Assembly: GCA_020683205.1 (NCBI GenBank)
Contig: CP085689.1
Location: 2,784,230 to 2,848,229 of the forward strand
DNA from: Lentisphaerae bacterium WC36
Lineage (GTDB): Bacteria > Verrucomicrobiota > Lentisphaeria > Victivallales > SZUA-371
DNA: 64,000 nucleotides
Direction: 5' to 3'
The translations under genes were made by a program, and so were the position numbers. How positions within the stretch are numbered: the stretch's first letter is position 1; each line of letters opens with the position of its first letter. Of the stretch, positions 1 to 64,000 are shown piece by piece. The notes under the pieces are model-generated. The model worked only from the letters and a program-made list of their open reading frames with translations, had not been told where the DNA came from and made no database searches.

Positions 1-1
1 G

Positions 2-796
2 CATGGACAAGCATTTCACCCTTTTGAAAAAGGGTTAAAAAATTTTATTTACATCGCTGCAGAAAAATTTGCAGCAAAACGCTGTCATAAAATTTATGCT
101 GTTGCAAATGCAATGATTAACCAATGCGTTGAAGCAAAAGTTGCACCTCGCAAAAAATATTCTGTTGTTTATAGTGGAATGGATATAAAAGATTTTATCA
201 ACGCAAAACAAGATTTGAATTTAAGAGCACAACATAATATTCCTGAAGAAGGTATTGTCATTGGCGCCATAGCTAGGTTATTTGAACTAAAAGGGTATGA
301 ATATTTTATCCCTATGGCTATTGAATTATTAAAAGAAAATGACAACCTCTATTTTTTAATCATTGGCGATGGCAATATGAAAGAGAAAATTGTCGAGCAA
401 ATAAAAGCAGCAAATTGTGAGAAACACTTTATTTTTACTAATTTAATCGCCCCCGAAGAAGTACACAAATATGTTGGCATTATGGATATTTTAGTTCATT
501 TATCACTTCGTGAAGGTTTACCAAGAGCAGCAGTACAAGCGTTAGCAAATGCCAAACCAGTTGTTGGATTTCATCTTGACGGCACGCCAGAAGTAGTCAT
601 AAATGATGTAAGCGGCTATACAGTTGAGGCAAAAGATACCGCAGCAGTCATAAAAGTTGTTAAGAAATTAGTGGACAATTCCAATTTATGCGCTAAATTA
701 GGTAAGAATGGTCAAAATATTGTTAAAGATAAATTTAGCAAAGAATTTATGGTCAAAACGTTGCTTGAAGAATATCATAAAAACTTAGGCTATTAG
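2..796 (+). CDS. GT4-family glycosyltransferase, C-terminal part (5' end outside window)
   Basis: The reading frame is already open at base 2, so this is the 3' part of a gene beginning upstream; the first ATG at 113 is internal. The visible 264 residues form the C-terminal Rossmann half of a GT-B glycosyltransferase: an IGAIARLFELKGYEYFI donor-site strand, a LIIGDG turn, and a late EGLPRAAVQALA segment matching the GT4 E-x7-E region with Gln in place of the second Glu. The family transfers sugars from nucleotide donors to cell-surface glycans; donor and acceptor cannot be read from the sequence. larE follows 13 bp after the stop, so they may be co-transcribed. Confidence 0.85.
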   Translation, partial: HGQAFHPFEKGLKNFIYIAAEKFAAKRCHKIYAVANAMINQCVEAKVAPRKKYSVVYSGMDIKDFINAKQDLNLRAQHNIPEEGIVIGAIARLFELKGYEYFIPMAIELLKENDNLYFLIIGDGNMKEKIVEQIKAANCEKHFIFTNLIAPEEVHKYVGIMDILVHLSLREGLPRAAVQALANAKPVVGFHLDGTPEVVINDVSGYTVEAKDTAAVIKVVKKLVDNSNLCAKLGKNGQNIVKDKFSKEFMVKTLLEEYHKNLGY

Positions 797-809
797 AAAA
801 TTTTTAAAT

Positions 810-1616
810 ATGGATTTAGAAAACAAAAAAGCTGAATTGACAAATTATTTACAGTCTTTAAAAGCGATTGTGATTGGTTGTTCTGGAGGTATTGATAGCA
901 TTTTATTAGCTACAGTGGCGCTAGAAGCCTTAGGAACAGACAATGTATTGTTGATTCATGTGCGTAGTGATTTTTCAATTGAAAGTGAAACCAATAACTT
1001 TTTAAAATTAGTTCAATCACTACATTGTCATTACAAAGTTGTTGAAATTAATGATATTTTAGAAAATCAAAAAATTGTTAAAAACTCGCCTGAAAGGTGC
1101 TATTTTTGCAAACATAAAATTATGAGCATTTTGCAAGATGAGGCTAAAAAAGCAAGTATTAAATTTGTTGTTGACGGGACTAATTTGGATGATTTTGACG
1201 ATTATCGTCCAGGGCTAAAAGCTACCAAGCAATTAGAAATAATCCACCCATTTGTGATGGCTAATTTTAACAAAGATGATATTCGACAATTAGCAAGAGA
1301 ATTTCAGCTTGATGTTGCAAATTTACCGTCAAATAGCTGTTTAGCAACACGTATTCCTTACTATGTAATTTTACGCAAAGAAATTTTAACTATGACTGGT
1401 GAGGCAGAAAAATTTCTACACAGTTTAGGAGTTTATAATTGTCGAGTGCGTTATTTTGATGGAAGTGCAAATATTTCAGTTGATGCAAGTTCGATGAAGG
1501 TTATTTTTAAGAATCATGGTAAAGTTTGTTCTTTTTTAAAATCATTAGGCTACGACGATGTTGCCTTAAATCTTTCAGAGTATAAAACTGGAGATTTAAA
1601 CCGAAATTTACAATAA
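810..1616 (+). CDS. larE: LarE-like ATP-dependent sacrificial sulfur transferase
   Basis: 268 aa. An N-type ATP-pyrophosphatase loop (GCSGGIDS, about residues 23-30) is followed by ERCYFCKHK, DGTNLDDFDDYRPG and SCLATRIPY. This set is typical of LarE, which adenylates the pyridinium dicarboxylate precursor of the nickel-pincer cofactor and donates sulfur from its own cysteine. Cys177 lies where Cys176 does in Lactobacillus plantarum LarE. The CX23CX3C spacing of the cluster-bearing, catalytic LarE type is absent, so the sacrificial single-cysteine type is more likely. No larA, larB or larC lies in the window, so the function is assigned by family only. Confidence 0.85.
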   Translation: MDLENKKAELTNYLQSLKAIVIGCSGGIDSILLATVALEALGTDNVLLIHVRSDFSIESETNNFLKLVQSLHCHYKVVEINDILENQKIVKNSPERCYFCKHKIMSILQDEAKKASIKFVVDGTNLDDFDDYRPGLKATKQLEIIHPFVMANFNKDDIRQLAREFQLDVANLPSNSCLATRIPYYVILRKEILTMTGEAEKFLHSLGVYNCRVRYFDGSANISVDASSMKVIFKNHGKVCSFLKSLGYDDVALNLSEYKTGDLNRNLQ

Positions 1617-1664
1617 AAGGGTATTTTTAAGTTTTCCTAAAAATATTAAAGTTAGGAGTTGGGT

Positions 1665-2573
1665 ATGTCGCTATTTAGCACTTTTCAACCACCAATTAGT
1701 TATTCTGAACCATTATTTAGACCGCCAGCTGAGGCAAATAGCTTAATTTTTCAAGTTAGTTATGGCTGTCCACATAATAGTTGTAAATTCTGTATGATGT
1801 ATAAAGATTGTCAATATAAAGTTCGCGAAAAAGAGGCTTTATTCAAAGAAATAAATGCGGTCGCTGACTATTATCAATATACTCCAAAGGCTGTCAAAAG
1901 AATTTTCTTAGCCGATGGCGATGTGATGAATTTACCAACCAAACATTTAGTTGAAATTTTAGAATTATTAAATGAAAAATTTTTAAACCTTAGCCGTATT
2001 GGGATATATGCAAATGCCAGTTCTATTAATAAAAAAAGCGATGAAGAACTTAAAAAATTACGCCATTTGAAATTAACAACTCTTTATACTGGGCTAGAAT
2101 CTGGTACACAATTCATTCTTGATAATGTCGCAAAAGGTGAAACTGTAGAAGAAAATATTACGGCGATTCAGCGCGCTCAAAGTTTCAATTTTAAATGTTC
2201 TGTGATGGTTCTTTTAGGACTAGGCGGTCAAAAATTTTCCGAGCAACACGCATTAGCCACTGCAGAAGCATTAAATAAAATGCAACCGCGCATTTTATCA
2301 GCATTGCGTTATATTGGAGTTGCTCAATCTCCACATCAAAAACTTTATGACGATTATAGTGAAGTATCCGAAAGCGAGGCGTTACGAGAACTATATTTAT
2401 TACTTAAAAATTTAGATTTAAATCAAACAGTATTTTCGGCTAATCATTCCTCCAACCCATTACCAATACAAGGAAGATTGCCAAAAGACAAGAATAATTT
2501 ATTAGCTCAAATAAAAATGTCATTAGATAATAACCTATATCGTCATGAAAAACCGTTTTTTTATCAATTATAA
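1665..2573 (+). CDS. Radical SAM protein
   Basis: About 302 aa. A GCPHNSCKFCMMYK stretch supplies the three cysteines of a radical SAM [4Fe-4S] cluster in CX4CX2C spacing, as in the GCxHNxCxFCxMYK radical SAM family. A GLESGT motif and an LLGLGG strand continue the SAM barrel. The TTG at 1659 is in frame, but TAGGAG (1653-1658) sits directly against it and six bases before the ATG at 1665, which I take as the start. The substrate is unknown. It lies 48 bp after larE on the same strand. A minus-strand frame over its 3' end (2440-2631) is a shadow. Confidence 0.8.
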   Translation: MSLFSTFQPPISYSEPLFRPPAEANSLIFQVSYGCPHNSCKFCMMYKDCQYKVREKEALFKEINAVADYYQYTPKAVKRIFLADGDVMNLPTKHLVEILELLNEKFLNLSRIGIYANASSINKKSDEELKKLRHLKLTTLYTGLESGTQFILDNVAKGETVEENITAIQRAQSFNFKCSVMVLLGLGGQKFSEQHALATAEALNKMQPRILSALRYIGVAQSPHQKLYDDYSEVSESEALRELYLLLKNLDLNQTVFSANHSSNPLPIQGRLPKDKNNLLAQIKMSLDNNLYRHEKPFFYQL

Positions 2574-2703
2574 TTGGAGAATTAGTTGCTAGTAGTGTAT
2601 AGTTAATTTTATCAAGGGGATATTTTTTCATTTCAAAATTAAATATCGCCTCCCATTCAACTAATTATTAACAAGTTAAAATCTGGGAAGATATTGTATA
2701 AAA

Positions 2704-5115
2704 ATGAATGAACTAGAACAATATTTAGCAGAAAACCAACTTTCGACCAAGCCAAAGAATAAATACAAATTTATTCGTTCTCTAGGTCATGGGGGCAGTA
2801 AAAATATTATCCACGTTTTTGATAATGATACATCACGTGGTGTAGCTATGGCAACATTAAGCGATTTTAAAAATCGTACTGAAGAAGAAATTATTGCTTT
2901 TCTGGAAGAAGCGAAAATTAGTGCGATTCTCGAACACCCAAATATTGTACCGGTTCATGATATTGGTCTTGATGATAACGGGGTTCCATATTTTACAATG
3001 AAACGTCTGAAAGGACGCAACTTAACAGAATTGCTTTTTGAAATAAAAACCTATAAACACCGCAAAATTCCTTCAAAATATACGACAACATATATGTTAA
3101 GGATTTTTTCTAAGATTTGTGATGCAGTTTCGTTTGCTCATGACAAAGGTATTGTTCACCTAGATATTAAGCCAAAAAATATTCACTTAGGTGAATTCAG
3201 TGAAGTACAAATCATGGATTGGGGTTTAGCTCGTTTTATCGATCGGAAAGAGAATGCTACTAAAGATGATTTTAGTTTTGCAGCAAAAGAATTAGAACGA
3301 ATGCGCAGTAGCTATGAACACCGCCGAGATTGTAAATGTCCCAATTTAGATGATAATGAATTAGAACAATGTCTCAATATTACTAAAGGTACTCCTGGTT
3401 TTATGGCTCCAGAGCAGCTTAATTATATCAATCCTTCTTTTGACGAACGTACCGATGTTTATGCCCTTGGAGCAATCCTATATTCAATTTTGACAAATTC
3501 CAATCCTATAGAGGGGTCCATCGAAGAAATTATTACAAAAACTTTAACTGGCGATATCCAGCCGCCAAGAAAAAAAGCGCCTGAAAATTTAATTTCTCCT
3601 GCATTAGATGCTATCGCAATGAAAGCCTTAGCATTAAATCCTAAGCATCGTTATGAAGCTGTTGTAGATTTAAAGAGGGATATAAACGCATATTTGTCAG
3701 GTTTTATGACTTCTGCAGAAAAAGCAACTCATACTAGAAAAATTTTACTTTATATCAAAAGAAATTTCACATTAACAGTTATCATGGGAACAATCTTAGT
3801 CTCTTTGACGCTATTTTTAGCAATATTTTTAAGAGATGTCAAAAAAACTCAATACAGCTGGTCACAAATTGCTCGTCAAGATTTTAGCAGTGGTTTTTAT
3901 GATAACAGTGTTTTCAAATTTCGTTCTTCAGATAATAGTAGTGATGTTAATGTTTGGGATGAAGATTCACTGGATGGTTTAAAATGTGTTGAAGACCAGT
4001 GGCTATGGTATAAAAGTTACTATTTACCAACTAATTTAAGAATGGACTTTTCATTCTTCCTTAAAAATGAAGATCTTAATTTAAAAATTGCATTAAATGG
4101 TTTTGATAAAAAAACTAATTCACTTGGCAACCCACTCGGATATTGTGTTAAAATTGATAATATCAATGAAAAATCACATATTTCGTTGGAATTCAGCAAC
4201 ATTTCTCAAACTATTAACCTCAAGAATGCTTATGTATCCTTAGAACGCAATGCTATTAATAAAATTTCAATTTTACGCTTTAGTACAGCTATTATAGTGC
4301 AAATTAATGATGACAATGTTCTCGAGTACCAAAACATCTTGCCATTATCAACGGAGTATTTGAATTCTGCTGGGATTTTACTCAAGAATCATAGTATTAG
4401 TTTAACTGAATTTAAATTATCACGTTTAGAACCGCCAGAACGATCTTCAGCACTGTTAAATGGCGATAGCTTAGCTGATTATGGTTTTTACCGTAAAGCA
4501 ATAGAAGAATACTTAAACTTAGCAAAGTATAACGCTAATCGCACATTAGCTTTTGAGGCTCTAAAAAAAGCATATATTTACAATAGTGTGAATAGTGATA
4601 TCGTTGACCGCCAAAATGTTTTCCATACGATTAAAGACATTAATGATTACCGCCATCTAAACTTTTTTGAAAATTATGATGTCAATCATGTTGAGGCAGT
4701 ATATTTTTGGCGCAACGGCGAATTCAATAAAGCATTGAAAAAAATGCAAGAAATTGTAATAAGAAATCCAGAGTTTAGCTCTTTTAATTCTATTTTAAAC
4801 CAAAATCGCAATAACGATTTACCTATAGAAATTCAAAAAAAGCTAGCTAGAATCATTTCTAAAGCTAAAAGTGTTAATAATTTGAATTTATCAAGTTTAG
4901 GAATTAGTGATTTAACAATTTTTGAAAAACTAAATTTTATTACCAATATTGATTTATCCAATAATAAAATTAAAGACATTAGTGCTTTAAAAGATGTAAA
5001 TTTTGATAATTTGGATATTTCAAATAATTACCTAGGAGCATTATCTAAGGAGGTTTTCGATAGTTTAAATGTTACAAATTTAATTTATCAACCTCAAAAA
5101 CAAGAAGAAGATTAA
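2704..5115 (+). CDS. Membrane-anchored Hanks-type Ser/Thr protein kinase with WNK-like lysine placement and C-terminal LRR
   Basis: 803 aa. The kinase domain spans about residues 22-335: glycine-rich loop LGHGGSKN (27-34), VAMA (47-50), alpha-C Glu in FLEEAKI, HLDIKPKN with catalytic D154, DWG (172-174), and GTPGFMAPEQ. The VAIK lysine is Ala50, while Lys33 in the glycine loop aligns with the catalytic lysine of WNK kinases. The HRD arginine is Leu153. One membrane helix follows (about 353-376). The remaining 430 residues, probably outside the membrane, begin with a beta-rich stretch and end in internalin-like leucine-rich repeats (about 715-795). It heads an operon with DUF58 and transglutaminase genes 3 bp and overlapping downstream, hinting at envelope signalling. 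Confidence 0.9.
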   Translation: MNELEQYLAENQLSTKPKNKYKFIRSLGHGGSKNIIHVFDNDTSRGVAMATLSDFKNRTEEEIIAFLEEAKISAILEHPNIVPVHDIGLDDNGVPYFTMKRLKGRNLTELLFEIKTYKHRKIPSKYTTTYMLRIFSKICDAVSFAHDKGIVHLDIKPKNIHLGEFSEVQIMDWGLARFIDRKENATKDDFSFAAKELERMRSSYEHRRDCKCPNLDDNELEQCLNITKGTPGFMAPEQLNYINPSFDERTDVYALGAILYSILTNSNPIEGSIEEIITKTLTGDIQPPRKKAPENLISPALDAIAMKALALNPKHRYEAVVDLKRDINAYLSGFMTSAEKATHTRKILLYIKRNFTLTVIMGTILVSLTLFLAIFLRDVKKTQYSWSQIARQDFSSGFYDNSVFKFRSSDNSSDVNVWDEDSLDGLKCVEDQWLWYKSYYLPTNLRMDFSFFLKNEDLNLKIALNGFDKKTNSLGNPLGYCVKIDNINEKSHISLEFSNISQTINLKNAYVSLERNAINKISILRFSTAIIVQINDDNVLEYQNILPLSTEYLNSAGILLKNHSISLTEFKLSRLEPPERSSALLNGDSLADYGFYRKAIEEYLNLAKYNANRTLAFEALKKAYIYNSVNSDIVDRQNVFHTIKDINDYRHLNFFENYDVNHVEAVYFWRNGEFNKALKKMQEIVIRNPEFSSFNSILNQNRNNDLPIEIQKKLARIISKAKSVNNLNLSSLGISDLTIFEKLNFITNIDLSNNKIKDISALKDVNFDNLDISNNYLGALSKEVFDSLNVTNLIYQPQKQEED

Positions 5116-5118
5116 ATT

Positions 5119-6474
5119 ATGAATTTATCAAAAAACAGTAGAAAGTTGATTAAAAAATTTCAAGCTGGTCCAGATTGGATTGTCCCTATAGGATTGTTTA
5201 AAATACAAAAACATTTCTCCTTTTTTTCTCTATTAATAAATTGGGTTGGAGCGAGTTATTTACGTTGGTTTTCAGAATCTGGCCGAATTTTGGTTTTAAC
5301 TTTTTTCGTTTTTTGCATTTCAGCAACAATTACTGATAAAACACGATTAATTTTTGCAATTGGTTTTATTCCGACTGTATTTATTATTGATTTTATAACG
5401 GGATTTATTTTTCGGCCAAAGCTAGAATTACACCGACAAGTTCCACACCGAGCGCGCTGTGATAGTGTTGTTACAATTCGCTATACCTTAAAAAATAACC
5501 GTAAGCATTTTAATTGCTATAATTTAATCGTTGATAATTGCCAAAGCTCTAAAGCATTACCATATGTAGCTCCAAAACAAAAGTTTGAAGTTATTAAATC
5601 TCAACAAAAACTAGTTTGTGAGCAAGAAATTGCACTAACTCAGCGTGGTAAATTTATTTTACCAAGTGTTGTTTCAGCCTCTTTTTTCCCATTTGGACTT
5701 TTCACGTGGAACAGCAAAAATGATATCCAGCGCAACATTACAGTTTATCCATCGTTTAACCCTTTTGAAAGCTTAATTTTACCTTCGGGAAGTCGCTTCC
5801 AACGCCACGGTAATAGTATAGCTAAAGATGTTGGAGAGACCAATGATTTTGCTGGTTGCAGAGAATATCGCCATGGTGACGATGTTAGAAAAATTAATTG
5901 GAAAAGTTATGGAAAAGATCATAAACTAACTATCAAAGAATATCATCAAGATTATTTAATAAAAACTGCTGTTATTCTTGATATTAATAATTATAGTAAA
6001 AATCCATTTGACTCAATGCTTTCATACCGCATCAAACACGGGGAAGAAACGACTGAAGCTGCAATTAAAATTACAGCAGCAATTGCTGAATTTATTTGCC
6101 ATAATGATAACATCATAGATATTTTTGCTGCTGGAGATAAAACATTTCATTTACAAGCTGTTGGTCGAGATAAAGCCTGTCTAAACATTATTCTTGATGA
6201 GTTAGCATGTTTGCAAAACGATCGTCACGAAAATAAAAAATCACCTTTCACAACTTTAAGCAGTGACATTATCGATGAAATAAATTCCATTGGCAGCGTG
6301 TTTATGATTACTAAAGGATGGACAAAAAAACATCAGGAATTTTATGAGAAAATGATTTACGCAAATACTTATGTGAAAAGAATTCTTATTTGTGATGAAA
6401 ATGATTTTTCTGTGCCAAGCAATATTTCAATAAGCCACAAAAGTATCAATAATGGGGAAGTGTTTAATATATGA
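5119..6474 (+). CDS. DUF58 domain-containing membrane protein
   Basis: 451 aa. Two hydrophobic segments (about residues 53-97) precede a beta-rich part. The DUF58 core motif lies near residues 248-258 (EYRHGDDVRKINW), followed by a KLTIKEY strand and a von Willebrand A-like fold (AVILDINNYSKN). DUF58 proteins usually sit with a MoxR ATPase and a TgpA-like transglutaminase. Here the transglutaminase is directly downstream with a 4-bp ATGA overlap, but a Ser/Thr kinase occupies the upstream place and no MoxR gene is visible. The molecular role is not known; the context suggests an envelope-associated complex. Confidence 0.85.
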   Translation: MNLSKNSRKLIKKFQAGPDWIVPIGLFKIQKHFSFFSLLINWVGASYLRWFSESGRILVLTFFVFCISATITDKTRLIFAIGFIPTVFIIDFITGFIFRPKLELHRQVPHRARCDSVVTIRYTLKNNRKHFNCYNLIVDNCQSSKALPYVAPKQKFEVIKSQQKLVCEQEIALTQRGKFILPSVVSASFFPFGLFTWNSKNDIQRNITVYPSFNPFESLILPSGSRFQRHGNSIAKDVGETNDFAGCREYRHGDDVRKINWKSYGKDHKLTIKEYHQDYLIKTAVILDINNYSKNPFDSMLSYRIKHGEETTEAAIKITAAIAEFICHNDNIIDIFAAGDKTFHLQAVGRDKACLNIILDELACLQNDRHENKKSPFTTLSSDIIDEINSIGSVFMITKGWTKKHQEFYEKMIYANTYVKRILICDENDFSVPSNISISHKSINNGEVFNI

Positions 6475-9002
6475 AAAGAAAAAAGAAAAATAATGACTTG
6501 AGAGAAAGCTTATTAAATAATTCTCAGTGGGAAAAAGTTGGTTTTAAGCTAAAAATCAACACCTATATTTTCCTAATGGTTATCGCATTGTTTTATGTTT
6601 TATTAACAAAAAATTATTTTTTATTGCTAACTTTGACAATATGCGCGATTACAACACTTTTTTTTAAAAAAAATGTCAAGGTTTCTTTAAAAAGTATTTT
6701 ATACATCACAGTACTTCCTCTCTTAACAACCGCAATTCTCTACAAAAGTACCGAGTTTCATCCATTAATTTTTGATTTCACTCGCTTAGTATTCCGTCAT
6801 AATATCTATATTCCATTTATACTAATGATTTCAATGTTAATGACAATTTTTTACCGCAACAACAAAAACATCGTTATTATTTGCGTCGGACCATTACTTT
6901 GTTTAGCAATGTGCTCTGACTGGAGTTCAACAATGGACCGCGAATCACTATTAGCTAAATTCAATGAAAATATGAGATTAGAAATAGTTTTTTACGCAGT
7001 AGTTATCATTAGTTTTTCATTATTAATTAAAATTGTTTACACCTACTATCATCCTGAAAGAATACGTCTTTTTACCCGTAAAACAATGATTCAGTTCATA
7101 ACCATTTTAACATCATTTTTTATTGCATTTGGTTTATTGATTGCTTATGAAGAAAATCGCTTACGAATCAACTATGCGTTACGCCATGTTGTTAGTGCGT
7201 TAACAAGATTAGATAATTATATTTTATATGGGAATCGCAAAGTTCAAGGCATTAGAAATCAAATATCTCTTAACGGTAGTAGCAAAGAATTTATGGGTAA
7301 TGATGATTCAATAATTATGCGAGTCAGTAATGTTGAGTCAGAGGAAGAAAAAGATGCTGTTAAAAAATTAAATAATGAGATAAATTTCAGTTACTTACGA
7401 GGTAATAGTTATTCAAATTTCGATTCAGCAACCTGGACAAGTGGTACATTCAAGACTAATAAGCCATCATCTGCTCAAAGTGATTCAAATGTTACTACAT
7501 TTTATTTAAACCGTAAACAAATTGGGACATTAGGAACGCAATTCAAAATATTCCTAGAAACTTCTGTTGATAACAAAATTTATTTCCCAGGGAATTGTTT
7601 TCAAATAAAAACAGTTGCAGATGATCTAGAAATAGATTATGGAGGTAATGCAATATTAAAAGGCTGGAGCACTAGTAGCGATTACGATGTTTTTGTTCCA
7701 GTAAACTATAATCAGGAAACAGGGTTCAACAATCATTTGGATGAGACTAATGATGAAATTTTAACTCAATATTTAATGCTAACCAACCGTTATCGAGCAA
7801 GTTTAAAACGTTTTCTTGAGCCCAACAATAAAAAATTTAAAAAATTAAAACAACTTAGTTTTAAGCAAAAGCTACATTTTGTTAATCAAAAGTTTGCAAA
7901 TTTTACGTATAGTTTAAATTTTTACCGTAATTTGACTTTATTTAAAATAAAATTACGTGATAAGGTTCGAAAAGACAAAGAATTCAGAAAAACCATTTTA
8001 AAACAAGCCTTTGAATTACAAAAAAGAGTTAGATCACAAAATACACTCAACTTGAACCAAGCACTTAAAAATGCTACAACCAAAGCAAATCGAAAAATTG
8101 TTGAGGACTTCATTAAAGAAAGCAATAAACAAAAAAATGATTTTAAGAAATTTAAGAGAAGCCGTAGAGCTCTACAAAAATATATTGAAAATTATTCACC
8201 ATTGGACTATTTCATGTTTGAAGCAAAAGATGGTCACTGTGAAATGTTTGCAACAGCAACCGCTTTATGTTTGCGGTTATTAAATGTCCCGACACGTTAT
8301 ATTACAGGCTATATGTGTGAAGAAAAAACACCATTTGGTTATTATGTAGTTCGTCAACGCAATGCTCATGCATGGGTTGAAGCATATGATTATGAAACAA
8401 AAACTTGGTACAAGGTTGAAAATACTCCAGATGCAACCAATGCATTTGGTAGTAAAAAAGAAAATAAATGGGGCAAATTTGCTAGTTTAAAAGAACAAAT
8501 GACGATGTTTTTCAAACGTATGATTGCTAGTTTTAAGAAAGGAAATTTTAGCACATTCATGGGAGCGACTATTGATAAAGTCATTGCCTTTTTGAAAGAA
8601 TTTTTCACTAATGCAAGGTCACTTATTAGCTTTATTATAGTGGTAATCTTAATTGGCTTATTCATTTTATTCAAGATTAAAGGATTTGCATGGCTATTTA
8701 AGAGTCAGAAAAAAAGCGATTATGAATCTATTTACAAAAGTTTACAAAATATTGAAAGTGAAATTGTAAAAATAACCAATCAACCACGCAAGAAAAGTGA
8801 AAGTTTTAAGATTTATTTTGAGCGTATTTCTTTGAATAAACAGCTCAAAGAAATGTTGTCAAAATGGTGCAAATCATTTTATTTAATTAGGTATTCACGT
8901 GACAAAGTCGAAAATTTGAATGAAGAAGATTTAAAAGCATTGCAGCAAGAATTAACCTTTATAACTAAACAGTTGAAAAAAAATGTTAAGAAAAAACCAT
9001 AA
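6471..9002 (+). CDS. TgpA-like transglutaminase-domain membrane protein
   Basis: 843 aa. The N-terminal quarter holds several membrane helices (from about residue 27 to 225). The large soluble part contains a transglutaminase core with a Cys-His-Asp triad visible as C590 (GHCEMFAT), H633 (NAHAWVE) and D654 (NTPDA). A further helix (about 713-735) and a lysine-rich cytoplasmic tail follow. The order matches the TgpA family, in which the papain-like domain faces the periplasm. It is translationally coupled to the DUF58 gene (ATGA) and its 3' end overlaps pgl by 20 bp. A Lys/Phe-rich insertion before the triad (about 455-565) is long. Substrate unknown. Confidence 0.85.
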   Translation: MKRKKKNNDLRESLLNNSQWEKVGFKLKINTYIFLMVIALFYVLLTKNYFLLLTLTICAITTLFFKKNVKVSLKSILYITVLPLLTTAILYKSTEFHPLIFDFTRLVFRHNIYIPFILMISMLMTIFYRNNKNIVIICVGPLLCLAMCSDWSSTMDRESLLAKFNENMRLEIVFYAVVIISFSLLIKIVYTYYHPERIRLFTRKTMIQFITILTSFFIAFGLLIAYEENRLRINYALRHVVSALTRLDNYILYGNRKVQGIRNQISLNGSSKEFMGNDDSIIMRVSNVESEEEKDAVKKLNNEINFSYLRGNSYSNFDSATWTSGTFKTNKPSSAQSDSNVTTFYLNRKQIGTLGTQFKIFLETSVDNKIYFPGNCFQIKTVADDLEIDYGGNAILKGWSTSSDYDVFVPVNYNQETGFNNHLDETNDEILTQYLMLTNRYRASLKRFLEPNNKKFKKLKQLSFKQKLHFVNQKFANFTYSLNFYRNLTLFKIKLRDKVRKDKEFRKTILKQAFELQKRVRSQNTLNLNQALKNATTKANRKIVEDFIKESNKQKNDFKKFKRSRRALQKYIENYSPLDYFMFEAKDGHCEMFATATALCLRLLNVPTRYITGYMCEEKTPFGYYVVRQRNAHAWVEAYDYETKTWYKVENTPDATNAFGSKKENKWGKFASLKEQMTMFFKRMIASFKKGNFSTFMGATIDKVIAFLKEFFTNARSLISFIIVVILIGLFILFKIKGFAWLFKSQKKSDYESIYKSLQNIESEIVKITNQPRKKSESFKIYFERISLNKQLKEMLSKWCKSFYLIRYSRDKVENLNEEDLKALQQELTFITKQLKKNVKKKP

Positions 9003-9729
9003 TTTATTCATTGATAAAAGCTTAGTGGCCGTATCTGAAAGGTTAAAAGATTTTTCATTGTCAATAATTCGAAAAAAAATTACTATGCTAAAAGAAGACA
9101 CTGTGCTACAAAAAAAAATATCTATAGCCTTTAGTGGGGGGAACTCACCAAAAATATTTTTCAAGCTATTTGCAAATGCATTGACAGATGAAGATCTAGC
9201 TTATTTGGAATTTTTTCAAGTTGATGAACGCTGTACAATTAATACCGACTATTCATTATTTAACCGCCAATTAATTCAAAAATATTTTTTAGCCCGTTGT
9301 TCAACAACCGTGAAATTTAACTTTATTGAACTATTGAATAAAAATAATTCACCAAAAAAAATTGCGAAAACTTATAGTAATGAGATCCGACATTTTTTTT
9401 CTAAAAATAATAGTCAAAGTTTTGATATTGTATTTTTAGGAGTTGGTAATGACGGGCACACCGCCTCAATTTTCCCGGCTTCAAACGAATTACTTAATGC
9501 TAAAAATATTAGCGAATATGCTATTGCAACCCAAGCTCCCACAACGGCATCTCCACACGTCCCTAGAATAACATTATCATTAAAAACAATTAATGATGCA
9601 GATAATATTTTAGTGTTACTTTCTGGACAACAAAAGCTTGATTTACTAACCAAAAATATTAATGAATCATTACCTATATTTCATATAAATTCAAAGGCTA
9701 ATTTTTTCATTAATAATAAAGAAAAATAA
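8983..9729 (+). CDS. pgl: 6-phosphogluconolactonase
   Basis: 248 aa, normal for the Pgl/DevB branch of the NagB superfamily. Motifs: SIAFSGGNSPKIFF (phosphate-binding loop), FFQVDERC.INTDYS, and DIVFLGVGNDGHTASIFP carrying the catalytic-region GxGxDGHTAS. It hydrolyses 6-phosphogluconolactone in the oxidative pentose phosphate pathway in the cytoplasm. The ATG at 8983 lies inside the transglutaminase gene without a clear Shine-Dalgarno, so translational coupling is likely. No zwf or gnd is present in the window. The link to the envelope operon looks positional rather than functional. Confidence 0.88.
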   Translation: MLRKNHNLFIDKSLVAVSERLKDFSLSIIRKKITMLKEDTVLQKKISIAFSGGNSPKIFFKLFANALTDEDLAYLEFFQVDERCTINTDYSLFNRQLIQKYFLARCSTTVKFNFIELLNKNNSPKKIAKTYSNEIRHFFSKNNSQSFDIVFLGVGNDGHTASIFPASNELLNAKNISEYAIATQAPTTASPHVPRITLSLKTINDADNILVLLSGQQKLDLLTKNINESLPIFHINSKANFFINNKEK

Positions 9730-10048
9730 AATTTGACATTTTTTTTCAAGAATTAATATAACTGAAATTTCGAGTCACATTAGCAAAAAGCGAAATTATA
9801 AAATACTCCTGAATTTTCTGAATAAAAAAAACATCAAAATTAGATACCGTATACCGCGAACACTCTCAGAAAAAAGACAAATACGCTATAAAAGTAAAAA
9901 TATGTAAAAAATGAGTTACGCATCAAACAGCTCTTTTTTGAAGTGATATATGCTGAAGAATATGAGAAGAACCACAAGTAGTGATTTTTATCATAACCAA
10001 AGGACATTTCTAATGCCCTTTAGATTCAAATTAAAAAAACTCAAGCTA
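9730..10048. other. Convergent intergenic region, no gene seen
   Basis: 319 bp between the converging pgl and apgM genes. The sequence is AT-rich, and reading both strands I see no plausible ORF with a ribosome site and no tRNA. The only structure noted is the weak hairpin near 9999-10021. Confidence 0.6.
9999..10021 (-). terminator. Hairpin downstream of apgM
   Basis: AAAGGACATT (9999-10008) pairs with AATGCCCTTT (10012-10021) with one mismatch and a 3-nt loop. There is no good T-run on either strand, so termination is only a guess from its position just past the apgM stop. Confidence 0.3.
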
Positions 10049-11335
10049 TTAACATGATCCTCCGCAGTCGGCACAACCGTCTCCACAGATAGTTTGTTTT
10101 TTCTCAAAAATTAATGTTCTAACTAAATCTTCGCCACCAAGAAGGCCCAACGATCCATTTAACGCCTCAATTTCTGAATATACGTCAACACCATCAGGAG
10201 TGAAATTTGGTCCACAAATAGCTAAAGGAACAGGTGTACGAGTATGTTTTCTTAGCTGAATTGGCACTGGATGATCTGGTAATACGGCAAAGTTAATGTC
10301 ACAGTCAAGTTCACCGTTTTTAAACATTTCACAAATTCCCTTCATTACTGGAATCACAATTTGACTGTCAAAGTCATTAATCGCTTTAATTTTTAAATCT
10401 AAATCACCAAGATGTGAACATTCATCAATCGCTTCAACATGCAAATAAACCAAATCATTACGCTTAATTGCTTCAAGTGCTGCAGCTGCTTTGCCAGCAT
10501 AATTTGTATCAATAAAACCAGTAGCTCCCGCAACTTCAATAACTTCCATTTTAGCACAAAGGCCAATACCTTTGACAACATCCACGGCGCTAATGACCGC
10601 TCCTTTTTTTCCATCATACTTTTCTAAAAATGGTTTAAAATCTGGTTGATAACCAGGACTCCACGGCCAAATTCTATTTGCAGTCACTTTCAATTTTTTA
10701 TTTAGCGAATGATCAGCTAAAAATTTTGCTGCTTTCTCACATAAATCTTTTATAAAATCAACTGTAAATTGCGCTTTTACATCATCTTGATCTAAAGCAG
10801 TCCACACCAAATCATCAATGTGTTCGCCATGAGAAGAGTCTGGCTTGGCATAAGTCACTTTATCAGAAAATTGCTCACCATGCAACACCAATAAATTTCG
10901 ATAACTAACCCCTGAGTAAAATGTTACTAAATCTGAACCAAACTCTTTTTGTAAATCATTCATCAAAACTTCTGCAACGTCTTCAGCCAAATGACCACTC
11001 GAATAATCATTCATAATACCTTCTCTAGTAACATTTACTAGATTACAACGCCATGCGATATCCTGTGGACCAAGTTTAATTCCTTGACTCACAGCTTCAA
11101 TCGGTCCACGTCCTGGATAACATTCAGCAGGATCATAACCTAATACAGACATATTTGCCACATCTGAAGAAGTTGGAAAGCCATCAATTAAAGTTCTAAA
11201 TGTCCCATTGACTCCTGCCTTAGCGATACTATCCATTCCAGGAGTATTTGCATATTCAAGGGGAGTTTTATTATTCAATTTATCAAGGCGATTATCCGCC
11301 ATGCCATCTGGTAAAAAAATAATTGCTTTTGCCAT
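10049..11335 (-). CDS. apgM: Cofactor-independent phosphoglycerate mutase, archaeal (ApgM) type
   Basis: 428 aa of the alkaline-phosphatase-superfamily ApgM branch: FLPDGMADNRL metal site at the N-terminus, SSDVANMSVLGYDP with the phospho-acceptor Ser region, GRGPIEA, and a late PDHPVPIQLRKHTR metal motif. It interconverts 3- and 2-phosphoglycerate without 2,3-BPG. An unusual feature is the last 12 residues, which hold four cysteines among Gly/Asp (CGDGCADCGGSC); this looks like an added metal- or redox-sensitive tail. AGAAAG precedes the ATG. It stands alone, with the HDOD gene 122 bp upstream on the same strand. Confidence 0.9.
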   Translation of the reverse strand: MAKAIIFLPDGMADNRLDKLNNKTPLEYANTPGMDSIAKAGVNGTFRTLIDGFPTSSDVANMSVLGYDPAECYPGRGPIEAVSQGIKLGPQDIAWRCNLVNVTREGIMNDYSSGHLAEDVAEVLMNDLQKEFGSDLVTFYSGVSYRNLLVLHGEQFSDKVTYAKPDSSHGEHIDDLVWTALDQDDVKAQFTVDFIKDLCEKAAKFLADHSLNKKLKVTANRIWPWSPGYQPDFKPFLEKYDGKKGAVISAVDVVKGIGLCAKMEVIEVAGATGFIDTNYAGKAAAALEAIKRNDLVYLHVEAIDECSHLGDLDLKIKAINDFDSQIVIPVMKGICEMFKNGELDCDINFAVLPDHPVPIQLRKHTRTPVPLAICGPNFTPDGVDVYSEIEALNGSLGLLGGEDLVRTLIFEKKQTICGDGCADCGGSC

Positions 11336-11457
11336 AATAATACTTTCTGTTAGTTATTAAATTATATTTTATTTAACATAATCTAACTCATTTTTAACAT
11401 TTAGCAACTTTTTGTAGTGTAATGTTGATTGATTTATAAAAAAACTATTTGATGAAA

Positions 11458-12654
11458 TTAATCTTTAAAAAAACGTCTTTTGACATTCTTTGGTCGCTTA
11501 AAAACTTGTGTTTCATCCTCAACAACAACTCTTTCTTTTTTATTTTTAATAAATGGTGCTAAATCAGGCGCAACATTTAAGATTGAAGTATTTGTTGTTT
11601 GCTCAAAATCACTCTTGCGCTTTTGGTCTGGAATAAATGAAATTGTTGAAGTACTATCAAATAAAGAACCATCCTCCTCCTCAAAATGCACTGGAGGTAA
11701 TTGCTCTTTCGAAATGGTCATTGTTGAAACCTCTGCAAGGGCACGTGACACCTTATCTTGACGAATCGGCAACCTAAACATCGCTAAATTACGAGCATAA
11801 AAATCATCTTCTTTATGCTTATAGAGGTTCTTTTGAAATTCTAATGTTTCAAGCAATTCTTTTTGATATTTAATATAGTATTTATCTTCAAAACTCAAGC
11901 GCGATATCTTTTGCAATAATTCAGAATAAGGCATTAAATTTTTATCTTCTCTAACTAATAAATCAATGTAATTAATATATTGAATTAAAAATGTCTCAAC
12001 AGCCAATTTCTTATTACTAACAGTGCTTGCATGATGATAAATAACAGGAACAACCGAGTCTGCATCAAGCCCCCAATAACGCATAACTACTCCTCCGATA
12101 GTACCATGATCAACACTGAAAACTTTTACCTCAGCTTCATCAATACTACAATTAAAGTGCTCCTTATACTCGGTCACTAAATGAGCCTTTAGTGGATTGA
12201 ATTTCTTTAAAATAACAATCCCTAAATCATGGATTAATGCTAATAAAATTAAATTATGTCGCTCAAAAATATTTTCTCGCTTTAATAATTTTGTCAATAA
12301 CAAACTCGTAGAGTAACAATGCTCCCACTCTTTTTGGTAGCCATCAAACAACGGTAAAACACAATAGGATAAAATAATATGACGGTAATTAAGCTCACCA
12401 AAAGAATGCAGAACGTTTGCTAAAACGTCTTTAGTTATATTAGACTTCCTTAAAGCATTAATCCCCTCTTCTTTCGCAAGAGTGGCTAAAACCAACATTA
12501 AATCTTCATGTTTCAAAATTTCCTCAGCAAGCTCCTCTAAAGTGCTTCTACGCTGAATCATATTTCTAAACAATACCATATTTTTTTCGGGTATCTTAGG
12601 CAAAGCTTGAGAATATGTCAACTGCTTAATAGTGAATTTACGCCGTCTTTCCAT
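11458..12654 (-). CDS. HDOD-domain protein
   Basis: 398 aa. Residues about 15-275 fit the HDOD fold: KIPEKNMVLFRNM opening, EEILKHEDLMLVLATLAK, a LIHDLGIVIL helix resembling the HD pair, and VPVIYHHAS. HDOD proteins are HD-GYP relatives that usually lack hydrolase activity and take part in signalling. The C-terminal 120 residues are hydrophilic, ending in a very basic stretch (KRPKNVKRRFFKD), possibly for nucleic acid or membrane contact. AAGGAAT lies about 13 bases before the ATG. No partner gene is evident. Confidence 0.75.
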   Translation of the reverse strand: MERRRKFTIKQLTYSQALPKIPEKNMVLFRNMIQRRSTLEELAEEILKHEDLMLVLATLAKEEGINALRKSNITKDVLANVLHSFGELNYRHIILSYCVLPLFDGYQKEWEHCYSTSLLLTKLLKRENIFERHNLILLALIHDLGIVILKKFNPLKAHLVTEYKEHFNCSIDEAEVKVFSVDHGTIGGVVMRYWGLDADSVVPVIYHHASTVSNKKLAVETFLIQYINYIDLLVREDKNLMPYSELLQKISRLSFEDKYYIKYQKELLETLEFQKNLYKHKEDDFYARNLAMFRLPIRQDKVSRALAEVSTMTISKEQLPPVHFEEEDGSLFDSTSTISFIPDQKRKSDFEQTTNTSILNVAPDLAPFIKNKKERVVVEDETQVFKRPKNVKRRFFKD

Positions 12655-12993
12655 TTTTCAAACTATTCCTTTATATATTTTGCGAATTTAATCATTTTAT
12701 GACTATTTTGTTATTTTTTGTTGCAACCTACTCTTTTTGCTCAATTTTACTATTAACTTTACGGACAAAAATCCTATTATTTTAGAGTCTAAACATAATT
12801 TTTAATAATAAAGAAAGTTATTTTTTTTGACTTTTCAGAAGAATGCTACCCCACAACATTTTTTTTAATTCTATGTTAAGAATGATGTATAAAAAACAAC
12901 TAAACATAGATGATAAAATTCTTTTTTACAAATATTATCTACTACAAAATCAATTTTGAAGAAAAATAGAAAGGTATAACAAAATAAACAAGT
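12655..12993. other. Intergenic region upstream of the HDOD gene, no gene seen
   Basis: 339 bp of very AT-rich sequence between the maf stop and the HDOD start, both on the minus strand. It presumably carries the HDOD promoter. I found no convincing -35/-10 pair, hairpin or short ORF. Confidence 0.5.
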
Positions 12994-13563
12994 CTAACAC
13001 AACTGCAGTGTTTGCAAAACTTTAACCATTGGCAAACCTATTACTGTACTATTATCACCAGTTACATTTGCAATTAACTGCTGACTTAATGACTCTTGTA
13101 AAGCATAAGAGCCTGCTTTATCAAGAATGTGAATATCTTCAACATATTTCTTTATGAAATTATCATCAACACTATGAAATGTAACATCGGCAAAATCAAT
13201 AAAAACACTCTCAAATTTTCTGTTTTTACTCATAATTGCTACCGCAGTTGCAACAGTATGAGTTTTACCTGCTAATCTTTTTAGCATCCGAAAAGCAGAT
13301 TCAATATTTTCAGGCTTACCAATAATATGCTTTTCAAATTCTAAAACAGTATCACTAGCTAATAATAAATCTTCATCATTGACCAAAAGTTCGATATTGG
13401 CTTCTGCTTTCATAATTGCATTTTTCAAAGCCAACTCAGAAAACAAACATTCACCATGTTGCAATTCCACAACTTCAATAATATTCTCCAAACATAAAAA
13501 ATCCACGCCAGCATCAGCCAAAAGCTCTTTGCGACGTGGAGACTTAGACGCTAAGTATAACAT
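12994..13563 (-). CDS. maf: Maf-family nucleoside triphosphate pyrophosphatase
   Basis: 189 aa. The N-terminal LYLASKSPRRKELLADAG is the Maf signature (S/T-x-R-R). LLASDTVLEFEKHIIGKPEN and KAGSYALQ follow in family order. Maf enzymes hydrolyse non-canonical or dTTP/UTP nucleotides to the monophosphate and pyrophosphate and influence septation. The start lies 6 bp after the stop of the AmaP-like gene and has no separate ribosome site, so it is probably translated by coupling. Confidence 0.88.
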   Translation of the reverse strand: MLYLASKSPRRKELLADAGVDFLCLENIIEVVELQHGECLFSELALKNAIMKAEANIELLVNDEDLLLASDTVLEFEKHIIGKPENIESAFRMLKRLAGKTHTVATAVAIMSKNRKFESVFIDFADVTFHSVDDNFIKKYVEDIHILDKAGSYALQESLSQQLIANVTGDNSTVIGLPMVKVLQTLQLC

Positions 13564-13569
13564 ATTTCG

Positions 13570-14250
13570 CTATTTTTTATCCTTGTTTTTACTTTTAGAA
13601 TTGGGCATTTCAAGGATAACTTTTTCTTTCTTAACATCTTTAGGAACTTTAACTTTTTCTGAATCAATAACTTTTTCATCTTTTACAGTAAATTTACCAA
13701 AAGTTTTTGCAGCCTTCTCTTGTATTTCTTTTGTTGCAATCTGATTAGGAGAAATTTCTGGTTTATTATTTTCGCTAGCGTTAGCCATTCCAGCATAATT
13801 AAGTTGAATATTTTTTACATTTAACCTAATATGTTTGACGTTTCTAATCCCAAACTTATTCTCAAGAATTTCTAAAATTCGTGTCTTATAACTCTCAACA
13901 AATGATGGCAATTTTTGATTCGCCAAATTTACCGTCAAGTTTATGTTAAAATTATATTTTCCACCAGTTTCATAAAGGGAAATTTTTTCAATGTCAATAA
14001 ATTTGAATTCACATCTTAGTGAATTTATAACCTCAAAAATAGCTTTTGCGGAGATATTTACATCGCCACCACTGCTTTTTATCGTCAAATTTTTACAACG
14101 ATGCTCACGAAATAAAAACATCAAAAAGTAACGAATTATTATCAATAAAATCCATAATAACACTGCTGTCATACAGCCTAAATAAAAATACGGCAAATCA
14201 TCTACTGTGGCGCTCTTTATCAAATCATAAATTTTATTACAGATCTCCAT
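13570..14250 (-). CDS. AmaP-like membrane anchor with Asp23-type domain
   Basis: 226 aa. One strong membrane helix at residues about 20-47 (LGCMTAVLLWILLIIIRYF) is followed by a region beginning GGDVNISAKAIFEVINSL and running to about residue 150. Its beta-alpha pattern (INLTVNLANQ, RILEILENKFGI) recalls the Asp23/DUF322 fold in AmaP, which anchors Asp23 at the membrane in Gram-positives. The C-terminal 70 residues are Lys/Glu-rich and probably disordered. The next gene upstream on this strand is a true Asp23 protein. GAGGAATG precedes the ATG. The assignment rests on architecture and neighbour, not on a strong motif. Confidence 0.6.
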   Translation of the reverse strand: MEICNKIYDLIKSATVDDLPYFYLGCMTAVLLWILLIIIRYFLMFLFREHRCKNLTIKSSGGDVNISAKAIFEVINSLRCEFKFIDIEKISLYETGGKYNFNINLTVNLANQKLPSFVESYKTRILEILENKFGIRNVKHIRLNVKNIQLNYAGMANASENNKPEISPNQIATKEIQEKAAKTFGKFTVKDEKVIDSEKVKVPKDVKKEKVILEMPNSKSKNKDKK

Positions 14251-14360
14251 TTTTCATTCCTCTATTTGATAATTCCATTTTTTTTAATGGTACTTCTAAA
14301 GTCTGATTTTTAAAAGCACCCATTAGTTAGTAAAATTTGTGAGTTATCATTAAATATAAT

Positions 14361-14399
14361 ATTTCAACCTGTAATAAAATATTGATTACAGATTGAAAT
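14361..14399 (-). terminator. Inverted repeat between asp23 and the AmaP-like gene
   Basis: ATTTCAACCTGTAAT (14361-14375) and ATTACAGATTGAAAT (14385-14399) pair over 15 positions with one mismatch and a 9-nt loop. It lies between two same-strand genes, so it could attenuate transcription from asp23 into amaP-maf or stabilise the mRNA end. There is no T-run after the stem on the minus strand. Confidence 0.4.
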
Positions 14400-14440
14400 A
14401 ATATAAAAATTCTCAAATGTTATAATTTATCTCAAAAGAG

Positions 14441-14878
14441 TTAAACTTCATCAGTAGCGTCTTCAACAGTCATATCTTCTGGAGCGTCAGCAACTTCATC
14501 TTCAATCTCTTGAATCACAACATTTACTGCTTTAACTGTTTTACCTGCCGTTTTTTCAACAGCTTCAATCACAGATTCCTGAACATTTGCGGCTACTTCT
14601 GGAATTGGAATTCCATAAAAGATATTGATATTCACTTCAATTTCTAAGCTGTCACCATTGTCAATAATCTTAATCGCTCTATCATGAATACGACGGTTTC
14701 CCACCATTTCTGCAATATTGTCAACAAAAGAACTACCAGCTAAACGTGCAACTCCAGGAACAGTACATACAGCCTTACGCACGATTGATGCAGTTACATT
14801 AGTATGGACTTTAATATCGCCTAAACTAGATTCTTCAATAATAGAACTTACATTTTCTTCTAAATTTGCATCTTTCAT
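14441..14878 (-). CDS. Asp23/Gls24-family envelope stress protein
   Basis: 145 aa. GDIKVHTNVTASIVRKAVCTVPGVARL is the classical Asp23 opening, with the later LEIEVNINIFYGIPIPEVAANVQ and EKTAGKTVKAVNVVIQEI motifs. The ends are acidic. In Firmicutes these small cytoplasmic proteins polymerise beneath the membrane through AmaP and respond to alkaline or cell-wall stress. A strong AAGGAG lies 8 bases before the ATG. The AmaP-like gene downstream supports a functional pair; its role in a diderm is not established. Confidence 0.88.
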   Translation of the reverse strand: MKDANLEENVSSIIEESSLGDIKVHTNVTASIVRKAVCTVPGVARLAGSSFVDNIAEMVGNRRIHDRAIKIIDNGDSLEIEVNINIFYGIPIPEVAANVQESVIEAVEKTAGKTVKAVNVVIQEIEDEVADAPEDMTVEDATDEV

Positions 14879-15070
14879 AGTAATTTACTCCTTATTGTTT
14901 TTATTCGAACTGTAAAATTTCAGTATCACAGTTTTTGTGTTAATCAAAAACGCACACTAATTAGTTTATTATTTAAAGTATTTTACTAATATAGTATCAT
15001 ACTCGAAAATTAACAACAATTATTAGTCATATTTATCTTCTTTAATTTAAGATAATATTTTCTAAACATC

Positions 15071-15122
15071 TTTACGAACCTGGCTAATTATAATCTAAAT
15101 AAATTAGAAAGAGGTTCGTAAA
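15071..15122 (-). terminator. Long hairpin after accC
   Basis: Outer arms TTTACGAACCT (15071-15081) and AGGTTCGTAAA (15112-15122) are perfect complements. An inner pair, CTAATT (15084-15089) with AATTAG (15102-15107), extends the stem. It sits 38 bp past the accC stop and probably ends the aroQ-accBC transcript. The T-run is poor, so it could act as an mRNA stabiliser instead. Confidence 0.45.
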
Positions 15123-15160
15123 AATGCTTTCAAACCACAAAATGGCTTGTTAAGAAATTT

Positions 15161-16534
15161 CTATTCAGCGTCTTTAGCCATTTTTTCAAAAGCTCCATCA
15201 GAAGTAATTTTCTCAATAAAGCCTGTATTATATACCCCCGAAACAAAATCCTCGCAACCCAAAACAAATTGAGTAAACGGAATTGATGTATGAATACCTT
15301 CGACGATTGTTTCGTCTAGCACACGCTTACATTTTGCAATTGCCTCTTCACGAGTATCCGCGTGAACAATTACTTTTGCAATCATACTATCATAGTATGG
15401 CGGAATGCTATAACCGCTATAAACATGTGAATCGATGCGTACGCCCATCCCACCTGGAGCATAAAATAAATTTACTTTACCTGGAGATGGAGTAAAATTA
15501 CGATATGGATTTTCAGCATTTACACGGCATTCAATTGCATGACCTTTGATTTTAATATCATCTTGAGTGAATGATAATTTTTCACCCGCAGCAACACGCA
15601 ACATCTCTTTAATTAAGTCAACACCAGTAATTTCTTCAGTCACTGGGTGTTCTACTTGAATACGTGTATTCATTTCCATAAAATAGAAATCTTCACCACT
15701 AACTAAGAATTCAATTGTCCCAGCATTTACGTAACCAACAGCCTTAGCTGCTGCTACTGCAGCATTACCCATTGCTTCGCGCATTTTAGCAGTTAATGCC
15801 GGTGATGGAGCTTCTTCAATTAATTTTTGCTGACGACGTTGCACTGAACAATCACGTTCACCTAAATGAACCACATTGCCGTGACTATCAGCAATAATTT
15901 GAAACTCAATATGTTTTGGGTTAACCAAAAACTTTTCCATATATAAATCGCCATTACCAAAAGCATTTTCAGCTTCAGTTCTAGCTGCGTGAAATCCTTG
16001 AATTAAACTTGCTTCGTTATGGGCAATACGCATACCACGACCACCACCACCTGCAGAAGCTTTAATTATTACAGGGAAACCAAGCTCTTTTGCCATAGCT
16101 TTAGCTTCGTCTTCACTTTTTAATAAACTTTTACTACCTGGAGTAACTGGCACATTTGCATCCATCATTGTTTGACGCGCAACATTTTTATCACCCATTG
16201 CACGCATTTGCTCTGGAGTTGGACCAATAAAGGTAATATTACACTCACGACAAATTTCTGCGAAATGAGCATTCTCTGCTAAAAAACCATATCCAGGGTG
16301 AATTGCATCCACATCGCAAATTTCTGCTACGCTGATTAAACGCTCAATTAACAAATAACTTTGAGCTGAAGCAGCAGGACCAATACAAACAGCTTCATCA
16401 GCAGCTTTCACGTGCATGCTATCACGATCCGCTTCAGAATAAACTGCTACCGTCTTGATGCCTAATTCACGGCACGCACGAATGATTCGTAGTGCAATTT
16501 CTCCGCGATTGGCAATTAATACTTTTTGTAACAT
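15161..16534 (-). CDS. accC: Acetyl-CoA carboxylase, biotin carboxylase subunit
   Basis: 457 aa, full length. N-terminal [24 protein letters not shown]-grasp glycine loop [34 protein letters not shown], and [15 protein letters not shown] with the catalytic Arg/Glu set are all present. It carboxylates the biotin on AccB using ATP and bicarbonate, the first half of malonyl-CoA formation. AGGAA lies 7 bases before the ATG. It follows accB by 31 bp in the usual aroQ-accB-accC order. The carboxyltransferase genes accA/accD are not in the window. Confidence 0.97.
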
Positions 16535-16565
16535 AACAAATTCCTATTCTTCTACTCTAAAATTA

Positions 16566-17027
16566 TTATCCAATCACAAATAATGGTTGATTATATTCTA
16601 CTGGAGTTGCGTTATCAACTAAAATCTTCTTAATAGTACCAGCTTTTTCCGCTTTGATTTCATTCATTACTTTCATCGCTTCAACAATACAAACAACTGT
16701 GTCAGCTGTAACGGTATCGCCTACTTTAACAAATGCAGGAGCTTCTGGAGATGGAGATCCATAGAATGTCCCAACCATTGGCGAATCAATTGTATTTTGA
16801 TCTTCAACCGCCTCGTCTGCCGTTGGAGCTGATGCCGCCGCAGGAGCTACTGCTGGGGCTGCGACCGGCGCTGCTGCTGCTACTGGCGCTGCTACATGTT
16901 GGATTACAGGAATATTATCTCCACCACGTTTGATACATAAATTACACTCTTCAGCCTCTATCTTAAACTCTGTTAAATCATTGTTTGACATTAACTCGAC
17001 AATTGTTTTGATTTCGTCAATTTTCAT
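16566..17027 (-). CDS. accB: Biotin carboxyl carrier protein of acetyl-CoA carboxylase
   Basis: 153 aa. The biotin acceptor is Lys119 in EAMKVMNE, within the lipoyl-like C-terminal domain (from about residue 78). An N-terminal amphipathic region and an Ala/Pro-rich flexible linker (about 43-70) complete the normal AccB layout, and DSPMVGTFYGSPSPEA is the family thumb region. It carries CO2 between AccC and the carboxyltransferase. AAGGAA precedes the ATG. It is co-oriented with aroQ (112 bp upstream) and accC. Confidence 0.97.
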   Translation of the reverse strand: MKIDEIKTIVELMSNNDLTEFKIEAEECNLCIKRGGDNIPVIQHVAAPVAAAAPVAAPAVAPAAASAPTADEAVEDQNTIDSPMVGTFYGSPSPEAPAFVKVGDTVTADTVVCIVEAMKVMNEIKAEKAGTIKKILVDNATPVEYNQPLFVIG

Positions 17028-17139
17028 AGCTTTAAAATTCCTTTCTTAACTATTATTTTATCTTAAATTTTCTTATATAATTAACCTAAAAATTAATTTT
17101 TCGACCTTCAAAAAAATTAATTTTAAAATTTTTAACGTT

Positions 17140-17604
17140 TTATAATGTGAATTTTTCTTCTTGCTCTTGCAACATTTTTACTAATGCTTCTAATGCTAGC
17201 TCATATCCATGAATGCCAAAGCCACAGATTTGACCAACACACTTCGCAACTGTCATCGAATGATGACGAAATTCTTCTCTCCTGTGAATATTACTAATGT
17301 GAACTTCAACTACAGGAATATCAACTGCTTCAAGCGCATCACGAATTGCAATGCTTGTATGAGTATACGCCGCTGGGTTAATAATTATTCCGTTAGTTTG
17401 ATCAAACAATGCTTCACCAATACGCGAAACTATTTCACCTTCACTATTACTTTGGAAAAAATCAAGAGAGCAAGACAAATTATCCTGCGAAACCTTAGTA
17501 CGCAGATTTTCATAAACTGTATCGAGCGAATCGTAACCATAAACCTCTGGGTTACGTTTCCCTAGCAATTTTAGGTTGGGTCCGTTTATTACTAATATCT
17601 TCAT
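17140..17604 (-). CDS. aroQ: Type II 3-dehydroquinate dehydratase
   Basis: 154 aa, typical size. INGPNLKLLGKRNPEVYG with the catalytic loop Tyr, FQSNSEGE, INPAAYTHTSIAIRDAL and VEVHISNIHRREEFRHHS with the catalytic His are all recognisable. It dehydrates 3-dehydroquinate to 3-dehydroshikimate in the shikimate pathway as a dodecamer. The pairing with accBC is common in bacteria. There is no strong ribosome site before the ATG. The RodZ-like gene lies 66 bp upstream on the same strand. Confidence 0.96.
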   Translation of the reverse strand: MKILVINGPNLKLLGKRNPEVYGYDSLDTVYENLRTKVSQDNLSCSLDFFQSNSEGEIVSRIGEALFDQTNGIIINPAAYTHTSIAIRDALEAVDIPVVEVHISNIHRREEFRHHSMTVAKCVGQICGFGIHGYELALEALVKMLQEQEEKFTL

Positions 17605-17670
17605 AATAACTTAAATATAAAGCGAAAAATACCATTTATCAATTAATAACCTAATAAAAAATATATTTTT

Positions 17671-18936
17671 CTACTTCTCCATTGGTAATTCATCCTCTTT
17701 TAACTGCACTGGCGGCAACAATTTATCAAATTTCTGACGTTCAAAAGGCTTACTGTCATTCACAATAACGGCAGTCGATGCAACAGTTCCTACCGTAGCA
17801 GAATCAGCCTTTGAACTTTTTAACGAATTATAGATAAACATTGTACCTAGCACAATTATTGTTAAGACTGCGATTCCAGCTAAAGAAAACCAAACAATAA
17901 TTCTTTTATCCGCAGAGTCTAAACTTTCTTGCTCTCCGTCACTTTCTGCATTGTGATCCATTCTTTCAGAAATTTGTACCGAACGATCTAGTTTAATACT
18001 ATCGATAATCTTCTCTGCATATTCAGGAGCTAAACGATAAACTTCACATAAAGTTCTCACATAAGCACTAGTATAAACAAACGGAGGCATATTGCTAAAA
18101 TCATCTTCTTCAAGCGCAATAATATATGATTTTTTAATTTTTGTAATCTCTTCGACTTCTTTAAAATCCAAATTAACTTTTTCGCGCGCTTGACGCAATA
18201 TATCACCATTTTTCAGATTATCGATATTATCAATTGTATTATATTCAACTGTTTTCGCAGTTTGTTTTAATTTTATGGTTTTATCGGCTACTTCTCCAGT
18301 CAAGGAGCTATACTGATCTTTCCTATAAGTCGCCATTTTATAATTTTCCTTTTTCTTTTCGGATATCCTGTCTTCAGACTGTGAATTCTCTTTATCTAAA
18401 ATTACTGCTAACTGCTCTTCATCTTTTTTGTCATTAAATTCAATCGTGGCAATCTCTTCAACACTAAATTGCTTATCATCAGCTACCGTATCATCAAAAA
18501 CAACTTGTGCATCTTCTTCACGATGAAAATCACCCTTAATATCAAGTAAATCTTTCGTCAAATCTTGTTCTTTTACAATTTTTTCATCAACATCAAACAT
18601 TAATGCATCCGACGCCATTTTTTGAGAATCAACATCTAGTGAATCTTCAACCACTTGCAATCCCACATCATCAACTTCGCTTGAATTTTCAGTGCAACTA
18701 TCATCTTGCGAGTCAAGACTTTTGAGTTCGCCAACGGAATCTTCGCTATTAGTTTCCTCAGAATTACTATCTTTTTGAGTTTTAGCATTTTGCGAGTCAG
18801 CTTTTCCTCCATCAGCTTCACTATCTTTAGGAGTATTACTTTCGTTATTATCAATAATTTGATCATCATCAAAAATGAACAAATTACTATCGACAAAACC
18901 GTGAAAACTACCCTCACCTTTATTTTTTTCGCTCAT
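17671..18936 (-). CDS. RodZ-like helix-turn-helix membrane protein with long acidic N-terminus
   Basis: 421 aa from the ATG at 18936. AAAGGG directly abuts an upstream in-frame GTG (18945), but is well spaced for this ATG. Residues 1 to about 240 are Asp/Glu/Ser-rich and probably disordered. A RodZ-type HTH follows (GDILRQAREKVNLDFKEVEEITKIKKSYI.ALEEDDFSNMP.FVY), then a single membrane helix (IIVWFSLAGIAVLTIIVLGTMFIY) and a short outer tail. RodZ links MreB to the membrane; the HTH-linker-TM core supports this. The acidic pre-domain is not in the usual RodZ layout. It lies between ftsK and aroQ, all on the minus strand. Confidence 0.7.
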   Translation of the reverse strand: MSEKNKGEGSFHGFVDSNLFIFDDDQIIDNNESNTPKDSEADGGKADSQNAKTQKDSNSEETNSEDSVGELKSLDSQDDSCTENSSEVDDVGLQVVEDSLDVDSQKMASDALMFDVDEKIVKEQDLTKDLLDIKGDFHREEDAQVVFDDTVADDKQFSVEEIATIEFNDKKDEEQLAVILDKENSQSEDRISEKKKENYKMATYRKDQYSSLTGEVADKTIKLKQTAKTVEYNTIDNIDNLKNGDILRQAREKVNLDFKEVEEITKIKKSYIIALEEDDFSNMPPFVYTSAYVRTLCEVYRLAPEYAEKIIDSIKLDRSVQISERMDHNAESDGEQESLDSADKRIIVWFSLAGIAVLTIIVLGTMFIYNSLKSSKADSATVGTVASTAVIVNDSKPFERQKFDKLLPPVQLKEDELPMEK

Positions 18937-19122
18937 TGCTATCACCCTTTATTTGTTTTTTATTTTCATAAGTGAAGTTATTATAATCTGTATAAAACAG
19001 CCACAGACAAATTATTGGTTATTGCATAAATCTTAAATAAAGCTAAATTCTCCGCAATTCTAATATTTTCTTATTTTTCAATAAAATTTATATAATCTCA
19101 ATTTACATTGGTTTAGTGATTT

Positions 19123-21990
19123 TTACAAATTATTATCTATTTCATCAAAAACTAAAATTTCTCTTTTTGAACCACCAGGCAGAGGAGGACTAACAATTCC
19201 ACGCTCTTCAAGGCTATCAATGATTTCAGCAGCACGATTATAGCCAATTCTTAAACGACGCTGAATATAACTAGTGCTAACTTTTCTTTCCAGCAATGTT
19301 ATTTCAAGAGCTTTCTGCATCAATTCAGAATCTCCAGATTGTAAATATTTAGCAACAATAGGACTAATATCCACGGCGTCATCAATTGAGTTATTAAAAG
19401 CATCGGCTGCATTACTGCCATTTTCATCCTGAGCATCCTCATTTGCGACAACATTATCATTAAAACGTTGCTCAACTTGCCCCGAAACAAATTCTACAAC
19501 TTTTTCAATATCGCTATCTTCAACCATAGCACCTTGAATCCGCTCTAAATTAGCACTGCCTGGCGGGATAAATAACATATCCCCACGTCCAAGTAATGTT
19601 TCAGCGCCTTTTTGATCAAGAATAACACGACTATCAACTAATGAACCAACCCTAAACGCAATACGCGTAGGTAAATTAGCTTTAATTACTCCTGTTATAA
19701 TATTTGTTGATGGACGCTGAGTTGCAATCACAATATGAATACCAGCGGCACGCCCTTTCTGAGCGATCCTTGCGATTGAAGTTTCAACATCACTTTTTGC
19801 ATCAGTCATCATGACATCAGCCAATTCGTCAACAATAATAACTAAATATGGCAATTTTTCAGGTAACTCTTCACCATTATCGTCATAAACAGGTTCACCT
19901 GATAAATCACGCGAATTATAGCCATTTAAATTTTTCACCCGTGCCTTAGCTAAAGTACGATAACGTTTTTCCATTTCATTTACCGCCCATCGCAATGCAA
20001 TCGGTACTTTTTGCGGATCGTTTACAACTGGAGTAATTAAATGTGGCAACGATGTATACATTTCCATTTCTACTACTTTGGGATCAATCATGATTAAACG
20101 TAAATCTTCTGGTGAAAACTTAAACAATAAACTCATAATTAAAGTGTTCATGCAAACACTTTTTCCACTACCCGTAGCGCCCGCTATTAACAGATGCGGA
20201 GTTTTCGCTAAATCCGTAATCACTGGCTTGCCAGCAACATCTTTACCTAAAACAATAGGAATATCACTTTTATTATTTTGCCAGTAGTCACATTCCATTA
20301 AATTACGCATAAACACTGCCGAAGGTGATGGATTTGGCACTTCAACGCCCACAGCTTTACGTCCAGGAACAGGAGCTAAAATACGAATGCTTTCCGCAGC
20401 TAAATCCATCGCAATATTATTGGCAATTGCAGTAACTTTTTCAACCTTAACACCCGATGCTAATGATACCTCATAACGAGTCACGCGTGGTCCAGAAATA
20501 ATATTGGTTACCTGTCCTTCAACCTTAAAACTTTCCAAAGTTTCCTGCAACACCATCCCCGCTTGCTCTATTTCAGCTTCATTAACTGTTTTAACCTCTG
20601 CGCCTTTACTTAGCATTGAAACTGGGGGTAAAATAAATTCACTTTTAGCGTTAGCACTAAAATTATCCCCTTCGGATACTTTATTCAGAACTGGCGAATT
20701 ATCATTAAAAGTTCGTGGCGAAATATTATCCTTTTGCACATTATTAATAGTTGGTTTATTCACAACTTTAGGAATATTTAAACGTTCTCTGATATCAGTT
20801 TCTTCAACTTCATCATAATTATCATCAAATGATTCTGAAGCTTTACTTTCCGCTTGATTTGATTTAAAATTTTGCGATTTTAACGAACCGTTACCACGGT
20901 TAACTTGATCAGCAACATTTTTATGAACATCATCAGGCGCAAAAAAATCAACACTTTGTTCATCATTTCGCTGTTGTTCGGACTGTTTACGTTTTTCTTG
21001 AATTTTACGCATCAATGGGCTTAAATTATTATCCTGTTCCACAACCTCTGCTTCTTCAATTTTTTTAGAGCCAGACTGTTTTTCACGCAATGATTTAATT
21101 TTGTCTTTGACACTTTTTGAATTTTCTTCCTCTGCATCAGCTATTTTATTTGGCACGCTATTGAGATCAAGTTCATCTTGCTTTTTATTCTCTTGTTTCC
21201 CAAACAATGAAAATGAGGACTTTTTATCTTTTAATTTTTCTTTACGAACCTCTTCAGCAAATTGCTTCTCTTTTTGTTTCAGTTCAAAGTGTTGTTTTTT
21301 TAACTTCAACCGTTGTTCTTGAATCTGTAGTTTTTTAGCAATTTTTTTCTGTTGTTTCTCTGTTTTATTTCCCATTGCTTCTGGAATATCAAAATTAAAA
21401 TTGAAGTTCTGCTTTTTAAAAAAATGCATTAATACACTGTGCCAGTCTGAAATATAAAATGACACCATACCAATAAAAACTAAAACTCCAGCAAAAACTC
21501 CAATTCCGACCGTTCCAATATAACGACGTAAAAAACCTGCTTGAATATGTTCAACAGCTGGTGATGCAATGAATTGCCCTATTAAGCCACCACTCAAAGC
21601 ACTAAATGGTGCTTGCTCACGCCCAATTCCAAGCTTAGAGGTTATTTCCACAAAATAATTCGGATACATACCAAAAAGAATAACTACCCCAAAGCAACAA
21701 ATAATAAAACTACTAATATAGCCTCTTCTTTTATGCTCAATAGGCAATAATAGCCTGAAACAACTCACAATTAAAAGAGCTGCTATCACATAAGAGGCTA
21801 CTCCAAAAAACAGAAACATTCCACATGAAATATATGCACCAAGAGCTCCAATCCAGTTGCCAAAAGCATGGTTAGAACCACCAGCAATTACTGCAAAATC
21901 TTCATTATTATGTGAAATTAATGACAAAATCAAAAATACACTAAACAATAAAAATATACCGTATCTTAAGCGAAATCCTTTGTTTTCCAA
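19123..21990 (-). CDS. ftsK: FtsK/SpoIIIE DNA translocase
   Basis: 955 aa. Several N-terminal membrane helices (to about residue 180) are followed by a charged Lys/Glu/Gln coiled-coil and disordered linker (about 200-460), then the motor domain with Walker A GATGSGKS (604-611), Walker B YLVIIVDELADVMM, and the C-terminal winged-helix gamma domain (STSYIQRRLRIGYNRAAEIID). It pumps chromosomal DNA through the septum. The start is a TTG at 21990, fixed by TTTAGGAG about 7 bases upstream. The D-Ala-D-Ala carboxypeptidase gene is 79 bp upstream on the same strand. Confidence 0.96.
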   Translation of the reverse strand: MENKGFRLRYGIFLLFSVFLILSLISHNNEDFAVIAGGSNHAFGNWIGALGAYISCGMFLFFGVASYVIAALLIVSCFRLLLPIEHKRRGYISSFIICCFGVVILFGMYPNYFVEITSKLGIGREQAPFSALSGGLIGQFIASPAVEHIQAGFLRRYIGTVGIGVFAGVLVFIGMVSFYISDWHSVLMHFFKKQNFNFNFDIPEAMGNKTEKQQKKIAKKLQIQEQRLKLKKQHFELKQKEKQFAEEVRKEKLKDKKSSFSLFGKQENKKQDELDLNSVPNKIADAEEENSKSVKDKIKSLREKQSGSKKIEEAEVVEQDNNLSPLMRKIQEKRKQSEQQRNDEQSVDFFAPDDVHKNVADQVNRGNGSLKSQNFKSNQAESKASESFDDNYDEVEETDIRERLNIPKVVNKPTINNVQKDNISPRTFNDNSPVLNKVSEGDNFSANAKSEFILPPVSMLSKGAEVKTVNEAEIEQAGMVLQETLESFKVEGQVTNIISGPRVTRYEVSLASGVKVEKVTAIANNIAMDLAAESIRILAPVPGRKAVGVEVPNPSPSAVFMRNLMECDYWQNNKSDIPIVLGKDVAGKPVITDLAKTPHLLIAGATGSGKSVCMNTLIMSLLFKFSPEDLRLIMIDPKVVEMEMYTSLPHLITPVVNDPQKVPIALRWAVNEMEKRYRTLAKARVKNLNGYNSRDLSGEPVYDDNGEELPEKLPYLVIIVDELADVMMTDAKSDVETSIARIAQKGRAAGIHIVIATQRPSTNIITGVIKANLPTRIAFRVGSLVDSRVILDQKGAETLLGRGDMLFIPPGSANLERIQGAMVEDSDIEKVVEFVSGQVEQRFNDNVVANEDAQDENGSNAADAFNNSIDDAVDISPIVAKYLQSGDSELMQKALEITLLERKVSTSYIQRRLRIGYNRAAEIIDSLEERGIVSPPLPGGSKREILVFDEIDNNL

Positions 21991-22069
21991 TGTTATTCTC
22001 CTAAAGTCTTTTTATTGTTAATTAACTATAATTACTGTTAAAACTTCTATATTTAAATATATAAAAATA

Positions 22070-23461
22070 TTATTTTTTGGCAACCTTTTTTGCACCCCAG
22101 TCCAATAAATCTTTCATAAACTTATTACGCCCTTTACTACTTGGCATTCCCATCACAACGCCAACTAAAGTTGTGTCGCCCTGATGATAAACTGTCGTTA
22201 AACACCACCCTGCAGCGTTTGTAAACCCAGTTTTCATACCTATTACACCTTTTTTTTGGCTAATTAATTTGTTAGTATTAGCCAATAATGTGTATTTATT
22301 TTTACCAACCTTTCGTGGCAATTTAAATGACGTTGTTGAGGTAATATTAACAATTTCAGGGTATTGAAGTAACAATTCTGCTAAACGTGCTTGCTCTTCT
22401 GCACTACTTTTATTAAAATTTGCTTTACGATTACGATATTCCGTCAAACCGTGTGGGTTAACATAATGACTGTGACCAAATCCTAGCTCTTGTGATCTTT
22501 TATTCATCATTTCGACAAACTTATTAACATCACCTCCACCAAAATATTCACCAACTAAATAAGCAACGTCATTAGCACTTTTAATCATCATCGCTTTCAG
22601 CAAGTTATTAACTGTAAAACTTTCGCGCGAATCTAACCAAATAATACCTCCACGTTGTTTAGCACTAAACTTAGCCGCACTTTTTGAAACATTAACAACC
22701 GTATTTAATGTTTTATTATTAGCATTAGCAATTTTTTCCATTGCTAAAAGCGCCGTCATCATCTTGCTCATAGAAGCAATGCCATATGATTTATTGTGGT
22801 TTTTTGCCCAAAGAACTTTTCTTGAGCCCAAATCAACCAAAATTCCTGCTTTAGCTGCCCCACTTCCAGCAAAATTTGAAACTGCTAAAGAATAATCAAA
22901 ATTCATTCCTGGTGCAGTATTTTTAAATCTTTTTTGTAACTTATTTGTTGGATATGTTGGATTTAACGGAACAGTTCTAACCACAACTCGATCTTGAGAT
23001 TTAGTTTCTTTACTATCTGTTTTTCCAGCCGTTTTCGTACTTTCTGCCATTGAATTAGTTGACGTTTTTGCAAAATCTTTTTTATCAGTTTTGGTTGTAG
23101 TAGAAGTTGATGCGGTTGGCGTTGCTTCAGTTCCAGGAATAACCAAATCCTTTGAACGTGAGGTTGTTGGCGCAGTCGTTAAGTCGCCAGTTGAAGTCGT
23201 TGAACTTAACTGCGGTTCAGTCGTCGAAACTTTAGTCTTAACCTCCGCAGCTTTGTTTTCGTTGACCTTAGCTTGAGTTAAATCACCAACAACATCACTT
23301 TGTGTGTTGCTATTATTCGCTGAAACTTGTTCGATTTTATTATCATCGTCGACAGCGTTACTCTTTAGAATGAATGGCACAACTAAAATAATATGTCCAA
23401 TCACCACGGCGCCAATTAATAGCCCAAACAATAAAAATTTTCCACTAAAAATGTTTTTCAT
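22070..23461 (-). CDS. D-alanyl-D-alanine carboxypeptidase (peptidase S11)
   Basis: 463 aa from the ATG at 23461, chosen because GAAAGAGA precedes it and a membrane helix follows at once (FLLFGLLIGAVVIGHIILVV); an in-frame upstream ATG at 23536 adds 25 residues. A long Thr/Ser/Lys-rich linker (about 50-180) leads to the S11 domain: SxxK as S230-M-S-K233, SAN in KSANDVAYLVGEYF, and KTG in GMKTGFTNAAGWC. It trims the terminal D-Ala of murein pentapeptides from a membrane-tethered periplasmic position. It lies between leuA and ftsK on the minus strand. Confidence 0.9.
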   Translation of the reverse strand: MKNIFSGKFLLFGLLIGAVVIGHIILVVPFILKSNAVDDDNKIEQVSANNSNTQSDVVGDLTQAKVNENKAAEVKTKVSTTEPQLSSTTSTGDLTTAPTTSRSKDLVIPGTEATPTASTSTTTKTDKKDFAKTSTNSMAESTKTAGKTDSKETKSQDRVVVRTVPLNPTYPTNKLQKRFKNTAPGMNFDYSLAVSNFAGSGAAKAGILVDLGSRKVLWAKNHNKSYGIASMSKMMTALLAMEKIANANNKTLNTVVNVSKSAAKFSAKQRGGIIWLDSRESFTVNNLLKAMMIKSANDVAYLVGEYFGGGDVNKFVEMMNKRSQELGFGHSHYVNPHGLTEYRNRKANFNKSSAEEQARLAELLLQYPEIVNITSTTSFKLPRKVGKNKYTLLANTNKLISQKKGVIGMKTGFTNAAGWCLTTVYHQGDTTLVGVVMGMPSSKGRNKFMKDLLDWGAKKVAKK

Positions 23462-23577
23462 TATCTCTTTCTTTATCTGTAAGTAGTTAGTTTTTTTTAT
23501 AATATAATTATCTTTTCTTAATTTATTAAAAAACATTTATGATATTAAACTATAAACATAAATATTTTTTAATATTG

Positions 23578-25260
23578 TTATTTCTCAATTCTATTTAAAG
23601 CTGAAAATAATGCTCTAACAGCAGCTTTGTCAATATTTTCATGACGACCAGCACCATAATGCAACACTCCGTCAACTTCAACACCCATATACGCCATTGC
23701 TACCGCATTTGCGTCTGTTCCGAGAGTCTGCTCCGAAAAGTCGACTAGCACGAAACTTTTAATAAAATCCAAAGTTTTAATTGCTGCAACCATTGCAGAA
23801 ACAGGTCCATTGCCATTACCTACAACGTCAAATTTTTCTCCTTTAATCGCCATTTTTAATGATACTTTAACAATATCAGCTTCTTCCTCAGGCATTCGCT
23901 TATACTCTAAAAGTTGATAATCTCCAGCAACATCAACAAACTCCGTTTCAAAAGCATCATAAATATCTTGAGTGCTTAATTCATTATTTTTTTCTTCTGC
24001 AACCTTTTGAACAACTCCTCCAATTGCAGGGTGCATTTTCTTTGGAGGGTATATATCAAAATCATTCTCAAGAATATAAACAACACCACCCTTTCCACTT
24101 TGAGCATTAATACGAATCAATTTTCCATATTTACGCCCAACATCTGCTGGATCAATATGAAGATATGGCACCTTCCAGTTTTGCTCAAAAAATTCTGAAA
24201 TTTCCTCACGCAATTCCATTCCTTTACGAATTGCATCCTGATGCGAACCAGAAAATGCCGTATAAACCAAGCTTCCTGCATATGGATGGCGTGGATGAAC
24301 CATAATGTTTGATGCTTCTTCAACAATTTTTATCACATTGTCAATATTAGAAAAATCTAATTTTGGATCAATTCCTCGTGAAAACATATTCATTGCCAAT
24401 GTAACAATATCTACATTTCCAGTACGTTCACCATGTCCAAAAAGTGTTCCTTCCACACGTTCCGCTCCTGCTAACAAAGACAATTCACTTGCCGCCACCG
24501 CACAACCTTGATCATTATGCGCATGGACACTGATTGTTGTTTGATCTAAATATGGATAATTTCTACAGAAATATTCAATCATGTCGGCATACTGATTTGG
24601 AGGACGACGCTCAACAGTCGCCGGCAAATTCAAAATAAACTCATCTTTTTTGCATTCGCCCCACACTTCCTTAACCTTTTTTGACAGCTCAATTGCAAAA
24701 TCAATATCAGTATCAGTAAATTCTTCTGGTGAAAATTCATAATTGATTACATCACGCATATTTTCACGCTCAAGAGCATCTACAACTAACTGAGTACCTT
24801 CAACCGCCATTTTAATAACTTCATCACGTTCACGACCAAATACAAATTTTCCATGTAGATCTGAAGTTGCCACATAACAATGAATAATTCCTTTTTTCAC
24901 CCCTTTAAGAGCTTCAACAGTACGATCAATTAAATGTTTACGAGCCTGAACCAAAACTGAGATTGTCACATCTTCTGGAATCAAATTTTCTTCAATCAAT
25001 TTACGGCAAAAATCAAAATCATCTTGTGAAGCCGAAGGAAACCCAACCTCAATTTCTTTAAAACCAATATCAACTAGCAAGTTAAAATAATCTAACTTAA
25101 TCGCAGGTCCCATTGGAATTGGTAATGATTGGTTACCATCACGCAAGTCCACAGAGCACCACTTAGGTGCAACGGTCAACTCATTTGCAGGCCATTGACG
25201 ATTTACTATCGGTATACTACTTGGTTTCTTATATTTTGGAAAACTTTTTTTCATAGTCAT
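23578..25260 (-). CDS. leuA: 2-isopropylmalate synthase (long, fungal/actinobacterial type)
   Basis: 560 aa. RQWPANELTVAPKWCSVDLRDGNQSL and GFKEIEVGFPSASQDDFDF mark the long LeuA type of Corynebacterium and yeast. The HMGL-like barrel continues with TISVHAHNDQGCAVAASEL and EGTLFGHGERTGN. The C-terminal allosteric domain ends with GNGPVSAM and ADANAVAMAYMGV-like segments, so leucine feedback is likely. It condenses acetyl-CoA with 2-oxoisovalerate. AAGGAA lies 9 bases before the ATG. A second, different LeuA-like gene is at 45353-46930, and a LeuB-like gene at 56782. Confidence 0.93.
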   Translation of the reverse strand: MTMKKSFPKYKKPSSIPIVNRQWPANELTVAPKWCSVDLRDGNQSLPIPMGPAIKLDYFNLLVDIGFKEIEVGFPSASQDDFDFCRKLIEENLIPEDVTISVLVQARKHLIDRTVEALKGVKKGIIHCYVATSDLHGKFVFGRERDEVIKMAVEGTQLVVDALERENMRDVINYEFSPEEFTDTDIDFAIELSKKVKEVWGECKKDEFILNLPATVERRPPNQYADMIEYFCRNYPYLDQTTISVHAHNDQGCAVAASELSLLAGAERVEGTLFGHGERTGNVDIVTLAMNMFSRGIDPKLDFSNIDNVIKIVEEASNIMVHPRHPYAGSLVYTAFSGSHQDAIRKGMELREEISEFFEQNWKVPYLHIDPADVGRKYGKLIRINAQSGKGGVVYILENDFDIYPPKKMHPAIGGVVQKVAEEKNNELSTQDIYDAFETEFVDVAGDYQLLEYKRMPEEEADIVKVSLKMAIKGEKFDVVGNGNGPVSAMVAAIKTLDFIKSFVLVDFSEQTLGTDANAVAMAYMGVEVDGVLHYGAGRHENIDKAAVRALFSALNRIEK

Positions 25261-25587
25261 TGCAAACTGTTCCTTCTATATATTTTATCATGAAATTTTC
25301 GACTTAACTATAGTATATTATTTTTTCATGAATATTCTCAATAAAAATTTATTCAAAAATAAATATAAATTAATTTAAGCGAAAAACAAAACAATTTCTC
25401 AATTTTATTGCGAGTTTTTTATCCAATAGCATAGTAAAATGGTATTTTTTACGCTATCATAAAAAAAAATTGTAAATATTATTAATTTCACTCTTTACAT
25501 ATTAATTAAAGCAATTATTTTAATATAATTGATTTCGCCTAATTCTAGTATTTTAGAAAATAAGTTATTTATTATAAGGAGTTTTAT
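25261..25587. other. Divergent intergenic region between leuA and the PadR gene
   Basis: 327 bp, extremely AT-rich. It should hold promoters for both genes. For the plus side I see only a TATAAT at 25524-25529 without a good -35. For leuA I saw no T-box, leader peptide or attenuator hairpin that I could support by eye. AAGGAG (25577-25582) serves padR. Confidence 0.5.
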
Positions 25588-25914
25588 ATGGCTGTAGATA
25601 GTAGTTTAATTAAAGGTTTAACAGAGCCATTAATTTTGCATTTAATTGCAAAAAAGCCGTACTATGGTTATGAATTAAGTAGTACCGTTAGTGAGATTTC
25701 AAATGGCAAGTTTATTTGGAGAGAAGGTTACTTATACCCATGTTTAAAACGTATGGAAAAGCGTGGCTTACTAGTAAGTGAGTGGCAAATTTCTGATGAT
25801 GGAAAGAAACGCAAGTATTATTCTATCACAGATGAAGGTGTCACTTTCCTTGAAGAAAAACGTTCTGATTGGTTAGAATTAAGCGAAGCTGCTTTAAGTA
25901 TCTTCAATAGCTAA
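25588..25914 (+). CDS. PadR-family transcriptional regulator
   Basis: 108 aa. The winged-helix PadR domain is clear: LTEPLILHLIAKKPYYGYEL, the GKFIWREGYLYPCLKRMEKRGLL recognition region, and DDGKKRKYYSITDEG wing. The C-terminal dimerisation helix is short. PadR proteins are usually ligand-responsive repressors of nearby genes, often their own. A strong AAGGAG lies 5 bases before the ATG. The divergent neighbour is leuA, but nothing in the sequence shows that leuA is the target. No transporter gene, the common PadR partner, is adjacent. Confidence 0.9.
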   Translation: MAVDSSLIKGLTEPLILHLIAKKPYYGYELSSTVSEISNGKFIWREGYLYPCLKRMEKRGLLVSEWQISDDGKKRKYYSITDEGVTFLEEKRSDWLELSEAALSIFNS

Positions 25915-26161
25915 AAGCAACTGAGCACATCTTACTTAAGCAATATATTATTATAGTTTAACAAACATCAATTCAACAACTCAGATCAAAATCAACTAGC
26001 ATATTTATAGGTTTTTATTTTTATATTATTTTACAAGAAGTGCATGAAAAAAACTAGAATAAAGGCAGGGAAATAAACCAGACTCACTTCGACACAGCAG
26101 GATAATTATGCTATTGATTAATAAAAAATTATTTTAATACTTTGTTTAACATCAAGAACGC
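25915..26161. other. Intergenic stretch after padR, no gene seen
   Basis: About 250 bp between padR and the terminator at 26162. No ORF with a ribosome site, no RNA gene and no repeat was seen. Confidence 0.5.
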
Positions 26162-26196
26162 AAAAAGGTCATTACATATTTTTGTAATGACCTTTA
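26162..26196 (-). terminator. Strong Rho-independent terminator of the dut-glutaredoxin-lipoprotein set
   Basis: AAAGGTCATTACA (26164-26176) and TGTAATGACCTTT (26183-26195) form a perfect 13-bp stem with a 6-nt loop. On the minus strand the stem runs into TTTTT. It lies 33 bp past the lipoprotein stop. Confidence 0.85.
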
Positions 26197-26228
26197 ACTT
26201 TGTAAAAATGTTTAATACAATAATAAAT

Positions 26229-26666
26229 CTATTCAACCTGAATCCTAACTCGCAAAACCGTCCCCCCTTTAGACCAATAATCAATATTTATTGCTTCATT
26301 TTTATATCCATAACGATAACGACGGCCAGAATCTCCATAAACGCCTCGCACTCCACGCCTTGATTTACCAAGCAAATTTTCCATTTGCTTAACAGTATAA
26401 ATTTGTTCAAAATCAACGTTATCTAATAGAACTTTGATCGCTTCAAATTTCTCTTTACTATTTTCAGATAACTTCGCATTTTTTAGCGTTGCAATTTCAT
26501 TTTTATAAATTTTAAAAACATCAATATCACATCCAGCTAATTTTCGCTTTTCTCCAACAATATTTTCTTGGTCAAAATTGAAACAACCACTTACAAAAAA
26601 TGTCATAGCGGCACAACTCATTACAATAAACAAATCTTTAAAACCAAACAATCTTCTGTTTTTCAT
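26229..26666 (-). CDS. Putative lipoprotein of unknown function
   Basis: 145 aa. A signal peptide with the hydrophobic run DLFIVMSCAAMTFFV ends in the lipobox VSGC (Cys about residue 27), so the mature protein should be lipid-anchored. The mature part has a helical stretch (EIATLKNAKLSENSKEKFEAIK) and a Tyr/Arg-rich end (RRYRYGYKNEAINIDYW) in a GKSRRGVRG context. This loosely recalls small BamE/SmpA-type folds but is too weak to name. It starts 5 bp after the glutaredoxin stop and ends at the terminator, so it is the last gene of that transcript. Confidence 0.7.
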   Translation of the reverse strand: MKNRRLFGFKDLFIVMSCAAMTFFVSGCFNFDQENIVGEKRKLAGCDIDVFKIYKNEIATLKNAKLSENSKEKFEAIKVLLDNVDFEQIYTVKQMENLLGKSRRGVRGVYGDSGRRYRYGYKNEAINIDYWSKGGTVLRVRIQVE

Positions 26667-26671
26667 AACAA

Positions 26672-26923
26672 TTAAACTCCTAAGCTTTTCAAGTCTGCGG
26701 CAAAAATATTTACATCAAATTTTTTACCAGAAATCCATTTTCCATTAAATTCTAAAGTTGGAATAATCCAATCATCACCGCCATTAGCTTCAATAACTTT
26801 TTTTTCGGTGTCAACATCAATTGTATCCATATTTACAAAATCGAATTTAATATTATTTTTATTTAAGTAAGCCATTGCTTTAACGCAATGGGGACACCAA
26901 TGTGCTCCATATAATTTTAACAT
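26672..26923 (-). CDS. Glutaredoxin-like protein
   Basis: 83 aa, one thioredoxin-fold domain. The redox motif is CPHC (residues 9-12, in YGAHWCPHC), with the cis-proline in WIIPTLEFNGKWISG. The small size and TP-type loop fit glutaredoxin or NrdH-like disulfide reductases; CPHC instead of CPYC is a common variant. Cytoplasmic: no signal peptide. It is 46 bp downstream of dut and 5 bp upstream of the lipoprotein gene. Confidence 0.85.
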   Translation of the reverse strand: MLKLYGAHWCPHCVKAMAYLNKNNIKFDFVNMDTIDVDTEKKVIEANGGDDWIIPTLEFNGKWISGKKFDVNIFAADLKSLGV

Positions 26924-26969
26924 TTTCCATCCTTTGGTTACAAATTGACTTTTTTATAGAACAAAACTA

Positions 26970-27422
26970 TTACTCTTTGCCAGTACTGCCAAAGCCACCT
27001 GCTCCACGCAACGAATCACTCAATTCTCCAACTACAATAAGCTCAACCTCTGGCAATTTACAAATCACCATTTGTGCAATTCTATCGCCTCGTTTGACTT
27101 GAAAGTCTTCGTGTCCACCATTATACATAATTACTCCAACTTCACCACGATATCCAGCATCAATTGTGCCTGGAGAATTTGGAATCAACAAACTATGTTT
27201 TAACGCTAATCCGCTACGCGGACGAACCTGAGCTTCATACCCGTAAGGTAGCTCCATAAAAATACCTGTTGGCACTAACACCGTTTCGCCCTTTGGCAAT
27301 ACCATACCAACACAACTACGCAGGTCAAAAGCAGCATCATCATGATGAGCTTTACTTGGAACCAAATCCTCACAACCTTCTCTTAATGTTATTTTTACTG
27401 TCGCATCATGAATTTCAGCCAT
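26970..27422 (-). CDS. dut: dUTP diphosphatase
   Basis: 150 aa. All trimeric dUTPase motifs are seen: [45 protein letters not shown] and the C-terminal [10 protein letters not shown] arm that closes the active site. It hydrolyses dUTP to dUMP and PPi, keeping uracil out of DNA. The open frame extends 22 codons upstream, but AAGGAG sits 7 bases before the ATG at 27422 and the upstream residues (Leu-rich) do not fit the family, so this start is preferred. Confidence 0.95.
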
Positions 27423-27630
27423 TATATGCTCCTTATTTGAATTTAATCTTTTATTCCTGTATAACAATAAAATTAACAATAGCAACACTTAGACTGTTAT
27501 TCAACAGAAATAATCTTTTTTATTACTATAAAAAACTTGTTTTATCAATCTAAAGACGTAATATTAATATTGGTTTTATTCTTTAACATTAACCTATAAA
27601 ACAATTTTAATACTTGGAGATTTTCATACT

Positions 27631-28239
27631 ATGCAGAGACTTAAAAATTTTTTCTTGCTTCTGTGCCTATCAATTATATCAGGATTATTAACAGCTTGTT
27701 ATACTCCATTAAACGTCGCCGAAGCTTTACAACAAAAAACTAATGAAAAAATTTATACCGCATATAACCTATTCTATACCGATATTAATAATATTGATGC
27801 CGAAAATATTATAAAAGGTAATTTTATACCTTACGGAACTCCTGTTGGGGTAGTCAAAAGTGAAACCTCAAGTTACTTCAATCATAGTATAATCACCTTT
27901 AAAAATCTAAAAAATGGTGAGTTATTTACGGTTCGAATGGTTCATGCAAAAATGATGATACCGCCAAACCAAATCTTACGCCACTTTTTAACCACAAAAA
28001 CACCAGAGCAAATTAACAGTACATTAACAGAAAAATTTATCCCTATTATTGAACAGGGTGAAGTCAAAAAAGGAATGACTAAGGCTGATGTATTAGTTGC
28101 TTATGGGTATCCTCCACGCAATCGTACTTCAGATACAACTGATGATACATGGATTTATTGGAATGACGTCAACAGCTCAATTCGTTTTGTTTTTAGAAAT
28201 GAAAAAGTTGCTGAAATTATTGATATCAAAAACTATTAA
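27631..28239 (+). CDS. Lipoprotein with C-terminal BamE/SmpA-like domain
   Basis: 202 aa. Signal peptide (FFLLLCLSIISGLLTAC) with lipobox LTAC, Cys about 23. The last 60 residues, GEVKKGMTKADVLVAYGYPP..RTSDTTDDTWIYWND and the final beta strands, match the BamE/SmpA pattern (xGMtkxeVxxxxGxP). BamE is a helper of the outer-membrane beta-barrel machine, but the domain also occurs in unrelated lipoproteins, so the role is open. It sits upstream of murF (33 bp to the start) and is probably co-transcribed. Confidence 0.75.
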   Translation: MQRLKNFFLLLCLSIISGLLTACYTPLNVAEALQQKTNEKIYTAYNLFYTDINNIDAENIIKGNFIPYGTPVGVVKSETSSYFNHSIITFKNLKNGELFTVRMVHAKMMIPPNQILRHFLTTKTPEQINSTLTEKFIPIIEQGEVKKGMTKADVLVAYGYPPRNRTSDTTDDTWIYWNDVNSSIRFVFRNEKVAEIIDIKNY

Positions 28240-28272
28240 TTTTTGACTATTGATTTAAAAAGGGAAAGTAAA

Positions 28273-29802
28273 ATGAAAAGTGTGGCGACATTTTTATTTG
28301 ATGAGCTAAAACAGGCAACAAATGGCGCATGGACAGTCAATAATTTTGTTAATAACGAATATTTAAATAATGCCATTGCGATTTCAACCGATAGCCGCAC
28401 CTTTACAGGCAAAAATAATTCTTGTCAACTTTTTATAGCGATTAGAGGTGAAATTTTTGATGGTCATAGCTTTGTTGAAAAATTAATTAATCAAGGAATT
28501 TTTGCAGTTTGTGTTGATGAAAAATTTTATCACGAAAAAAGCACTTATTTTAATACTTTAACCAATAAAATTGCCATATTAGTTGTTCAAGACACAACTC
28601 AAGCATATTTAGATTTAGCGAAGTTTTATTGTCAAAAATTAAAAGATAATAATAACTTAAAAATTATTGGTATTACTGGTAGCTGTGGCAAAACTTCTAC
28701 TAAAGAAATGCTTAAAAGCATTTTAGAAAACGCATTTGGGATAACTAAAGTTTATGCTACAATAAAAAATACTAATAATCACATTGGTGTTCCACAAAAT
28801 ATTCTTAATATGGAAAAGGACACTAAGGTAGCAATTTTAGAACTAGGAACAAGTGCACCAGGAGAAATCGATCGCTTAGCTAATTGCTGCCGTCCTGAAA
28901 TTGCAATCATTACTATGATTGGACATGGTCACCTAGAAGAATTAAAAAGCATAGCAGGTGTTGCAGAAGAGAAAAGTGATATTTTCAAATATATGAATGA
29001 GCAGTGTTTTGCTGTCATTCCTGCAAATTGCAATGAAAAAGATATTGTTTTAAAAAAATTAGCAGTAACTAAAGCGCAAACTATCGAATTTTCAAATTCG
29101 ATCACTGCTAATGTTTCAATTTTTGGGTCAATCATTGACCAAAATATTTATGGCTCAAATATTGAAATATCAAAAATTAATCAAAATAAAAATATTACAA
29201 ATTTTAAATGTTTATTGCCGTTTCAAGGTGAACACCAATTAAGTAATGCTCTCGCAGCGTGTGCTGTAGCGTATATTTTAAACATTAATGATAAAATTAT
29301 TGCACAAGGTTTAACCAGTAGTCACAATGTTGGCATGAGAATGAACATAACCGAAAATAAATCCCATAACATAACTATCATCAACGATGCGTATAATGCA
29401 AATTTTGAAAGTATGACAGCATCTATAAAGTGGCTTAATGACTTGTTAATTAGCCCAAGCTATGAAAAATTTCACTGCTTTATGGCATTAGGTGATATGC
29501 TTGAATTAGGAGAAAAATCAGTACATTTACATAAAATAATTATTTTAGAATTACTTAAAAATATCACTAACGAGCGAATTCCAAGGTCCAAAATTTATCT
29601 AATTGGGGATAAATTTCAGGAAAGTTTGCAAAAATGTCATCTTGATAGTAATATAGCAAATAGTATCAAAACATTCCCAAATAGCGAAATTGCTCAAAAA
29701 GAGATTGCTAAAGATCTATATAATACACCTCAAGAAAAAGTGTTGTTTTTAAAAGGATCACGCGGAATGAAATTAGAATTAATTGAGGAATACTGTAAAT
29801 GA
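28273..29802 (+). CDS. murF: UDP-N-acetylmuramoyl-tripeptide--D-alanyl-D-alanine ligase
   Basis: 509 aa from the ATG at 28273 (AGGGAAAG 4-11 bases upstream; an in-frame TTG at 28243 has none). The Mur-ligase ATP loop is GITGSCGKTSTKEM, with KNTNNHIGVPQNIL, ELGTSAPGEIDRLA, NDAYNANFESM and ALGDMLELG typical of MurF. It adds D-Ala-D-Ala to UDP-MurNAc-tripeptide in the cytoplasm. The first part (DSRTFTGKNNSCQLFIAI.GE) is the UDP-binding domain. It overlaps murE by four bases (ATGA). murF-before-murE is the reverse of the common dcw order. Confidence 0.95.
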   Translation: MKSVATFLFDELKQATNGAWTVNNFVNNEYLNNAIAISTDSRTFTGKNNSCQLFIAIRGEIFDGHSFVEKLINQGIFAVCVDEKFYHEKSTYFNTLTNKIAILVVQDTTQAYLDLAKFYCQKLKDNNNLKIIGITGSCGKTSTKEMLKSILENAFGITKVYATIKNTNNHIGVPQNILNMEKDTKVAILELGTSAPGEIDRLANCCRPEIAIITMIGHGHLEELKSIAGVAEEKSDIFKYMNEQCFAVIPANCNEKDIVLKKLAVTKAQTIEFSNSITANVSIFGSIIDQNIYGSNIEISKINQNKNITNFKCLLPFQGEHQLSNALAACAVAYILNINDKIIAQGLTSSHNVGMRMNITENKSHNITIINDAYNANFESMTASIKWLNDLLISPSYEKFHCFMALGDMLELGEKSVHLHKIIILELLKNITNERIPRSKIYLIGDKFQESLQKCHLDSNIANSIKTFPNSEIAQKEIAKDLYNTPQEKVLFLKGSRGMKLELIEEYCK

Positions 29803-31292
29803 AAATAGTTGAAGACTTAGTAAAAGTAATACAAAACTATGTTATTGAGTTAAAACTTGATAGTGATAAAAAACAGATTAAATCACTTAGTAATAATTCA
29901 CGCAAAGTGCGCCCAAATTATGTTTTTGTTGCAATAAAAGGATTTACTTCTGATGGACATCAGTTCATTGAACAAGCAATTGAAGCAGGCGCAAATACTA
30001 TAATTTATTCACAGGATCTCAAAAAATACCACGATGAAATAAATTATATAAAGGTCACTGATACAGTAGCAGCTTATAATGAAGCAGTTGCTTGGTTTTT
30101 TGACTATCCAGCCGAAAAATTAAAAGTAATCGGAGTAACTGGAACGAATGGAAAAACTACTACAGCATTTATTATTGAATTAATTTTAAATAGTTTAAAC
30201 AACCGCTGTGGATTAATTTCTACAGTAAAACATTCATCGATTTTAACGCAGATTGCCGCAGAAAGAACAACTCCTGAAGCATTCTTTTTACAACAATTAT
30301 TTGCACAAATGGTTGAAGATGAATGTCACAATGTCGTCATGGAGGTTTCAAGTCATGCGTTAGAGCAAAAACGAGTTGGAAATACAAAATTTGCAGTTGG
30401 TATTTTCAGTAATTTGAGTGGGGATCACCTTGATTATCACCACAGTATGGAAAACTATTACAACGCAAAAAAGACCATGTTCATTAATCATATTTCTGAT
30501 GAAGGCATAATCATTATTAACCACGATTGCGAGTATGGTCAAAAATTGCTTAAAGAGCTGGTAATAGAAAAAAAGTCAACCCAAAAATTAATTAGCTATG
30601 GTTTCAATCCCAATGCGGACTTTGTATTAAGTAACTTTAGTAGCGATGAAAATGGCAGTTCATTTTACCTTAAATTACCTGAAATTGACGAAAAATTAGC
30701 AATTGAGGATAATTTAATTGGCGAATACAATGCTCTAAACTTAACTGCTGCAATTATTGCAGTAAATAGCTATGGCTATGAATTTGATGAAATAATCAAA
30801 ATTATTGCTGAAGAAAATTTTGTTATTCCTGGACGTTTGGAAAGGTTTCAACTTGATAACGGGGCAACGGTCTTCATTGATTATGCACATAGTGATGATG
30901 CACTAAAAAATGTTTTAATGGTATTGAGGAAAATTTGTGTCAATAAATTAAGTGTTATTTTTGGCTGTGGCGGTGACCGTGATAAGACAAAGCGTCCTCG
31001 CATGGGAAAAATTGCGAATCAATACGCTGATAAAGTATTTTTAACAACAGATAACCCACGTAGTGAAAACCCTAGTGATATTATCAATGATATCAAAGAA
31101 GGTATCGACACTGATTGTGATTTATACGAGATTGAAAATCGTGAAGCAGCTATTCAAGCAGCTCTAAATCAAGCAGAAACTGGAGATATAGTTTTAATCG
31201 CAGGTAAGGGACATGAGACGTACCAAATTATTGGCGATGAAAAAATATTTTTTGATGATAGCAAGGTAGTTAAAAAGTTTATTGATGCATAA
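29799..31292 (+). CDS. murE: UDP-N-acetylmuramoyl-L-alanyl-D-glutamate--2,6-diaminopimelate ligase
   Basis: 497 aa. ATP loop GVTGTNGKTTTAF, EVSSHALEQKRV, NLSGDHLDYHHSMENYYNAKK, and the amino-acid-selecting DNPRSENP motif, whose Arg binds the distal carboxylate of meso-diaminopimelate. The murein is therefore predicted to be meso-DAP type. GKGHETYQ closes the C-terminal domain. It starts inside the last codons of murF (ATGA), implying coupled translation. No mraY, murD or ftsW follows; the next gene is an alpha/beta hydrolase 57 bp on. Confidence 0.96.
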   Translation: MKIVEDLVKVIQNYVIELKLDSDKKQIKSLSNNSRKVRPNYVFVAIKGFTSDGHQFIEQAIEAGANTIIYSQDLKKYHDEINYIKVTDTVAAYNEAVAWFFDYPAEKLKVIGVTGTNGKTTTAFIIELILNSLNNRCGLISTVKHSSILTQIAAERTTPEAFFLQQLFAQMVEDECHNVVMEVSSHALEQKRVGNTKFAVGIFSNLSGDHLDYHHSMENYYNAKKTMFINHISDEGIIIINHDCEYGQKLLKELVIEKKSTQKLISYGFNPNADFVLSNFSSDENGSSFYLKLPEIDEKLAIEDNLIGEYNALNLTAAIIAVNSYGYEFDEIIKIIAEENFVIPGRLERFQLDNGATVFIDYAHSDDALKNVLMVLRKICVNKLSVIFGCGGDRDKTKRPRMGKIANQYADKVFLTTDNPRSENPSDIINDIKEGIDTDCDLYEIENREAAIQAALNQAETGDIVLIAGKGHETYQIIGDEKIFFDDSKVVKKFIDA

Positions 31293-31349
31293 ATAATTAT
31301 ATTTGAAGTTTAAATTTTATATTAAATTTATTTAAAATAGGGGAATTAT

Positions 31350-32282
31350 ATGAAGAAGTTAAATGTCCTACCATTTCAAAATGTTAAAAATTGGTATTTA
31401 AGAATGTTTTTAATTATTACAGAATTTTTTTTATTACTTTATATCATTAGTTGTGTGGCGCTATATTTTCTGCAAGACAACTTAATTTTCATCCCTAAAA
31501 GCGATACTTTTGAGACTCCTGCCGAATATGGAATTGAGTATGATAATATCTATTTTTCAAGTGGTACAGATAAACTTCATGCGTACTATGCAAAAGGGCG
31601 CTTCATAGAAGATGCCGAAACAGAATTCAACGCTAATGACTACACCATACTTTATTGTCACGGAAATGCAGGCAATATTAGTCACCGTTCAAAAACTATG
31701 AAAACATACCACGATTATGGTTTTAATATTTTTGTTTTTGACTACAGCGGCTATGGTCAAAGTAGCGGTAGACCAAGTGCAGAAAACGTTCAACAAAATG
31801 CTTTAGATGCATGGGACTATTTAATTAATGAAATGAGAATACCAGCAAATAAAATTATTGTTCTTGGTCGATCAATGGGAGGCTTTGCTGCATTATCAAT
31901 TGCTGAAAAACATCAACCTTTTGCATTAAGTTTAGAGTCAACATTTAGTTCAATACTTAATATTGCACAGCATCAGATGCCAATTTTTCCAGCAAGATTA
32001 ATTTTAAAAAATAATTTTGATAACTTAAGCAAAATTTCAAAAGTTAAATCACCTCTTTTTATGGTACATTCAAAAGAAGATAATGTTGTCAAATATTATC
32101 ATAGTCAGAAACTTTTGAAGGCAGCTAAAAATAACAATGATATTCCACGACTAAAATTTACGCCATTTATTGGAACACACAACCATTGCTATACTGAAGT
32201 TACCAATGAGTATCATCAAAAATTTTTCAATTTCATGGAGAAAATTTGCTTGATTAATGAGAATATCATTGAAAATGAATAA
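31350..32282 (+). CDS. Membrane-anchored alpha/beta hydrolase
   Basis: 310 aa. One N-terminal membrane helix (about residues 20-42) precedes a serine hydrolase domain: oxyanion segment YCHGNAGNISHR, VFDYSGYGQSSG, nucleophile elbow GRSMGG with Ser175, a late KEDNVV acidic region and HNHCY with the likely catalytic His. The layout resembles the BEM46/ABHD13 group, whose substrates are mostly unknown. RBS AGGGG lies 7 bases before the ATG. It follows murE by 57 bp on the same strand, perhaps only by position. Confidence 0.85.
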   Translation: MKKLNVLPFQNVKNWYLRMFLIITEFFLLLYIISCVALYFLQDNLIFIPKSDTFETPAEYGIEYDNIYFSSGTDKLHAYYAKGRFIEDAETEFNANDYTILYCHGNAGNISHRSKTMKTYHDYGFNIFVFDYSGYGQSSGRPSAENVQQNALDAWDYLINEMRIPANKIIVLGRSMGGFAALSIAEKHQPFALSLESTFSSILNIAQHQMPIFPARLILKNNFDNLSKISKVKSPLFMVHSKEDNVVKYYHSQKLLKAAKNNNDIPRLKFTPFIGTHNHCYTEVTNEYHQKFFNFMEKICLINENIIENE

Positions 32283-32321
32283 TCATTAGAAATAAACAGC
32301 TTATATTGTCATAAAACAAAA

Positions 32322-33086
32322 TTAATTATATCGCTCAAAATCAATAATTATAGGCAAATGGTCAGAAAATTTAGCTTCGTTATCAACCTTAAAATTGATA
32401 ACTTCTATATCTTCTGAATGTAGCACAAAATCTAATTCATGACGAGGGGCCCAAGCGGGGAATGTTTTGACATTTGCAGTATTGGCGTTTTTTAGTTTTA
32501 ATTCATCACATAAATTGCTTATTTCATCATCTCCATTAAATGCATTAAAATCTCCAGCAATAATAATTGATTTCCCACTTTTTTCATGTAAGTCTTTAAC
32601 TAATTTTGTAAGGTGCTCAAGCTGTTGCTGACGCGTTTTTTGCCCCAATGCCAGATGAACAACAAAAATTGCAGTGCTATTGAATTCAATTTCTATAATA
32701 AGACGCTTGACCCCGAATGGGAAATAATGAAAATTCTGAATATTTAATTCACCTTTTGACAGCAAAGCATTACCTTGTTGCTTTAAAAAAGGCATTTTAC
32801 TATGCCACAATTCGGGAGCATATTTTATTTCACTAATAATGTTGTAATCTAAAGAATTGGCAATAATCTGTGCTTGATTTTTATTTGCACCATATGCAGC
32901 ATCAACACATTTAACTTCTAACAAAGCAATAATATCAGCATTTTTCTTTTTCAAATATTCAGCAATATCAGCTAAGTTGTGACGATTTTTATGCGGTTTA
33001 ACAAAACGCAACCACGATTTAAAAATTTGCCAAAAACTTTTATGAGGACCAGTGCTATAGGCAATATTGTAGCAAATTAATCTCAT
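32322..33086 (-). CDS. Endonuclease/exonuclease/phosphatase family protein
   Basis: 254 aa from the ATG at 33086, which begins the family's usual first strand (MRLICYNIAYSTG). The open frame runs 26 codons further up to 33164, and AAGGA is about 15 bases before the chosen ATG, so the start is uncertain. Motifs: ALLEVKCVD (metal Glu), VVHLALG, IIAGDFNAFNGD and FSDHLPII (catalytic Asp-His). The fold covers nucleases, sphingomyelinases and phosphatases; the substrate cannot be told. No signal peptide, so cytoplasmic. It converges with the alpha/beta hydrolase and diverges from folD. Confidence 0.82.
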   Translation of the reverse strand: MRLICYNIAYSTGPHKSFWQIFKSWLRFVKPHKNRHNLADIAEYLKKKNADIIALLEVKCVDAAYGANKNQAQIIANSLDYNIISEIKYAPELWHSKMPFLKQQGNALLSKGELNIQNFHYFPFGVKRLIIEIEFNSTAIFVVHLALGQKTRQQQLEHLTKLVKDLHEKSGKSIIIAGDFNAFNGDDEISNLCDELKLKNANTANVKTFPAWAPRHELDFVLHSEDIEVINFKVDNEAKFSDHLPIIIDFERYN

Positions 33087-33214
33087 AATTAATAATTTAA
33101 TTCCTTTTTTTGTTAAGATTTTTTTGCATAAATATAAAAAAACATTCATATTATAGTGATACAAAAATTAAAATATTAATAAATAAAATATAACTAATTA
33201 GAAGGTTTTTTGCA

Positions 33215-34108
33215 ATGGATACAGCAAAAATTATTGACGGCAAGGCAATTTCTGCAAAAATTAATGAAGAAAATGCTCTAGAAGTGGCACGTTTAGCACG
33301 CGAATGTAATGTTCAACCAGGGCTTGCAGTGGTGCTAGTTGGTGAAGACCCAGCATCACAAGTTTATGTAAATATGAAAGTAAAAAAATGCCATGAGTTA
33401 GGTATTTTTTCTGACAAACGTGTTCTAAGTAAAGATGCAACGATGGAAGAAGTTTTAACATTAGTTCATGAATTAAATAATGATCCAAAAATTAATGGTA
33501 TTTTAGTTCAATCACCTCCTCCACCACAAATTGATGAAGAAAAAATTATTGCAGCGATCAGCCCTAACAAGGACGTTGATTGTTTCAATGCAGTAAACGT
33601 TGGAAAAATGTTAACAGGCGATAATAGTGGATTTTTACCATGTACGCCATATGGTGTGATGCAATTATTAAAACATAGTGGCGTTGACGCTTGCGGTAAA
33701 CATGCAGTTGTTCTAGGTCGTTCTAACATTGTTGGTAAACCTATGATGGCAATGTTAGTGCAAAAACATGCTGGAGCAAATGCAACGGTCACTGTTTGTC
33801 ACTCTCGTACGCAGAATTTAAAAGAATATACTCGCAGTGCTGATATTTTAATCGCAGCAATCGGTATTCCTGAATTTGTAAAAGGCGATATGATTAAGGA
33901 AGGAGCAGTGGTTATGGATGTTGGTATTAACCGTGTTGAGGCTGATAATGAGCGTGGATACAAATTAGTTGGTGATGTTGATTACGCAGCTTGTGCAGGA
34001 AAAGCTTCACTAATTACTCCAGTTCCAGGAGGAGTTGGTCCAATGACAATTGCAATGTTAATGGATAATACTATTAAAGCTTGCAAAATGCAAAATAATT
34101 TGATTTAA
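33215..34108 (+). CDS. folD: Bifunctional methylenetetrahydrofolate dehydrogenase/cyclohydrolase
   Basis: 297 aa. [17 protein letters not shown] contains the Tyr and catalytic Lys of the YxxxK site. [36 protein letters not shown] and [15 protein letters not shown] are the standard FolD signatures. It oxidises 5,10-methylene-THF and hydrolyses the methenyl form to 10-formyl-THF for purines and formylmethionine. AAGG lies 10 bases before the ATG. A clear terminator follows the gene, so it is probably monocistronic. Confidence 0.97.
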
Positions 34109-34127
34109 TATTTGTTTTCAATATTTG

Positions 34128-34163
34128 AACCGCTAAAAATTTATTTTAGCGGTTTTATTTTTT
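34128..34163 (+). terminator. Rho-independent terminator after folD
   Basis: AACCGCTAAAA (34128-34138) pairs with TTTTAGCGGTT (34144-34154) around a 5-nt loop. The stem runs into TTTTATTTTTT. It lies 20 bp past the folD stop. Confidence 0.88.
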
Positions 34164-34176
34164 AATAGGGAAAGTT

Positions 34177-35148
34177 ATGAATTATTTTAATTTTGGCTAC
34201 CGAGGAAATAATAAATTTACTTCTATAGTCAGCGCAATTTTTACAATAATTATTGGGAGTTTTTTTATTAGAGGAGCATTTTCACCTCTTGAAAATTTAT
34301 CTGAAGGGCAAAATCCGATATTTTATCGAATTGCTATCTTTTTCATAGGGGTAATGGCAACATTAATTGGCTGCGGAATCATTGCCCATACTTGGTTTGC
34401 AAACTCAATAAAACAAAATGATTTTCTACGCAACTTAAAAAGAAAATTTTTTAATCATACACTAATTATATTTTTAATTTTTATATTATTTGGTATTGTA
34501 GGAATAGGCTTCTCCTGCCAGTTAATATTCAACACTACAGAAGCTAGCTTCAATTCTACAAAAATTATAATCCCAATTATTTTCATATTAATTAGTATAT
34601 CGGGAATACTTTTTACATGGAAAAATCGCAGAGTTCTACGAACTGGAGCACCAGTTATTATTGGCATGAAACGTTCTTCAGATCAACAAATTTTACTATG
34701 GCTTTACGGCATTTTTTTAACATCGGGATTATTGTTCGGAATTTTTACCGTAATTATTCCATTATTTAATGTTATTAGGGCACAAAGTTGGCAAGCAACA
34801 AGTTGTATAATTGAATCAAGTAATATAAAAATTAATTATAGCGGAAAACACAATTCATACAAAGTACATATTAAATACAATTATATTTATAAGAATAAAA
34901 AATACACTTCAATTAGCTACAGCTTTTATGATGATGGAGACAATATTCTTGAACCAAAGAAAAAAATTATTGCAAAATATCCCGCGAATAGCACCCAAAT
35001 TTGCTATGTAAATCCGACAAACCCTTCAGATGTCGTTTTATGTCGTAGCATTCGTTATGAGCTTCCTTTCTTTGGCGGAATATTATTTTTTATTGTATTT
35101 TCGACGACTGGTGGAATTGGACTATATAAAACATTAAAAAAATATTAA
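34177..35148 (+). CDS. DUF3592-like membrane protein
   Basis: 323 aa. Five or so membrane helices: one near 18-32, one near 50-70, two around 92-145, one near 165-195, and a last one near 295-315. Between the last two lies a soluble beta-rich segment, SWQATSCIIESSNIKINY followed by KVHIKYNYIYKNKKYTS, ANSTQICYVNPTNPSDVVL. This matches DUF3592, a domain of unknown function whose hallmark is W.at.g.i..s and a YNP..P turn. RBS AGGGAAAG. It is probably co-transcribed with the next membrane protein 6 bp on. Confidence 0.75.
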   Translation: MNYFNFGYRGNNKFTSIVSAIFTIIIGSFFIRGAFSPLENLSEGQNPIFYRIAIFFIGVMATLIGCGIIAHTWFANSIKQNDFLRNLKRKFFNHTLIIFLIFILFGIVGIGFSCQLIFNTTEASFNSTKIIIPIIFILISISGILFTWKNRRVLRTGAPVIIGMKRSSDQQILLWLYGIFLTSGLLFGIFTVIIPLFNVIRAQSWQATSCIIESSNIKINYSGKHNSYKVHIKYNYIYKNKKYTSISYSFYDDGDNILEPKKKIIAKYPANSTQICYVNPTNPSDVVLCRSIRYELPFFGGILFFIVFSTTGGIGLYKTLKKY

Positions 35149-35154
35149 AGAAAA

Positions 35155-35619
35155 ATGAACAAAATCAGATCTCACAATAGGTTTAAGTTTTTATTGCATT
35201 GGATTCTAAATTTATTAAGAATTGGAGCAACGATATTGGGTACTTATTACATCTGTAGTGAACACCTTTTTAATAATGATAAAGAGATTTTCTTCAAACC
35301 TCCATTGGTGCTAAAAACACTCTATTTCCCATGGATACTTCTAATTTTATTTTCTATTATATACTATAACTTCATCGAATTATTTAGCATTAAAACCCCT
35401 AATATGAAAATCATAGAATATATTGCTAATAAATTTAGTTTATTTTCCAAACTTATACCTATTTCCATGATTATTTTTGGAATTATATTTACAATTCACA
35501 GTTTTATATATGAATTTCAAGGCTCAATAGCTCAAGGATTAAGCTGTACTATTCTTTCAGCAATCTATGCTATTATGGGATTATATTTTTATAAATTTAA
35601 AAGCATAAACGATGAATAA
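35155..35619 (+). CDS. Small four-helix membrane protein, unknown function
   Basis: 154 aa with four predicted membrane helices (about residues 13-38, 53-75, 97-118 and 124-148) and short polar loops. I recognise no motif. The gene starts 6 bp after the DUF3592 stop with an A-rich, weak ribosome site, and its stop almost touches that of the converging DUF2971 gene (1 bp apart). It is likely an integral inner-membrane partner of the preceding protein, by inference from position only. Confidence 0.65.
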   Translation: MNKIRSHNRFKFLLHWILNLLRIGATILGTYYICSEHLFNNDKEIFFKPPLVLKTLYFPWILLILFSIIYYNFIELFSIKTPNMKIIEYIANKFSLFSKLIPISMIIFGIIFTIHSFIYEFQGSIAQGLSCTILSAIYAIMGLYFYKFKSINDE

Positions 35620-35620
35620 T

Positions 35621-36679
35621 TTATAAATCACAATCAATGATTTTAAGCTGACAATTTTCATTAATTGCTTTTTTAAAGTCTACATTAAATCCTTGCTTAT
35701 TCATATATTTTTTTATTTTTAATATTTCATCTTCATCTGTTTTTATTCCAAAAACAACTTCTTTTAAATGCTCTTTCTCAAATTTCAAAAAGTCCATATC
35801 TATTGAATGTGATATATAATCTAATTTGTCATTAATGTGATAAACAAAACGATGCTCTTTTTCCTTATGCCAAATCATATTTTTTATGATTAAGAATTGT
35901 TTCAAAGAAATATCGAATTCACCTACTTCATAGAAATTATGACAAATACTATATAAAAATTTATTCAAAGATTCATATTTTGTTGTTGAACTTTTTAACC
36001 ATGCCTTAACAAATGGTTTAAAAATTGTTTTTAATGAATCAGATTCTTTCACATCAACATAATTAACCTTATGGATAGCATTATTTGCTTCATGAGAAGA
36101 AAAATCAAATTTACATACCACACCCTTATGCTCATCAGCGTAGTGTGACCACATTAAAACCTCTTTAGGATCACATGTAAGAGACAAAGCTCGCCAATTT
36201 TTTAAATCTTCATAATAATCAGAGTTGTTTAGAATTTTTTTGCAACGATTATCAAAATCTTGACACCACTTTGTAAGTTTTTGCTTAGGAAACAGATTTT
36301 CATTTAATGGAATAGCTTTTACTTCACTTACATCAGAAAACACTTCATCCTTAAAAGCCTCTGTAAATGCTTCTCGAATTTTTTGTTCTCCATCAAAATC
36401 TGCCATATATTCATCAATTTTTTCATCTGACTCAACAATTGCCTTTTCTAATTCTTCTTCAGTGACATTATAATGCTCTATAAGCATTTCTCTCACTGTA
36501 TCAACTGATGAGATATGATGACTTTCAACATTAGGATGAAGACTATCAAATGGATCATTGAAATCAAGCGGGCAAGTGATACGCACTGTTTGATTTTGAA
36601 TAACCTGTTTAAAAATATCTAAACTCATATATTTATATGAATTTTTTAACATAAACTTACGTTTTTCATCATCAGTCAT
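35621..36679 (-). CDS. DUF2971 domain-containing protein
   Basis: 352 aa, no signal or membrane segment. DUF2971 features: SYKYMSLDIFKQVIQNQTVRITCPLDFNDPFD at the start, VLMWSHYADEHKGVVCKFDF in the middle, and the IWHKEKEHRFVYHI strand near the end. The function of this family is unknown; members often occur in accessory or defence-rich regions, but none is evident here. AGGGAAT lies 8 bases before the ATG. The gene is convergent with the two small membrane proteins. Confidence 0.82.
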   Translation of the reverse strand: MTDDEKRKFMLKNSYKYMSLDIFKQVIQNQTVRITCPLDFNDPFDSLHPNVESHHISSVDTVREMLIEHYNVTEEELEKAIVESDEKIDEYMADFDGEQKIREAFTEAFKDEVFSDVSEVKAIPLNENLFPKQKLTKWCQDFDNRCKKILNNSDYYEDLKNWRALSLTCDPKEVLMWSHYADEHKGVVCKFDFSSHEANNAIHKVNYVDVKESDSLKTIFKPFVKAWLKSSTTKYESLNKFLYSICHNFYEVGEFDISLKQFLIIKNMIWHKEKEHRFVYHINDKLDYISHSIDMDFLKFEKEHLKEVVFGIKTDEDEILKIKKYMNKQGFNVDFKKAINENCQLKIIDCDL

Positions 36680-36955
36680 AAAAAGATATTCCCTATTTAA
36701 AATTTCACAGTAAATAATATAACATATAGGAACTACTTATAAAAATAATATTTTTATTGTTTTTGCTTTTTGAATTTGTATTTCAAGCTTTTGAGTACTA
36801 ATTTTTAATACAATTGAAAATTTTTATATAGTGTTGCTTTCACTATTTCTGCGTTTTAGAAAAAAATCGCCAATTTTTAGACACAAAACGTTAGAGAAAA
36901 CTGAAAGACGTTCACTATATCTATATTGCTGTATATTAAGCTGTATTAAAATAAC
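36680..36955. other. Intergenic region upstream of the RNA candidate
   Basis: AT-rich sequence holding the divergent DUF2971 promoter. A small hairpin, ATAGTG-TTGCTTT-CACTAT near 36828-36846, is visible. Two open frames in the area (36831-37031 plus, 36936-37121 minus) have no ribosome site and contradict the RNA structure downstream, so I do not call them. Confidence 0.45.
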
Positions 36956-36977
36956 AATACGGTTCTATAGATATTTT

Positions 36978-37060
36978 GAGCGTATTCTTTTTCCATATTT
37001 GTGTCGGGGCGTTTGGCGATGCCTTTTCTAAGTGTGGAATTAATGAATACGCTCTTTTTT
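36978..37060 (+). ncRNA. Candidate structured RNA or attenuator, rod-like hairpin with terminal U-run
   Basis: GAGCGTATTC (36978-36987) pairs perfectly with GAATACGCTC (37045-37054), followed by six T. Inside, bases 36991-37001 pair with 37029-37039 over 11 positions including G-U pairs. An apical stem-loop (GGGGC 37006-37010 with GCCTT 37021-37025) caps it. A TATAGA at 36966-36971 is placed so that transcription could begin at 36978, giving an about 83-nt RNA whose ends pair. Alternatively AATACG at 36956-36961 can pair with CGTATT (36981-36986), excluding the terminator stem, as in an attenuator leader for the 67-aa gene at 37164. It matches no RNA family I can name. Confidence 0.55.
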
Positions 37061-37163
37061 GTGCATAAATTCCCATCAAAGAGTTTAATTTAAAAGGATT
37101 ACTGTTGCTGAATCTTAGCATAGCAACCGTCTAATCTTAACTTTTTATTAAGGAGAAATTATC

Positions 37164-37367
37164 GTGCTTCAAGACCCTTACCCAAAACATTATGCAAACG
37201 TTGAAAAACTAAAAAAAATCCTCATGCAAAGAGGCTTAGCAAACATGAACAATAATCAATTTTCAACTTTAGCAAAATTAAGCTCAACTAATGAAGAGCT
37301 CTGTAAAAAAATTATTGAGTCATTAATCATCAAAGAATTCGACAAACTAGTCAAAAATATACACTAA
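37164..37367 (+). CDS. Small protein of unknown function (67 aa)
   Basis: A GTG start preceded by AAGGAG at 8-base spacing, plus 67 hydrophilic residues with helical character (NVEKLKKILMQRGLANMNN, LAKLSSTNEELCKKIIESLII). No membrane segment or known motif. Good ribosome site and position behind the RNA/terminator at 36978-37060 argue that it is real, possibly controlled by that element. Function unknown. It converges with pyrH, with a shared terminator between. Confidence 0.6.
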   Translation: MLQDPYPKHYANVEKLKKILMQRGLANMNNNQFSTLAKLSSTNEELCKKIIESLIIKEFDKLVKNIH

Positions 37368-37380
37368 ACAGTATAAAAAG

Positions 37381-37420
37381 AAAAAACGTGACGTTGAAAA
37401 TTAATTCATAGTCACGTTTT
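37381..37420 (-). terminator. Terminator between the 67-aa gene and pyrH
   Basis: AAAACGTGAC (37383-37392) pairs with GTCACGTTTT (37411-37420). On the minus strand the stem runs into a T-rich tract (TTTTTTCTTTTT), giving a good pyrH terminator. On the plus strand only four T close the stem, so it may act weakly both ways. Confidence 0.75.
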
Positions 37421-37452
37421 CATAAAACATATAATAATTTGGAATATTACAA

Positions 37453-38175
37453 TTATTCACCAACTACAGAGGCAATTGTTAAGTCACCTTCAAGTACTTT
37501 TTCTAAGTTATTAGGATCAGAGAAATTAAATACTACAATTGGTAAATTATTATCGCTACACATTGAGAATGCCGTAGAATCCATCACGCCTAATTTACGT
37601 GATAAACATTCTGTATAAGAAATTTGTGTAAAGCGTGTGGCATTAGCATCTTTCATTGGATCAGCACTATAAATACCGTCAACTTTTGTAGCTTTTAAAA
37701 CAGCTTCGCAATCCATTTCAAGTGCTCTTAGTGTTGATGCTGTATCAGTTGTGAAATATGGACTGCCAGTCCCGCCCGTAAAGATACAAACTTTACCAGC
37801 ATTCATTGCATTAATCGCTTGATTACGGTTATAGTGACGCACAACTGGCTCCATTTGAATCGCACTGAAAACCTCTGCGGCAATGCCTGCATTATTTAAA
37901 GCGTCACGTAAGCAAAGCCCATTCATTACCGTCGCTAACATTCCCATATAGTCAGCTGTTACACGATCCATACCCCAGCTCGAACCATTAACTCCACGCC
38001 AAACATTACCTGCTCCAACCACAATTGCTAACTCAACACCGTTATCAACTACTTTTTGCACCGTATTGACTAACGTATCAAGCGCTTGGGCGTCATAACC
38101 TGAGTCTTGATAACCTTTTAAAGCTTCTCCACTAAGCTTTAAAAGTACTCTCTTATACTTATAACTTGTCGACAT
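37453..38175 (-). CDS. pyrH: Uridylate kinase
   Basis: 240 aa of the amino-acid-kinase fold: RVLLKLSGEALKG, VVGAGNVWRG, MDRVTADYMGMLATVMNGL, and TGGTGSPYFTTDTASTLRALEM are diagnostic of bacterial UMP kinase. It makes UDP from UMP and ATP and is usually GTP-activated, UTP-inhibited. AAAGGA precedes the ATG. tsf and frr, common neighbours, are not adjacent here. Confidence 0.97.
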   Translation of the reverse strand: MSTSYKYKRVLLKLSGEALKGYQDSGYDAQALDTLVNTVQKVVDNGVELAIVVGAGNVWRGVNGSSWGMDRVTADYMGMLATVMNGLCLRDALNNAGIAAEVFSAIQMEPVVRHYNRNQAINAMNAGKVCIFTGGTGSPYFTTDTASTLRALEMDCEAVLKATKVDGIYSADPMKDANATRFTQISYTECLSRKLGVMDSTAFSMCSDNNLPIVVFNFSDPNNLEKVLEGDLTIASVVGE

Positions 38176-38418
38176 TGTAAAATTCCTTTAAAATTTGAAT
38201 AATAATGATTTTTGAAGTGCACTATTTAAAGTTAATTTTTATTGATAAAAAAAAGCGATATTTCTCTTTTAATAATGCCCTCAAAATAATAATAACATCA
38301 ATTTTATCATTATTAAAGTTAATTTTACATTAAATTAATAAAAAAATAGTAAAACTATTATTTTAATCTTTTACAGAGTTGTTAATTAGTGCTAAATTAT
38401 TTCAAAAGTGAAATTAAA
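38176..38418. other. Divergent intergenic region upstream of pyrH
   Basis: Together with the promoter that follows, a 345-bp AT-rich gap between pyrH and the oxidoreductase gene. Apart from the promoter at 38419-38447 I see no gene, RNA or repeat. Confidence 0.5.
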
Positions 38419-38447
38419 TTGAAATTTTGAATGAAAAAAAGTATATT
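38419..38447 (+). promoter_or_regulatory. Sigma70-like promoter of the oxidoreductase-ispE pair
   Basis: TTGAAA (38419-38424), 17-bp spacer, TATATT (38442-38447). The predicted start near 38454 leaves a leader of about 67 nt to the ATG at 38521. Confidence 0.6.
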
Positions 38448-38520
38448 ATTGCTATAAAAATAATAAGTTAATATTGCTTGATTCAAGATTTTTCCGATAC
38501 AACAAAAGAGGATTTCTTAA

Positions 38521-39507
38521 ATGGATACTAAAATTAAAGTTGGCGTTATTGGAGTTGGAGCTCTAGGTCGTCACCATGCTCGTTTATATAATGAAAATGA
38601 TAAATGCACAGTTGTGGGCGTATTTGATGTTGACTTCGAACAATGTAAAAAAGTTGCCGAAGAATTTGATTTAACTCCTTTTGAAAAAATGGAAGAGTTA
38701 GCTGAAAAATGTGAAGCATTAAGCATTGCAGTACCTGCGACACTTCATCATGATATTTCTGCACCACTTTTAGAAATGGGCAGACACTTATTAATTGAAA
38801 AACCATTAGAATCTGATCTTGCAAAAGGACGTAAAATTGCTGAATTAGCAGCTAAGAATAATCTCGTTGTTGGTGTTGGACACGTTGAACGTTTCAATCC
38901 TGCAATGGATTATTTGGAAAGCCGCAAAGCTGAAAATATTTTCATCGAAGCACATCGTTTAGCGAACTACCCTCCTCCACGTCCAGGAATGCATCGTCGT
39001 GGAACAGAAGTTGGTGTTGTTTTGGATTTAATGATCCACGATATTGATTTAATTTTATCAATGGTTTCAAGTCCAATTACTTCAATTGACGCTGTTGGTA
39101 TTCCAGTGTTAAGTGCAACAGAAGATATTGCAAGCGTACGTATTCATTTTGAAAATGGTGCGGTAGCAAACTTAACTGCAAGCCGCGTTAGCGTTGATCC
39201 ATTACGCCGTTTTAGAGTTTTCCAAAGTGATTGTTACATTTCTATGGATTACGGTAAATGTTCAGGGATGATTTTAAAGAAAAATCGTATTGGCATTAAA
39301 GAAAAGAAAGTTGATTTAGATGAAAAAAATGCATTAGCACATGAAATCGACGACTTTGTCGACGCTGTTACAAAAACTATTGAAACTGGAGTTCTTCATA
39401 AAACTAAAGTCCCAGTTGAAGACGGCTTAAAAGCATTAGAAGTTGCAATCCAGATCACTGAAAACTTAACAATGCACAATGAAAAGCATGGCTTCACATT
39501 CAAATAA
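38521..39507 (+). CDS. Gfo/Idh/MocA-family oxidoreductase
   Basis: 328 aa. N-terminal NAD(P) Rossmann motif GVIGVGALGRHHARLY, the family EKP in LLIEKPLESD, VGHVERFNPAM, and a C-terminal alpha/beta substrate domain with VVLDLMIHDIDLILSM. Members oxidise or reduce sugars and related compounds; the GHxERFNP region resembles nucleotide-sugar dehydrogenases used for cell-surface sugars, but this is inference. Its 3' end overlaps ispE by 29 bp. A good promoter lies upstream. Confidence 0.88.
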   Translation: MDTKIKVGVIGVGALGRHHARLYNENDKCTVVGVFDVDFEQCKKVAEEFDLTPFEKMEELAEKCEALSIAVPATLHHDISAPLLEMGRHLLIEKPLESDLAKGRKIAELAAKNNLVVGVGHVERFNPAMDYLESRKAENIFIEAHRLANYPPPRPGMHRRGTEVGVVLDLMIHDIDLILSMVSSPITSIDAVGIPVLSATEDIASVRIHFENGAVANLTASRVSVDPLRRFRVFQSDCYISMDYGKCSGMILKKNRIGIKEKKVDLDEKNALAHEIDDFVDAVTKTIETGVLHKTKVPVEDGLKALEVAIQITENLTMHNEKHGFTFK

Positions 39508-40513
39508 AAATACAAATAATATCTCAGAGGCGGCAAAAATCAAGTATTCTAAAGAGATAATCGAATTGCCATTAACTGAAAACTCTGAATCAATGCAAGT
39601 TGTTAGTCATTTACGGCTAACAACACCTGCAAAAATTAATCTTTATTTGCGAGTTCCAGAAAAATTGCCCAACAATTATCACATTGTACAGACCATTTTC
39701 GCCCCAATAGAAAATCTTTTTGATATTATTGAAATAAAATTTCATAATTCAGATGAATCATTTGTTAATTTCCAATGCGATTCGGATCCAGATTTAGTTC
39801 CAAATGGTAATGATAATTTATGCCTTAAAGCCGCAAAATTATTTGCTGAACGACTCAAGTTAAAACCAAGTTGGACAATTATATTAACTAAAAACATTCC
39901 CGTTGCTGCGGGTATGGGTGGCGGAAGTAGCGATGCTGCAGCGGTCTTAAGATTACTCAATTTTTATTACGGCAATAAATTAGAGCGCATGGAATTAAAA
40001 AAAATTGCAGTCAAAATTGGTGCAGACGTCCCATTTTTCTTGACACCTGAATTCGCTACAGCTGAAGGAATTGGCGATATAATAACTCCTCTAGACGAAG
40101 TTCCACAAAAAAATGACCATAACAAAATTAACCTTTTAATCGTTTCACCACAATTTCCAGTTAGTGCTAAATGGGCTTATGAACACTTACCGATTTCAAC
40201 ATTTTCTGATAACAACACTAGTGAATGCGGCAATATGTATGCAAAAATGCAAGAAGCATTGCGCAATCGCAATAGTTTGGAAATTGCCCAATTATTGCAA
40301 AATGATTTAGAGTACAGCGTGGAAGAAAAATTTCCAATTTTAACCATTATTAGACGTGAACTTTATAGCGTTGGAGCTAATGGAGTACTAATGAGCGGCA
40401 GTGGCTCAACCATGTTTGCTGTTTTTTGCAATGAAGAATTTTTTCAAGAAGCACAGAAGACATTATTTACAATTTTACCTCAACACTTTTTAATAACTGC
40501 ATCAACTATGTAA
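39479..40513 (+). CDS. ispE: 4-diphosphocytidyl-2-C-methyl-D-erythritol kinase
   Basis: 344 aa. A GHMP-kinase core with LTTPAKINLYLRVPEK, ATP loop PVAAGMGGGSSDAAAVLRLL, KIGADVPFFL and late MSGSGSTMFAVF. It phosphorylates CDP-ME in the MEP isoprenoid pathway. The core starts only at about residue 46, so the ATG at 39479 gives an unusual 45-residue polar N-terminus overlapping the upstream gene. ATGs at 39488 and 39593 are alternatives, and none has a clear ribosome site, so the start is uncertain. Confidence 0.93.
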   Translation: MKSMASHSNKNTNNISEAAKIKYSKEIIELPLTENSESMQVVSHLRLTTPAKINLYLRVPEKLPNNYHIVQTIFAPIENLFDIIEIKFHNSDESFVNFQCDSDPDLVPNGNDNLCLKAAKLFAERLKLKPSWTIILTKNIPVAAGMGGGSSDAAAVLRLLNFYYGNKLERMELKKIAVKIGADVPFFLTPEFATAEGIGDIITPLDEVPQKNDHNKINLLIVSPQFPVSAKWAYEHLPISTFSDNNTSECGNMYAKMQEALRNRNSLEIAQLLQNDLEYSVEEKFPILTIIRRELYSVGANGVLMSGSGSTMFAVFCNEEFFQEAQKTLFTILPQHFLITASTM

Positions 40514-40623
40514 TAAATTTTAGTATTTATTTAGAAATAGTATTGTTTTTCAATTTTTTGCCATTACAATAATTATAAGAGGTTTTTTTCATTAAATTAT
40601 AATTATAAAATTTTGGTGAGAAC

Positions 40624-41505
40624 ATGAAGAACTATTTTTATACTTTTGTTGCTGTTTTATGGCTATTTTGTTCGATTAATATAACTGCTAAAAATACTGA
40701 TTCCAGTAAAGATCCAATTGACATTATTATAAAAGAACTAACTAATGAAAATATTTCTCGACAAAGCACTTCATTTATTCTTCAAGAATGGCAAGAAAAT
40801 GGGTTCAAAAAAATAAATAAAAATAAATTAAATATCATTTGTAAAATTGCTGCGCAAAATGCCAAAAATTTCCCATATGAAAAATACTTTGTTTTATCAA
40901 AAGCACAACGTGCTAAACTTTCACCAAAAACTAAAACTAAAGTGCGCAACAAAAGTATGAGTCTATTTTTACTTGCAATCGGCTATACCTATAAGGATAC
41001 AGCCGCAATAGCCTATGAAATTAGCATCCGCCAGCGTCCTTTTCATGGAGATTTTTTGTCACAAATCAACGCATGTAAAAAACATTTAAGGCGCCTTTCA
41101 GAAGTCCAATTATTTACGAGAGCAAGCCGCATTAAGCTTAATGTCTTAATCAAGATGCTTGAAAGTAAAAATTGTCATGAAAAACTTGATGAAAAAATAT
41201 CAATTATCTCCTCCACCGAAGATAAAGTTTTTATGAAACAACTCAAAAATCATCAATTACATAAAAACAGAGTAATTCGTCTTTGCAAAAGGGTTATCAA
41301 GCAAGCACAAAAACAAGAATATCAAGAATTTCGTCTTGAAATAATATCCAAGCTACACAATAAATTAGCGACTAAACATGAACAATTAAAGTGGTATATT
41401 GCTCTCCTGCAAAATGAATCCATTTCAAATGAAGAGCGCAATATTATCAGAAAGCGAATATCCTTAATTCAAGAGCAACTAAAACAAACTGCATCATTAA
41501 ATTGA
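40624..41505 (+). CDS. Putative exported protein of unknown function
   Basis: 293 aa. A signal peptide (YFYTFVAVLWLFCSINITAKN, cleavage likely near residue 23) leads to a Lys-rich, helical mature part with repeated basic stretches (RVIRLCKRVIKQAQKQEYQEF; KHEQLKWYIALLQNE). It may be a helical-repeat protein, but I recognise no domain. GGTGAG lies 3 bases before the ATG. It lies between ispE and the convergent broken sulfatase. Function unknown. Confidence 0.65.
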   Translation: MKNYFYTFVAVLWLFCSINITAKNTDSSKDPIDIIIKELTNENISRQSTSFILQEWQENGFKKINKNKLNIICKIAAQNAKNFPYEKYFVLSKAQRAKLSPKTKTKVRNKSMSLFLLAIGYTYKDTAAIAYEISIRQRPFHGDFLSQINACKKHLRRLSEVQLFTRASRIKLNVLIKMLESKNCHEKLDEKISIISSTEDKVFMKQLKNHQLHKNRVIRLCKRVIKQAQKQEYQEFRLEIISKLHNKLATKHEQLKWYIALLQNESISNEERNIIRKRISLIQEQLKQTASLN

Positions 41506-41642
41506 ACAGTGCTGAAAATTTCAACGTTGTTTGTACTAACAAAATAACTCTTTAGAATTTATAAAAAATAGCAATAAAATAATCATTTTCAGCAAAGACA
41601 GCCCTTTATCAAATTTAAAAATTTGACGAAATAGCACTAATT

Positions 41643-42994
41643 TTATTCATCATTCAACTTATACCTTGAATTATAGACATGAGCTTTATCCATTAAATTA
41701 AACCCTTTTATGAGTTTTTCGGGAAAATATTTAGCTAAATTCTTTTGTTCAGTTGGATCAGTGTTTAAATTATATAATTCAATTGAATTTTTATCACGTT
41801 TACGGCGTTTATTTATACGTAAATCAAGTAGCTTCCAGCCACTGTCAAAAATAATTGCTCTATCTCCTTCAAATTCCCAATATAAATATTTGTGTATCTT
41901 TTGATCAGCTGGATTTCCAAACATTTCTGGCAACATTGATATCCCATTAATATTTTTTGGAGGAGTAACACCAGCTAAGGAACAAAAAGTTGGCATTAAA
42001 TCCTGAAATCCACTACGTAAATTAGAAGTTGTATTGGCTTTAATTTTGGCTGGATAATGAGCGATTAACGGTACTTTAATACCACCTTCATGTAACTGAC
42101 GTTTAAGTCCTTTGTATGCTCCTGTTGAATTAAAAAACTTAAGACATGGACTTTTAGAAGCGCCATTATCAGTTGTTAAAAATACAACCGTCTTATCATC
42201 AATATTTAAATCTTTTAACAATTTGAATAAATCACCGATATTTTTGTCAACCAACGTCATCATTCCTGCATAAACCTCACACGTCTTTGCAACTTTTCCT
42301 TTTCCAAACTTACCTTCAAATTGTTGATAATATTTTTTTGGCATGTGATATTTTGCGTGTGGTAAAGTGATTGGTAAATATGCAAAAAATGGCTTATCTT
42401 TATTCTTTTTAATAAATTTAAATGCCTCATCAATAATTAAGTCATGGCTATATTTTTTCTTATTAAGAATCTCTTTTTGATTATCACTAACTAAATATTG
42501 GGGGTAATAACTGTGTGCATTCTTTTGATCCAGATAACCGTAAAATCGGTCAAAACCCTTTTGATTTGGGCTTGAACTACTATTTTCATCTCCTACGCTC
42601 CAGTAACATAGCCTGCTTCTTTTGCCTTTTCTGCAATACAAACTGATGATTTTATGCCAGTTTCTGAACTTAGCGTGTTAGCCCTAATGTCAGCTCTCCC
42701 CATGTGCTTCCCTGTCATCAATGCACACCGAGATGGAGCACATACCGTCGAACCTGCATAATGATTTAAAAAGGTCATCCCTTCTTTAGCCATTTTGTCA
42801 ATATTTGGAGTACTAAACTTTTTTTGTCCTAAGAAACTAAAGTCTGCATAACCAGCATCATCTAATAAAATGTAAATAACATTTGGTTGAGATTTTGACC
42901 CACGCTCGTTGACTTTGCTTCGGGCTTGAGTACTAGGTTGAAAGATTGCAAAAGCACTAAAAGCAGTGGTTAATAATAATAGTTTGTTTTTCAT
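41643..42994 (-). pseudogene. Sulfatase gene, frame broken near 42594-42601
   Basis: The 5' part (42593-42994) encodes a signal peptide, NVIYILLDDAGYADFSF metal site and the formylglycine motif CAPSRCALMTG, then stops after EAGYVTGA. The rest (to 41643) continues in another frame with SVGDENSSSSPNQKGFDRFYGYL, LPHAKYHMP, TTDNGASK and a normal C-terminus. A GKW-type segment with a conserved active-site Lys, normally between these parts, is missing. The loss fits deletion between two TGGAGCGT repeats. As written, it cannot make a full exported sulfatase. A sequencing error would be the alternative. About 450 aa in total if restored. Confidence 0.8.
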
Positions 42995-43114
42995 TGTTTA
43001 ATAACCCTTTTTATTTTAATTTTTGTAATGATACAAAAAAATAACGATTCTTTCATAAAAAAATTGTATTTTTACAAAAAAATCGATATAAATATTCAAA
43101 CTGTTAAAAAAAAT

Positions 43115-45337
43115 TTAAAATAATGAAGGCTCATCATCAATTAAAAAATCTTTAAATTTTTTAACTGTATCCGACAATTTTCCAAGATAATAATTAACGT
43201 TTTCATCACGTTCATTTCCATTATTATCAGCCAAAAGCTTACTATTGCCAACTACTGGAACTTTTTTCTTATCACCAATAACATAGTAACTAACTTGATC
43301 GCCACGCTCATACTTGCGTTCGGATTCAATTGCTAATTCATAAACAGCACTGCGACGCCCTTTCCCAGAAGCCATTTTCTTTTGATAATTCTCAAGAGAA
43401 TCGTTTAAAGTCTCTTTTTTAGCAAATTTTAACAATGGCAATTCATAATTAGAAATTTTTTCTTCATAAACAGCTTGTAATGCCACTGCTTCTGCTACTT
43501 TTTTATTTAATAATAATGTTACAACCTCTTCAATATAGTTGCGTAAAAACGGCTCTAAACCGCGTGACTTAAGTGCAGCGCCACGCATCACAACTTCATC
43601 ATTGTTTTCTAATAACGCATAATTTTTACTTTTATAACACAACATTGCCTGATACGTTGAGTCTAAATCAACCTCAATCCCTTTTGGCAATTTTTTTTGA
43701 ATTAATTTTTGAAAAGCCTCAGTATCGGTAACATTTTCTGGTGGACAAAAATAGATACCATCTGTATCCATTTCTAAAAGTTGTGCAGACTGAGAACTTA
43801 AAAAATCTTTCATAGTAACTAAAATTTCACGTCCCGAAGCAGTAACATTTTCTGCCAAATTAAAATCGCAAAACGTCCCCATACTAAATCCTAAATAACC
43901 ATAAAATGAATTAATTAGAATTTTAAATGAACTTTGCAACGCTTGATAGAAATCTTTAGTTGAAACATCTTCAGCATTACTTTGAGCATCTTTTGCTGAC
44001 AGGCGAAAATCTCTCAGCGTCGTTAAAAATTCGTTGAATAATCCCAATGAATCATTAGCAGGATTCATACTGTTTGCAACAATAATTGATGGGTATAGAC
44101 TACGCACATCACAATGCCAAACATTATCAAAAACACCAACTTCGAATGATTCTGTTAGTCCACCCGTAAAACGGAAAACTTCACCGCTTGCAAATGGCAG
44201 TGCTTGACTACGTGTTAAATATTCACCAACTAACAACGCCTCAATACGCATTGCATTACCACGAATTACGCAGTCTTGAAACTTAAATGGAATAATCTGC
44301 GCTTGATAAAAATAACTTGGCAGTAAAATTTCACTAATCGCATTAACCTCAAGCACATCATCAAGCGCATATGCTAATAATATTTCGCGACGTTCGTCAT
44401 CATTCCACATCACGGTGATTTCTTCGCCTGCGACATAAGTACGATCAGCACTTGCAACATTGAAATGTTTTGCCAAATATTTCAGGCCAAACCCTTCTAA
44501 ATTTCTATTGATCATATCGTAAAAAATCGCTAGATGAAACGTATCAACAAACGCACGGCCAAAAACATCGTAACGTGTATAATTGATTGTCCTCTCTGCT
44601 GCATTAAAGCGTGATGCACGTTTTTTAATCACACTTTTATCACGACCTAATGCCATTTTTACACGGTATTTTTTTGCTCGAGTTTCGAGGTATGGCAAAT
44701 CGAAATTAAAAATATTGTGCCCTTCAAGCACATCTGGATCTAATTTTTGAATCGTATCAACAAACTCTTTAATAATCGCTCTTTCATCACTATTTTCATC
44801 TTGATGAATAATTTTTTTGAATCCAAAATTATCACTAACAGTAATGATAATAATTTCATCTCCAACACGCGTAGCACTTGGAAAATCAAAGCCATCTGTT
44901 GTCATGACCTCGATATCAAATTGCACACGATGTAAATCTGTAAATTTTAAATTTCTAAACAATCTAATCTCTTGAGATGTCAACAGTTGTTGCTGCATAT
45001 CACTAAAAACTTTATATGGCGCATTTAGTGAACTTGGATTATATTTTGTCGTTGTTTTTAAAAATTTTACTGCTTCATCATATTCTTTTTTGTTTCTAAA
45101 TTCAGCAATGACATTAAATTTTCCTGCTCCATTTAAATTTTTAAATGAAACCTCCAACTCAACACCATTAAGCAACGCCTCATCATTCAACAATAAATAT
45201 GGTTTAAATTCAATTTCTTTTTCAATAATTTTTTGACCTTGTACGTCACGAATATACAATAAAGCTGAACCATCATTCAATGGCTCAGCTGCTACGACAC
45301 AATCAAATTTACTATTTATTAATTTGTCTAAATTCAT
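43115..45337 (-). CDS. polB: Family-B DNA polymerase (Pol II-like)
   Basis: 740 aa. The 3'-5' exonuclease is intact: Exo I D141-I-E143, Exo II HNIFNFDLPYLETRA, Exo III YALDDVLEVN. Polymerase motif A is D410 in DVRSLYPS, motif B KILINSFYGYLGF, motif C D524-T-D526. It is slightly shorter than E. coli Pol II (783 aa). Likely translesion or repair synthesis with proofreading. It starts 15 bp after the LeuA-like gene, an odd operon partner. No LexA-type site was recognised. Archaeal or viral origin cannot be excluded, but base composition is like its neighbours. Confidence 0.9.
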   Translation of the reverse strand: MNLDKLINSKFDCVVAAEPLNDGSALLYIRDVQGQKIIEKEIEFKPYLLLNDEALLNGVELEVSFKNLNGAGKFNVIAEFRNKKEYDEAVKFLKTTTKYNPSSLNAPYKVFSDMQQQLLTSQEIRLFRNLKFTDLHRVQFDIEVMTTDGFDFPSATRVGDEIIIITVSDNFGFKKIIHQDENSDERAIIKEFVDTIQKLDPDVLEGHNIFNFDLPYLETRAKKYRVKMALGRDKSVIKKRASRFNAAERTINYTRYDVFGRAFVDTFHLAIFYDMINRNLEGFGLKYLAKHFNVASADRTYVAGEEITVMWNDDERREILLAYALDDVLEVNAISEILLPSYFYQAQIIPFKFQDCVIRGNAMRIEALLVGEYLTRSQALPFASGEVFRFTGGLTESFEVGVFDNVWHCDVRSLYPSIIVANSMNPANDSLGLFNEFLTTLRDFRLSAKDAQSNAEDVSTKDFYQALQSSFKILINSFYGYLGFSMGTFCDFNLAENVTASGREILVTMKDFLSSQSAQLLEMDTDGIYFCPPENVTDTEAFQKLIQKKLPKGIEVDLDSTYQAMLCYKSKNYALLENNDEVVMRGAALKSRGLEPFLRNYIEEVVTLLLNKKVAEAVALQAVYEEKISNYELPLLKFAKKETLNDSLENYQKKMASGKGRRSAVYELAIESERKYERGDQVSYYVIGDKKKVPVVGNSKLLADNNGNERDENVNYYLGKLSDTVKKFKDFLIDDEPSLF

Positions 45338-45352
45338 AATCTCTATCGAGCT

Positions 45353-46930
45353 TTATTTGTTATCAATTTGCGAAACAACATGATTTAACATTTTTTCAGT
45401 TGCTTCAATTGCCGCCACCATTTGGTCACTATCAACACCAATGGTAATTAACATGCTGTCATTGTTATTAAAATATTGATTATTTGCAACATCTGATTCC
45501 CAGGTAATCATCGTTTCCACTAATGCATCAGTCATACCTCCTGGTGGAATTCTAACTTCATAATCTTTCAATGAAGGCGTTGTTACATTAATCTCTTCCA
45601 TTGCAATACGTACTGCTTGCACAAAAGCATCATATCCGCCGTCTCCAGATGCTGATGCTGTTAAAATTTTTCCATTAAAATCAATTTCAACGCTTGCGCA
45701 TGGGGATTCGCCTTTTTTGGTCGTAACACTATAATCAACAATTTTAATTTGGCTATATTTAGGACTACGCACAATTTTTGCAATGATAAATGGCAAATCA
45801 TCAGGTGTAATATTTTTCTTTTTATCGCCAAGGCGAATAACTTCACTTAAAATTGCATCACGCACATCTTTTGGCAAATCAAGACCTAATTCTTCTAAGT
45901 TCTTATCAATTGATGCTTTACCACTGGTTTTACCTAAAGCATAAATACGTTTACGACTAAAACGTTCTGGTAATAAGTCATTTGCATATAAATTTCCTTT
46001 TTTATCACCATCTGCATGGACACCACATGTTTGCGTAAACACATCGCTACCAACAATCGGACTATTTGCTGCAATTTTTTTACCTGTGATTGCCTCAACC
46101 ACGTTTGCTGTATAATGAATTTCTTCTTCAACAATATTAATTGTACGGTCTGTCATATCATGGATACATGCAACTATTTCACATAATGTTTGGTTCCCCG
46201 TACGTTCTCCTAAACCGTTCAAAGTCGTATGAATTCCATAAATTCCAGCTTCAACCGCCGCTAAAGAATTAGCAGTAACTAAACCATAATCATTATGACC
46301 ATGGAATTCATATTTTAATTTACTAGACGCTGTAATCATCCACTCTAAATAGCGCGTCATCTCTGCAGGAGTCAATATTCCCAATGTATCAGGCAACATT
46401 ACGCGTGCAACATTATGCTTTTCTAATTCTTTAACAAATGCAAAAACATATTGAAAACTATCACGCATACCACTTGACCAATCTTCTAAATAAACATTAA
46501 CAATTAACCCTCTACTATTTGCATAATCAATTTGCTCACACACTTCTTTATAGTGTTCTTCTGGAGTTTTTCCTAACTGGATACGACAATGTTTTTCAGA
46601 ACCTTTCGTCAGTAGGTTAATAACTTTACCTCCAGCAGCGCAAATCCAATCAACACTTTTTCCCTTATCAACAAATCCAAGCAATTCCACCTTATCAGCC
46701 ATTCCTTGACTTGCAGCCCATTCAATAATATTTTTTGCGCCAACATGCTCCCCTTCTGAAACACGTGCTGAGCCAACCTCAATACGATCAACTTTTAGTT
46801 TCTGCAACAATATTTTTGCTAATTGTAACTTTTCCTCAGGAGTATATGCTACTGCCGGAGTTTGTTCTCCATCACGAAGTGTTGTATCCATGATTTCAAC
46901 ATTTCTATCATATTTATAAGGTTTAACCAT
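45353..46930 (-). CDS. LeuA/citramalate synthase-family acyltransferase
   Basis: 525 aa. The HMGL-like catalytic barrel begins VEIMDTTLRDGEQTP and has YEFHGHNDYGLVTANSLAA and TLNGLGERTGNQ (metal and catalytic sites); SGKASIDKNLEELG follows. A C-terminal LeuA regulatory domain (ASVEIDFNGKILTASASGDG) suggests allosteric feedback. It clearly differs from the long LeuA at 23578. It could be a second isopropylmalate synthase or a citramalate synthase feeding isoleucine; the sequence alone does not decide. AGAAAGG precedes the ATG. polB follows 15 bp downstream. Confidence 0.85.
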   Translation of the reverse strand: MVKPYKYDRNVEIMDTTLRDGEQTPAVAYTPEEKLQLAKILLQKLKVDRIEVGSARVSEGEHVGAKNIIEWAASQGMADKVELLGFVDKGKSVDWICAAGGKVINLLTKGSEKHCRIQLGKTPEEHYKEVCEQIDYANSRGLIVNVYLEDWSSGMRDSFQYVFAFVKELEKHNVARVMLPDTLGILTPAEMTRYLEWMITASSKLKYEFHGHNDYGLVTANSLAAVEAGIYGIHTTLNGLGERTGNQTLCEIVACIHDMTDRTINIVEEEIHYTANVVEAITGKKIAANSPIVGSDVFTQTCGVHADGDKKGNLYANDLLPERFSRKRIYALGKTSGKASIDKNLEELGLDLPKDVRDAILSEVIRLGDKKKNITPDDLPFIIAKIVRSPKYSQIKIVDYSVTTKKGESPCASVEIDFNGKILTASASGDGGYDAFVQAVRIAMEEINVTTPSLKDYEVRIPPGGMTDALVETMITWESDVANNQYFNNNDSMLITIGVDSDQMVAAIEATEKMLNHVVSQIDNK

Positions 46931-47071
46931 TATTTTTACCTTTCTCCATTATCTATAATATTTTTTTAACTATTTAATATATCATTATCTTGCAGTTGTG
47001 CAAAATAATAAACTGAGTCTATGCAATATTTATATTTCATTTAAGTTATAACTGCTTATACACTTAAAAAG

Positions 47072-47102
47072 AAAAAACTTCTCGGATATTTCCCAGAAGT
47101 TT
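47072..47102 (-). terminator. Terminator downstream of the ROK gene
   Basis: AAACTTCTCGG (47075-47085) pairs with CCCAGAAGTTT (47092-47102) with one mismatch and a 6-nt loop. On the minus strand the stem runs into TTTTTTC. It separates the ROK gene from the LeuA-like gene. Confidence 0.78.
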
Positions 47103-47168
47103 AAAAAATCTATACTAAATAAAATCTTTTGATGATTTTATAAATTCTTAATCTATTTGAGGCTACCT

Positions 47169-48320
47169 TTAAACATACCTCTCTATTCCAAGTTGAGTAA
47201 AGGTTTCTCGAGCAGCTAATACTCCTGGTCCATAAATACCAGAACGCTCAGCATCATTACTAAAAATAATTTCAGTACTATTTTTTGCTTCACATTCTGC
47301 ACTATTAAAACTAAATCGATATTTAAAATCTTGTTTACCAGCGAACTCTCTGAAAATATCATCAGCCTTTGCGAATTCGCCGCAAATAATCAACTTTTTC
47401 AAATCAAGCAACGAACAAACGTTATCAATAATACTTAAAATAACTTTTGCTGAATTATCAAAAATCTCAATTACTTGCTTATTACCAGAGCTATATTCAT
47501 TAACAAACTCGTCAAATGATTTTACTTTTGCATCTTTGCATAAATTTGCAGTACTTGCATATTGTTCTAAACAACCTTTTCTGCCACAATAGCATTCTCT
47601 ACCATCATGATCAATTGATACGTGACCAAATTCACCTGCTCCATTGTAACTTCCACGATAAATCGCACCATTTAAGTTAAAGGCGGAACCGATACCTTCA
47701 TCAATAAAAATGACTCCAGTGTTGTCATTTGAAGGAATTCCTCTAAAAGCACACTCCGCAGTTAAAATTGCTGCAACATCATGCTCTAAAACAACTAATA
47801 ATCCAAAGTTTTTCTCTAATTCACGCTTCAAGTCGATATTATAAACATTTTGTAAATTTGGAACACCTTTAAAAATTCCAGTATCATTATCAACAGTTCC
47901 CGACATACCTACTCCAATAGCAGCAAAATTTTGACGTGGAACATCAGAATCATACATAACATCATTAATTAAAGATATTAATTGACGGCTAAAAGAATCG
48001 TTATCAATTGCTGCATCAATCTCACATTGACAACTATAAACGGACTTCATTTCAGAGGTATAAACTTTTGCAGTCATAAAACTTTTGCTAACTTCAACAG
48101 CAACAACAAAAAAAGCCTCTCCATTAACCTCTAAAAAAACTGGTTTACGTCCACCCGTTGAGGCCGCAACATCACCTTCAACAATAATCCCGTCTCTGAT
48201 CATTTCACGCGAAACCTCTGTTACAGATGCTTGACGTAATTTATATTTTTTAGCCAATTCGCTTCGTGAAATTCGATTATATTCTCTAATTTTATTATAA
48301 ATAAATTGTCGTAAATCCAT
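47169..48320 (-). CDS. ROK-family transcriptional regulator/sugar kinase-like protein
   Basis: 383 aa from the ATG at 48320, which has AAGGAG 9 bases upstream; an in-frame TTG (48341) lies before that site. An N-terminal winged HTH (SRSELAKKYKLRQASVTEVSREM) precedes the ROK fold: AIGVGMSGTVDNDTG, an IGSAFNLNGAIYRG loop, and the zinc/ROK signature GEFGHVSIDHDGRECYCGRKGCLEQYAS. The EFGH Asp of true kinases is replaced by a His-Asp pair in order H-x-x-x-D, as in repressors like NagC/Mlc. Likely a sugar-responsive regulator; target genes are not visible. It follows the YigZ gene by 45 bp. Confidence 0.88.
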   Translation of the reverse strand: MDLRQFIYNKIREYNRISRSELAKKYKLRQASVTEVSREMIRDGIIVEGDVAASTGGRKPVFLEVNGEAFFVVAVEVSKSFMTAKVYTSEMKSVYSCQCEIDAAIDNDSFSRQLISLINDVMYDSDVPRQNFAAIGVGMSGTVDNDTGIFKGVPNLQNVYNIDLKRELEKNFGLLVVLEHDVAAILTAECAFRGIPSNDNTGVIFIDEGIGSAFNLNGAIYRGSYNGAGEFGHVSIDHDGRECYCGRKGCLEQYASTANLCKDAKVKSFDEFVNEYSSGNKQVIEIFDNSAKVILSIIDNVCSLLDLKKLIICGEFAKADDIFREFAGKQDFKYRFSFNSAECEAKNSTEIIFSNDAERSGIYGPGVLAARETFTQLGIERYV

Positions 48321-48365
48321 CAATGCGGACTCCTTATTCAACCAATATACACCAAACTATTGATA

Positions 48366-48965
48366 TTATTCAGTGATTAAAATCTTACCATTTGTTTTGT
48401 TAATTAATTCTTTCTTTGTTAATATGACACTATTTTTGGGAACTTGCAATATTATTTTAACATTTTCACTGTAATTTATTTGCGCGATTTGACAGTCGAA
48501 ACGCTCTACAATAGAACGTACTAGCTGCTCTTGCGCAAAATCACACTCTATATTAAGTTGTTCAAGTTCTACATTGTCAATAAATTCAGCAATTTTTACC
48601 ACCTGCCCTACTGCTTTAGCATAAGCACGACTTAAACCTCCAGCGCCAAGCTTGACTCCGCCAAAGTAGCGCACAACAATAACACAAACATTACCCAAAT
48701 TATTTTTAATTAAAACACTGTGCATGGGTTTTCCAGCAGTTCCTCCTGGTTCACCATCATCGCTTGATCCTGCAAATTTACTATTGTGAGGGTCACCAAT
48801 GATATATGCGTAACAATAATGACTTGCTTTAGGGTATAGTTTTTGAGCCTCTTTCAAATAATCATTTAGCTCATTAGTATGACTAAATGGTTTTAAGATT
48901 GCGATAAATTTACTATTTTTGATTTCAATAATATTAGTAAATTCTTGACTGATATATTTAAACAT
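48366..48965 (-). CDS. YigZ/IMPACT-family protein
   Basis: 199 aa. N-terminal IMPACT (UPF0029) domain with KASHYCYAYIIG, GSSDDGEPGGTAGKPM and VIVVRYFGGVKLGAGGLSRAY, plus a C-terminal DUF1949-like ferredoxin fold (LEQLNIECDFAQEQLVRSI). These proteins bind nucleic acid or ribosome-related factors; the bacterial role is not settled. The ATG at 48965 has no clear ribosome site. Same strand as the ROK gene, perhaps one transcript; divergent from the YihY-like gene. Confidence 0.92.
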   Translation of the reverse strand: MFKYISQEFTNIIEIKNSKFIAILKPFSHTNELNDYLKEAQKLYPKASHYCYAYIIGDPHNSKFAGSSDDGEPGGTAGKPMHSVLIKNNLGNVCVIVVRYFGGVKLGAGGLSRAYAKAVGQVVKIAEFIDNVELEQLNIECDFAQEQLVRSIVERFDCQIAQINYSENVKIILQVPKNSVILTKKELINKTNGKILITE

Positions 48966-49043
48966 GATATTATTATTTAAGGTTTGTTGATATTACAATT
49001 AACTAAAATAATATTCTTTATCTAATAAACAAGGTAAAAACTT

Positions 49044-50396
49044 ATGATAATTAAAAATCTCCTTAAAATATGGCATTTTTTAATTCATGATCTGTGGGTT
49101 TTCAATTTAGTGAAAGAAGATTCTCACAAGAAAAGATTTTTATTCAAGCAATTACGTATTATAATTTTGTCATTTCGTGGTTTTGTTCAAGACAATTGCA
49201 TAATGCGTGCAGGGTCACTAACTTTTTATTCATTTTTGTCAATGGTACCACTTTTAGCTCTATACCTAGCTATAACTAAGGGATTTGGGATTAAGAAATT
49301 TTTAACGGAAAAATTACAAGAAAACTTTTCTCAACACCCTGAATTCATTGAACAGATTATTTTATTTGCACAATCTGCATTAGACCAAAGCAAAAGTGGC
49401 TTAATTGCTGGAATTGGAGCACTCTTTTTATTTTATACAGTTATAAAAGTTTTCAGTAATATTGAAAAATCATTTAATTTTATCTGGAATATCCACTCCG
49501 AAAGGTCATTAATCCGTAAAGTTAGTGATTATATCTCTTTCTTAATAATTTGCCCAGCCCTATTAGCTCTGTACGCTAGTTTAAGTGTTTATTTAGATAA
49601 TTTTGTTATTGGTTTAAGCACAGAAAAACATTTTTTGTCTGCTTTTAGTGCACCATTGCTATTTCTATTTTTGAAATTTACACCATTTTTATCATTATGG
49701 TTGCTATTTTGCTTTATCTATTTATTTGTACCAAATACCAAGGTTCGCTTCATGAGTGCATTAATTGGAGGATTTATCACATCTTTACTATTTGTGGGTC
49801 TACAACATTCATATATTTTTCTACAATCAACAGTGACCAAATATAGCGCTATCTATGGAAGTTTTTCAGCATTACCACTTTTTTTGATGTGGTTAGAAGT
49901 TAGTTGGTACATAGTACTGTTTGGTGCAGAGGTTACATTTGCTAACCAAAATGTTGAATCATTTGAATTTGAACCGCAAAGCGAACAACTTAGCTATAGT
50001 AGTCGTTTGATTGTTTCATTGAAAATTTTTAAAATAATTTTAGAGCGCTATGTTAACCAACAAAGTGCTCTCAGCGATAGAGAATTATCAATAAAATGCA
50101 GTATGCCAGTACGTTTGACACGCGAAGTTCTTTTTTCATTAACAAAAAGCGATTTATTAATTGAAACAACTGTAACTGAAGAAAATTCCCTCAGAGCGAC
50201 AATTTGCTATATCCCTGCATTTGATTTTAGAGATATTACAATCAATGAATTTATTGACAAGCTCAACAAAAAAGGTGAAGGAATTGAACTTTTAGCGAAG
50301 TATAGTCATGGATTGAAATCAATCTCAAAAGCTTATGAAAAACTTTTTAACTCGGCAAATGACCTTGAAGATAATATTAAGATAATAGACCTATGA
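49044..50396 (+). CDS. YihY/BrkB-family membrane protein
   Basis: 450 aa. Hallmark MRAGSLTFYSFLSMVPLLALYLA (about residues 54-76) and six membrane helices to about residue 300, including LFLMWLEVSWYIVLFGAEVTFANQN, the family's terminal motif. The last 130 residues are soluble and look like a winged helix (ALSDRELSIKCSMPVRLTREVLF), an extra domain found in some members. The family was once called ribonuclease BN by error; its function is unknown. AAGG lies about 9 bases before the ATG. Confidence 0.9.
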   Translation: MIIKNLLKIWHFLIHDLWVFNLVKEDSHKKRFLFKQLRIIILSFRGFVQDNCIMRAGSLTFYSFLSMVPLLALYLAITKGFGIKKFLTEKLQENFSQHPEFIEQIILFAQSALDQSKSGLIAGIGALFLFYTVIKVFSNIEKSFNFIWNIHSERSLIRKVSDYISFLIICPALLALYASLSVYLDNFVIGLSTEKHFLSAFSAPLLFLFLKFTPFLSLWLLFCFIYLFVPNTKVRFMSALIGGFITSLLFVGLQHSYIFLQSTVTKYSAIYGSFSALPLFLMWLEVSWYIVLFGAEVTFANQNVESFEFEPQSEQLSYSSRLIVSLKIFKIILERYVNQQSALSDRELSIKCSMPVRLTREVLFSLTKSDLLIETTVTEENSLRATICYIPAFDFRDITINEFIDKLNKKGEGIELLAKYSHGLKSISKAYEKLFNSANDLEDNIKIIDL

Positions 50397-50460
50397 CTTT
50401 TTAAAGCAAATAACCACTCCCCTCAAGGCTATGGCAATAAACATGAAATTTTCTCTAAAT

Positions 50461-50516
50461 AATTATATCAAAAAAGCATCTTCTAAATAATTAGAAAATG
50501 CTTTTTTGATATAATT
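50461..50516. terminator. Bidirectional terminator between yihY-like gene and gatA
   Basis: Arms 50461-50486 and 50491-50516 are complementary over 26 positions with a single mismatch and a 4-nt loop. The core is AAAAAAGCAT/ATGCTTTTTT, so both strands end in T-runs. The neighbouring genes converge on it. Confidence 0.85.
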
Positions 50517-50535
50517 ATTTACTGCTTAAAATATT

Positions 50536-52011
50536 TTAAACTGAAGCAATAAATTCTTTTTGTTCGCGATTATCTTCAAGAACTTTAGCAGTCTTAAACA
50601 TAACTTCTTCACCAAAATGAGGGGCAATTAACTGAACCCCAACAGGCATATCATCAGCGAAACCATATGGTAAACTTAATCCGCAGTTACCCGATAAATT
50701 CAATGCAATTGTGAAAATATCTGCTAAGTACATTTGTAATGGGTCAGATTTTTCACCAAATTTAAATGCTACGTCTGGAGTAACAGGAGTTAACAACACA
50801 TCACAATCTTTAAACGCATTTTCAAAGTCATTGCGAATAAGAGTACGAACTTTTTGAGCTCTTAAATAATAAGCATCATAGTAACCGCTACTTAATACAT
50901 ACGTACCTAAAATAATACGACGTTTTACTTCATCGCCAAAACCAGCACCACGGCTTTTAAAATATGTATTGATCAAATCTTTTGGATCTTCTACACGCTC
51001 TCCGTAACGAATTCCATCAAAACGAGCTAAGTTAGCACTTGCTTCAGCAGTTGCGATAATATAATATGTTGCCACAGCATATTTAGTATGAGGCAACGAA
51101 ACTTCCTTAATTGTCGCGCCTAAAGATTTTGCTTGATCAATAGCTTTATCAACAACCGCTTTAACTTCAGGGTTTAAGCCAGCCATTTCCATGTATTCCT
51201 TTGGAAGACCAACCGTTAAACCATTCAAATCTTTTGGAGCATTTTTAACAGCTTCAACTAATGAAGGGTGTTCTTCTGGAGAAGTCGTTGAATCGTTAGG
51301 GTCTACACCGCTAATTGCATCTAAAACAATTGCCGCATCAGTAACATCTTTCGCAAAAGGTCCAATCTGATCAAGTGACGAGGCAAACGCAACTAAACCA
51401 AAGCGAGAAACCATTCCGTAACTAGGTTTTACGCCAACTACACCACAGAATGCTGCAGGCTGACGAATAGATCCTCCAGTATCAGAACCAAGTGACGCAG
51501 GAATTAAGCTTGCACCAACAGATGCGGCTGAACCTCCGCTAGAACCTCCAGGAACACGCTCAGTATCCCAAGGATTAGAAGTTTTATTATATGCACTGTT
51601 TTCCGTTGAAGAACCCATTGCAAATTCGTCCATATTTAAACGCCCAAAAGGAATAAATCCTTGCGCTTTTAATTTTTTAACAGCAGTTGAATCGTATGGA
51701 GAAACCACATTTTCTAAAATTTTTGACGCACAGCTACAAGTTTCACCTTCAGCAACAATACAGTCTTTAATTCCGACTGGAATACCATCGTAATCACTTA
51801 AAGATTGATTTTCAGCACGACGTTTATCAGCATCTTCAGCCATTGCTAAAACTTTATCATTAGCAACTTTTAAAAATGAATTTACTTTGCTATCAACATC
51901 TGCAACACGCTCTAAATACATATTGCAAAGCTCAACGCTACTAACTTCACCACTTTTTAATAAATCACTTGCTTTTTGTAGTGTTAATGTTTTTAAATCT
52001 ACCTTATTCAT
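50536..52011 (-). CDS. gatA: Aspartyl/glutamyl-tRNA amidotransferase subunit A
   Basis: 491 aa amidase-signature enzyme: GIPVGIKDCIVAEGETCSC with the catalytic Lys, and VPGGSSGGSAASVGA...PASLGSDTGGSIRQPA with the cis-Ser/Ser pair of the Ser-Ser-Lys triad. It releases ammonia from glutamine for conversion of misacylated Glu-tRNA(Gln) and Asp-tRNA(Asn). It starts 3 bp after gatC, with GAGGGG inside gatC as ribosome site. gatB is not in the window. Confidence 0.96.
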   Translation of the reverse strand: MNKVDLKTLTLQKASDLLKSGEVSSVELCNMYLERVADVDSKVNSFLKVANDKVLAMAEDADKRRAENQSLSDYDGIPVGIKDCIVAEGETCSCASKILENVVSPYDSTAVKKLKAQGFIPFGRLNMDEFAMGSSTENSAYNKTSNPWDTERVPGGSSGGSAASVGASLIPASLGSDTGGSIRQPAAFCGVVGVKPSYGMVSRFGLVAFASSLDQIGPFAKDVTDAAIVLDAISGVDPNDSTTSPEEHPSLVEAVKNAPKDLNGLTVGLPKEYMEMAGLNPEVKAVVDKAIDQAKSLGATIKEVSLPHTKYAVATYYIIATAEASANLARFDGIRYGERVEDPKDLINTYFKSRGAGFGDEVKRRIILGTYVLSSGYYDAYYLRAQKVRTLIRNDFENAFKDCDVLLTPVTPDVAFKFGEKSDPLQMYLADIFTIALNLSGNCGLSLPYGFADDMPVGVQLIAPHFGEEVMFKTAKVLEDNREQKEFIASV

Positions 52012-52014
52012 TTC

Positions 52015-52323
52015 TTAACTCATCCCCTCGCCTGGCAATACTTGCGGCACTTTTAATAATTCATCATCTACTGTACCAGGAGCATTTTTCAGCATCACTT
52101 CACGTTCAAAAGAAGGTTTTGAAACATCTTCTCGCATTACATTATAAATCGGTAATGCATGCGCAGTTGGCTCAATACCATCGACATCGAGTTCGCCGAG
52201 TTCTTCAATATATGCTAAAATTTCTTCAAGGTCATGCTGTAACTTATCTTTGCTTGCATCATCAAGTTCCAAACGAGCTAATTTTGCAACATAACCAACG
52301 TCAATTTGACTTGTGTTACTCAT
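52015..52323 (-). CDS. gatC: Aspartyl/glutamyl-tRNA amidotransferase subunit C
   Basis: 102 aa. QIDVGYVAKLARLELDDASKDKLQHDLEEILAYIEELGELDVDGIEPTAH is the conserved GatC helix pair and LDVxxxxPTxH belt; the tail ends in VPQVLPGEGMS. GatC wraps and stabilises the GatAB complex. It is followed immediately by gatA. No strong ribosome site precedes the ATG at 52323. Confidence 0.95.
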   Translation of the reverse strand: MSNTSQIDVGYVAKLARLELDDASKDKLQHDLEEILAYIEELGELDVDGIEPTAHALPIYNVMREDVSKPSFEREVMLKNAPGTVDDELLKVPQVLPGEGMS

Positions 52324-52643
52324 TGTTTACCATACCATATGTTAATTCGTTCTTATTTAATTTAAAAATACTTCAACATATTAATTTAGCGTATTTTTTA
52401 TAAATTGCCAATAATTTAAAACGCTAATTTCCTTATTGCTTTAATTATTTTAAATAATAATACAACACACGTGATTTTTATCGTAATAGAAAGTGCAGTA
52501 AGATAAATTTTAAGATTGCAAATATGCACTGTAAGCAACATAATTAAAACCAAAGCCTATTTAAGGTATAACACGATGTCTCATTCGACAAAAATATTCA
52601 ATATTAAAATAATTTCTTCTATTATTAACTTTTCAAACTATCG
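52324..52643. other. Intergenic region upstream of gatC, no gene seen
   Basis: About 320 bp, AT-rich. It must hold the gatC promoter. A short inverted repeat TTAGCGT (52386-52392)/ACGCTAA (52421-52427) is present but has no T-run. The stretch adjoins the decayed segment that follows. Confidence 0.45.
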
Positions 52644-52962
52644 CTAAAAATCATACTTTTTGTCTACATCTTTTTGCAGGAAACCTACCAATACCCCAAT
52701 TAAAATAGAGCCAATACCAACACCTACAAATGTATACATCAACCAAATGGGGCTCACAAATCACAGTAAATAAGTTTATCACTAATCGGTTAATCCGCAA
52801 CAAATTATAAAACCAAGTTTTATTCAACATATAAAGATGTCTTCTTCTAAAAAATGACCTAAATATGTGCGTTCTCGGATACATTATACTAAATTCACTA
52901 GCTAAATCACTCCAAATAATAACTAAAAATATAACTCCCAATTTTATCAAAAAAAATTCCAT
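52644..52962 (-). pseudogene. Frameshifted small membrane-protein gene
   Basis: The 5' part (from the ATG at 52962) encodes a membrane helix and basic loop (LGVIFLVIIWSDL..., RSFFRRRHLYMLNKTW). Near 52755-52760 the frame ends in non-membrane-like residues. One frame over, the sequence reads a clean helix, SPIWLMYTFVGVGIGSILIGV, then LQKDVDKKYDF and a stop at 52644. A one-base change around the TTTG/CCCC tracts would join them into an about 105-aa two-helix membrane protein. Family unknown. Confidence 0.5.
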
Positions 52963-53027
52963 AATAACAATATATCTCTTTTAAATTTACTCGAATCCAC
53001 TCATAATTCTTTTTTTACCAACAAATT

Positions 53028-53333
53028 CTATAAAAGCCATGTAACCTCTACTATTTTTTTTAAATCTCTATACTTTTTATAATTTATGATTAAAGGAGTA
53101 ACCATTGAGCAAATTCCAACGAGGACATAAACAAATGCTATAATTAGAGAAAATGGCAGCAAATCATTTCTTATGGCAATTGTTGTATAACAGGTTCCAA
53201 AAGCTATTGCAAGCATATTCAATTTGACAATCATTGCATAATTATAGCTATCATCTGAAAAATTATCATGCTCCTTTACAATACTTCTCCACAATGGCAT
53301 AATTGTAATTAAACGATATTCTCTAAAAGCCAC
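53028..53333 (-). CDS. Small membrane protein, unknown function
   Basis: 101 aa with two membrane helices (about residues 41-56 and 60-80) and a charged tail (INYKKYRDLKKIVEV). The start is a GTG at 53333 with a G-rich stretch 6 bases upstream; an internal ATG at 53300 is possible. No motif is recognised. It sits in a run of decayed membrane-protein remnants on the same strand, so it may itself be a remnant. Confidence 0.4.
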   Translation of the reverse strand: MAFREYRLITIMPLWRSIVKEHDNFSDDSYNYAMIVKLNMLAIAFGTCYTTIAIRNDLLPFSLIIAFVYVLVGICSMVTPLIINYKKYRDLKKIVEVTWLL

Positions 53334-53726
53334 GTCAAGCCCCCCGGCAAATAGGTCATTTTTTCTAATAAAACTTCATCAAAACACCTTTTTAAAATAA
53401 TCAAAAAACCTGCTACTTTAAAAGTAACAGGTTTTCATACCTTTTACAAACCTAAATTAATTTCTGAAAATTATTTTATTACCAAACAATAGCGGCAGGA
53501 ACAAAATACGCCTCATGTAATTACCTATGGGAATAATAATCACAGCCTCCTATTGATATTATAAACTCCCATATTGCTATGGTATTTCATAGATATCTAC
53601 ATTATATTTTTAGCAAGACTTAAAAATGTTCTTTAATAATTTTCCTTCATAAAAATAAATTTAAAATTAAATAAATCCCTACTACTGTTGTTCACTAATG
53701 TTCTCATCAGTATTTTTCCATTCAAT
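53334..53726. other. Decayed or empty intergenic stretch with a terminator
   Basis: About 390 bp. Apart from the hairpin at 53403-53435 there is only a 28-residue open stretch on the minus strand (roughly 53466-53550) that looks like a hydrophobic remnant, too short to call. Confidence 0.4.
53403..53435 (-). terminator. Terminator hairpin
   Basis: AAAACCTGCTACTTT (53405-53419) pairs with AAAGTAACAGGTTTT (53421-53435) with one mismatch; minus-strand read-out ends in TTTTTT. Its AAAACCTG/CAGGTTTT base is shared with the terminator at 54799-54834. Confidence 0.7.
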
Positions 53727-53930
53727 CTACGCTATTCCTATATATGCAAGACCGACAAATGGAATCATTAGCATCCAATTTATTTTGCGTATTTTTTCTG
53801 CAACTGTTAAACCAATGTATAAATTATAAATAACATACAAAATCATATTAAAATTTGCAGCAAGCCTAACTTTACGATTTTTAAATACATTGCTAGTGCG
53901 AATATGAAAAACAACGACGGTATAAAACAT
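53727..53930 (-). CDS. Short membrane-protein ORF, possibly a remnant
   Basis: 67 aa counted from the ATG at 53930; the longer open frame up to 54029 runs through a clear terminator (53984-54018), so those residues are unlikely to be coding. Two hydrophobic stretches (NMILYVIYNLYIGL and WMLMIPFVGLAYIGIA) suggest a membrane protein fragment. No motif and no obvious ribosome site. Confidence 0.3.
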   Translation of the reverse strand: MFYTVVVFHIRTSNVFKNRKVRLAANFNMILYVIYNLYIGLTVAEKIRKINWMLMIPFVGLAYIGIA

Positions 53931-53983
53931 TAGAGAAGAAATATCCACCTTCTTAGACTTCTTATTTTTTAAATGATTTATAT

Positions 53984-54018
53984 AAAAAAAGTTGCTATTA
54001 ATACAATAACAACTTTTT
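53984..54018 (-). terminator. Terminator of the PNPOx-family gene
   Basis: AAAAAGTTGCTATT (53986-53999) pairs with AATAACAACTTTTT (54005-54018) with one mismatch and a 5-nt loop. On the minus strand it runs into seven T. It lies 30 bp past the stop of the gene at 54049. Confidence 0.78.
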
Positions 54019-54048
54019 GCAAACTTCAACTACTTTAAAGTTAGAATA

Positions 54049-54429
54049 TTAGTAAATTTTTTCAGATCCAGAATATATTTCAGAAATTTTCACTAATAAA
54101 GCCGCATGACCTGGATGTTTCTCTGGATTCCAGCTTTTCATATTATCAAAAATTTCACCTTCAGTGTGATATTCCATTTCACCCTTGATTTGATACGCTT
54201 TATTTTCTTCGGTGATAAATAAAACACTTGCGATTTTTTGTCCGTTTTTGATGTTTTCACGAGTTTTACTAAAGTAATTATCTGCAATAATAATTCCCTC
54301 TTCTTTATACATACTAACACAAGTTGCATAAACACTGTTGCAAACGCCTTCTCTATCAACTGTAGTTAAAACTACTGCACTAACACGGTTATCCCACGCA
54401 TTAATAACATCTTGAGAAATTTTCTTCAT
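54049..54429 (-). CDS. Pyridoxamine 5'-phosphate oxidase-family (FMN-binding split barrel) protein
   Basis: 126 aa from the ATG at 54429, which has AAGGAA about 9 bases upstream; the frame opens 9 codons earlier at 54456. SAVVLTTVDREGVCNSVYATCVSMYKEEGII and FSKTRENIKNGQKIASVLFI are typical of the small flavin-binding PNPOx-like proteins, with YQIKGEMEYHTEGEIFD completing the barrel. Likely an FMN- or F420-type binding oxidoreductase of unknown substrate, cytoplasmic. It stands alone with its own terminator. Confidence 0.85.
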   Translation of the reverse strand: MKKISQDVINAWDNRVSAVVLTTVDREGVCNSVYATCVSMYKEEGIIIADNYFSKTRENIKNGQKIASVLFITEENKAYQIKGEMEYHTEGEIFDNMKSWNPEKHPGHAALLVKISEIYSGSEKIY

Positions 54430-54798
54430 AATAATATTTTCCTTTTTTAACATCATAAAAACTTAAAAAACTAGGTCATTTTCATAAAACAATAGTTCTC
54501 TTTCAACAACCCAAAACTAACTAAATTAGCTTTCTTAGAAGAAATTTCAACTAAATTATAAGAGTAAGATTGTTTTTTGAGCTGAACATTAGATTTTCAT
54601 ATATTCTCTAACACCAATCCTCTTCACGCAAAATTACCATTTCATGTGTTTTTTTACAGTGCTTATCACTCCTGTTTTTTAACCTAGATTTAATATAAAT
54701 TCGCTCTCTCATATCATCACACCCTATCCACCATAATACGATCGCATGCAATGAAGATCTGATGGCTAAACTTTGTAATGTGCTTTTTTAAAAAACAC
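54430..54798. other. Intergenic stretch, possible gene remnants
   Basis: About 370 bp between the PNPOx-like gene and the pfp terminator. A 34-codon minus-strand frame (54608-54712, very basic) has no clear ribosome site. I see no RNA gene. It looks like eroded sequence continuous with the region below it. Confidence 0.4.
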
Positions 54799-54834
54799 AA
54801 AAAACCTGTTATCTTACATAATAACAGGTTTTTA
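54799..54834. terminator. Terminator of pfp, bidirectional
   Basis: AAAAACCTGTTAT (54800-54812) and ATAACAGGTTTTT (54821-54833) form a perfect 13-bp stem with an 8-nt loop. T-runs follow on both strands. It lies 39 bp past the pfp stop. Confidence 0.85.
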
Positions 54835-54872
54835 TATGCTTTATATAGCTAAAACTAAATAATTCTTATTAA

Positions 54873-56522
54873 TTATTTAGTTTGCTCTAGCTCTAATGTT
54901 TTTGTAACTAAGTCACACACACAGCTTGGACCAAAGTATTGGATTGGACCAGGGTAAACATAACTAGTTTTAACAGCCCACTCATCACGCTTTGCAGCGA
55001 ATGCCTTGAATGGAGCGTCATCTAATTTAACTAGCGCTTTTTGGATAACTGGCTTATCTTCGCCGTGACGACGTTCCATATTCATCATCATTGTGATTGG
55101 GACACCACCGCAAGACCACTCGTCAGCAGCATTAATTGTGTTTGTCACACTCGACATATAACCAGTTTTACCATTACCTAATAACGCAGCAGCTGTATAA
55201 CCTAAGCTATAGCAGTAGTCAGCATCATAGTTTGATGGAGCTGCACAACGACCTTCATAACCGAAGAAATGTGTTTGTGTCGCAAATTTACCAGTATAAT
55301 CAGCATCAGATTTTAACTTAGTAGCAACCATCTCAGCTAATAATTTTTCAGTTTCAACTAAAGAAACCTGTACGTTACCGTGAGGGTCACGCTCATTTGA
55401 TAACTGAATTTGAATTGTTTGTGGTAAAGAAGCAAAAACTGTTTTTGAGTCCGCGCTTAAGCGCTCTAAGATGAAAGCGATTTTATCTTCTTTAGCTTCG
55501 ATAGCTTGGAAAGCATCATTTTCATGAGCCAATAAATCATTTAACTCAGAGATTAAAGCTTTTACTTCAGGAATGAATTCGATTAAACCTTCTGGAATTA
55601 ACGCTACGCCAAAGTTTTCGCCATTAGCTGCACGACCTTTTACAATGTCAGCTAAGTAACTAACAACAGAATCTAAAGTCATCGCTTTAGCCGCAACTTC
55701 TTCAGAAATAATCGCTGCGTTTGGTTGAGTTTGCAACGCACACTCTAAACCAATATGAGAAGCACTACGACCCATTAATTTGATAAAGTGCCAATATTTT
55801 TTTGCTGAGTTAGCATCACGTTGGATGTTACCAATTAATTCGCTGTATACACGACAGCAAGTATCAAAACCAAAAGATGTTTCAATTTGTTCATTTTTCA
55901 AGTCACCATCAATTGTTTTTGGGCAACCAACAACATTGATACCAGCTTCAGTAGCAGCATAGTATTCAGCTAATAAACAAGCATTTGTATTTGAATCATC
56001 TCCTCCGATGATAACTAAGTTTGTGATACCACGTTTTTCACAGTTAGCTTTACCAATTTCGAATTGCTCTTGGCTCTCTAATTTAGTACGACCAGAACCG
56101 ATGATATCAAATCCACCAGTGTTACGGTAGTCAGCTAAGAACTCAGCAGTGATTTCAACGGCTCTATCTTGAACTAAGCCATCAGGACCGTTTAAAAAAC
56201 CAAATAATTTACTATCAGCATTAATTGATTTAATACCGTCAAAAAGACCAGCAATAACATTATGACCACCTGGAGCTTGACCTCCAGAAAGGATCACGCC
56301 AACGTTTAATGGTTTATCTGTAGCGATTTTGTCACTATCAGAAAATGTTAATTTTGCACCACCAAAAGTTTTAGCAAATAATTTAGCGATTTTGTCAGCA
56401 TCTGCAACTGCAGTAGTTGCCTCACCTTCTACTACTGCAACATTTGCACCGTTACGTAGTACTGGAGGTAACTTTGGCTGATACTTCAAACGTTCTGTTT
56501 CTAGAGCTGAAATTTGTGTCAT
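54873..56522 (-). CDS. pfp: Diphosphate--fructose-6-phosphate 1-phosphotransferase (long, plant-like type)
   Basis: 549 aa, the size of the plant beta-subunit/long bacterial class. VILSGGQAPGGHNVIAG, LNGPDGLVQ and VIIGGDDSNTNACLLAE carry the active site; the second Asp of GGDD is the residue that favours pyrophosphate over ATP. CPKTIDGDL and MGRSASHIGLECALQ follow. It catalyses reversible phosphorylation of fructose 6-phosphate with PPi. Codon use is somewhat more biased than neighbours, as expected for a highly expressed glycolytic gene. Divergent from the LeuB-like gene. Confidence 0.95.
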   Translation of the reverse strand: MTQISALETERLKYQPKLPPVLRNGANVAVVEGEATTAVADADKIAKLFAKTFGGAKLTFSDSDKIATDKPLNVGVILSGGQAPGGHNVIAGLFDGIKSINADSKLFGFLNGPDGLVQDRAVEITAEFLADYRNTGGFDIIGSGRTKLESQEQFEIGKANCEKRGITNLVIIGGDDSNTNACLLAEYYAATEAGINVVGCPKTIDGDLKNEQIETSFGFDTCCRVYSELIGNIQRDANSAKKYWHFIKLMGRSASHIGLECALQTQPNAAIISEEVAAKAMTLDSVVSYLADIVKGRAANGENFGVALIPEGLIEFIPEVKALISELNDLLAHENDAFQAIEAKEDKIAFILERLSADSKTVFASLPQTIQIQLSNERDPHGNVQVSLVETEKLLAEMVATKLKSDADYTGKFATQTHFFGYEGRCAAPSNYDADYCYSLGYTAAALLGNGKTGYMSSVTNTINAADEWSCGGVPITMMMNMERRHGEDKPVIQKALVKLDDAPFKAFAAKRDEWAVKTSYVYPGPIQYFGPSCVCDLVTKTLELEQTK

Positions 56523-56684
56523 TTCTCTATTCTTCCTGTGTGTTTAGTTATATTAATTTAATTATTAAAATTTTTAACTTTCTTTGCTAACAATTAATTA
56601 CTACTTTTATATTAAATAGTAATTATAGTAAATAGAAATCTATTGCATTTTTACTAATAATCAAGTTTTTACAATAATAAAATC

Positions 56685-56713
56685 TTGACTTTTTATTTTT
56701 TATGGAGTACGTT
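56685..56713 (+). promoter_or_regulatory. Candidate promoter of the LeuB-like gene
   Basis: TTGACT (56685-56690), 17-bp spacer, TACGTT (56708-56713). The -35 is good, the -10 weak. It would start transcription near 56720, about 60 nt before the gene. Confidence 0.45.
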
Positions 56714-56781
56714 ACAAGTCGATTAAAATTTAAAATTAAAAATAGTCTAAGATAAAAATATTAAACACAATGGAGTTCACA

Positions 56782-57891
56782 ATGACTAAAAAATATAGCA
56801 TTGCAGTATTACCTGGTGACGGAACTGGCCCAGAAGTTGTAGCTGAGGGTGTTAAAGTTATCAATGCAGCTGCTGAAAAATTTGGTTTCGCAGTAGATTA
56901 CAAATATTTTGATTGGGGTGGCGACCGCTACTTGGAAACTGGTAACGTTCTTCCAGACGACGCTGGAGAGCAATTAAAACAACACGATGCAGTATTCCTA
57001 GGTGCAATTGGTCACCCAGATGTAAAACCTGGTATTTTAGAAAAAGGTATCCTTTTAAAATTACGTTTCGAACTTGATCAATACATTAATTTACGTCCTG
57101 TAAAATTATATCCAGGGGTTGAAACTCCACTAGCTGGTAAAACTCCAGAAGATATTGATTACGTTGTAGTTCGTGAAAACACTGGTGGTCTTTACACTGG
57201 TATTGGTGGTTTCACTATGAAAGGAACTGAAAACGAAGTTGCATGTCAATCAATGGTTTACAACCGTGCTCAAGTTGAGCGTTGTTTACGTTTTGCTTTC
57301 GAGCAAGTTTACAAACGTCATAGTGCTGACAATCCTTGGAAAGGCTTAAGCGAAGAAGATGTAAAAGCTGGTAAAATTGGTCAACTAACTCTTTGCGGTA
57401 AAACTAATGTTTTAACATACGTTTTCGATTTATGGGAACGCGTATTCTACGAAGTGGCTGCTGATTACCCAGAAGTAAAAACTGATTACACTCACGTTGA
57501 CGCAACTTGTATGTGGATGGTTAAAAACCCTGAATGGTTTGATGTAATCGTTACATGTAACATGTTTGGTGATATCATTACTGACTTAGGTGCAATGACT
57601 CAAGGTGGTATGGGTATCGCTGCTGGCGGTAACATCAACCCTAACGGCGTAAGCATGTTCGAGCCAATCGGTGGTTCTGCTCCTAAATACACTGGCATGA
57701 ATGTTATTAATCCATTAGCGGCTATTTCTTCAACAGCAATGATGCTTGATTTCTTAGGTGAAAGTGAAGCTGCTGCTGCTATAGAAAAAGCAGTAATGTA
57801 TGTTACAGGCGAAAAATTAGATTCAATGGGTGCTGGCAGAATGGGTTACTCAACTACTGAAGTTGGTGATCTTGTTGTAGAAAACCTATAA
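56782..57891 (+). CDS. leuB: Isocitrate/isopropylmalate dehydrogenase-family protein, probably 3-isopropylmalate dehydrogenase
   Basis: 369 aa from the ATG at 56782, which has TGGAG 6 bases upstream; an ATG at 56770 overlaps that site. [38 protein letters not shown] with the substrate-binding Arg residues, [23 protein letters not shown] and [10 protein letters not shown] are family motifs. The [12 protein letters not shown] segment favours isopropylmalate/tartrate-type over isocitrate enzymes. It would oxidise 3-isopropylmalate with NAD in leucine synthesis. Codon use is enriched in C-ending codons, suggesting high expression. leuC and leuD are not in the window. Confidence 0.88.
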
Positions 57892-57909
57892 ACTAAATTT
57901 TAGTTTATA
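57887..57909 (+). terminator. Hairpin at the end of the LeuB-like gene
   Basis: TATAAACTAA (57887-57896) pairs with TTAGTTTATA (57900-57909) around a 3-nt loop, overlapping the stop codon; CTTTTAT follows. The stem is AT-rich, so it may be weak. Confidence 0.4.
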
Positions 57910-57936
57910 ACTTTTATAGAATAGGATTTGAAAACA

Positions 57937-58797
57937 ATGACCAAAGAAAATTTAGAAAACTGTTCTTCAAATCTTATTGCAAAAAAATTCACTATGATTA
58001 AGAGTTCTCCACGTATTGAAGAATTTAATCATAGTGAATTTTTTTCGCTTTTAGAATCATGTCAATATAAAGAATTTCAACAATCTTTAAGCAAAAATTC
58101 AATGGCAACAATTTTAAAAAATTCGCGTTCAACTTTAGCTTTTATTTATCAGTTACATAACAATAGAAAAGTATTTTTTAAAGTTTATCGTCGAATAGAT
58201 TTTAAATACCAATTACGCTACTTAATGCGTCAAAGCCGAGCAGCTAAATCCTTTGATATTGCTGAAATTTATTTAAAAAGTAAAGTTAACACACCTACTC
58301 CAATTTATGCAGTAGAAAAACGCAAATTTGGGCTACTAAAATATTCTGTCGTCGTTAATGAAGTTGTTGAAAATTTATACAGTTGTGACGAGTTATTTAA
58401 TGAATTAGCTCAACATTATCAAGATGATTTTTTTGAACTGTTTTTGAGAAATAGCTTAAAAATTATTGTGAAATTTCATGACCAAAATTTAATTCATGGT
58501 GATTTAAAAATTTCTAATTTATACTATAAAAAAGACGAAAATCTAACAACGGGTATTTGGGATTTTGATGGTTCAACTATAAAATACCAAACTGCCACAA
58601 CAACAAAAGAACGAGAAATTGATTTATGTCGTTTTGTGGCATCAGTTTGCGATGGTTTAATAAAACGTAATCTAAAATTAGATGTAAAGTATTTTTATAA
58701 CAAAATTAATTTTTTCTATAACGAATTTTATGTTGAGAAAAATTTTAATATTAACAACCAAGAGCAAACATTAAAAAAATATCGTAAAACAAGTTAA
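57937..58797 (+). CDS. Kdo/WaaP-like lipopolysaccharide kinase-family protein
   Basis: 286 aa from the ATG at 57937 (AGGA 10 bases upstream; the in-frame TTG at 57928 abuts that site). An atypical kinase fold: FFKVYRRIDF with the ATP Lys, LIHGDLKISNLYY (catalytic loop) and GIWDFDGSTI (DFD metal site). This combination marks the RIO-like Kdo kinase/WaaP/InaA group, which phosphorylates the LPS inner core. The actual substrate is inferred only. It is 45 bp from the LeuB-like gene and 99 bp before rnc. Confidence 0.75.
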   Translation: MTKENLENCSSNLIAKKFTMIKSSPRIEEFNHSEFFSLLESCQYKEFQQSLSKNSMATILKNSRSTLAFIYQLHNNRKVFFKVYRRIDFKYQLRYLMRQSRAAKSFDIAEIYLKSKVNTPTPIYAVEKRKFGLLKYSVVVNEVVENLYSCDELFNELAQHYQDDFFELFLRNSLKIIVKFHDQNLIHGDLKISNLYYKKDENLTTGIWDFDGSTIKYQTATTTKEREIDLCRFVASVCDGLIKRNLKLDVKYFYNKINFFYNEFYVEKNFNINNQEQTLKKYRKTS

Positions 58798-58896
58798 ATG
58801 CAATGTTGAGAATTTCACCAATTATAGTATTGGTTGGAGGTTTCACCATTTCATTTAAACATTAAAAGCTGAAAAAATAAACAAGAGGATGTTTAA

Positions 58897-59619
58897 ATGA
58901 AAGATATCGAAAAATTAAAATATCATATTAATTATCAATTCAAACAAAAAAAACTTCTTAAAGAAGCACTGACTCATCGCTCTTACGCGGTTGAAAAAGG
59001 TTTAAAGTACGACAACCAGCGACTTGAATTTTTAGGAGATGCGGTCCTAGAAATTATCATCACCGAGCATCTTTTTAATAAATATACCACACTTCCTGAG
59101 GGTGAATTGACTAAAATGCGTTCGGCAATTGTGCAAGGTGACACTTTAGCTGATATAGCTCGCGCGATAAAATTGGGAGACTTCATTTTCTTAGGCAAAG
59201 GAGAACAAGGAGCTAAAGGACATAGCCGTAATTCTACTTTAGCCGATGCCTTTGAGGCATTGATTGGGGCGATGTATCTTGATGGCGGCAATGAAGTTGC
59301 GAAAAAGTTTATTTTACAAGCGATCGATGCGCATTTAGAGTCGCCTGCAGAGTTACTTTTATCATTAAACCCTAAAGGTATTCTACAGGAATTTTGCCAA
59401 AGTAAATGGGGTTCAGCTCCATTTTATCCACTATTAAGCGTGGAAGGTCCTGACCATGATAAAACTTATACCGTTGCAGTTGCAGTAAATGATAATATGA
59501 TTGCAAAAGGTATTGCCTCAAAACGTAAAACTGCCGAAAGCGTTGCAGCAAAAGCAGCGTTAAAAGTTCTAAATAAAGAAGGCGAAGTGACCAGCTGGCA
59601 GCTTGAAAACAGCAATTAA
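58897..59619 (+). CDS. rnc: Ribonuclease III
   Basis: 240 aa. Signature NQRLEFLGDAVLEIIITEHLF with the metal-binding acidic residues, GELTKMRSAIVQ, and LADAFEALIGAMYLDGG form the endonuclease domain. A C-terminal dsRNA-binding domain (PKGILQEFCQSKWG...KTAESVAAKAALKVL) is complete. It processes rRNA and structured mRNAs. GAGGA lies 8 bases before the ATG. A short hairpin (ACCAAT 58817-58822/ATTGGT 58829-58834) in its leader may be an autoregulation site, by analogy only. Confidence 0.97.
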   Translation: MKDIEKLKYHINYQFKQKKLLKEALTHRSYAVEKGLKYDNQRLEFLGDAVLEIIITEHLFNKYTTLPEGELTKMRSAIVQGDTLADIARAIKLGDFIFLGKGEQGAKGHSRNSTLADAFEALIGAMYLDGGNEVAKKFILQAIDAHLESPAELLLSLNPKGILQEFCQSKWGSAPFYPLLSVEGPDHDKTYTVAVAVNDNMIAKGIASKRKTAESVAAKAALKVLNKEGEVTSWQLENSN

Positions 59620-59669
59620 TAGTTGTATGGTATTTTAACATTATAAAAAATAAAGAAGGAGACTTTATT

Positions 59670-60155
59670 ATGTCAAAAGAAATTTCAAAAGAAAGAAAAA
59701 TTACCTACTATATTGGCATGGGGTTGATTGTTATTGGTTTTTTACTTTTTATTTCAAACTTTGTAACGTTTATTATGAATTTCGGGAATTTTAGCTCAAC
59801 AGGATTCAGCTCTATAGTTGGAGGGTTTGCGCGAGCATTTATTGGCATGATAATGATGATTGCTGGAGGTATTACAATGGCAATTGGTTCACAAGGCTTA
59901 GCTGGTTCTGGAGTTATTTTAGATCCCAAAAGAGCTCGCAGAGATCGTGCTCCATTCAGTAAAATGTATGGCGGAATGGTTAAAGATGGCTTAGATGGGG
60001 CTGGAATTAACATCAATAATATTGCTGAAAAAATTGGAGGCAATAGCACTAAACAAACTGCAACAACTGAAATTATTAAAATAAAATGCCGAGCATGCAG
60101 TGCACTAAATAATGAAAAGGATAACTTTTGCTCATCTTGTGGTCAAAAATTATAG
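59670..60155 (+). CDS. Membrane protein with C-terminal zinc ribbon
   Basis: 161 aa. Two membrane helices (about residues 12-32 and 48-72) with Gly/Met-rich faces, then a basic loop (DPKRARRDRAPFSKM) and a final zinc-ribbon CRACSALNNEKDNFCSSCGQKL (CX2C...CX2C). Similar short zinc-ribbon tails occur in many bacterial membrane proteins of unknown function. RBS AAGGAG 8 bases before the ATG. It is followed by the TPR gene cluster, which has its own promoter-like site. Confidence 0.75.
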   Translation: MSKEISKERKITYYIGMGLIVIGFLLFISNFVTFIMNFGNFSSTGFSSIVGGFARAFIGMIMMIAGGITMAIGSQGLAGSGVILDPKRARRDRAPFSKMYGGMVKDGLDGAGININNIAEKIGGNSTKQTATTEIIKIKCRACSALNNEKDNFCSSCGQKL

Positions 60156-60158
60156 TTT

Positions 60159-60187
60159 TTGATCTTTTTTTAAATTTATATGATAAT
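60159..60187 (+). promoter_or_regulatory. Candidate promoter of the TPR gene cluster
   Basis: TTGATC (60159-60164), 17-bp spacer, GATAAT (60182-60187), giving a predicted start near 60194, just before the palindrome at 60202-60221. Confidence 0.45.
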
Positions 60188-60201
60188 ATAATTATTCATT
60201 T

Positions 60202-60221
60202 TAATTTGTACGTACAAATTA
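60202..60221. promoter_or_regulatory. 20-bp perfect palindrome, likely operator
   Basis: TAATTTGTACGTACAAATTA is a perfect dyad centred at 60211/60212, 19 bp before the first TPR gene and just past the predicted transcription start. Position and symmetry suit a repressor site; no cognate regulator is adjacent. Confidence 0.5.
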
Positions 60222-60240
60222 GTTTATCAGGGGCGATTCT

Positions 60241-61563
60241 ATGTATAAGAAGTTGGAAGTTTTTTGGGTAGTTATTTTAATTGTGGTCGGTTTGATTTGG
60301 GGTAGTAGCGAAGTTTATCTGCGCTATTATGCTGATGCTCACATGTTATACAAAAAAGCTGAAAAAAACTTTAATAAACAAAATATTCTAACTGCCATAT
60401 TCTTTTACAAATGCGCCTACAAAGCTGGCCACAATAAAGCCCCTCAAAAATTAGCTGATTACTATTTCAAAAGAAATAACCTGACTCAAGCCGCTGACTG
60501 GTTCATTCTAACAAACCAGCCTCACCAGGCTGGTGAAATCTTTATTAACAAAGACAACATTCACCTTGCAATAAAATATTACCAGAAAGCAGTTGATAAA
60601 AATAGCATAATTGCCGCTTCAAGGTTACTTAAAATTTACCGTTTGCAGAAAAAAAATGATGAACTAAAAAAATTAGAAAAAATGATTAAATCATCAAAAA
60701 ATTGCGATGAATTACAAGAAGTTACTAATTTTTTTTATAATAACGATTACAAAGAAGAAGCATTGCTATACCTCAAAGCATTAGTTCCACAACAATTTAA
60801 TGGCGATTACGTAATGCTTGCCAATAAACTATATAACTTAAAACATTACCACGATGCTATTAAAATGCTCAAAACCAAAGCTGAGCCAAATAAGGTTTAT
60901 ATTTTTCCAACAATGCTAGGCATGTGCTATGAAAAGATCGACGATTATCAAAAAGCTAAACAATATTATAAAATTGAATTATATGAAAATTATTATGACG
61001 GTTTGGTACATATGTATATTCATCCATTTACCAAAGTTAGATTAGCTAATTTATACTGCCTAAACAAAAAGTATGACCTAGCCATAAAAATGTATAATCA
61101 CTCAAAAAGCACTCAAAATGTTAAAAATAAGGTCGCACTAAGTTTTATATATCAACAGGCTGGCAGAGTTGAAAAATCTCAAAACCTTTTAAAAGAATTA
61201 ACTAAGAATCCAAATAATTATGCTTCTTTAGGAGCTTTTTATAATAGCATTGAAAATAGAAAAAAAGCTATTTATTACTATAAAAAATCAGTTGAAGAAG
61301 GGAAAAATAATGATGATGCATATACTGTTGTTTACCTTCTAACTGATGAAAAAAAATATTCTGAAGCCTTAAACTATTTTATTAAATATTTAAATAATTC
61401 AAAAAGTAAGTACCATAAAAAAAATAAAGCATTCTTATATGGTAAAACTGGGGATTATGATAAAGCAATTGATATTTACAGAAAATTATACGAACAAAAT
61501 ATGTCTTATGCTATATTCATTCAACTTATGCTAATCAAAAGACAACAACAGGAGAACAGTTAA
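60241..61563 (+). CDS. Membrane-anchored TPR protein, paralogue 1
   Basis: 440 aa. One N-terminal membrane helix (WVVILIVVGLIWGSSEVY) followed by GLRYYADAHMLYKKAE-type tandem TPR/Sel1-like helices to the end (FFYKCAYKAGHNKAPQKLADYY; AIKYYQKAVDKN; KAIYYYKKSVEEGKNNDD). The helices face either side of the membrane; with no signal cleavage the protein is likely anchored with its repeats outside. TPR proteins act as assembly scaffolds. AGGGG lies before the ATG. Its TAA shares a base with the next ATG (TAATG). Function unknown. Confidence 0.8.
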   Translation: MYKKLEVFWVVILIVVGLIWGSSEVYLRYYADAHMLYKKAEKNFNKQNILTAIFFYKCAYKAGHNKAPQKLADYYFKRNNLTQAADWFILTNQPHQAGEIFINKDNIHLAIKYYQKAVDKNSIIAASRLLKIYRLQKKNDELKKLEKMIKSSKNCDELQEVTNFFYNNDYKEEALLYLKALVPQQFNGDYVMLANKLYNLKHYHDAIKMLKTKAEPNKVYIFPTMLGMCYEKIDDYQKAKQYYKIELYENYYDGLVHMYIHPFTKVRLANLYCLNKKYDLAIKMYNHSKSTQNVKNKVALSFIYQQAGRVEKSQNLLKELTKNPNNYASLGAFYNSIENRKKAIYYYKKSVEEGKNNDDAYTVVYLLTDEKKYSEALNYFIKYLNNSKSKYHKKNKAFLYGKTGDYDKAIDIYRKLYEQNMSYAIFIQLMLIKRQQQENS

Positions 61564-62990
61564 TGATTAAAAAACTAGAAGCTATTGGAGTTGTTATTTT
61601 AATTGCAATTGGTTTAAGTTGGAGTGGATTCGAAATTTGGATTCGCAACTATGCTGATGGAAATTATTTATACAAAAAGGGTGAAGAGAACTTTTCAAAA
61701 AATAAATGTTCAAGGGCGAATTTCTTTTTTAAATTGGCAATGCGTGCTGGTTCGAAAAAAGCAGCTAAAAGATTAATTGATATTTATAAATACAAACAAA
61801 ATACTAAGGAAGTAATCTACTACTATCGATGGTTACTTAAAAATTCAAGTTATGACAAAAATGTTCTTAGAGGAGATTTAGCAACTATTTATGCCTGCAG
61901 TGATAATACTGAAAAAGCCCATAAATTATATTCAAAAATAAACCCAAATTCACCTTATACTTTTTTTAGAATAGGGAAATCTTATTTTGCGGAAAAAGAT
62001 CTCCCTCAGGTAATAAAATATTACAAAAAAGCTGCCATTAATGAACATCTTTTTGGCATTATTTCACTTCTCGAATATTATAAACTACTAAACGATGAAG
62101 AGAAATTGCAACAGTTCATTAACGAATATGCCAATTCAAAAAGCTACATTGTTAAAGAAAATCTGGCATGGGCTATTTTTCAAAAAGATCTAGATAAAGC
62201 TGTTAAAATCTTTGAAAAAACTGTAGAAAAAACAAAAAATTATGACTTACTTGCATATTTATATTTATCGCAAAAGAAATATGGTTTAGCGATAAAATAT
62301 TTTAACAAAAAAAGTCATTTTATGCCAAAAGAACTCGCAATTTGCTATGAAAAAACTGGGGATTTAGAGCTGGCATACAAAACTGCAAGTAATATACAAA
62401 CTTATTCTGACATAGTATATTTTTTAAATTTAGCCATAAAGCTTAAAAAAATTAAAGACGCTGAAAATAATTTATTAAAAAAAGTAAGTGAAAATAAAAA
62501 TCAAATTAACTACCTAGTCGGTCTTTATATTTTTTATAAATCAACAAAAAATACAGAAGCGGAAAAGAAAACTTGGTATAAAATTACCTCACAATTTTCA
62601 GAAGATTATGCCCTAAGTCAGCTGGCAAATTTTTACAAGTTCAATAAAGAAGAAGATAAAGCCTTAGAGATTTATAAGAAAATTTCAGTTTCAAATCCAA
62701 AATATTATGCTGATGTTGCAGCGCTTTATCAATTGTCCCAAAAAGATTATGATACTGCTTTAGAATATTACCATAAACTTTTAAAGGAATATGAAAACAA
62801 ATTGACCAAACATGATGAATATACACGGTTGCTGAACACAATAGCCAATGTTTATTATAAAAATGGAAAATATCAAAAAGCATTGGAGTACGCAAAAAAA
62901 GCAAAAAATAATTATTTTCTAAATGCATGGTTCATACAAAAAATAAATATTAAAATTAATCAAAACAACAGGAAAAATAGAAATGATTAA
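61563..62990 (+). CDS. Membrane-anchored TPR protein, paralogue 2
   Basis: 475 aa, same layout: MIKKLEAIGVVILIAIGLSW helix, GFEIWIRNYADG hinge, then Tyr/Lys-rich TPR helices (NFFFKLAMRAGSKKAAKR; VIKYYKKAAINEHLFG; ALEYAKKAKNN). It overlaps paralogue 1 by one base and paralogue 3 by eight, so translation is coupled. A 36-bp DNA stretch at the hinge is identical to paralogue 3 while the rest differs. Function unknown. Confidence 0.8.
   Translation: MIKKLEAIGVVILIAIGLSWSGFEIWIRNYADGNYLYKKGEENFSKNKCSRANFFFKLAMRAGSKKAAKRLIDIYKYKQNTKEVIYYYRWLLKNSSYDKNVLRGDLATIYACSDNTEKAHKLYSKINPNSPYTFFRIGKSYFAEKDLPQVIKYYKKAAINEHLFGIISLLEYYKLLNDEEKLQQFINEYANSKSYIVKENLAWAIFQKDLDKAVKIFEKTVEKTKNYDLLAYLYLSQKKYGLAIKYFNKKSHFMPKELAICYEKTGDLELAYKTASNIQTYSDIVYFLNLAIKLKKIKDAENNLLKKVSENKNQINYLVGLYIFYKSTKNTEAEKKTWYKITSQFSEDYALSQLANFYKFNKEEDKALEIYKKISVSNPKYYADVAALYQLSQKDYDTALEYYHKLLKEYENKLTKHDEYTRLLNTIANVYYKNGKYQKALEYAKKAKNNYFLNAWFIQKINIKINQNNRKNRND
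61626..61661 (+). repeat. 36-bp direct repeat, copy 1 (TPR paralogue 2)
   Basis: Identical to 63046-63081 in paralogue 3. It encodes the GFEIWIRNYADG hinge after the membrane helix. Paralogue 1 has a diverged version near 60300-60335. Confidence 0.9.
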
Positions 62991-64000
62991 AAAATTAGAA
63001 GTTATTGGCATAATTATTTTGGTTGTAATTGGTTTAATTTGGGGCGGATTCGAAATTTGGATTCGCAACTATGCTGATGGAGAAGAACTTTACAACAAAT
63101 ATCAAATAAGCATTCAAGAAAAAAATAATTTCAAAGCGCGGGCATTTTTACGTTTGGCGGCCAAAGCAGGTAATAAAAATGCAATGTGGCGAATTGCAGA
63201 CACTTCTCTTTTTGAAGGCGACAAAACGAATGCAATTTTTTGGTATAAAAAAATATATACTTCTGGCGAACAATTTGCCTTGATAAAATTAGGGAATTGC
63301 TATGTCAAAGTCAACGAAATTGCAAATGCAGAAAAGTATTATAAGTTGGCTCAAAGCAACAAAAGAATACAACGTACGGCTAACTATGAACTATTATTAT
63401 TATATCAACAATTTAACAAACAAACAAAACTAACACAGCTAATTGAAGACATTTTGAAATCAAAAGATTTTAAATTAATAAATAGTTTAGGTTATTTTCT
63501 TACAAAAGATGGAAAACATTCAAAAGCAATAAAAGTTTTTGTACGGGCTTTAAAATTAGAAAAAAATCATATAATATACAACAACTTAGCAAACTGTTAT
63601 ATTCAAACAAAAAACTACTCTGATGCAATAAGTTACTTGCAAAAATCACTAAAGCTACAAGGAAGAAGCTATCAATCAAGTAACATCAAAGCTAAACTTG
63701 CAGATTGTTATGCTAAAATAGGTCAAATAGAGAAATCAATTAACCATTATGAAAAATCACTTTACAATAAGCCTGGTGCCGGCCATGATTCAAATATTTT
63801 AATTCGCTACATTGCTTTAATGGTTAAGTTAAATAAAAAAACTGAGTGTTTAGCTTTTATTGAAAAACTTGAAAAATATGAAAGCATTCCATTGTATGCT
63901 GAAAAAAGTTTCTATTACGATAGCATTAACAACTCTAAACAAGGAGAACTTTACTTCAAACAGGGGCTAATGAACAAAAAGATTAATGGATATCTTAATG
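62983..64000 (+). CDS. Membrane-anchored TPR protein, paralogue 3 (3' end outside window)
   Basis: The frame is open from the ATG at 62983 to the window end, 339 codons so far. It begins MIKKLEVIGIIILVVIGLIW and GFEIWIRNYADGEELYNKY, as in paralogue 2, then continues with TPR helices (ARAFLRLAAKAGNKNAMW; AIKVFVRALKLEKNHII; SINHYEKSLYNKPG). The start lies inside the last codons of paralogue 2 (ATGATTAA). A third tandem copy, probably not the last. Confidence 0.82.
   Translation, partial: MIKKLEVIGIIILVVIGLIWGGFEIWIRNYADGEELYNKYQISIQEKNNFKARAFLRLAAKAGNKNAMWRIADTSLFEGDKTNAIFWYKKIYTSGEQFALIKLGNCYVKVNEIANAEKYYKLAQSNKRIQRTANYELLLLYQQFNKQTKLTQLIEDILKSKDFKLINSLGYFLTKDGKHSKAIKVFVRALKLEKNHIIYNNLANCYIQTKNYSDAISYLQKSLKLQGRSYQSSNIKAKLADCYAKIGQIEKSINHYEKSLYNKPGAGHDSNILIRYIALMVKLNKKTECLAFIEKLEKYESIPLYAEKSFYYDSINNSKQGELYFKQGLMNKKINGYLN
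63046..63081 (+). repeat. 36-bp direct repeat, copy 2 (TPR paralogue 3)
   Basis: Exact copy of 61626-61661. Sequences on either side differ at many positions, so identity is confined to this block. Confidence 0.9.

Follow-up and report, generated by a model that had tools for sequence, protein, structure and literature searches.

A large clade of bacterial membrane Hanks-type kinases with the nucleotide-binding lysine apparently relocated to the glycine-rich loop, as in WNK kinases

We analyzed a 64,000-nucleotide stretch (the window) of the Lentisphaerae bacterium WC36 genome, which is a single 3.66 Mb contig. The window contains an open reading frame (positions 2704-5115, + strand) for an 803 amino acid membrane Hanks kinase (the window kinase). 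We consider it fairly probable that this protein is an active receptor-type Ser/Thr kinase, and that it belongs to a large clade of bacterial kinases whose ATP-phosphate lysine has moved from strand beta-3 to position 33 of the glycine-rich loop. Alignment supports a WNK-type relocation of the lysine in the window kinase, whose other catalytic residues are all intact, and we infer, on good grounds, that Lys33 is a working substitute that serves nucleotide binding.

Gene extent and domain organization

A sequence-only reading of this DNA had ended the gene at 3720. The frame continues to 5115, and 3720 lies near the end of the kinase domain. The motifs named in that reading all occur at the residues given for them: G28-H-G-G-S-K33-N, V47-A-M-A50, E69, H152-L-D154, D172-W-G, and A235-P-E. 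The features are:

2704-5115 (+), whole gene, 803 amino acid membrane kinase (open reading frame and translation)
2764-3693 (+), kinase domain, residues 21-330 (Pfam Pkinase, 4e-32; AlphaFold2 model; match to PknB 1mru)
2785-2805 (+), glycine-rich loop, G28-N34 (translation)
2800-2802 (+), loop lysine K33, aligned with WNK1 K233 (BLASTP; invariant in 89 relatives)
2851-2853 (+), A50 at the beta-3 lysine position, VAMA (clade and sister alignment)
2908-2910 (+), alpha-C glutamate E69 (invariant in the clade)
3157-3165 (+), HLD catalytic motif, HRD with Arg replaced by Leu153, and base D154 (translation and clade alignment)
3184-3186 (+), H161 at the adenine-floor position, polar in the loop-Lys clade and Met in the sisters (clade alignment)
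3217-3225 (+), DWG metal-binding motif, residues 172-174 (translation and clade alignment)
3406-3414 (+), APE motif, residues 235-237 (translation and clade alignment)
3766-3831 (+), hydrophobic, probably transmembrane segment, about residues 355-376 (read from the translation)
3832-5112 (+), C-terminal part, predicted extracytoplasmic, with weak TPR/LRR traces, common to order-level relatives
1659-2573 (+), radical SAM gene upstream of the window kinase, also beside the full-length relative L237
5119-9002 (+), DUF58 and transglutaminase genes directly downstream, a possible operon, context only

The kinase domain matches PF00069 with 112 bits against a cut-off of 31.7. Residues expected of a Hanks-type kinase (Asp154, Asp172, Glu69, and the P+1 Thr230) are all present and are kept clade-wide; Ala50 stands at the usual place of the VAIK lysine, and the lysine is found at loop position 33 instead. 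The C-terminal part, of about 430 residues, shows only weak TPR and LRR traces and recurs in the closest full-length relatives. A related C-terminal part is seen in L229, a kinase with a loop glycine and a beta-3 lysine, and L227, a related protein with a decayed catalytic loop, shares the C-terminal part of the window kinase. The DUF58 and transglutaminase genes were not found beside the loci that we inspected, and their association with the kinase is positional only.

A reciprocal lysine swap

The equivalence of Lys33 to the WNK loop lysine, proposed in the sequence-only reading, is borne out by BLASTP, which puts K33 on K233 and A50 on C250 of WNK1 with no gap between them (the letters of the WNK1 query segment were verified against PDB chains). 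K233 is the working lysine of WNK1 (PMC12599244). Like WNK kinases, the window kinase lacks a lysine in beta-3 and has one as the sixth residue of the glycine loop. The same holds for its two paralogs in the source genome; all three loop-Lys kinases encoded there have a beta-3 alanine.

Relatives drawn from genome collections comprised, after removal of duplicates, 89 loop-Lys kinases (median pairwise identity 42%) and 102 DWG sister kinases without the loop lysine. An alignment of such bacterial kinases had been named earlier as a check, and it shows the swap throughout: the beta-3 residue is Ala in 88 and Val in one of the 89, and the reverse arrangement occurs in 102 of 102 sisters, where beta-3 carries Lys and the loop residue is Gly, Ser, Ala, or Thr, never Lys. 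No protein in the two sets has both lysines or neither. What had been treated as one odd kinase is thus a large clade with further changes to the pocket (a polar residue 161, mostly Cys at DFG-1, and HLD).

Two simpler accounts of the swap were rejected. Chance or misalignment does not fit a reciprocal swap in which the stretch from the glycine loop to beta-3 is gapless, and the few apparent exceptions are alignment register shifts. A lone degenerate gene was discarded because of the conservation across the whole clade. The VIA-align list contains no WNK entry, and we attach no meaning to this.

In some loop-Lys kinases the motif reads VAKA, which places a lysine directly ahead of the beta-3 position (L082, L084, L102, L111, L172, L173, L176, L180, and L192).

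Origin of the loop lysine

With the three trait columns left out, a FastTree analysis of 208 sequences needs two changes, one for a clade of 88 and one for the odd sequence L203. A quick IQ-TREE run on 95 sequences needs five changes, and the run without four long or partial rows needs two. With four long or partial rows excluded, a tree that holds all loop-Lys kinases together has the higher likelihood (p-AU 0.945). These sequence data fit one clade with a single origin, and the 89 sequences are not to be counted as 89 events.

The loop-Lys clade is nested inside bacterial DWG kinases with a beta-3 lysine, in trees that cover bacterial kinases only; this position does not indicate common ancestry with WNK. 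From the nesting, and from PknB as the best PDB match, we read the likeness to WNK as convergence, in agreement with the independent bacterial origin that had been proposed for the loop lysine. The near relative L217 has a beta-3 lysine and a loop glycine and is already HLD, which suggests that the change from HRD to HLD preceded the lysine swap.

In the trees, L203 (loop-Lys) groups with L200 (beta-3 Lys). Both are short or partial rows from Lentisphaera marina, and the grouping may be due to recombination or tree error.

Predicted structure and the nucleotide pocket

AlphaFold2, run on a 31-row alignment, gives a bilobal kinase fold for the kinase domain (mean pLDDT 87.7), and the closest fold is PknB (1mru; Z 31.7, rmsd 1.9 A over 261 residues). 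In the model, beta-2 (strand 33-40) begins with Lys33 and beta-3 (strand 45-52) includes Ala50, a predicted placement such as the WNK precedent would need. A single-sequence model of the C-terminal part was set aside (mean pLDDT 40).

Among the positions that set the clade apart are 153, where Arg gives way to Leu; 161, where Met is replaced by Gln, Arg, His, Asn, or Lys; and 171, where Cys mostly takes the place of Met. The window kinase has His161 and keeps Met171. In the alignment with PknB, positions 161 and 171 fall on two methionines, Met145 and Met155, which we take to line the adenine site from below (compare PKA Leu173), so the pocket appears to be altered at both ends. A polar residue at the adenine floor is unusual for an ATP-binding kinase, and it counts against the reading of the clade as active kinases.

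ECF sigma factor neighbors

At 20 of the 27 loop-Lys loci of the genome_contigs set that could be assessed, the kinase gene adjoins an ECF sigma gene, and these ECF genes form a single homologous group. In ten cases the ECF gene lies upstream in the same orientation, often with an overlap, and in ten it is downstream. Sister kinases have an ECF neighbor at 2 of 49 assessable loci, with weak matches, a contrast that is somewhat biased by the ECF profile having been built from neighbors of loop-Lys kinases. Both paralogs in the source genome adjoin an ECF gene (one upstream, one downstream). The window kinase has no adjacent ECF gene, nor was one seen beside the inspected order-level relatives, and the missing neighbor at the window gene counts against our best explanation.

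Kinase-regulated ECFs are known: in PknT-EcfP and PknS-EcfK a membrane Hanks kinase gene likewise stands beside an ECF gene (PMC8999054, PMC13147305). ECF43 sigma factors are without the acidic DAED motif, and phosphorylation supplies its charge (PMC8999054). In contrast, the aligned ECFs adjacent to clade members keep an acidic DxED/DxDD-like motif, which makes the exact ECF43 mechanism unlikely; the candidates left are phosphorylation at another site or direct binding.

Sulfatase genes were repeatedly seen close to the ECF-kinase pairs (11 loci, including L082, L102, L121, and L137), and these genes may simply be abundant in the genomes. At L239 (1301-4504), clpP and clpX are followed within a few bases by a loop-Lys kinase gene in the same orientation, and L245 has open reading frames similar in size and order.

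Predicted function

Gly30, Lys33, Glu69, Asp154, Lys156, Asn159, and Asp172 are invariant across the 89 loop-Lys kinases, and residue 230 is Thr or Ser in every one. The catalytic and metal-binding aspartates, the loss of which marks pseudokinases with all three catalytic motifs degraded, are kept in 89 of 89. The sequence-only reading had judged the fold not simply dead from Glu69, Asp154, and Asp172, and their strict conservation over 89 relatives strengthens that view. Conservation of the residues for phosphotransfer argues for catalysis with the relocated lysine. Two related proteins with decayed catalytic loops, L227 (NLN, EWG) and L228 (NLD, NWT), have the beta-3 lysine; they indicate that catalytic residues drift once catalysis is lost, which backs this reading of the invariance.

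As an active kinase, the protein would use the glycine-loop residue Lys33, where beta-2 begins, to reach the alpha and beta phosphates and to pair with Glu69, like K233 of WNK1, and it would transfer phosphate to Ser or Thr. HLD makes the clade non-RD, and non-RD kinases are usually independent of activation-loop phosphorylation; the window kinase would probably share this independence. Control of switching would lie with the C-terminal sensor part, and for most clade members the output would likely be the neighboring ECF sigma factor.

The strongest competing explanation, although we think it unlikely, is a nucleotide-binding, catalytically weak pseudokinase, in which ATP, bound by the loop lysine and the metal site, sets the conformation of a binding switch, for example an anti-sigma factor acting on the ECF partner. 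The beta-3 lysine and the HRD arginine are gone and position 161 is polar, the kinase gene sits beside the ECF gene where an anti-sigma gene often is, and ECFs that retain a DAED-like acidic motif should need no phosphate there for polymerase binding. However, Asp154, Lys156, Asn159, and the P+1 Thr/Ser serve phosphotransfer rather than binding, yet they are conserved in 89 of 89. A broader conjecture, which we hold with even less conviction, is that the redesigned pocket (loop lysine, polar residue under the adenine, non-RD loop) yields receptors that are gated by nucleotide, number dozens per genome, and control partner ECFs needing no added phosphate to bind polymerase; these would be kinase-fold anti-sigma receptors or altered-nucleotide kinases.

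We regard as improbable a rebuilt pocket that takes a different nucleotide or pose and makes the protein a non-kinase transferase (compare SelO, in which ATP is flipped to AMPylate). In its favor, the changes specific to the clade (Lys33, Ala50, polar 161, and Cys at DFG-1) are coordinated across the two ends of the pocket, but the motifs for catalysis and metal binding match those of ordinary kinases. Most improbable is the WNK-like ion sensor suggested in the sequence-only reading, in which chloride or another ion would occupy the gap that the beta-3 lysine left and inhibit the kinase: the analogy of the vacated site is all that favors it, the whole group has DWG rather than the WNK DLG that provides the Leu of the chloride site, and Trp173, invariant in the clade and in the beta-3-Lys sisters, occupies the position of WNK1 Leu369, where the L369F mutant is chloride-insensitive (PMC13397483).

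Relation to known kinases

WNK1 and WNK3 resemble the loop-Lys clade in that their working lysine (K233) occupies the same place in the loop and beta-3 has none, with the alpha-C Glu, the catalytic Asp, and the metal Asp kept. They have HRD, DLG, and a hydrophobic adenine floor, whereas the clade has HLD, DWG, and a polar floor; unlike WNK kinases it is also bacterial, membrane-bound, and apparently of separate origin, with no sign of a chloride site. PknB-type kinases are the closest match in sequence and fold, and in them too a membrane segment comes after the cytosolic kinase domain; the clade differs from them in the absent beta-3 lysine, the loop lysine, HLD, and the polar position 161. 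POMK also uses a glycine-loop lysine (PMC12599244). The partner of this lysine in POMK is an acidic residue in a DLD-type motif, and the alpha-C Glu is absent, whereas the clade keeps the alpha-C Glu and DWG. The bacterial pseudokinase families ActPs1-3, GLW, CP1, DYD, and DLHK have an altered VAIK motif as well, but with other catalytic motifs lost or altered, or with the beta-3 lysine changed to Arg; the accessible part of their description (PMC12599244) reports neither a loop lysine nor an origin in these phyla.

No prior description of a bacterial loop-lysine kinase family was found in the literature searched; an earlier mention is possible, as a bacterial Ser/Thr kinase atlas to which PMC12599244 refers lay outside the search. 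A moved catalytic lysine has so far counted as a quirk of WNK and a handful of other eukaryotic kinases. If bacteria hold a second, very large radiation of this type that arose independently, it would mean that evolution can reach such a move and maintain it, and the clade together with its sisters offers natural before-and-after relatives for testing how the lysine moves. WNK kinases also break the VAIK-lysine rule, yet they are active; a missing VAIK is no proof of a dead kinase, and under the usual motif rules all members of the clade would be mislabeled. The ECF neighbors point to a directly testable signaling layer in the Lentisphaerae and Kiritimatiellae relatives.

Distribution and copy number

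Judged by kinase content, the relatives are Lentisphaerae and Kiritimatiellae types, broadly Verrucomicrobiota. A strict DNA pattern (HLD...NIQ), which undercounts since it requires Gln at 161, has matches in 22 of 288 genomes of the phylum. In the phylum of a Planctomycetota relative it matches 1 of 199 genomes, and all seven matching genes have the loop lysine. The viral contigs searched contain no relatives of the window kinase. Lentisphaera marina has 64 profile matches; at least 36 distinct kinases among them were read, all with the swap, and Pontiella sulfatireligans has 25 profile matches. One genome in the Planctomycetota sample (G190) encodes seven loop-Lys kinases (L247-L253), which may reflect gene transfer, misbinning, or misplacement.

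What the first reader, a model, noticed from the sequence alone, without database searches (positions are those of the whole stretch)
36956..37163. Rod-like structured RNA or attenuator ahead of a 67-aa gene
Seen: a perfect 10-bp closing stem plus T6, an 11-bp inner stem and a capped apical loop across 36978-37060; a TATAGA six bases before the stem; and a third copy of the CGTATT partner (AATACG at 36956) able to form a competing hairpin. A further hairpin (GTTGCT/AGCAAC, 37104-37127) precedes the ribosome site. Two readings: an 83-nt sRNA with paired ends, or a leader whose terminator is switched by the upstream arm to control the small protein. No known RNA family was recognised.
Basis: partly seen in the sequence, partly recalled or inferred. 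Interest (0 to 1): 0.58.

Follow-up and report, generated by a model that had tools for sequence, protein, structure and literature searches.

The report
Self-matched switch RNA before genes
The hairpin is the 3' end of a longer switch-like RNA leader that occurs in many copies before different accessory genes in Lentisphaeria and their wider phylum, each copy carrying its own fast-changing pair of matching arms, which points to a new family of gene on/off switches built from RNA.

Summary
The hairpin, T6, TATAGA and AATACG are present as described, but they are only the 3' half of a ~235-nt leader (36827-37060). The genome carries 15 copies, before different small genes. Covariance models find the same RNA in all 4 genomes of the family, 103 of 197 of the class and 122 of 387 sampled across the phylum. 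No Rfam family matches it.

Two mutually exclusive folds both covary. In T, a 5' hairpin stands beside a terminator. In A, the 5' arm (V1-V2-V3-a) pairs with the left arm, loop and right arm of the terminator hairpin (b-V3'-V2'-V1'), leaving arm c free. On 39 sequences fold A has 28 of 30 pairs with double changes. In this window A and T fold to -68.0 and -67.0 kcal/mol.

V1 and V3 are hypervariable, 38-58% identical between paralogs whose spacer is 97% identical, yet they match inside each copy. Best reading: a transcription attenuator whose antiterminator arm is specific to its own locus. The effector is unknown; no transcript data were available. Boldest reading: a self-recognising RNA switch.

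The parts
36809..36814 (+). -10-like TACAAT; start of transcription inferred near 36820
   Evidence: TA[TCA]AAT lies upstream of P0 in 31 of 52 anchored copies (13 more could not be anchored), shuffles 13.6 on average, at most 21
36827..36919 (+). P0, 5' hairpin of fold T (TATAGTG/CACTATA and inner stems), whose large loop shows V1-V2-V3
   Evidence: RNAalifold on 9 own-genome copies; P0 helix on 19 order sequences has 7 of 14 pairs with double changes
36856..36863 (+). V1 (TTAGAAAA), pairs with V1'
36866..36873 (+). V2 (ATCGCCAA), pairs with loop V2'
36880..36887 (+). V3 (GACACAAA), pairs with V3'
36908..36913 (+). a (ACGTTC), alternative partner of b
   Evidence: a:b beats 95% of shuffled b in 43 of 64 copies; in this window 10 of 200 shuffles do as well, so marginal here
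36917..36974 (+). Central dyad ATATCTATA (36917-36925) / TATAGATAT (36966-36974) enclosing hairpin GCTGTATT (36940-36947) / AATACGGT (36956-36963); formed in both folds
   Evidence: alignment of own-genome copies; absent from the shorter members
36978..36987 (+). b, left basal arm of the terminator (pairs with a or with c)
36998..37005 (+). V3' (TTTGTGTC)
37013..37020 (+). V2' (TTGGCGAT), apical loop of the terminator hairpin
37024..37031 (+). V1' (TTTTCTAA)
37045..37060 (+). c, right basal arm (37045-37054), and T6 (37055-37060): intrinsic terminator
   Evidence: T-run of at least 4 at the end of 79 of 84 copies, at least 5 in 70 of 84
37104..37127 (+). Second hairpin, between terminator and ribosome site
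   Evidence: seen in the sequence; not conserved in the other copies read, so its part is uncertain
37164..37367 (+). 67-aa ORF, the presumed regulated gene; ribosome site AAGGAG 37150-37155
   Evidence: no convincing homolog, Pfam only E 0.065

Best explanation
A cis-acting transcription attenuator of a family that is not in Rfam. RNA polymerase starts near 36820. The 5' arm S1 (V1-V2-V3-a) is made first and can be held in hairpin P0. When b, V3', V2' and V1' emerge, S1 can pair with them, making one long rod that ties up b before c is made, so transcription reads into the downstream gene. If S1 is unavailable (held in P0, or bound by something else), b pairs with c and the hairpin plus T6 ends the transcript at about 37060. 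Shown computationally: both folds, their mutual exclusion and their covariation. Inferred: promoter, termination and read-through. Unknown: what tips the choice. The hypervariable yet self-matched V blocks suggest that each leader is insulated from its paralogs, so that only RNA of its own locus can compete for S1 or S2 (b-V3'-V2'-V1').
For: Fold A on 19 order sequences: 22 of 30 pairs with double changes, 94.0% of cells paired against 75.8% shuffled, 0 of 500; on 39 sequences 28 of 30 (alignment fitted to model R2). Fold T: 19 of 34 pairs with double changes, 0 of 500. b pairs with a or with c. Nearly equal energies in this window, -68.0 and -67.0; A minus T averages -3.6 kcal/mol over 72 evaluable copies. 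Same-copy arms fit best: 25 copies -34.2 against -17.9, 64 copies -35.6 against -18.8, 20 outside the class -43.2 against -23.4. T-run in 79 of 84, -10-like motif, a gene downstream at short distance in most copies.
Against: No transcript data. a:b is not better than 95% of shuffles in 21 of 64 copies, and is marginal here. A minus T varies widely (sd 6.7). Five of 84 copies lack a run of 4 T. Two copies (G002_C8, G079_C253) look chimeric and have lost the match. For 5 of 56 entries of the gene list no ORF was found, all with under 100 bases of contig left, and a few ORF choices are doubtful. The fast change of V1/V3 is not needed by a purely cis mechanism.
Confidence: 0.7

Rival explanations
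1. A free-standing structured ncRNA of about 235 nt with its own promoter and terminator that only happens to sit before genes; the V helices hold its shape and drift by compensatory change.
For: Promoter-like motif at the front and terminator at the back; strong fold; downstream genes are unrelated to each other.
Against: Two mutually exclusive folds are both conserved, with b shared between a and c. Same-strand genes follow most copies closely. Drift does not explain why V blocks change far faster than the spacer.
Confidence: 0.15
2. A riboswitch-like leader: same attenuator, but a small molecule, protein, tRNA or temperature tips the choice.
For: Two nearly equal folds are typical of switches that a ligand can tip (general knowledge).
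Against: Outside the paired blocks I see mainly A/T-rich linkers and no strictly conserved unpaired core (A6, by eye). The genes behind it share no pathway. As to tRNA: the CC/GG of the core is replaced with compensation in some copies (5 of 39 at column 48 and 4 of 39, one unpaired, at column 49), unlike the T-box UGGN (recalled).
Confidence: 0.1
3. A DNA-level element: a recombination or transposition hairpin (for example a gene-cassette site) rather than an RNA regulator.
For: Multi-copy and dispersed; near-identical segments with different genes behind the same leader; self-complementary arms of free sequence.
Against: U-tract, -10-like element and two alternative folds are RNA features. 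No arrays were seen, and the sites lie before genes. No match in viral contigs (exact patterns) or plasmids (one query). I recognised no attC boxes by eye (definition recalled, no scan run).
Confidence: 0.05

Closest known systems
pT181-type antisense transcription attenuators (PMC3753616, PMC4878617: search listing and start of abstract only; the biology is otherwise recalled)
   Same: A leader chooses between a terminator and a competing fold, and RNA pairing decides; orthogonal sets can be built by changing the pairing loops.
   Different: There the antisense RNA comes from the opposite strand and the orthogonal families were engineered. Here the antisense arm lies in the same transcript, on the same strand, and a set of mutually distinct copies exists naturally in one genome.
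T-box and other terminator/antiterminator riboswitches (recalled)
   Same: Mutually exclusive antiterminator and terminator sharing one strand segment.
   Different: No conserved T-box core or tRNA-binding UGGN; the pairing arms vary from copy to copy.
Acido-Lenti-1 (RF01687; PMC2864571, one table passage seen)
   Same: A candidate RNA listed from Lentisphaerae.
   Different: Rfam, which holds it, gives no match to this element at gathering or at E up to 1 on six loci.

Membership tests
Transcription attenuator (general kind) | Intrinsic terminator between promoter and gene | tested here: met
   Hairpin plus T-run; 79 of 84 copies have at least 4 T; -10-like motif upstream; gene downstream. 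By sequence only.
Transcription attenuator (general kind) | A competing fold that excludes the terminator, conserved by covariation | tested here: met
   Fold A and fold T; shared segment b
Transcription attenuator (general kind) | Measured switching of termination and read-through | not testable with these tools
   No RNA-seq or in-vitro transcription available
T-box riboswitch | Invariant UGGN that pairs with the tRNA acceptor end | tested here: not met
   Core CC/GG replaced with compensation in some of 39 copies (columns 48-49); no Rfam T-box match
pT181-type antisense attenuator | Antisense RNA from the opposite strand | not tested
   No transcript data; no opposite-strand promoter scan was run
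Any Rfam 15 family | Match at gathering score | tested here: not met
   Window and ten loci: none at the element. At relaxed thresholds: seven implausible matches well below gathering; none at E up to 1 on six loci
Integron attC site | R-box motifs, array position after genes, nearby integrase | not tested
   No attC or integrase scan was run; by eye the sites precede genes and no arrays were seen

The most novel reading that the evidence does not exclude
A natural family of orthogonal, self-recognising RNA switches. The terminated leader of each locus carries S1 and S2 with exposed V loops and can bind the S1 of nascent transcripts of its own locus only, favouring further termination, while a read-through transcript hides both arms in the rod. 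Each locus would then be a bistable, heritable on/off switch with its own address, and diversifying selection on V1/V3 keeps paralogs from silencing each other.
Probability: 0.2. Interest if true: 0.95.

Novelty: new variant of a known kind. Interest (0 to 1): 0.8.

Why it matters
It is a large family of structured RNAs, up to 16 copies per genome among 12 genomes counted, spread over a phylum and absent from Rfam 15. It looks like a natural set of mutually independent transcription attenuators, something synthetic biology has had to engineer. If the arms work in trans, it would be locus-specific RNA memory. If they work only in cis, it still raises why arms inside one molecule diversify faster than the spacer around them. 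It also gives a handle on the regulation of many orphan accessory genes.

Tried and rejected
The isolated 83-nt sRNA starting at 36978: rejected because conservation and covariation continue to 36827. AATACG (36956) as the main competitor: it belongs to a small hairpin conserved in this genome's copies but absent from the shorter members. T-box: see Membership tests. DNA similarity search in relatives: only chance-level hits outside the own genome, since similarity is too low; covariance models were needed. Homologs of the 67-aa protein: none convincing. Exact-pattern scans: a 21-base pattern found nothing in genome contigs or viral contigs; a looser one found five Lentisphaeria/Victivallales contigs and no viral contig. 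Plasmids: no match. A4 gave a poor consensus. A5 mixed strands by my mistake and was discarded. Literature searches. In PMC11109978 the five taxon words searched do not occur; in PMC2864571 only the Acido-Lenti-1 table line was seen. No description of this element was found in those searches; most subscription journals are not held.

Selection of data. Own genome: 9 distinct of 15 copies (six identical or near-identical ones left out). Family: 16 of 17 R1 matches used (G001_C325a, whose 5' half is lost, left out). Order: 40 well-scoring matches fetched, 39 of them used because two G135 copies shared a name. Outside the class: 20 of the listed matches, mostly the best. A6: 19 sequences chosen by hand, mainly for short length. 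A7: 39 matches from 37 sources that I chose. Some S1 cores were mis-picked by the script (for example G019, G112, G129) and count among its copies and exceptions. One search dropped 13 of 65 copies without an anchor; one search dropped 12 of 84.

Full report
What is there. They are the 3' half of a larger element. Searching the own genome with 36940-37170 gave 15 strong copies. Aligning them showed conservation from TATAGTG (36827) to the T-run (37060), with a conserved AT-rich stretch before it. Model R1, built from 9 distinct copies, finds the same 15 at E <= 1.3e-40 and 14 weak matches (E 0.018 to 3.9), 12 of them on the opposite strand of those copies, because the element is nearly palindromic.

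Long-range pairing. The 5' arm holds three blocks, V1, V2 and V3, each complementary to a block of the terminator hairpin: V3' in the left arm, V2' in the loop, V1' in the right arm. V1 and V3 differ between copies but match within a copy. For 9 copies of this genome the same-copy duplex averages -33.9 kcal/mol and the cross-copy one -18.6, with 0 of 100000 permutations as good; one column has a slightly better foreign partner (L049 arm on L051, -33.3 against -32.4). For 25 copies of 4 genomes: -34.2 against -17.9, own partner best in 24 rows and 22 columns. For 64 copies with the order added: -35.6 against -18.8, 7 row and 10 column exceptions. For 20 copies outside the class: -43.2 against -23.4, own partner best in 18 of 20 rows and 18 of 20 columns. 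An exact V3'-V2' partner of this window's V3-V2 occurs in the whole genome only in this leader and in its paralog near 604 kb.

Two folds. On 19 order sequences (A6) RNAalifold chose the long rod, fold A, by itself. Counting pairs: 22 of 30 with changes on both sides, 94.0% of cells paired against 75.8% shuffled and 38-48% when slid. On 39 sequences of family, order and phylum (A7; fitted to model R2, so leaning to this fold) 28 of 30 pairs have double changes. The alternative fold T (5' hairpin P0, then terminator) has 19 of 34 pairs with double changes on A6, reached by 0 of 500 shuffles, although the number of further pair types does not exceed shuffles. Segment b pairs with a in fold A and with c in fold T; a:b beats 95% of shuffled b in 43 of 64 copies. 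In this window the folds are -68.0 and -67.0 kcal/mol, and RNA cut just before c folds as the rod at -66.1. Over 72 evaluable of 84 copies A minus T averages -3.6 (sd 6.7), 34 within 5 kcal/mol.

Spread. The RNA is in all 4 genomes of the family, 38 of 137 of the order with R1 at E <= 0.05, 103 of 197 of the class with R2 at E <= 0.01, and 122 of 387 drawn from the phylum at E <= 0.001. The three large searches score only 7-15 candidates per genome, so copy numbers there are minima. With 150 candidates scored, 12 chosen genomes have 1 to 16 copies. Specificity: all 12 R2 matches in this 3.66-Mb genome fall on the 15 known copies, and R2 gives one match in the 64-kb window. A scan of an unrelated phylum could not be run. 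Named contigs that carry it are uncultured Lentisphaeria and a Victivallales bacterium; that GTDB places these in Verrucomicrobiota is recalled.

Fast-changing arms. Among 8 closely similar G002 copies mean pairwise identity is 0.57 (V1), 0.38 (V3), 0.46 (V3') and 0.58 (V1'), against 0.97 for the spacer to the ATG, 0.95-0.99 for three hairpin-arm segments, 0.91 for the central part, 0.87 for the linker around V2, 0.89 for the start of the coding sequence and 0.86 for the upstream DNA. The arms thus change faster than DNA expected to be freer, which plain compensatory drift does not explain. Selection for distinctness and some directed diversification are the options. G002 is a MAG of about 400 contigs, so some copies could be strain variants.

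Transcription signals and genes. A TA[TCA]AAT motif lies upstream of P0 in 31 of 52 anchored copies (13.6 in shuffles). T-runs of 4 or more end 79 of 84 copies. Most copies are followed on the same strand by a gene that often starts within about 150 nt, with exceptions. The genes differ: small orphan proteins here, a paralogous family without Pfam match in G002, and elsewhere lipoprotein-like, SNase-like, CsgG-like, Sel1, C-type lectin and SHOCT-like proteins (several below Pfam cut-offs). In this genome the same leader precedes different genes.

Mechanism. The anatomy is that of an attenuator: S1 forms an antiterminator with b and the apical blocks unless it is held away, in which case the terminator forms. 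Folds, exclusion and covariation are shown computationally; promoter use, termination and read-through are inferred; the effector is unknown. I saw no conserved unpaired aptamer-like core, and the copy-specific feature is the self-match, so RNA of the same locus is my first candidate for the effector. That step is speculative.

Known or new. Rfam 15 has no credible match, and the literature searches listed under Tried and rejected found no description. As a kind it is an attenuator; as a family, and in its copy-specific self-matched arms, it appears new.

Noticed in passing
L052, L053, L055, L056, L057 (G000:C1 near 2.50, 0.38, 3.49, 2.25 and 1.77 Mb): Five dispersed segments of about 1.05 kb or longer, 93-99.8% identical, each with two leaders in tandem; behind the second leader the genes differ between L052, L053 and L055-L057.
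   Followed up: partly
L107 (G002_C8) and L154 (G079_C253): Two copies whose 3' V blocks resemble those of other copies of the same genome, so that the self-match is lost: likely recombinants between copies.
   Followed up: partly
L132 (G077_C240), L148 (G079_C387), L149 (G079_C110): Nearly the same V3 block combined with different V1 blocks in two genomes of one genus, as if V1 and V3 were exchanged separately (by eye).
   Followed up: no
L101, L104, L106, L107, L109 (G002): A paralogous family of about 137-145 aa proteins behind near-identical leaders, without any Pfam match.
   Followed up: no
L101, L104-L107, L109, L111, L113 (G002), between T-run and ATG: GATACTTT just after the terminator is complementary to AAAGTATC at the ribosome site, a possible second, translational lock (by eye).
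   Followed up: no
L133 (G135:C1): A 5S rRNA gene lies about 360 bases upstream of one leader, on the same strand.
   Followed up: no
L101, L104, L105, L108, L109, L111, L112, L113: Many leaders of the draft genomes G002 and G003 lie within a few hundred bases of contig ends, so such assemblies may undercount them.
   Followed up: no
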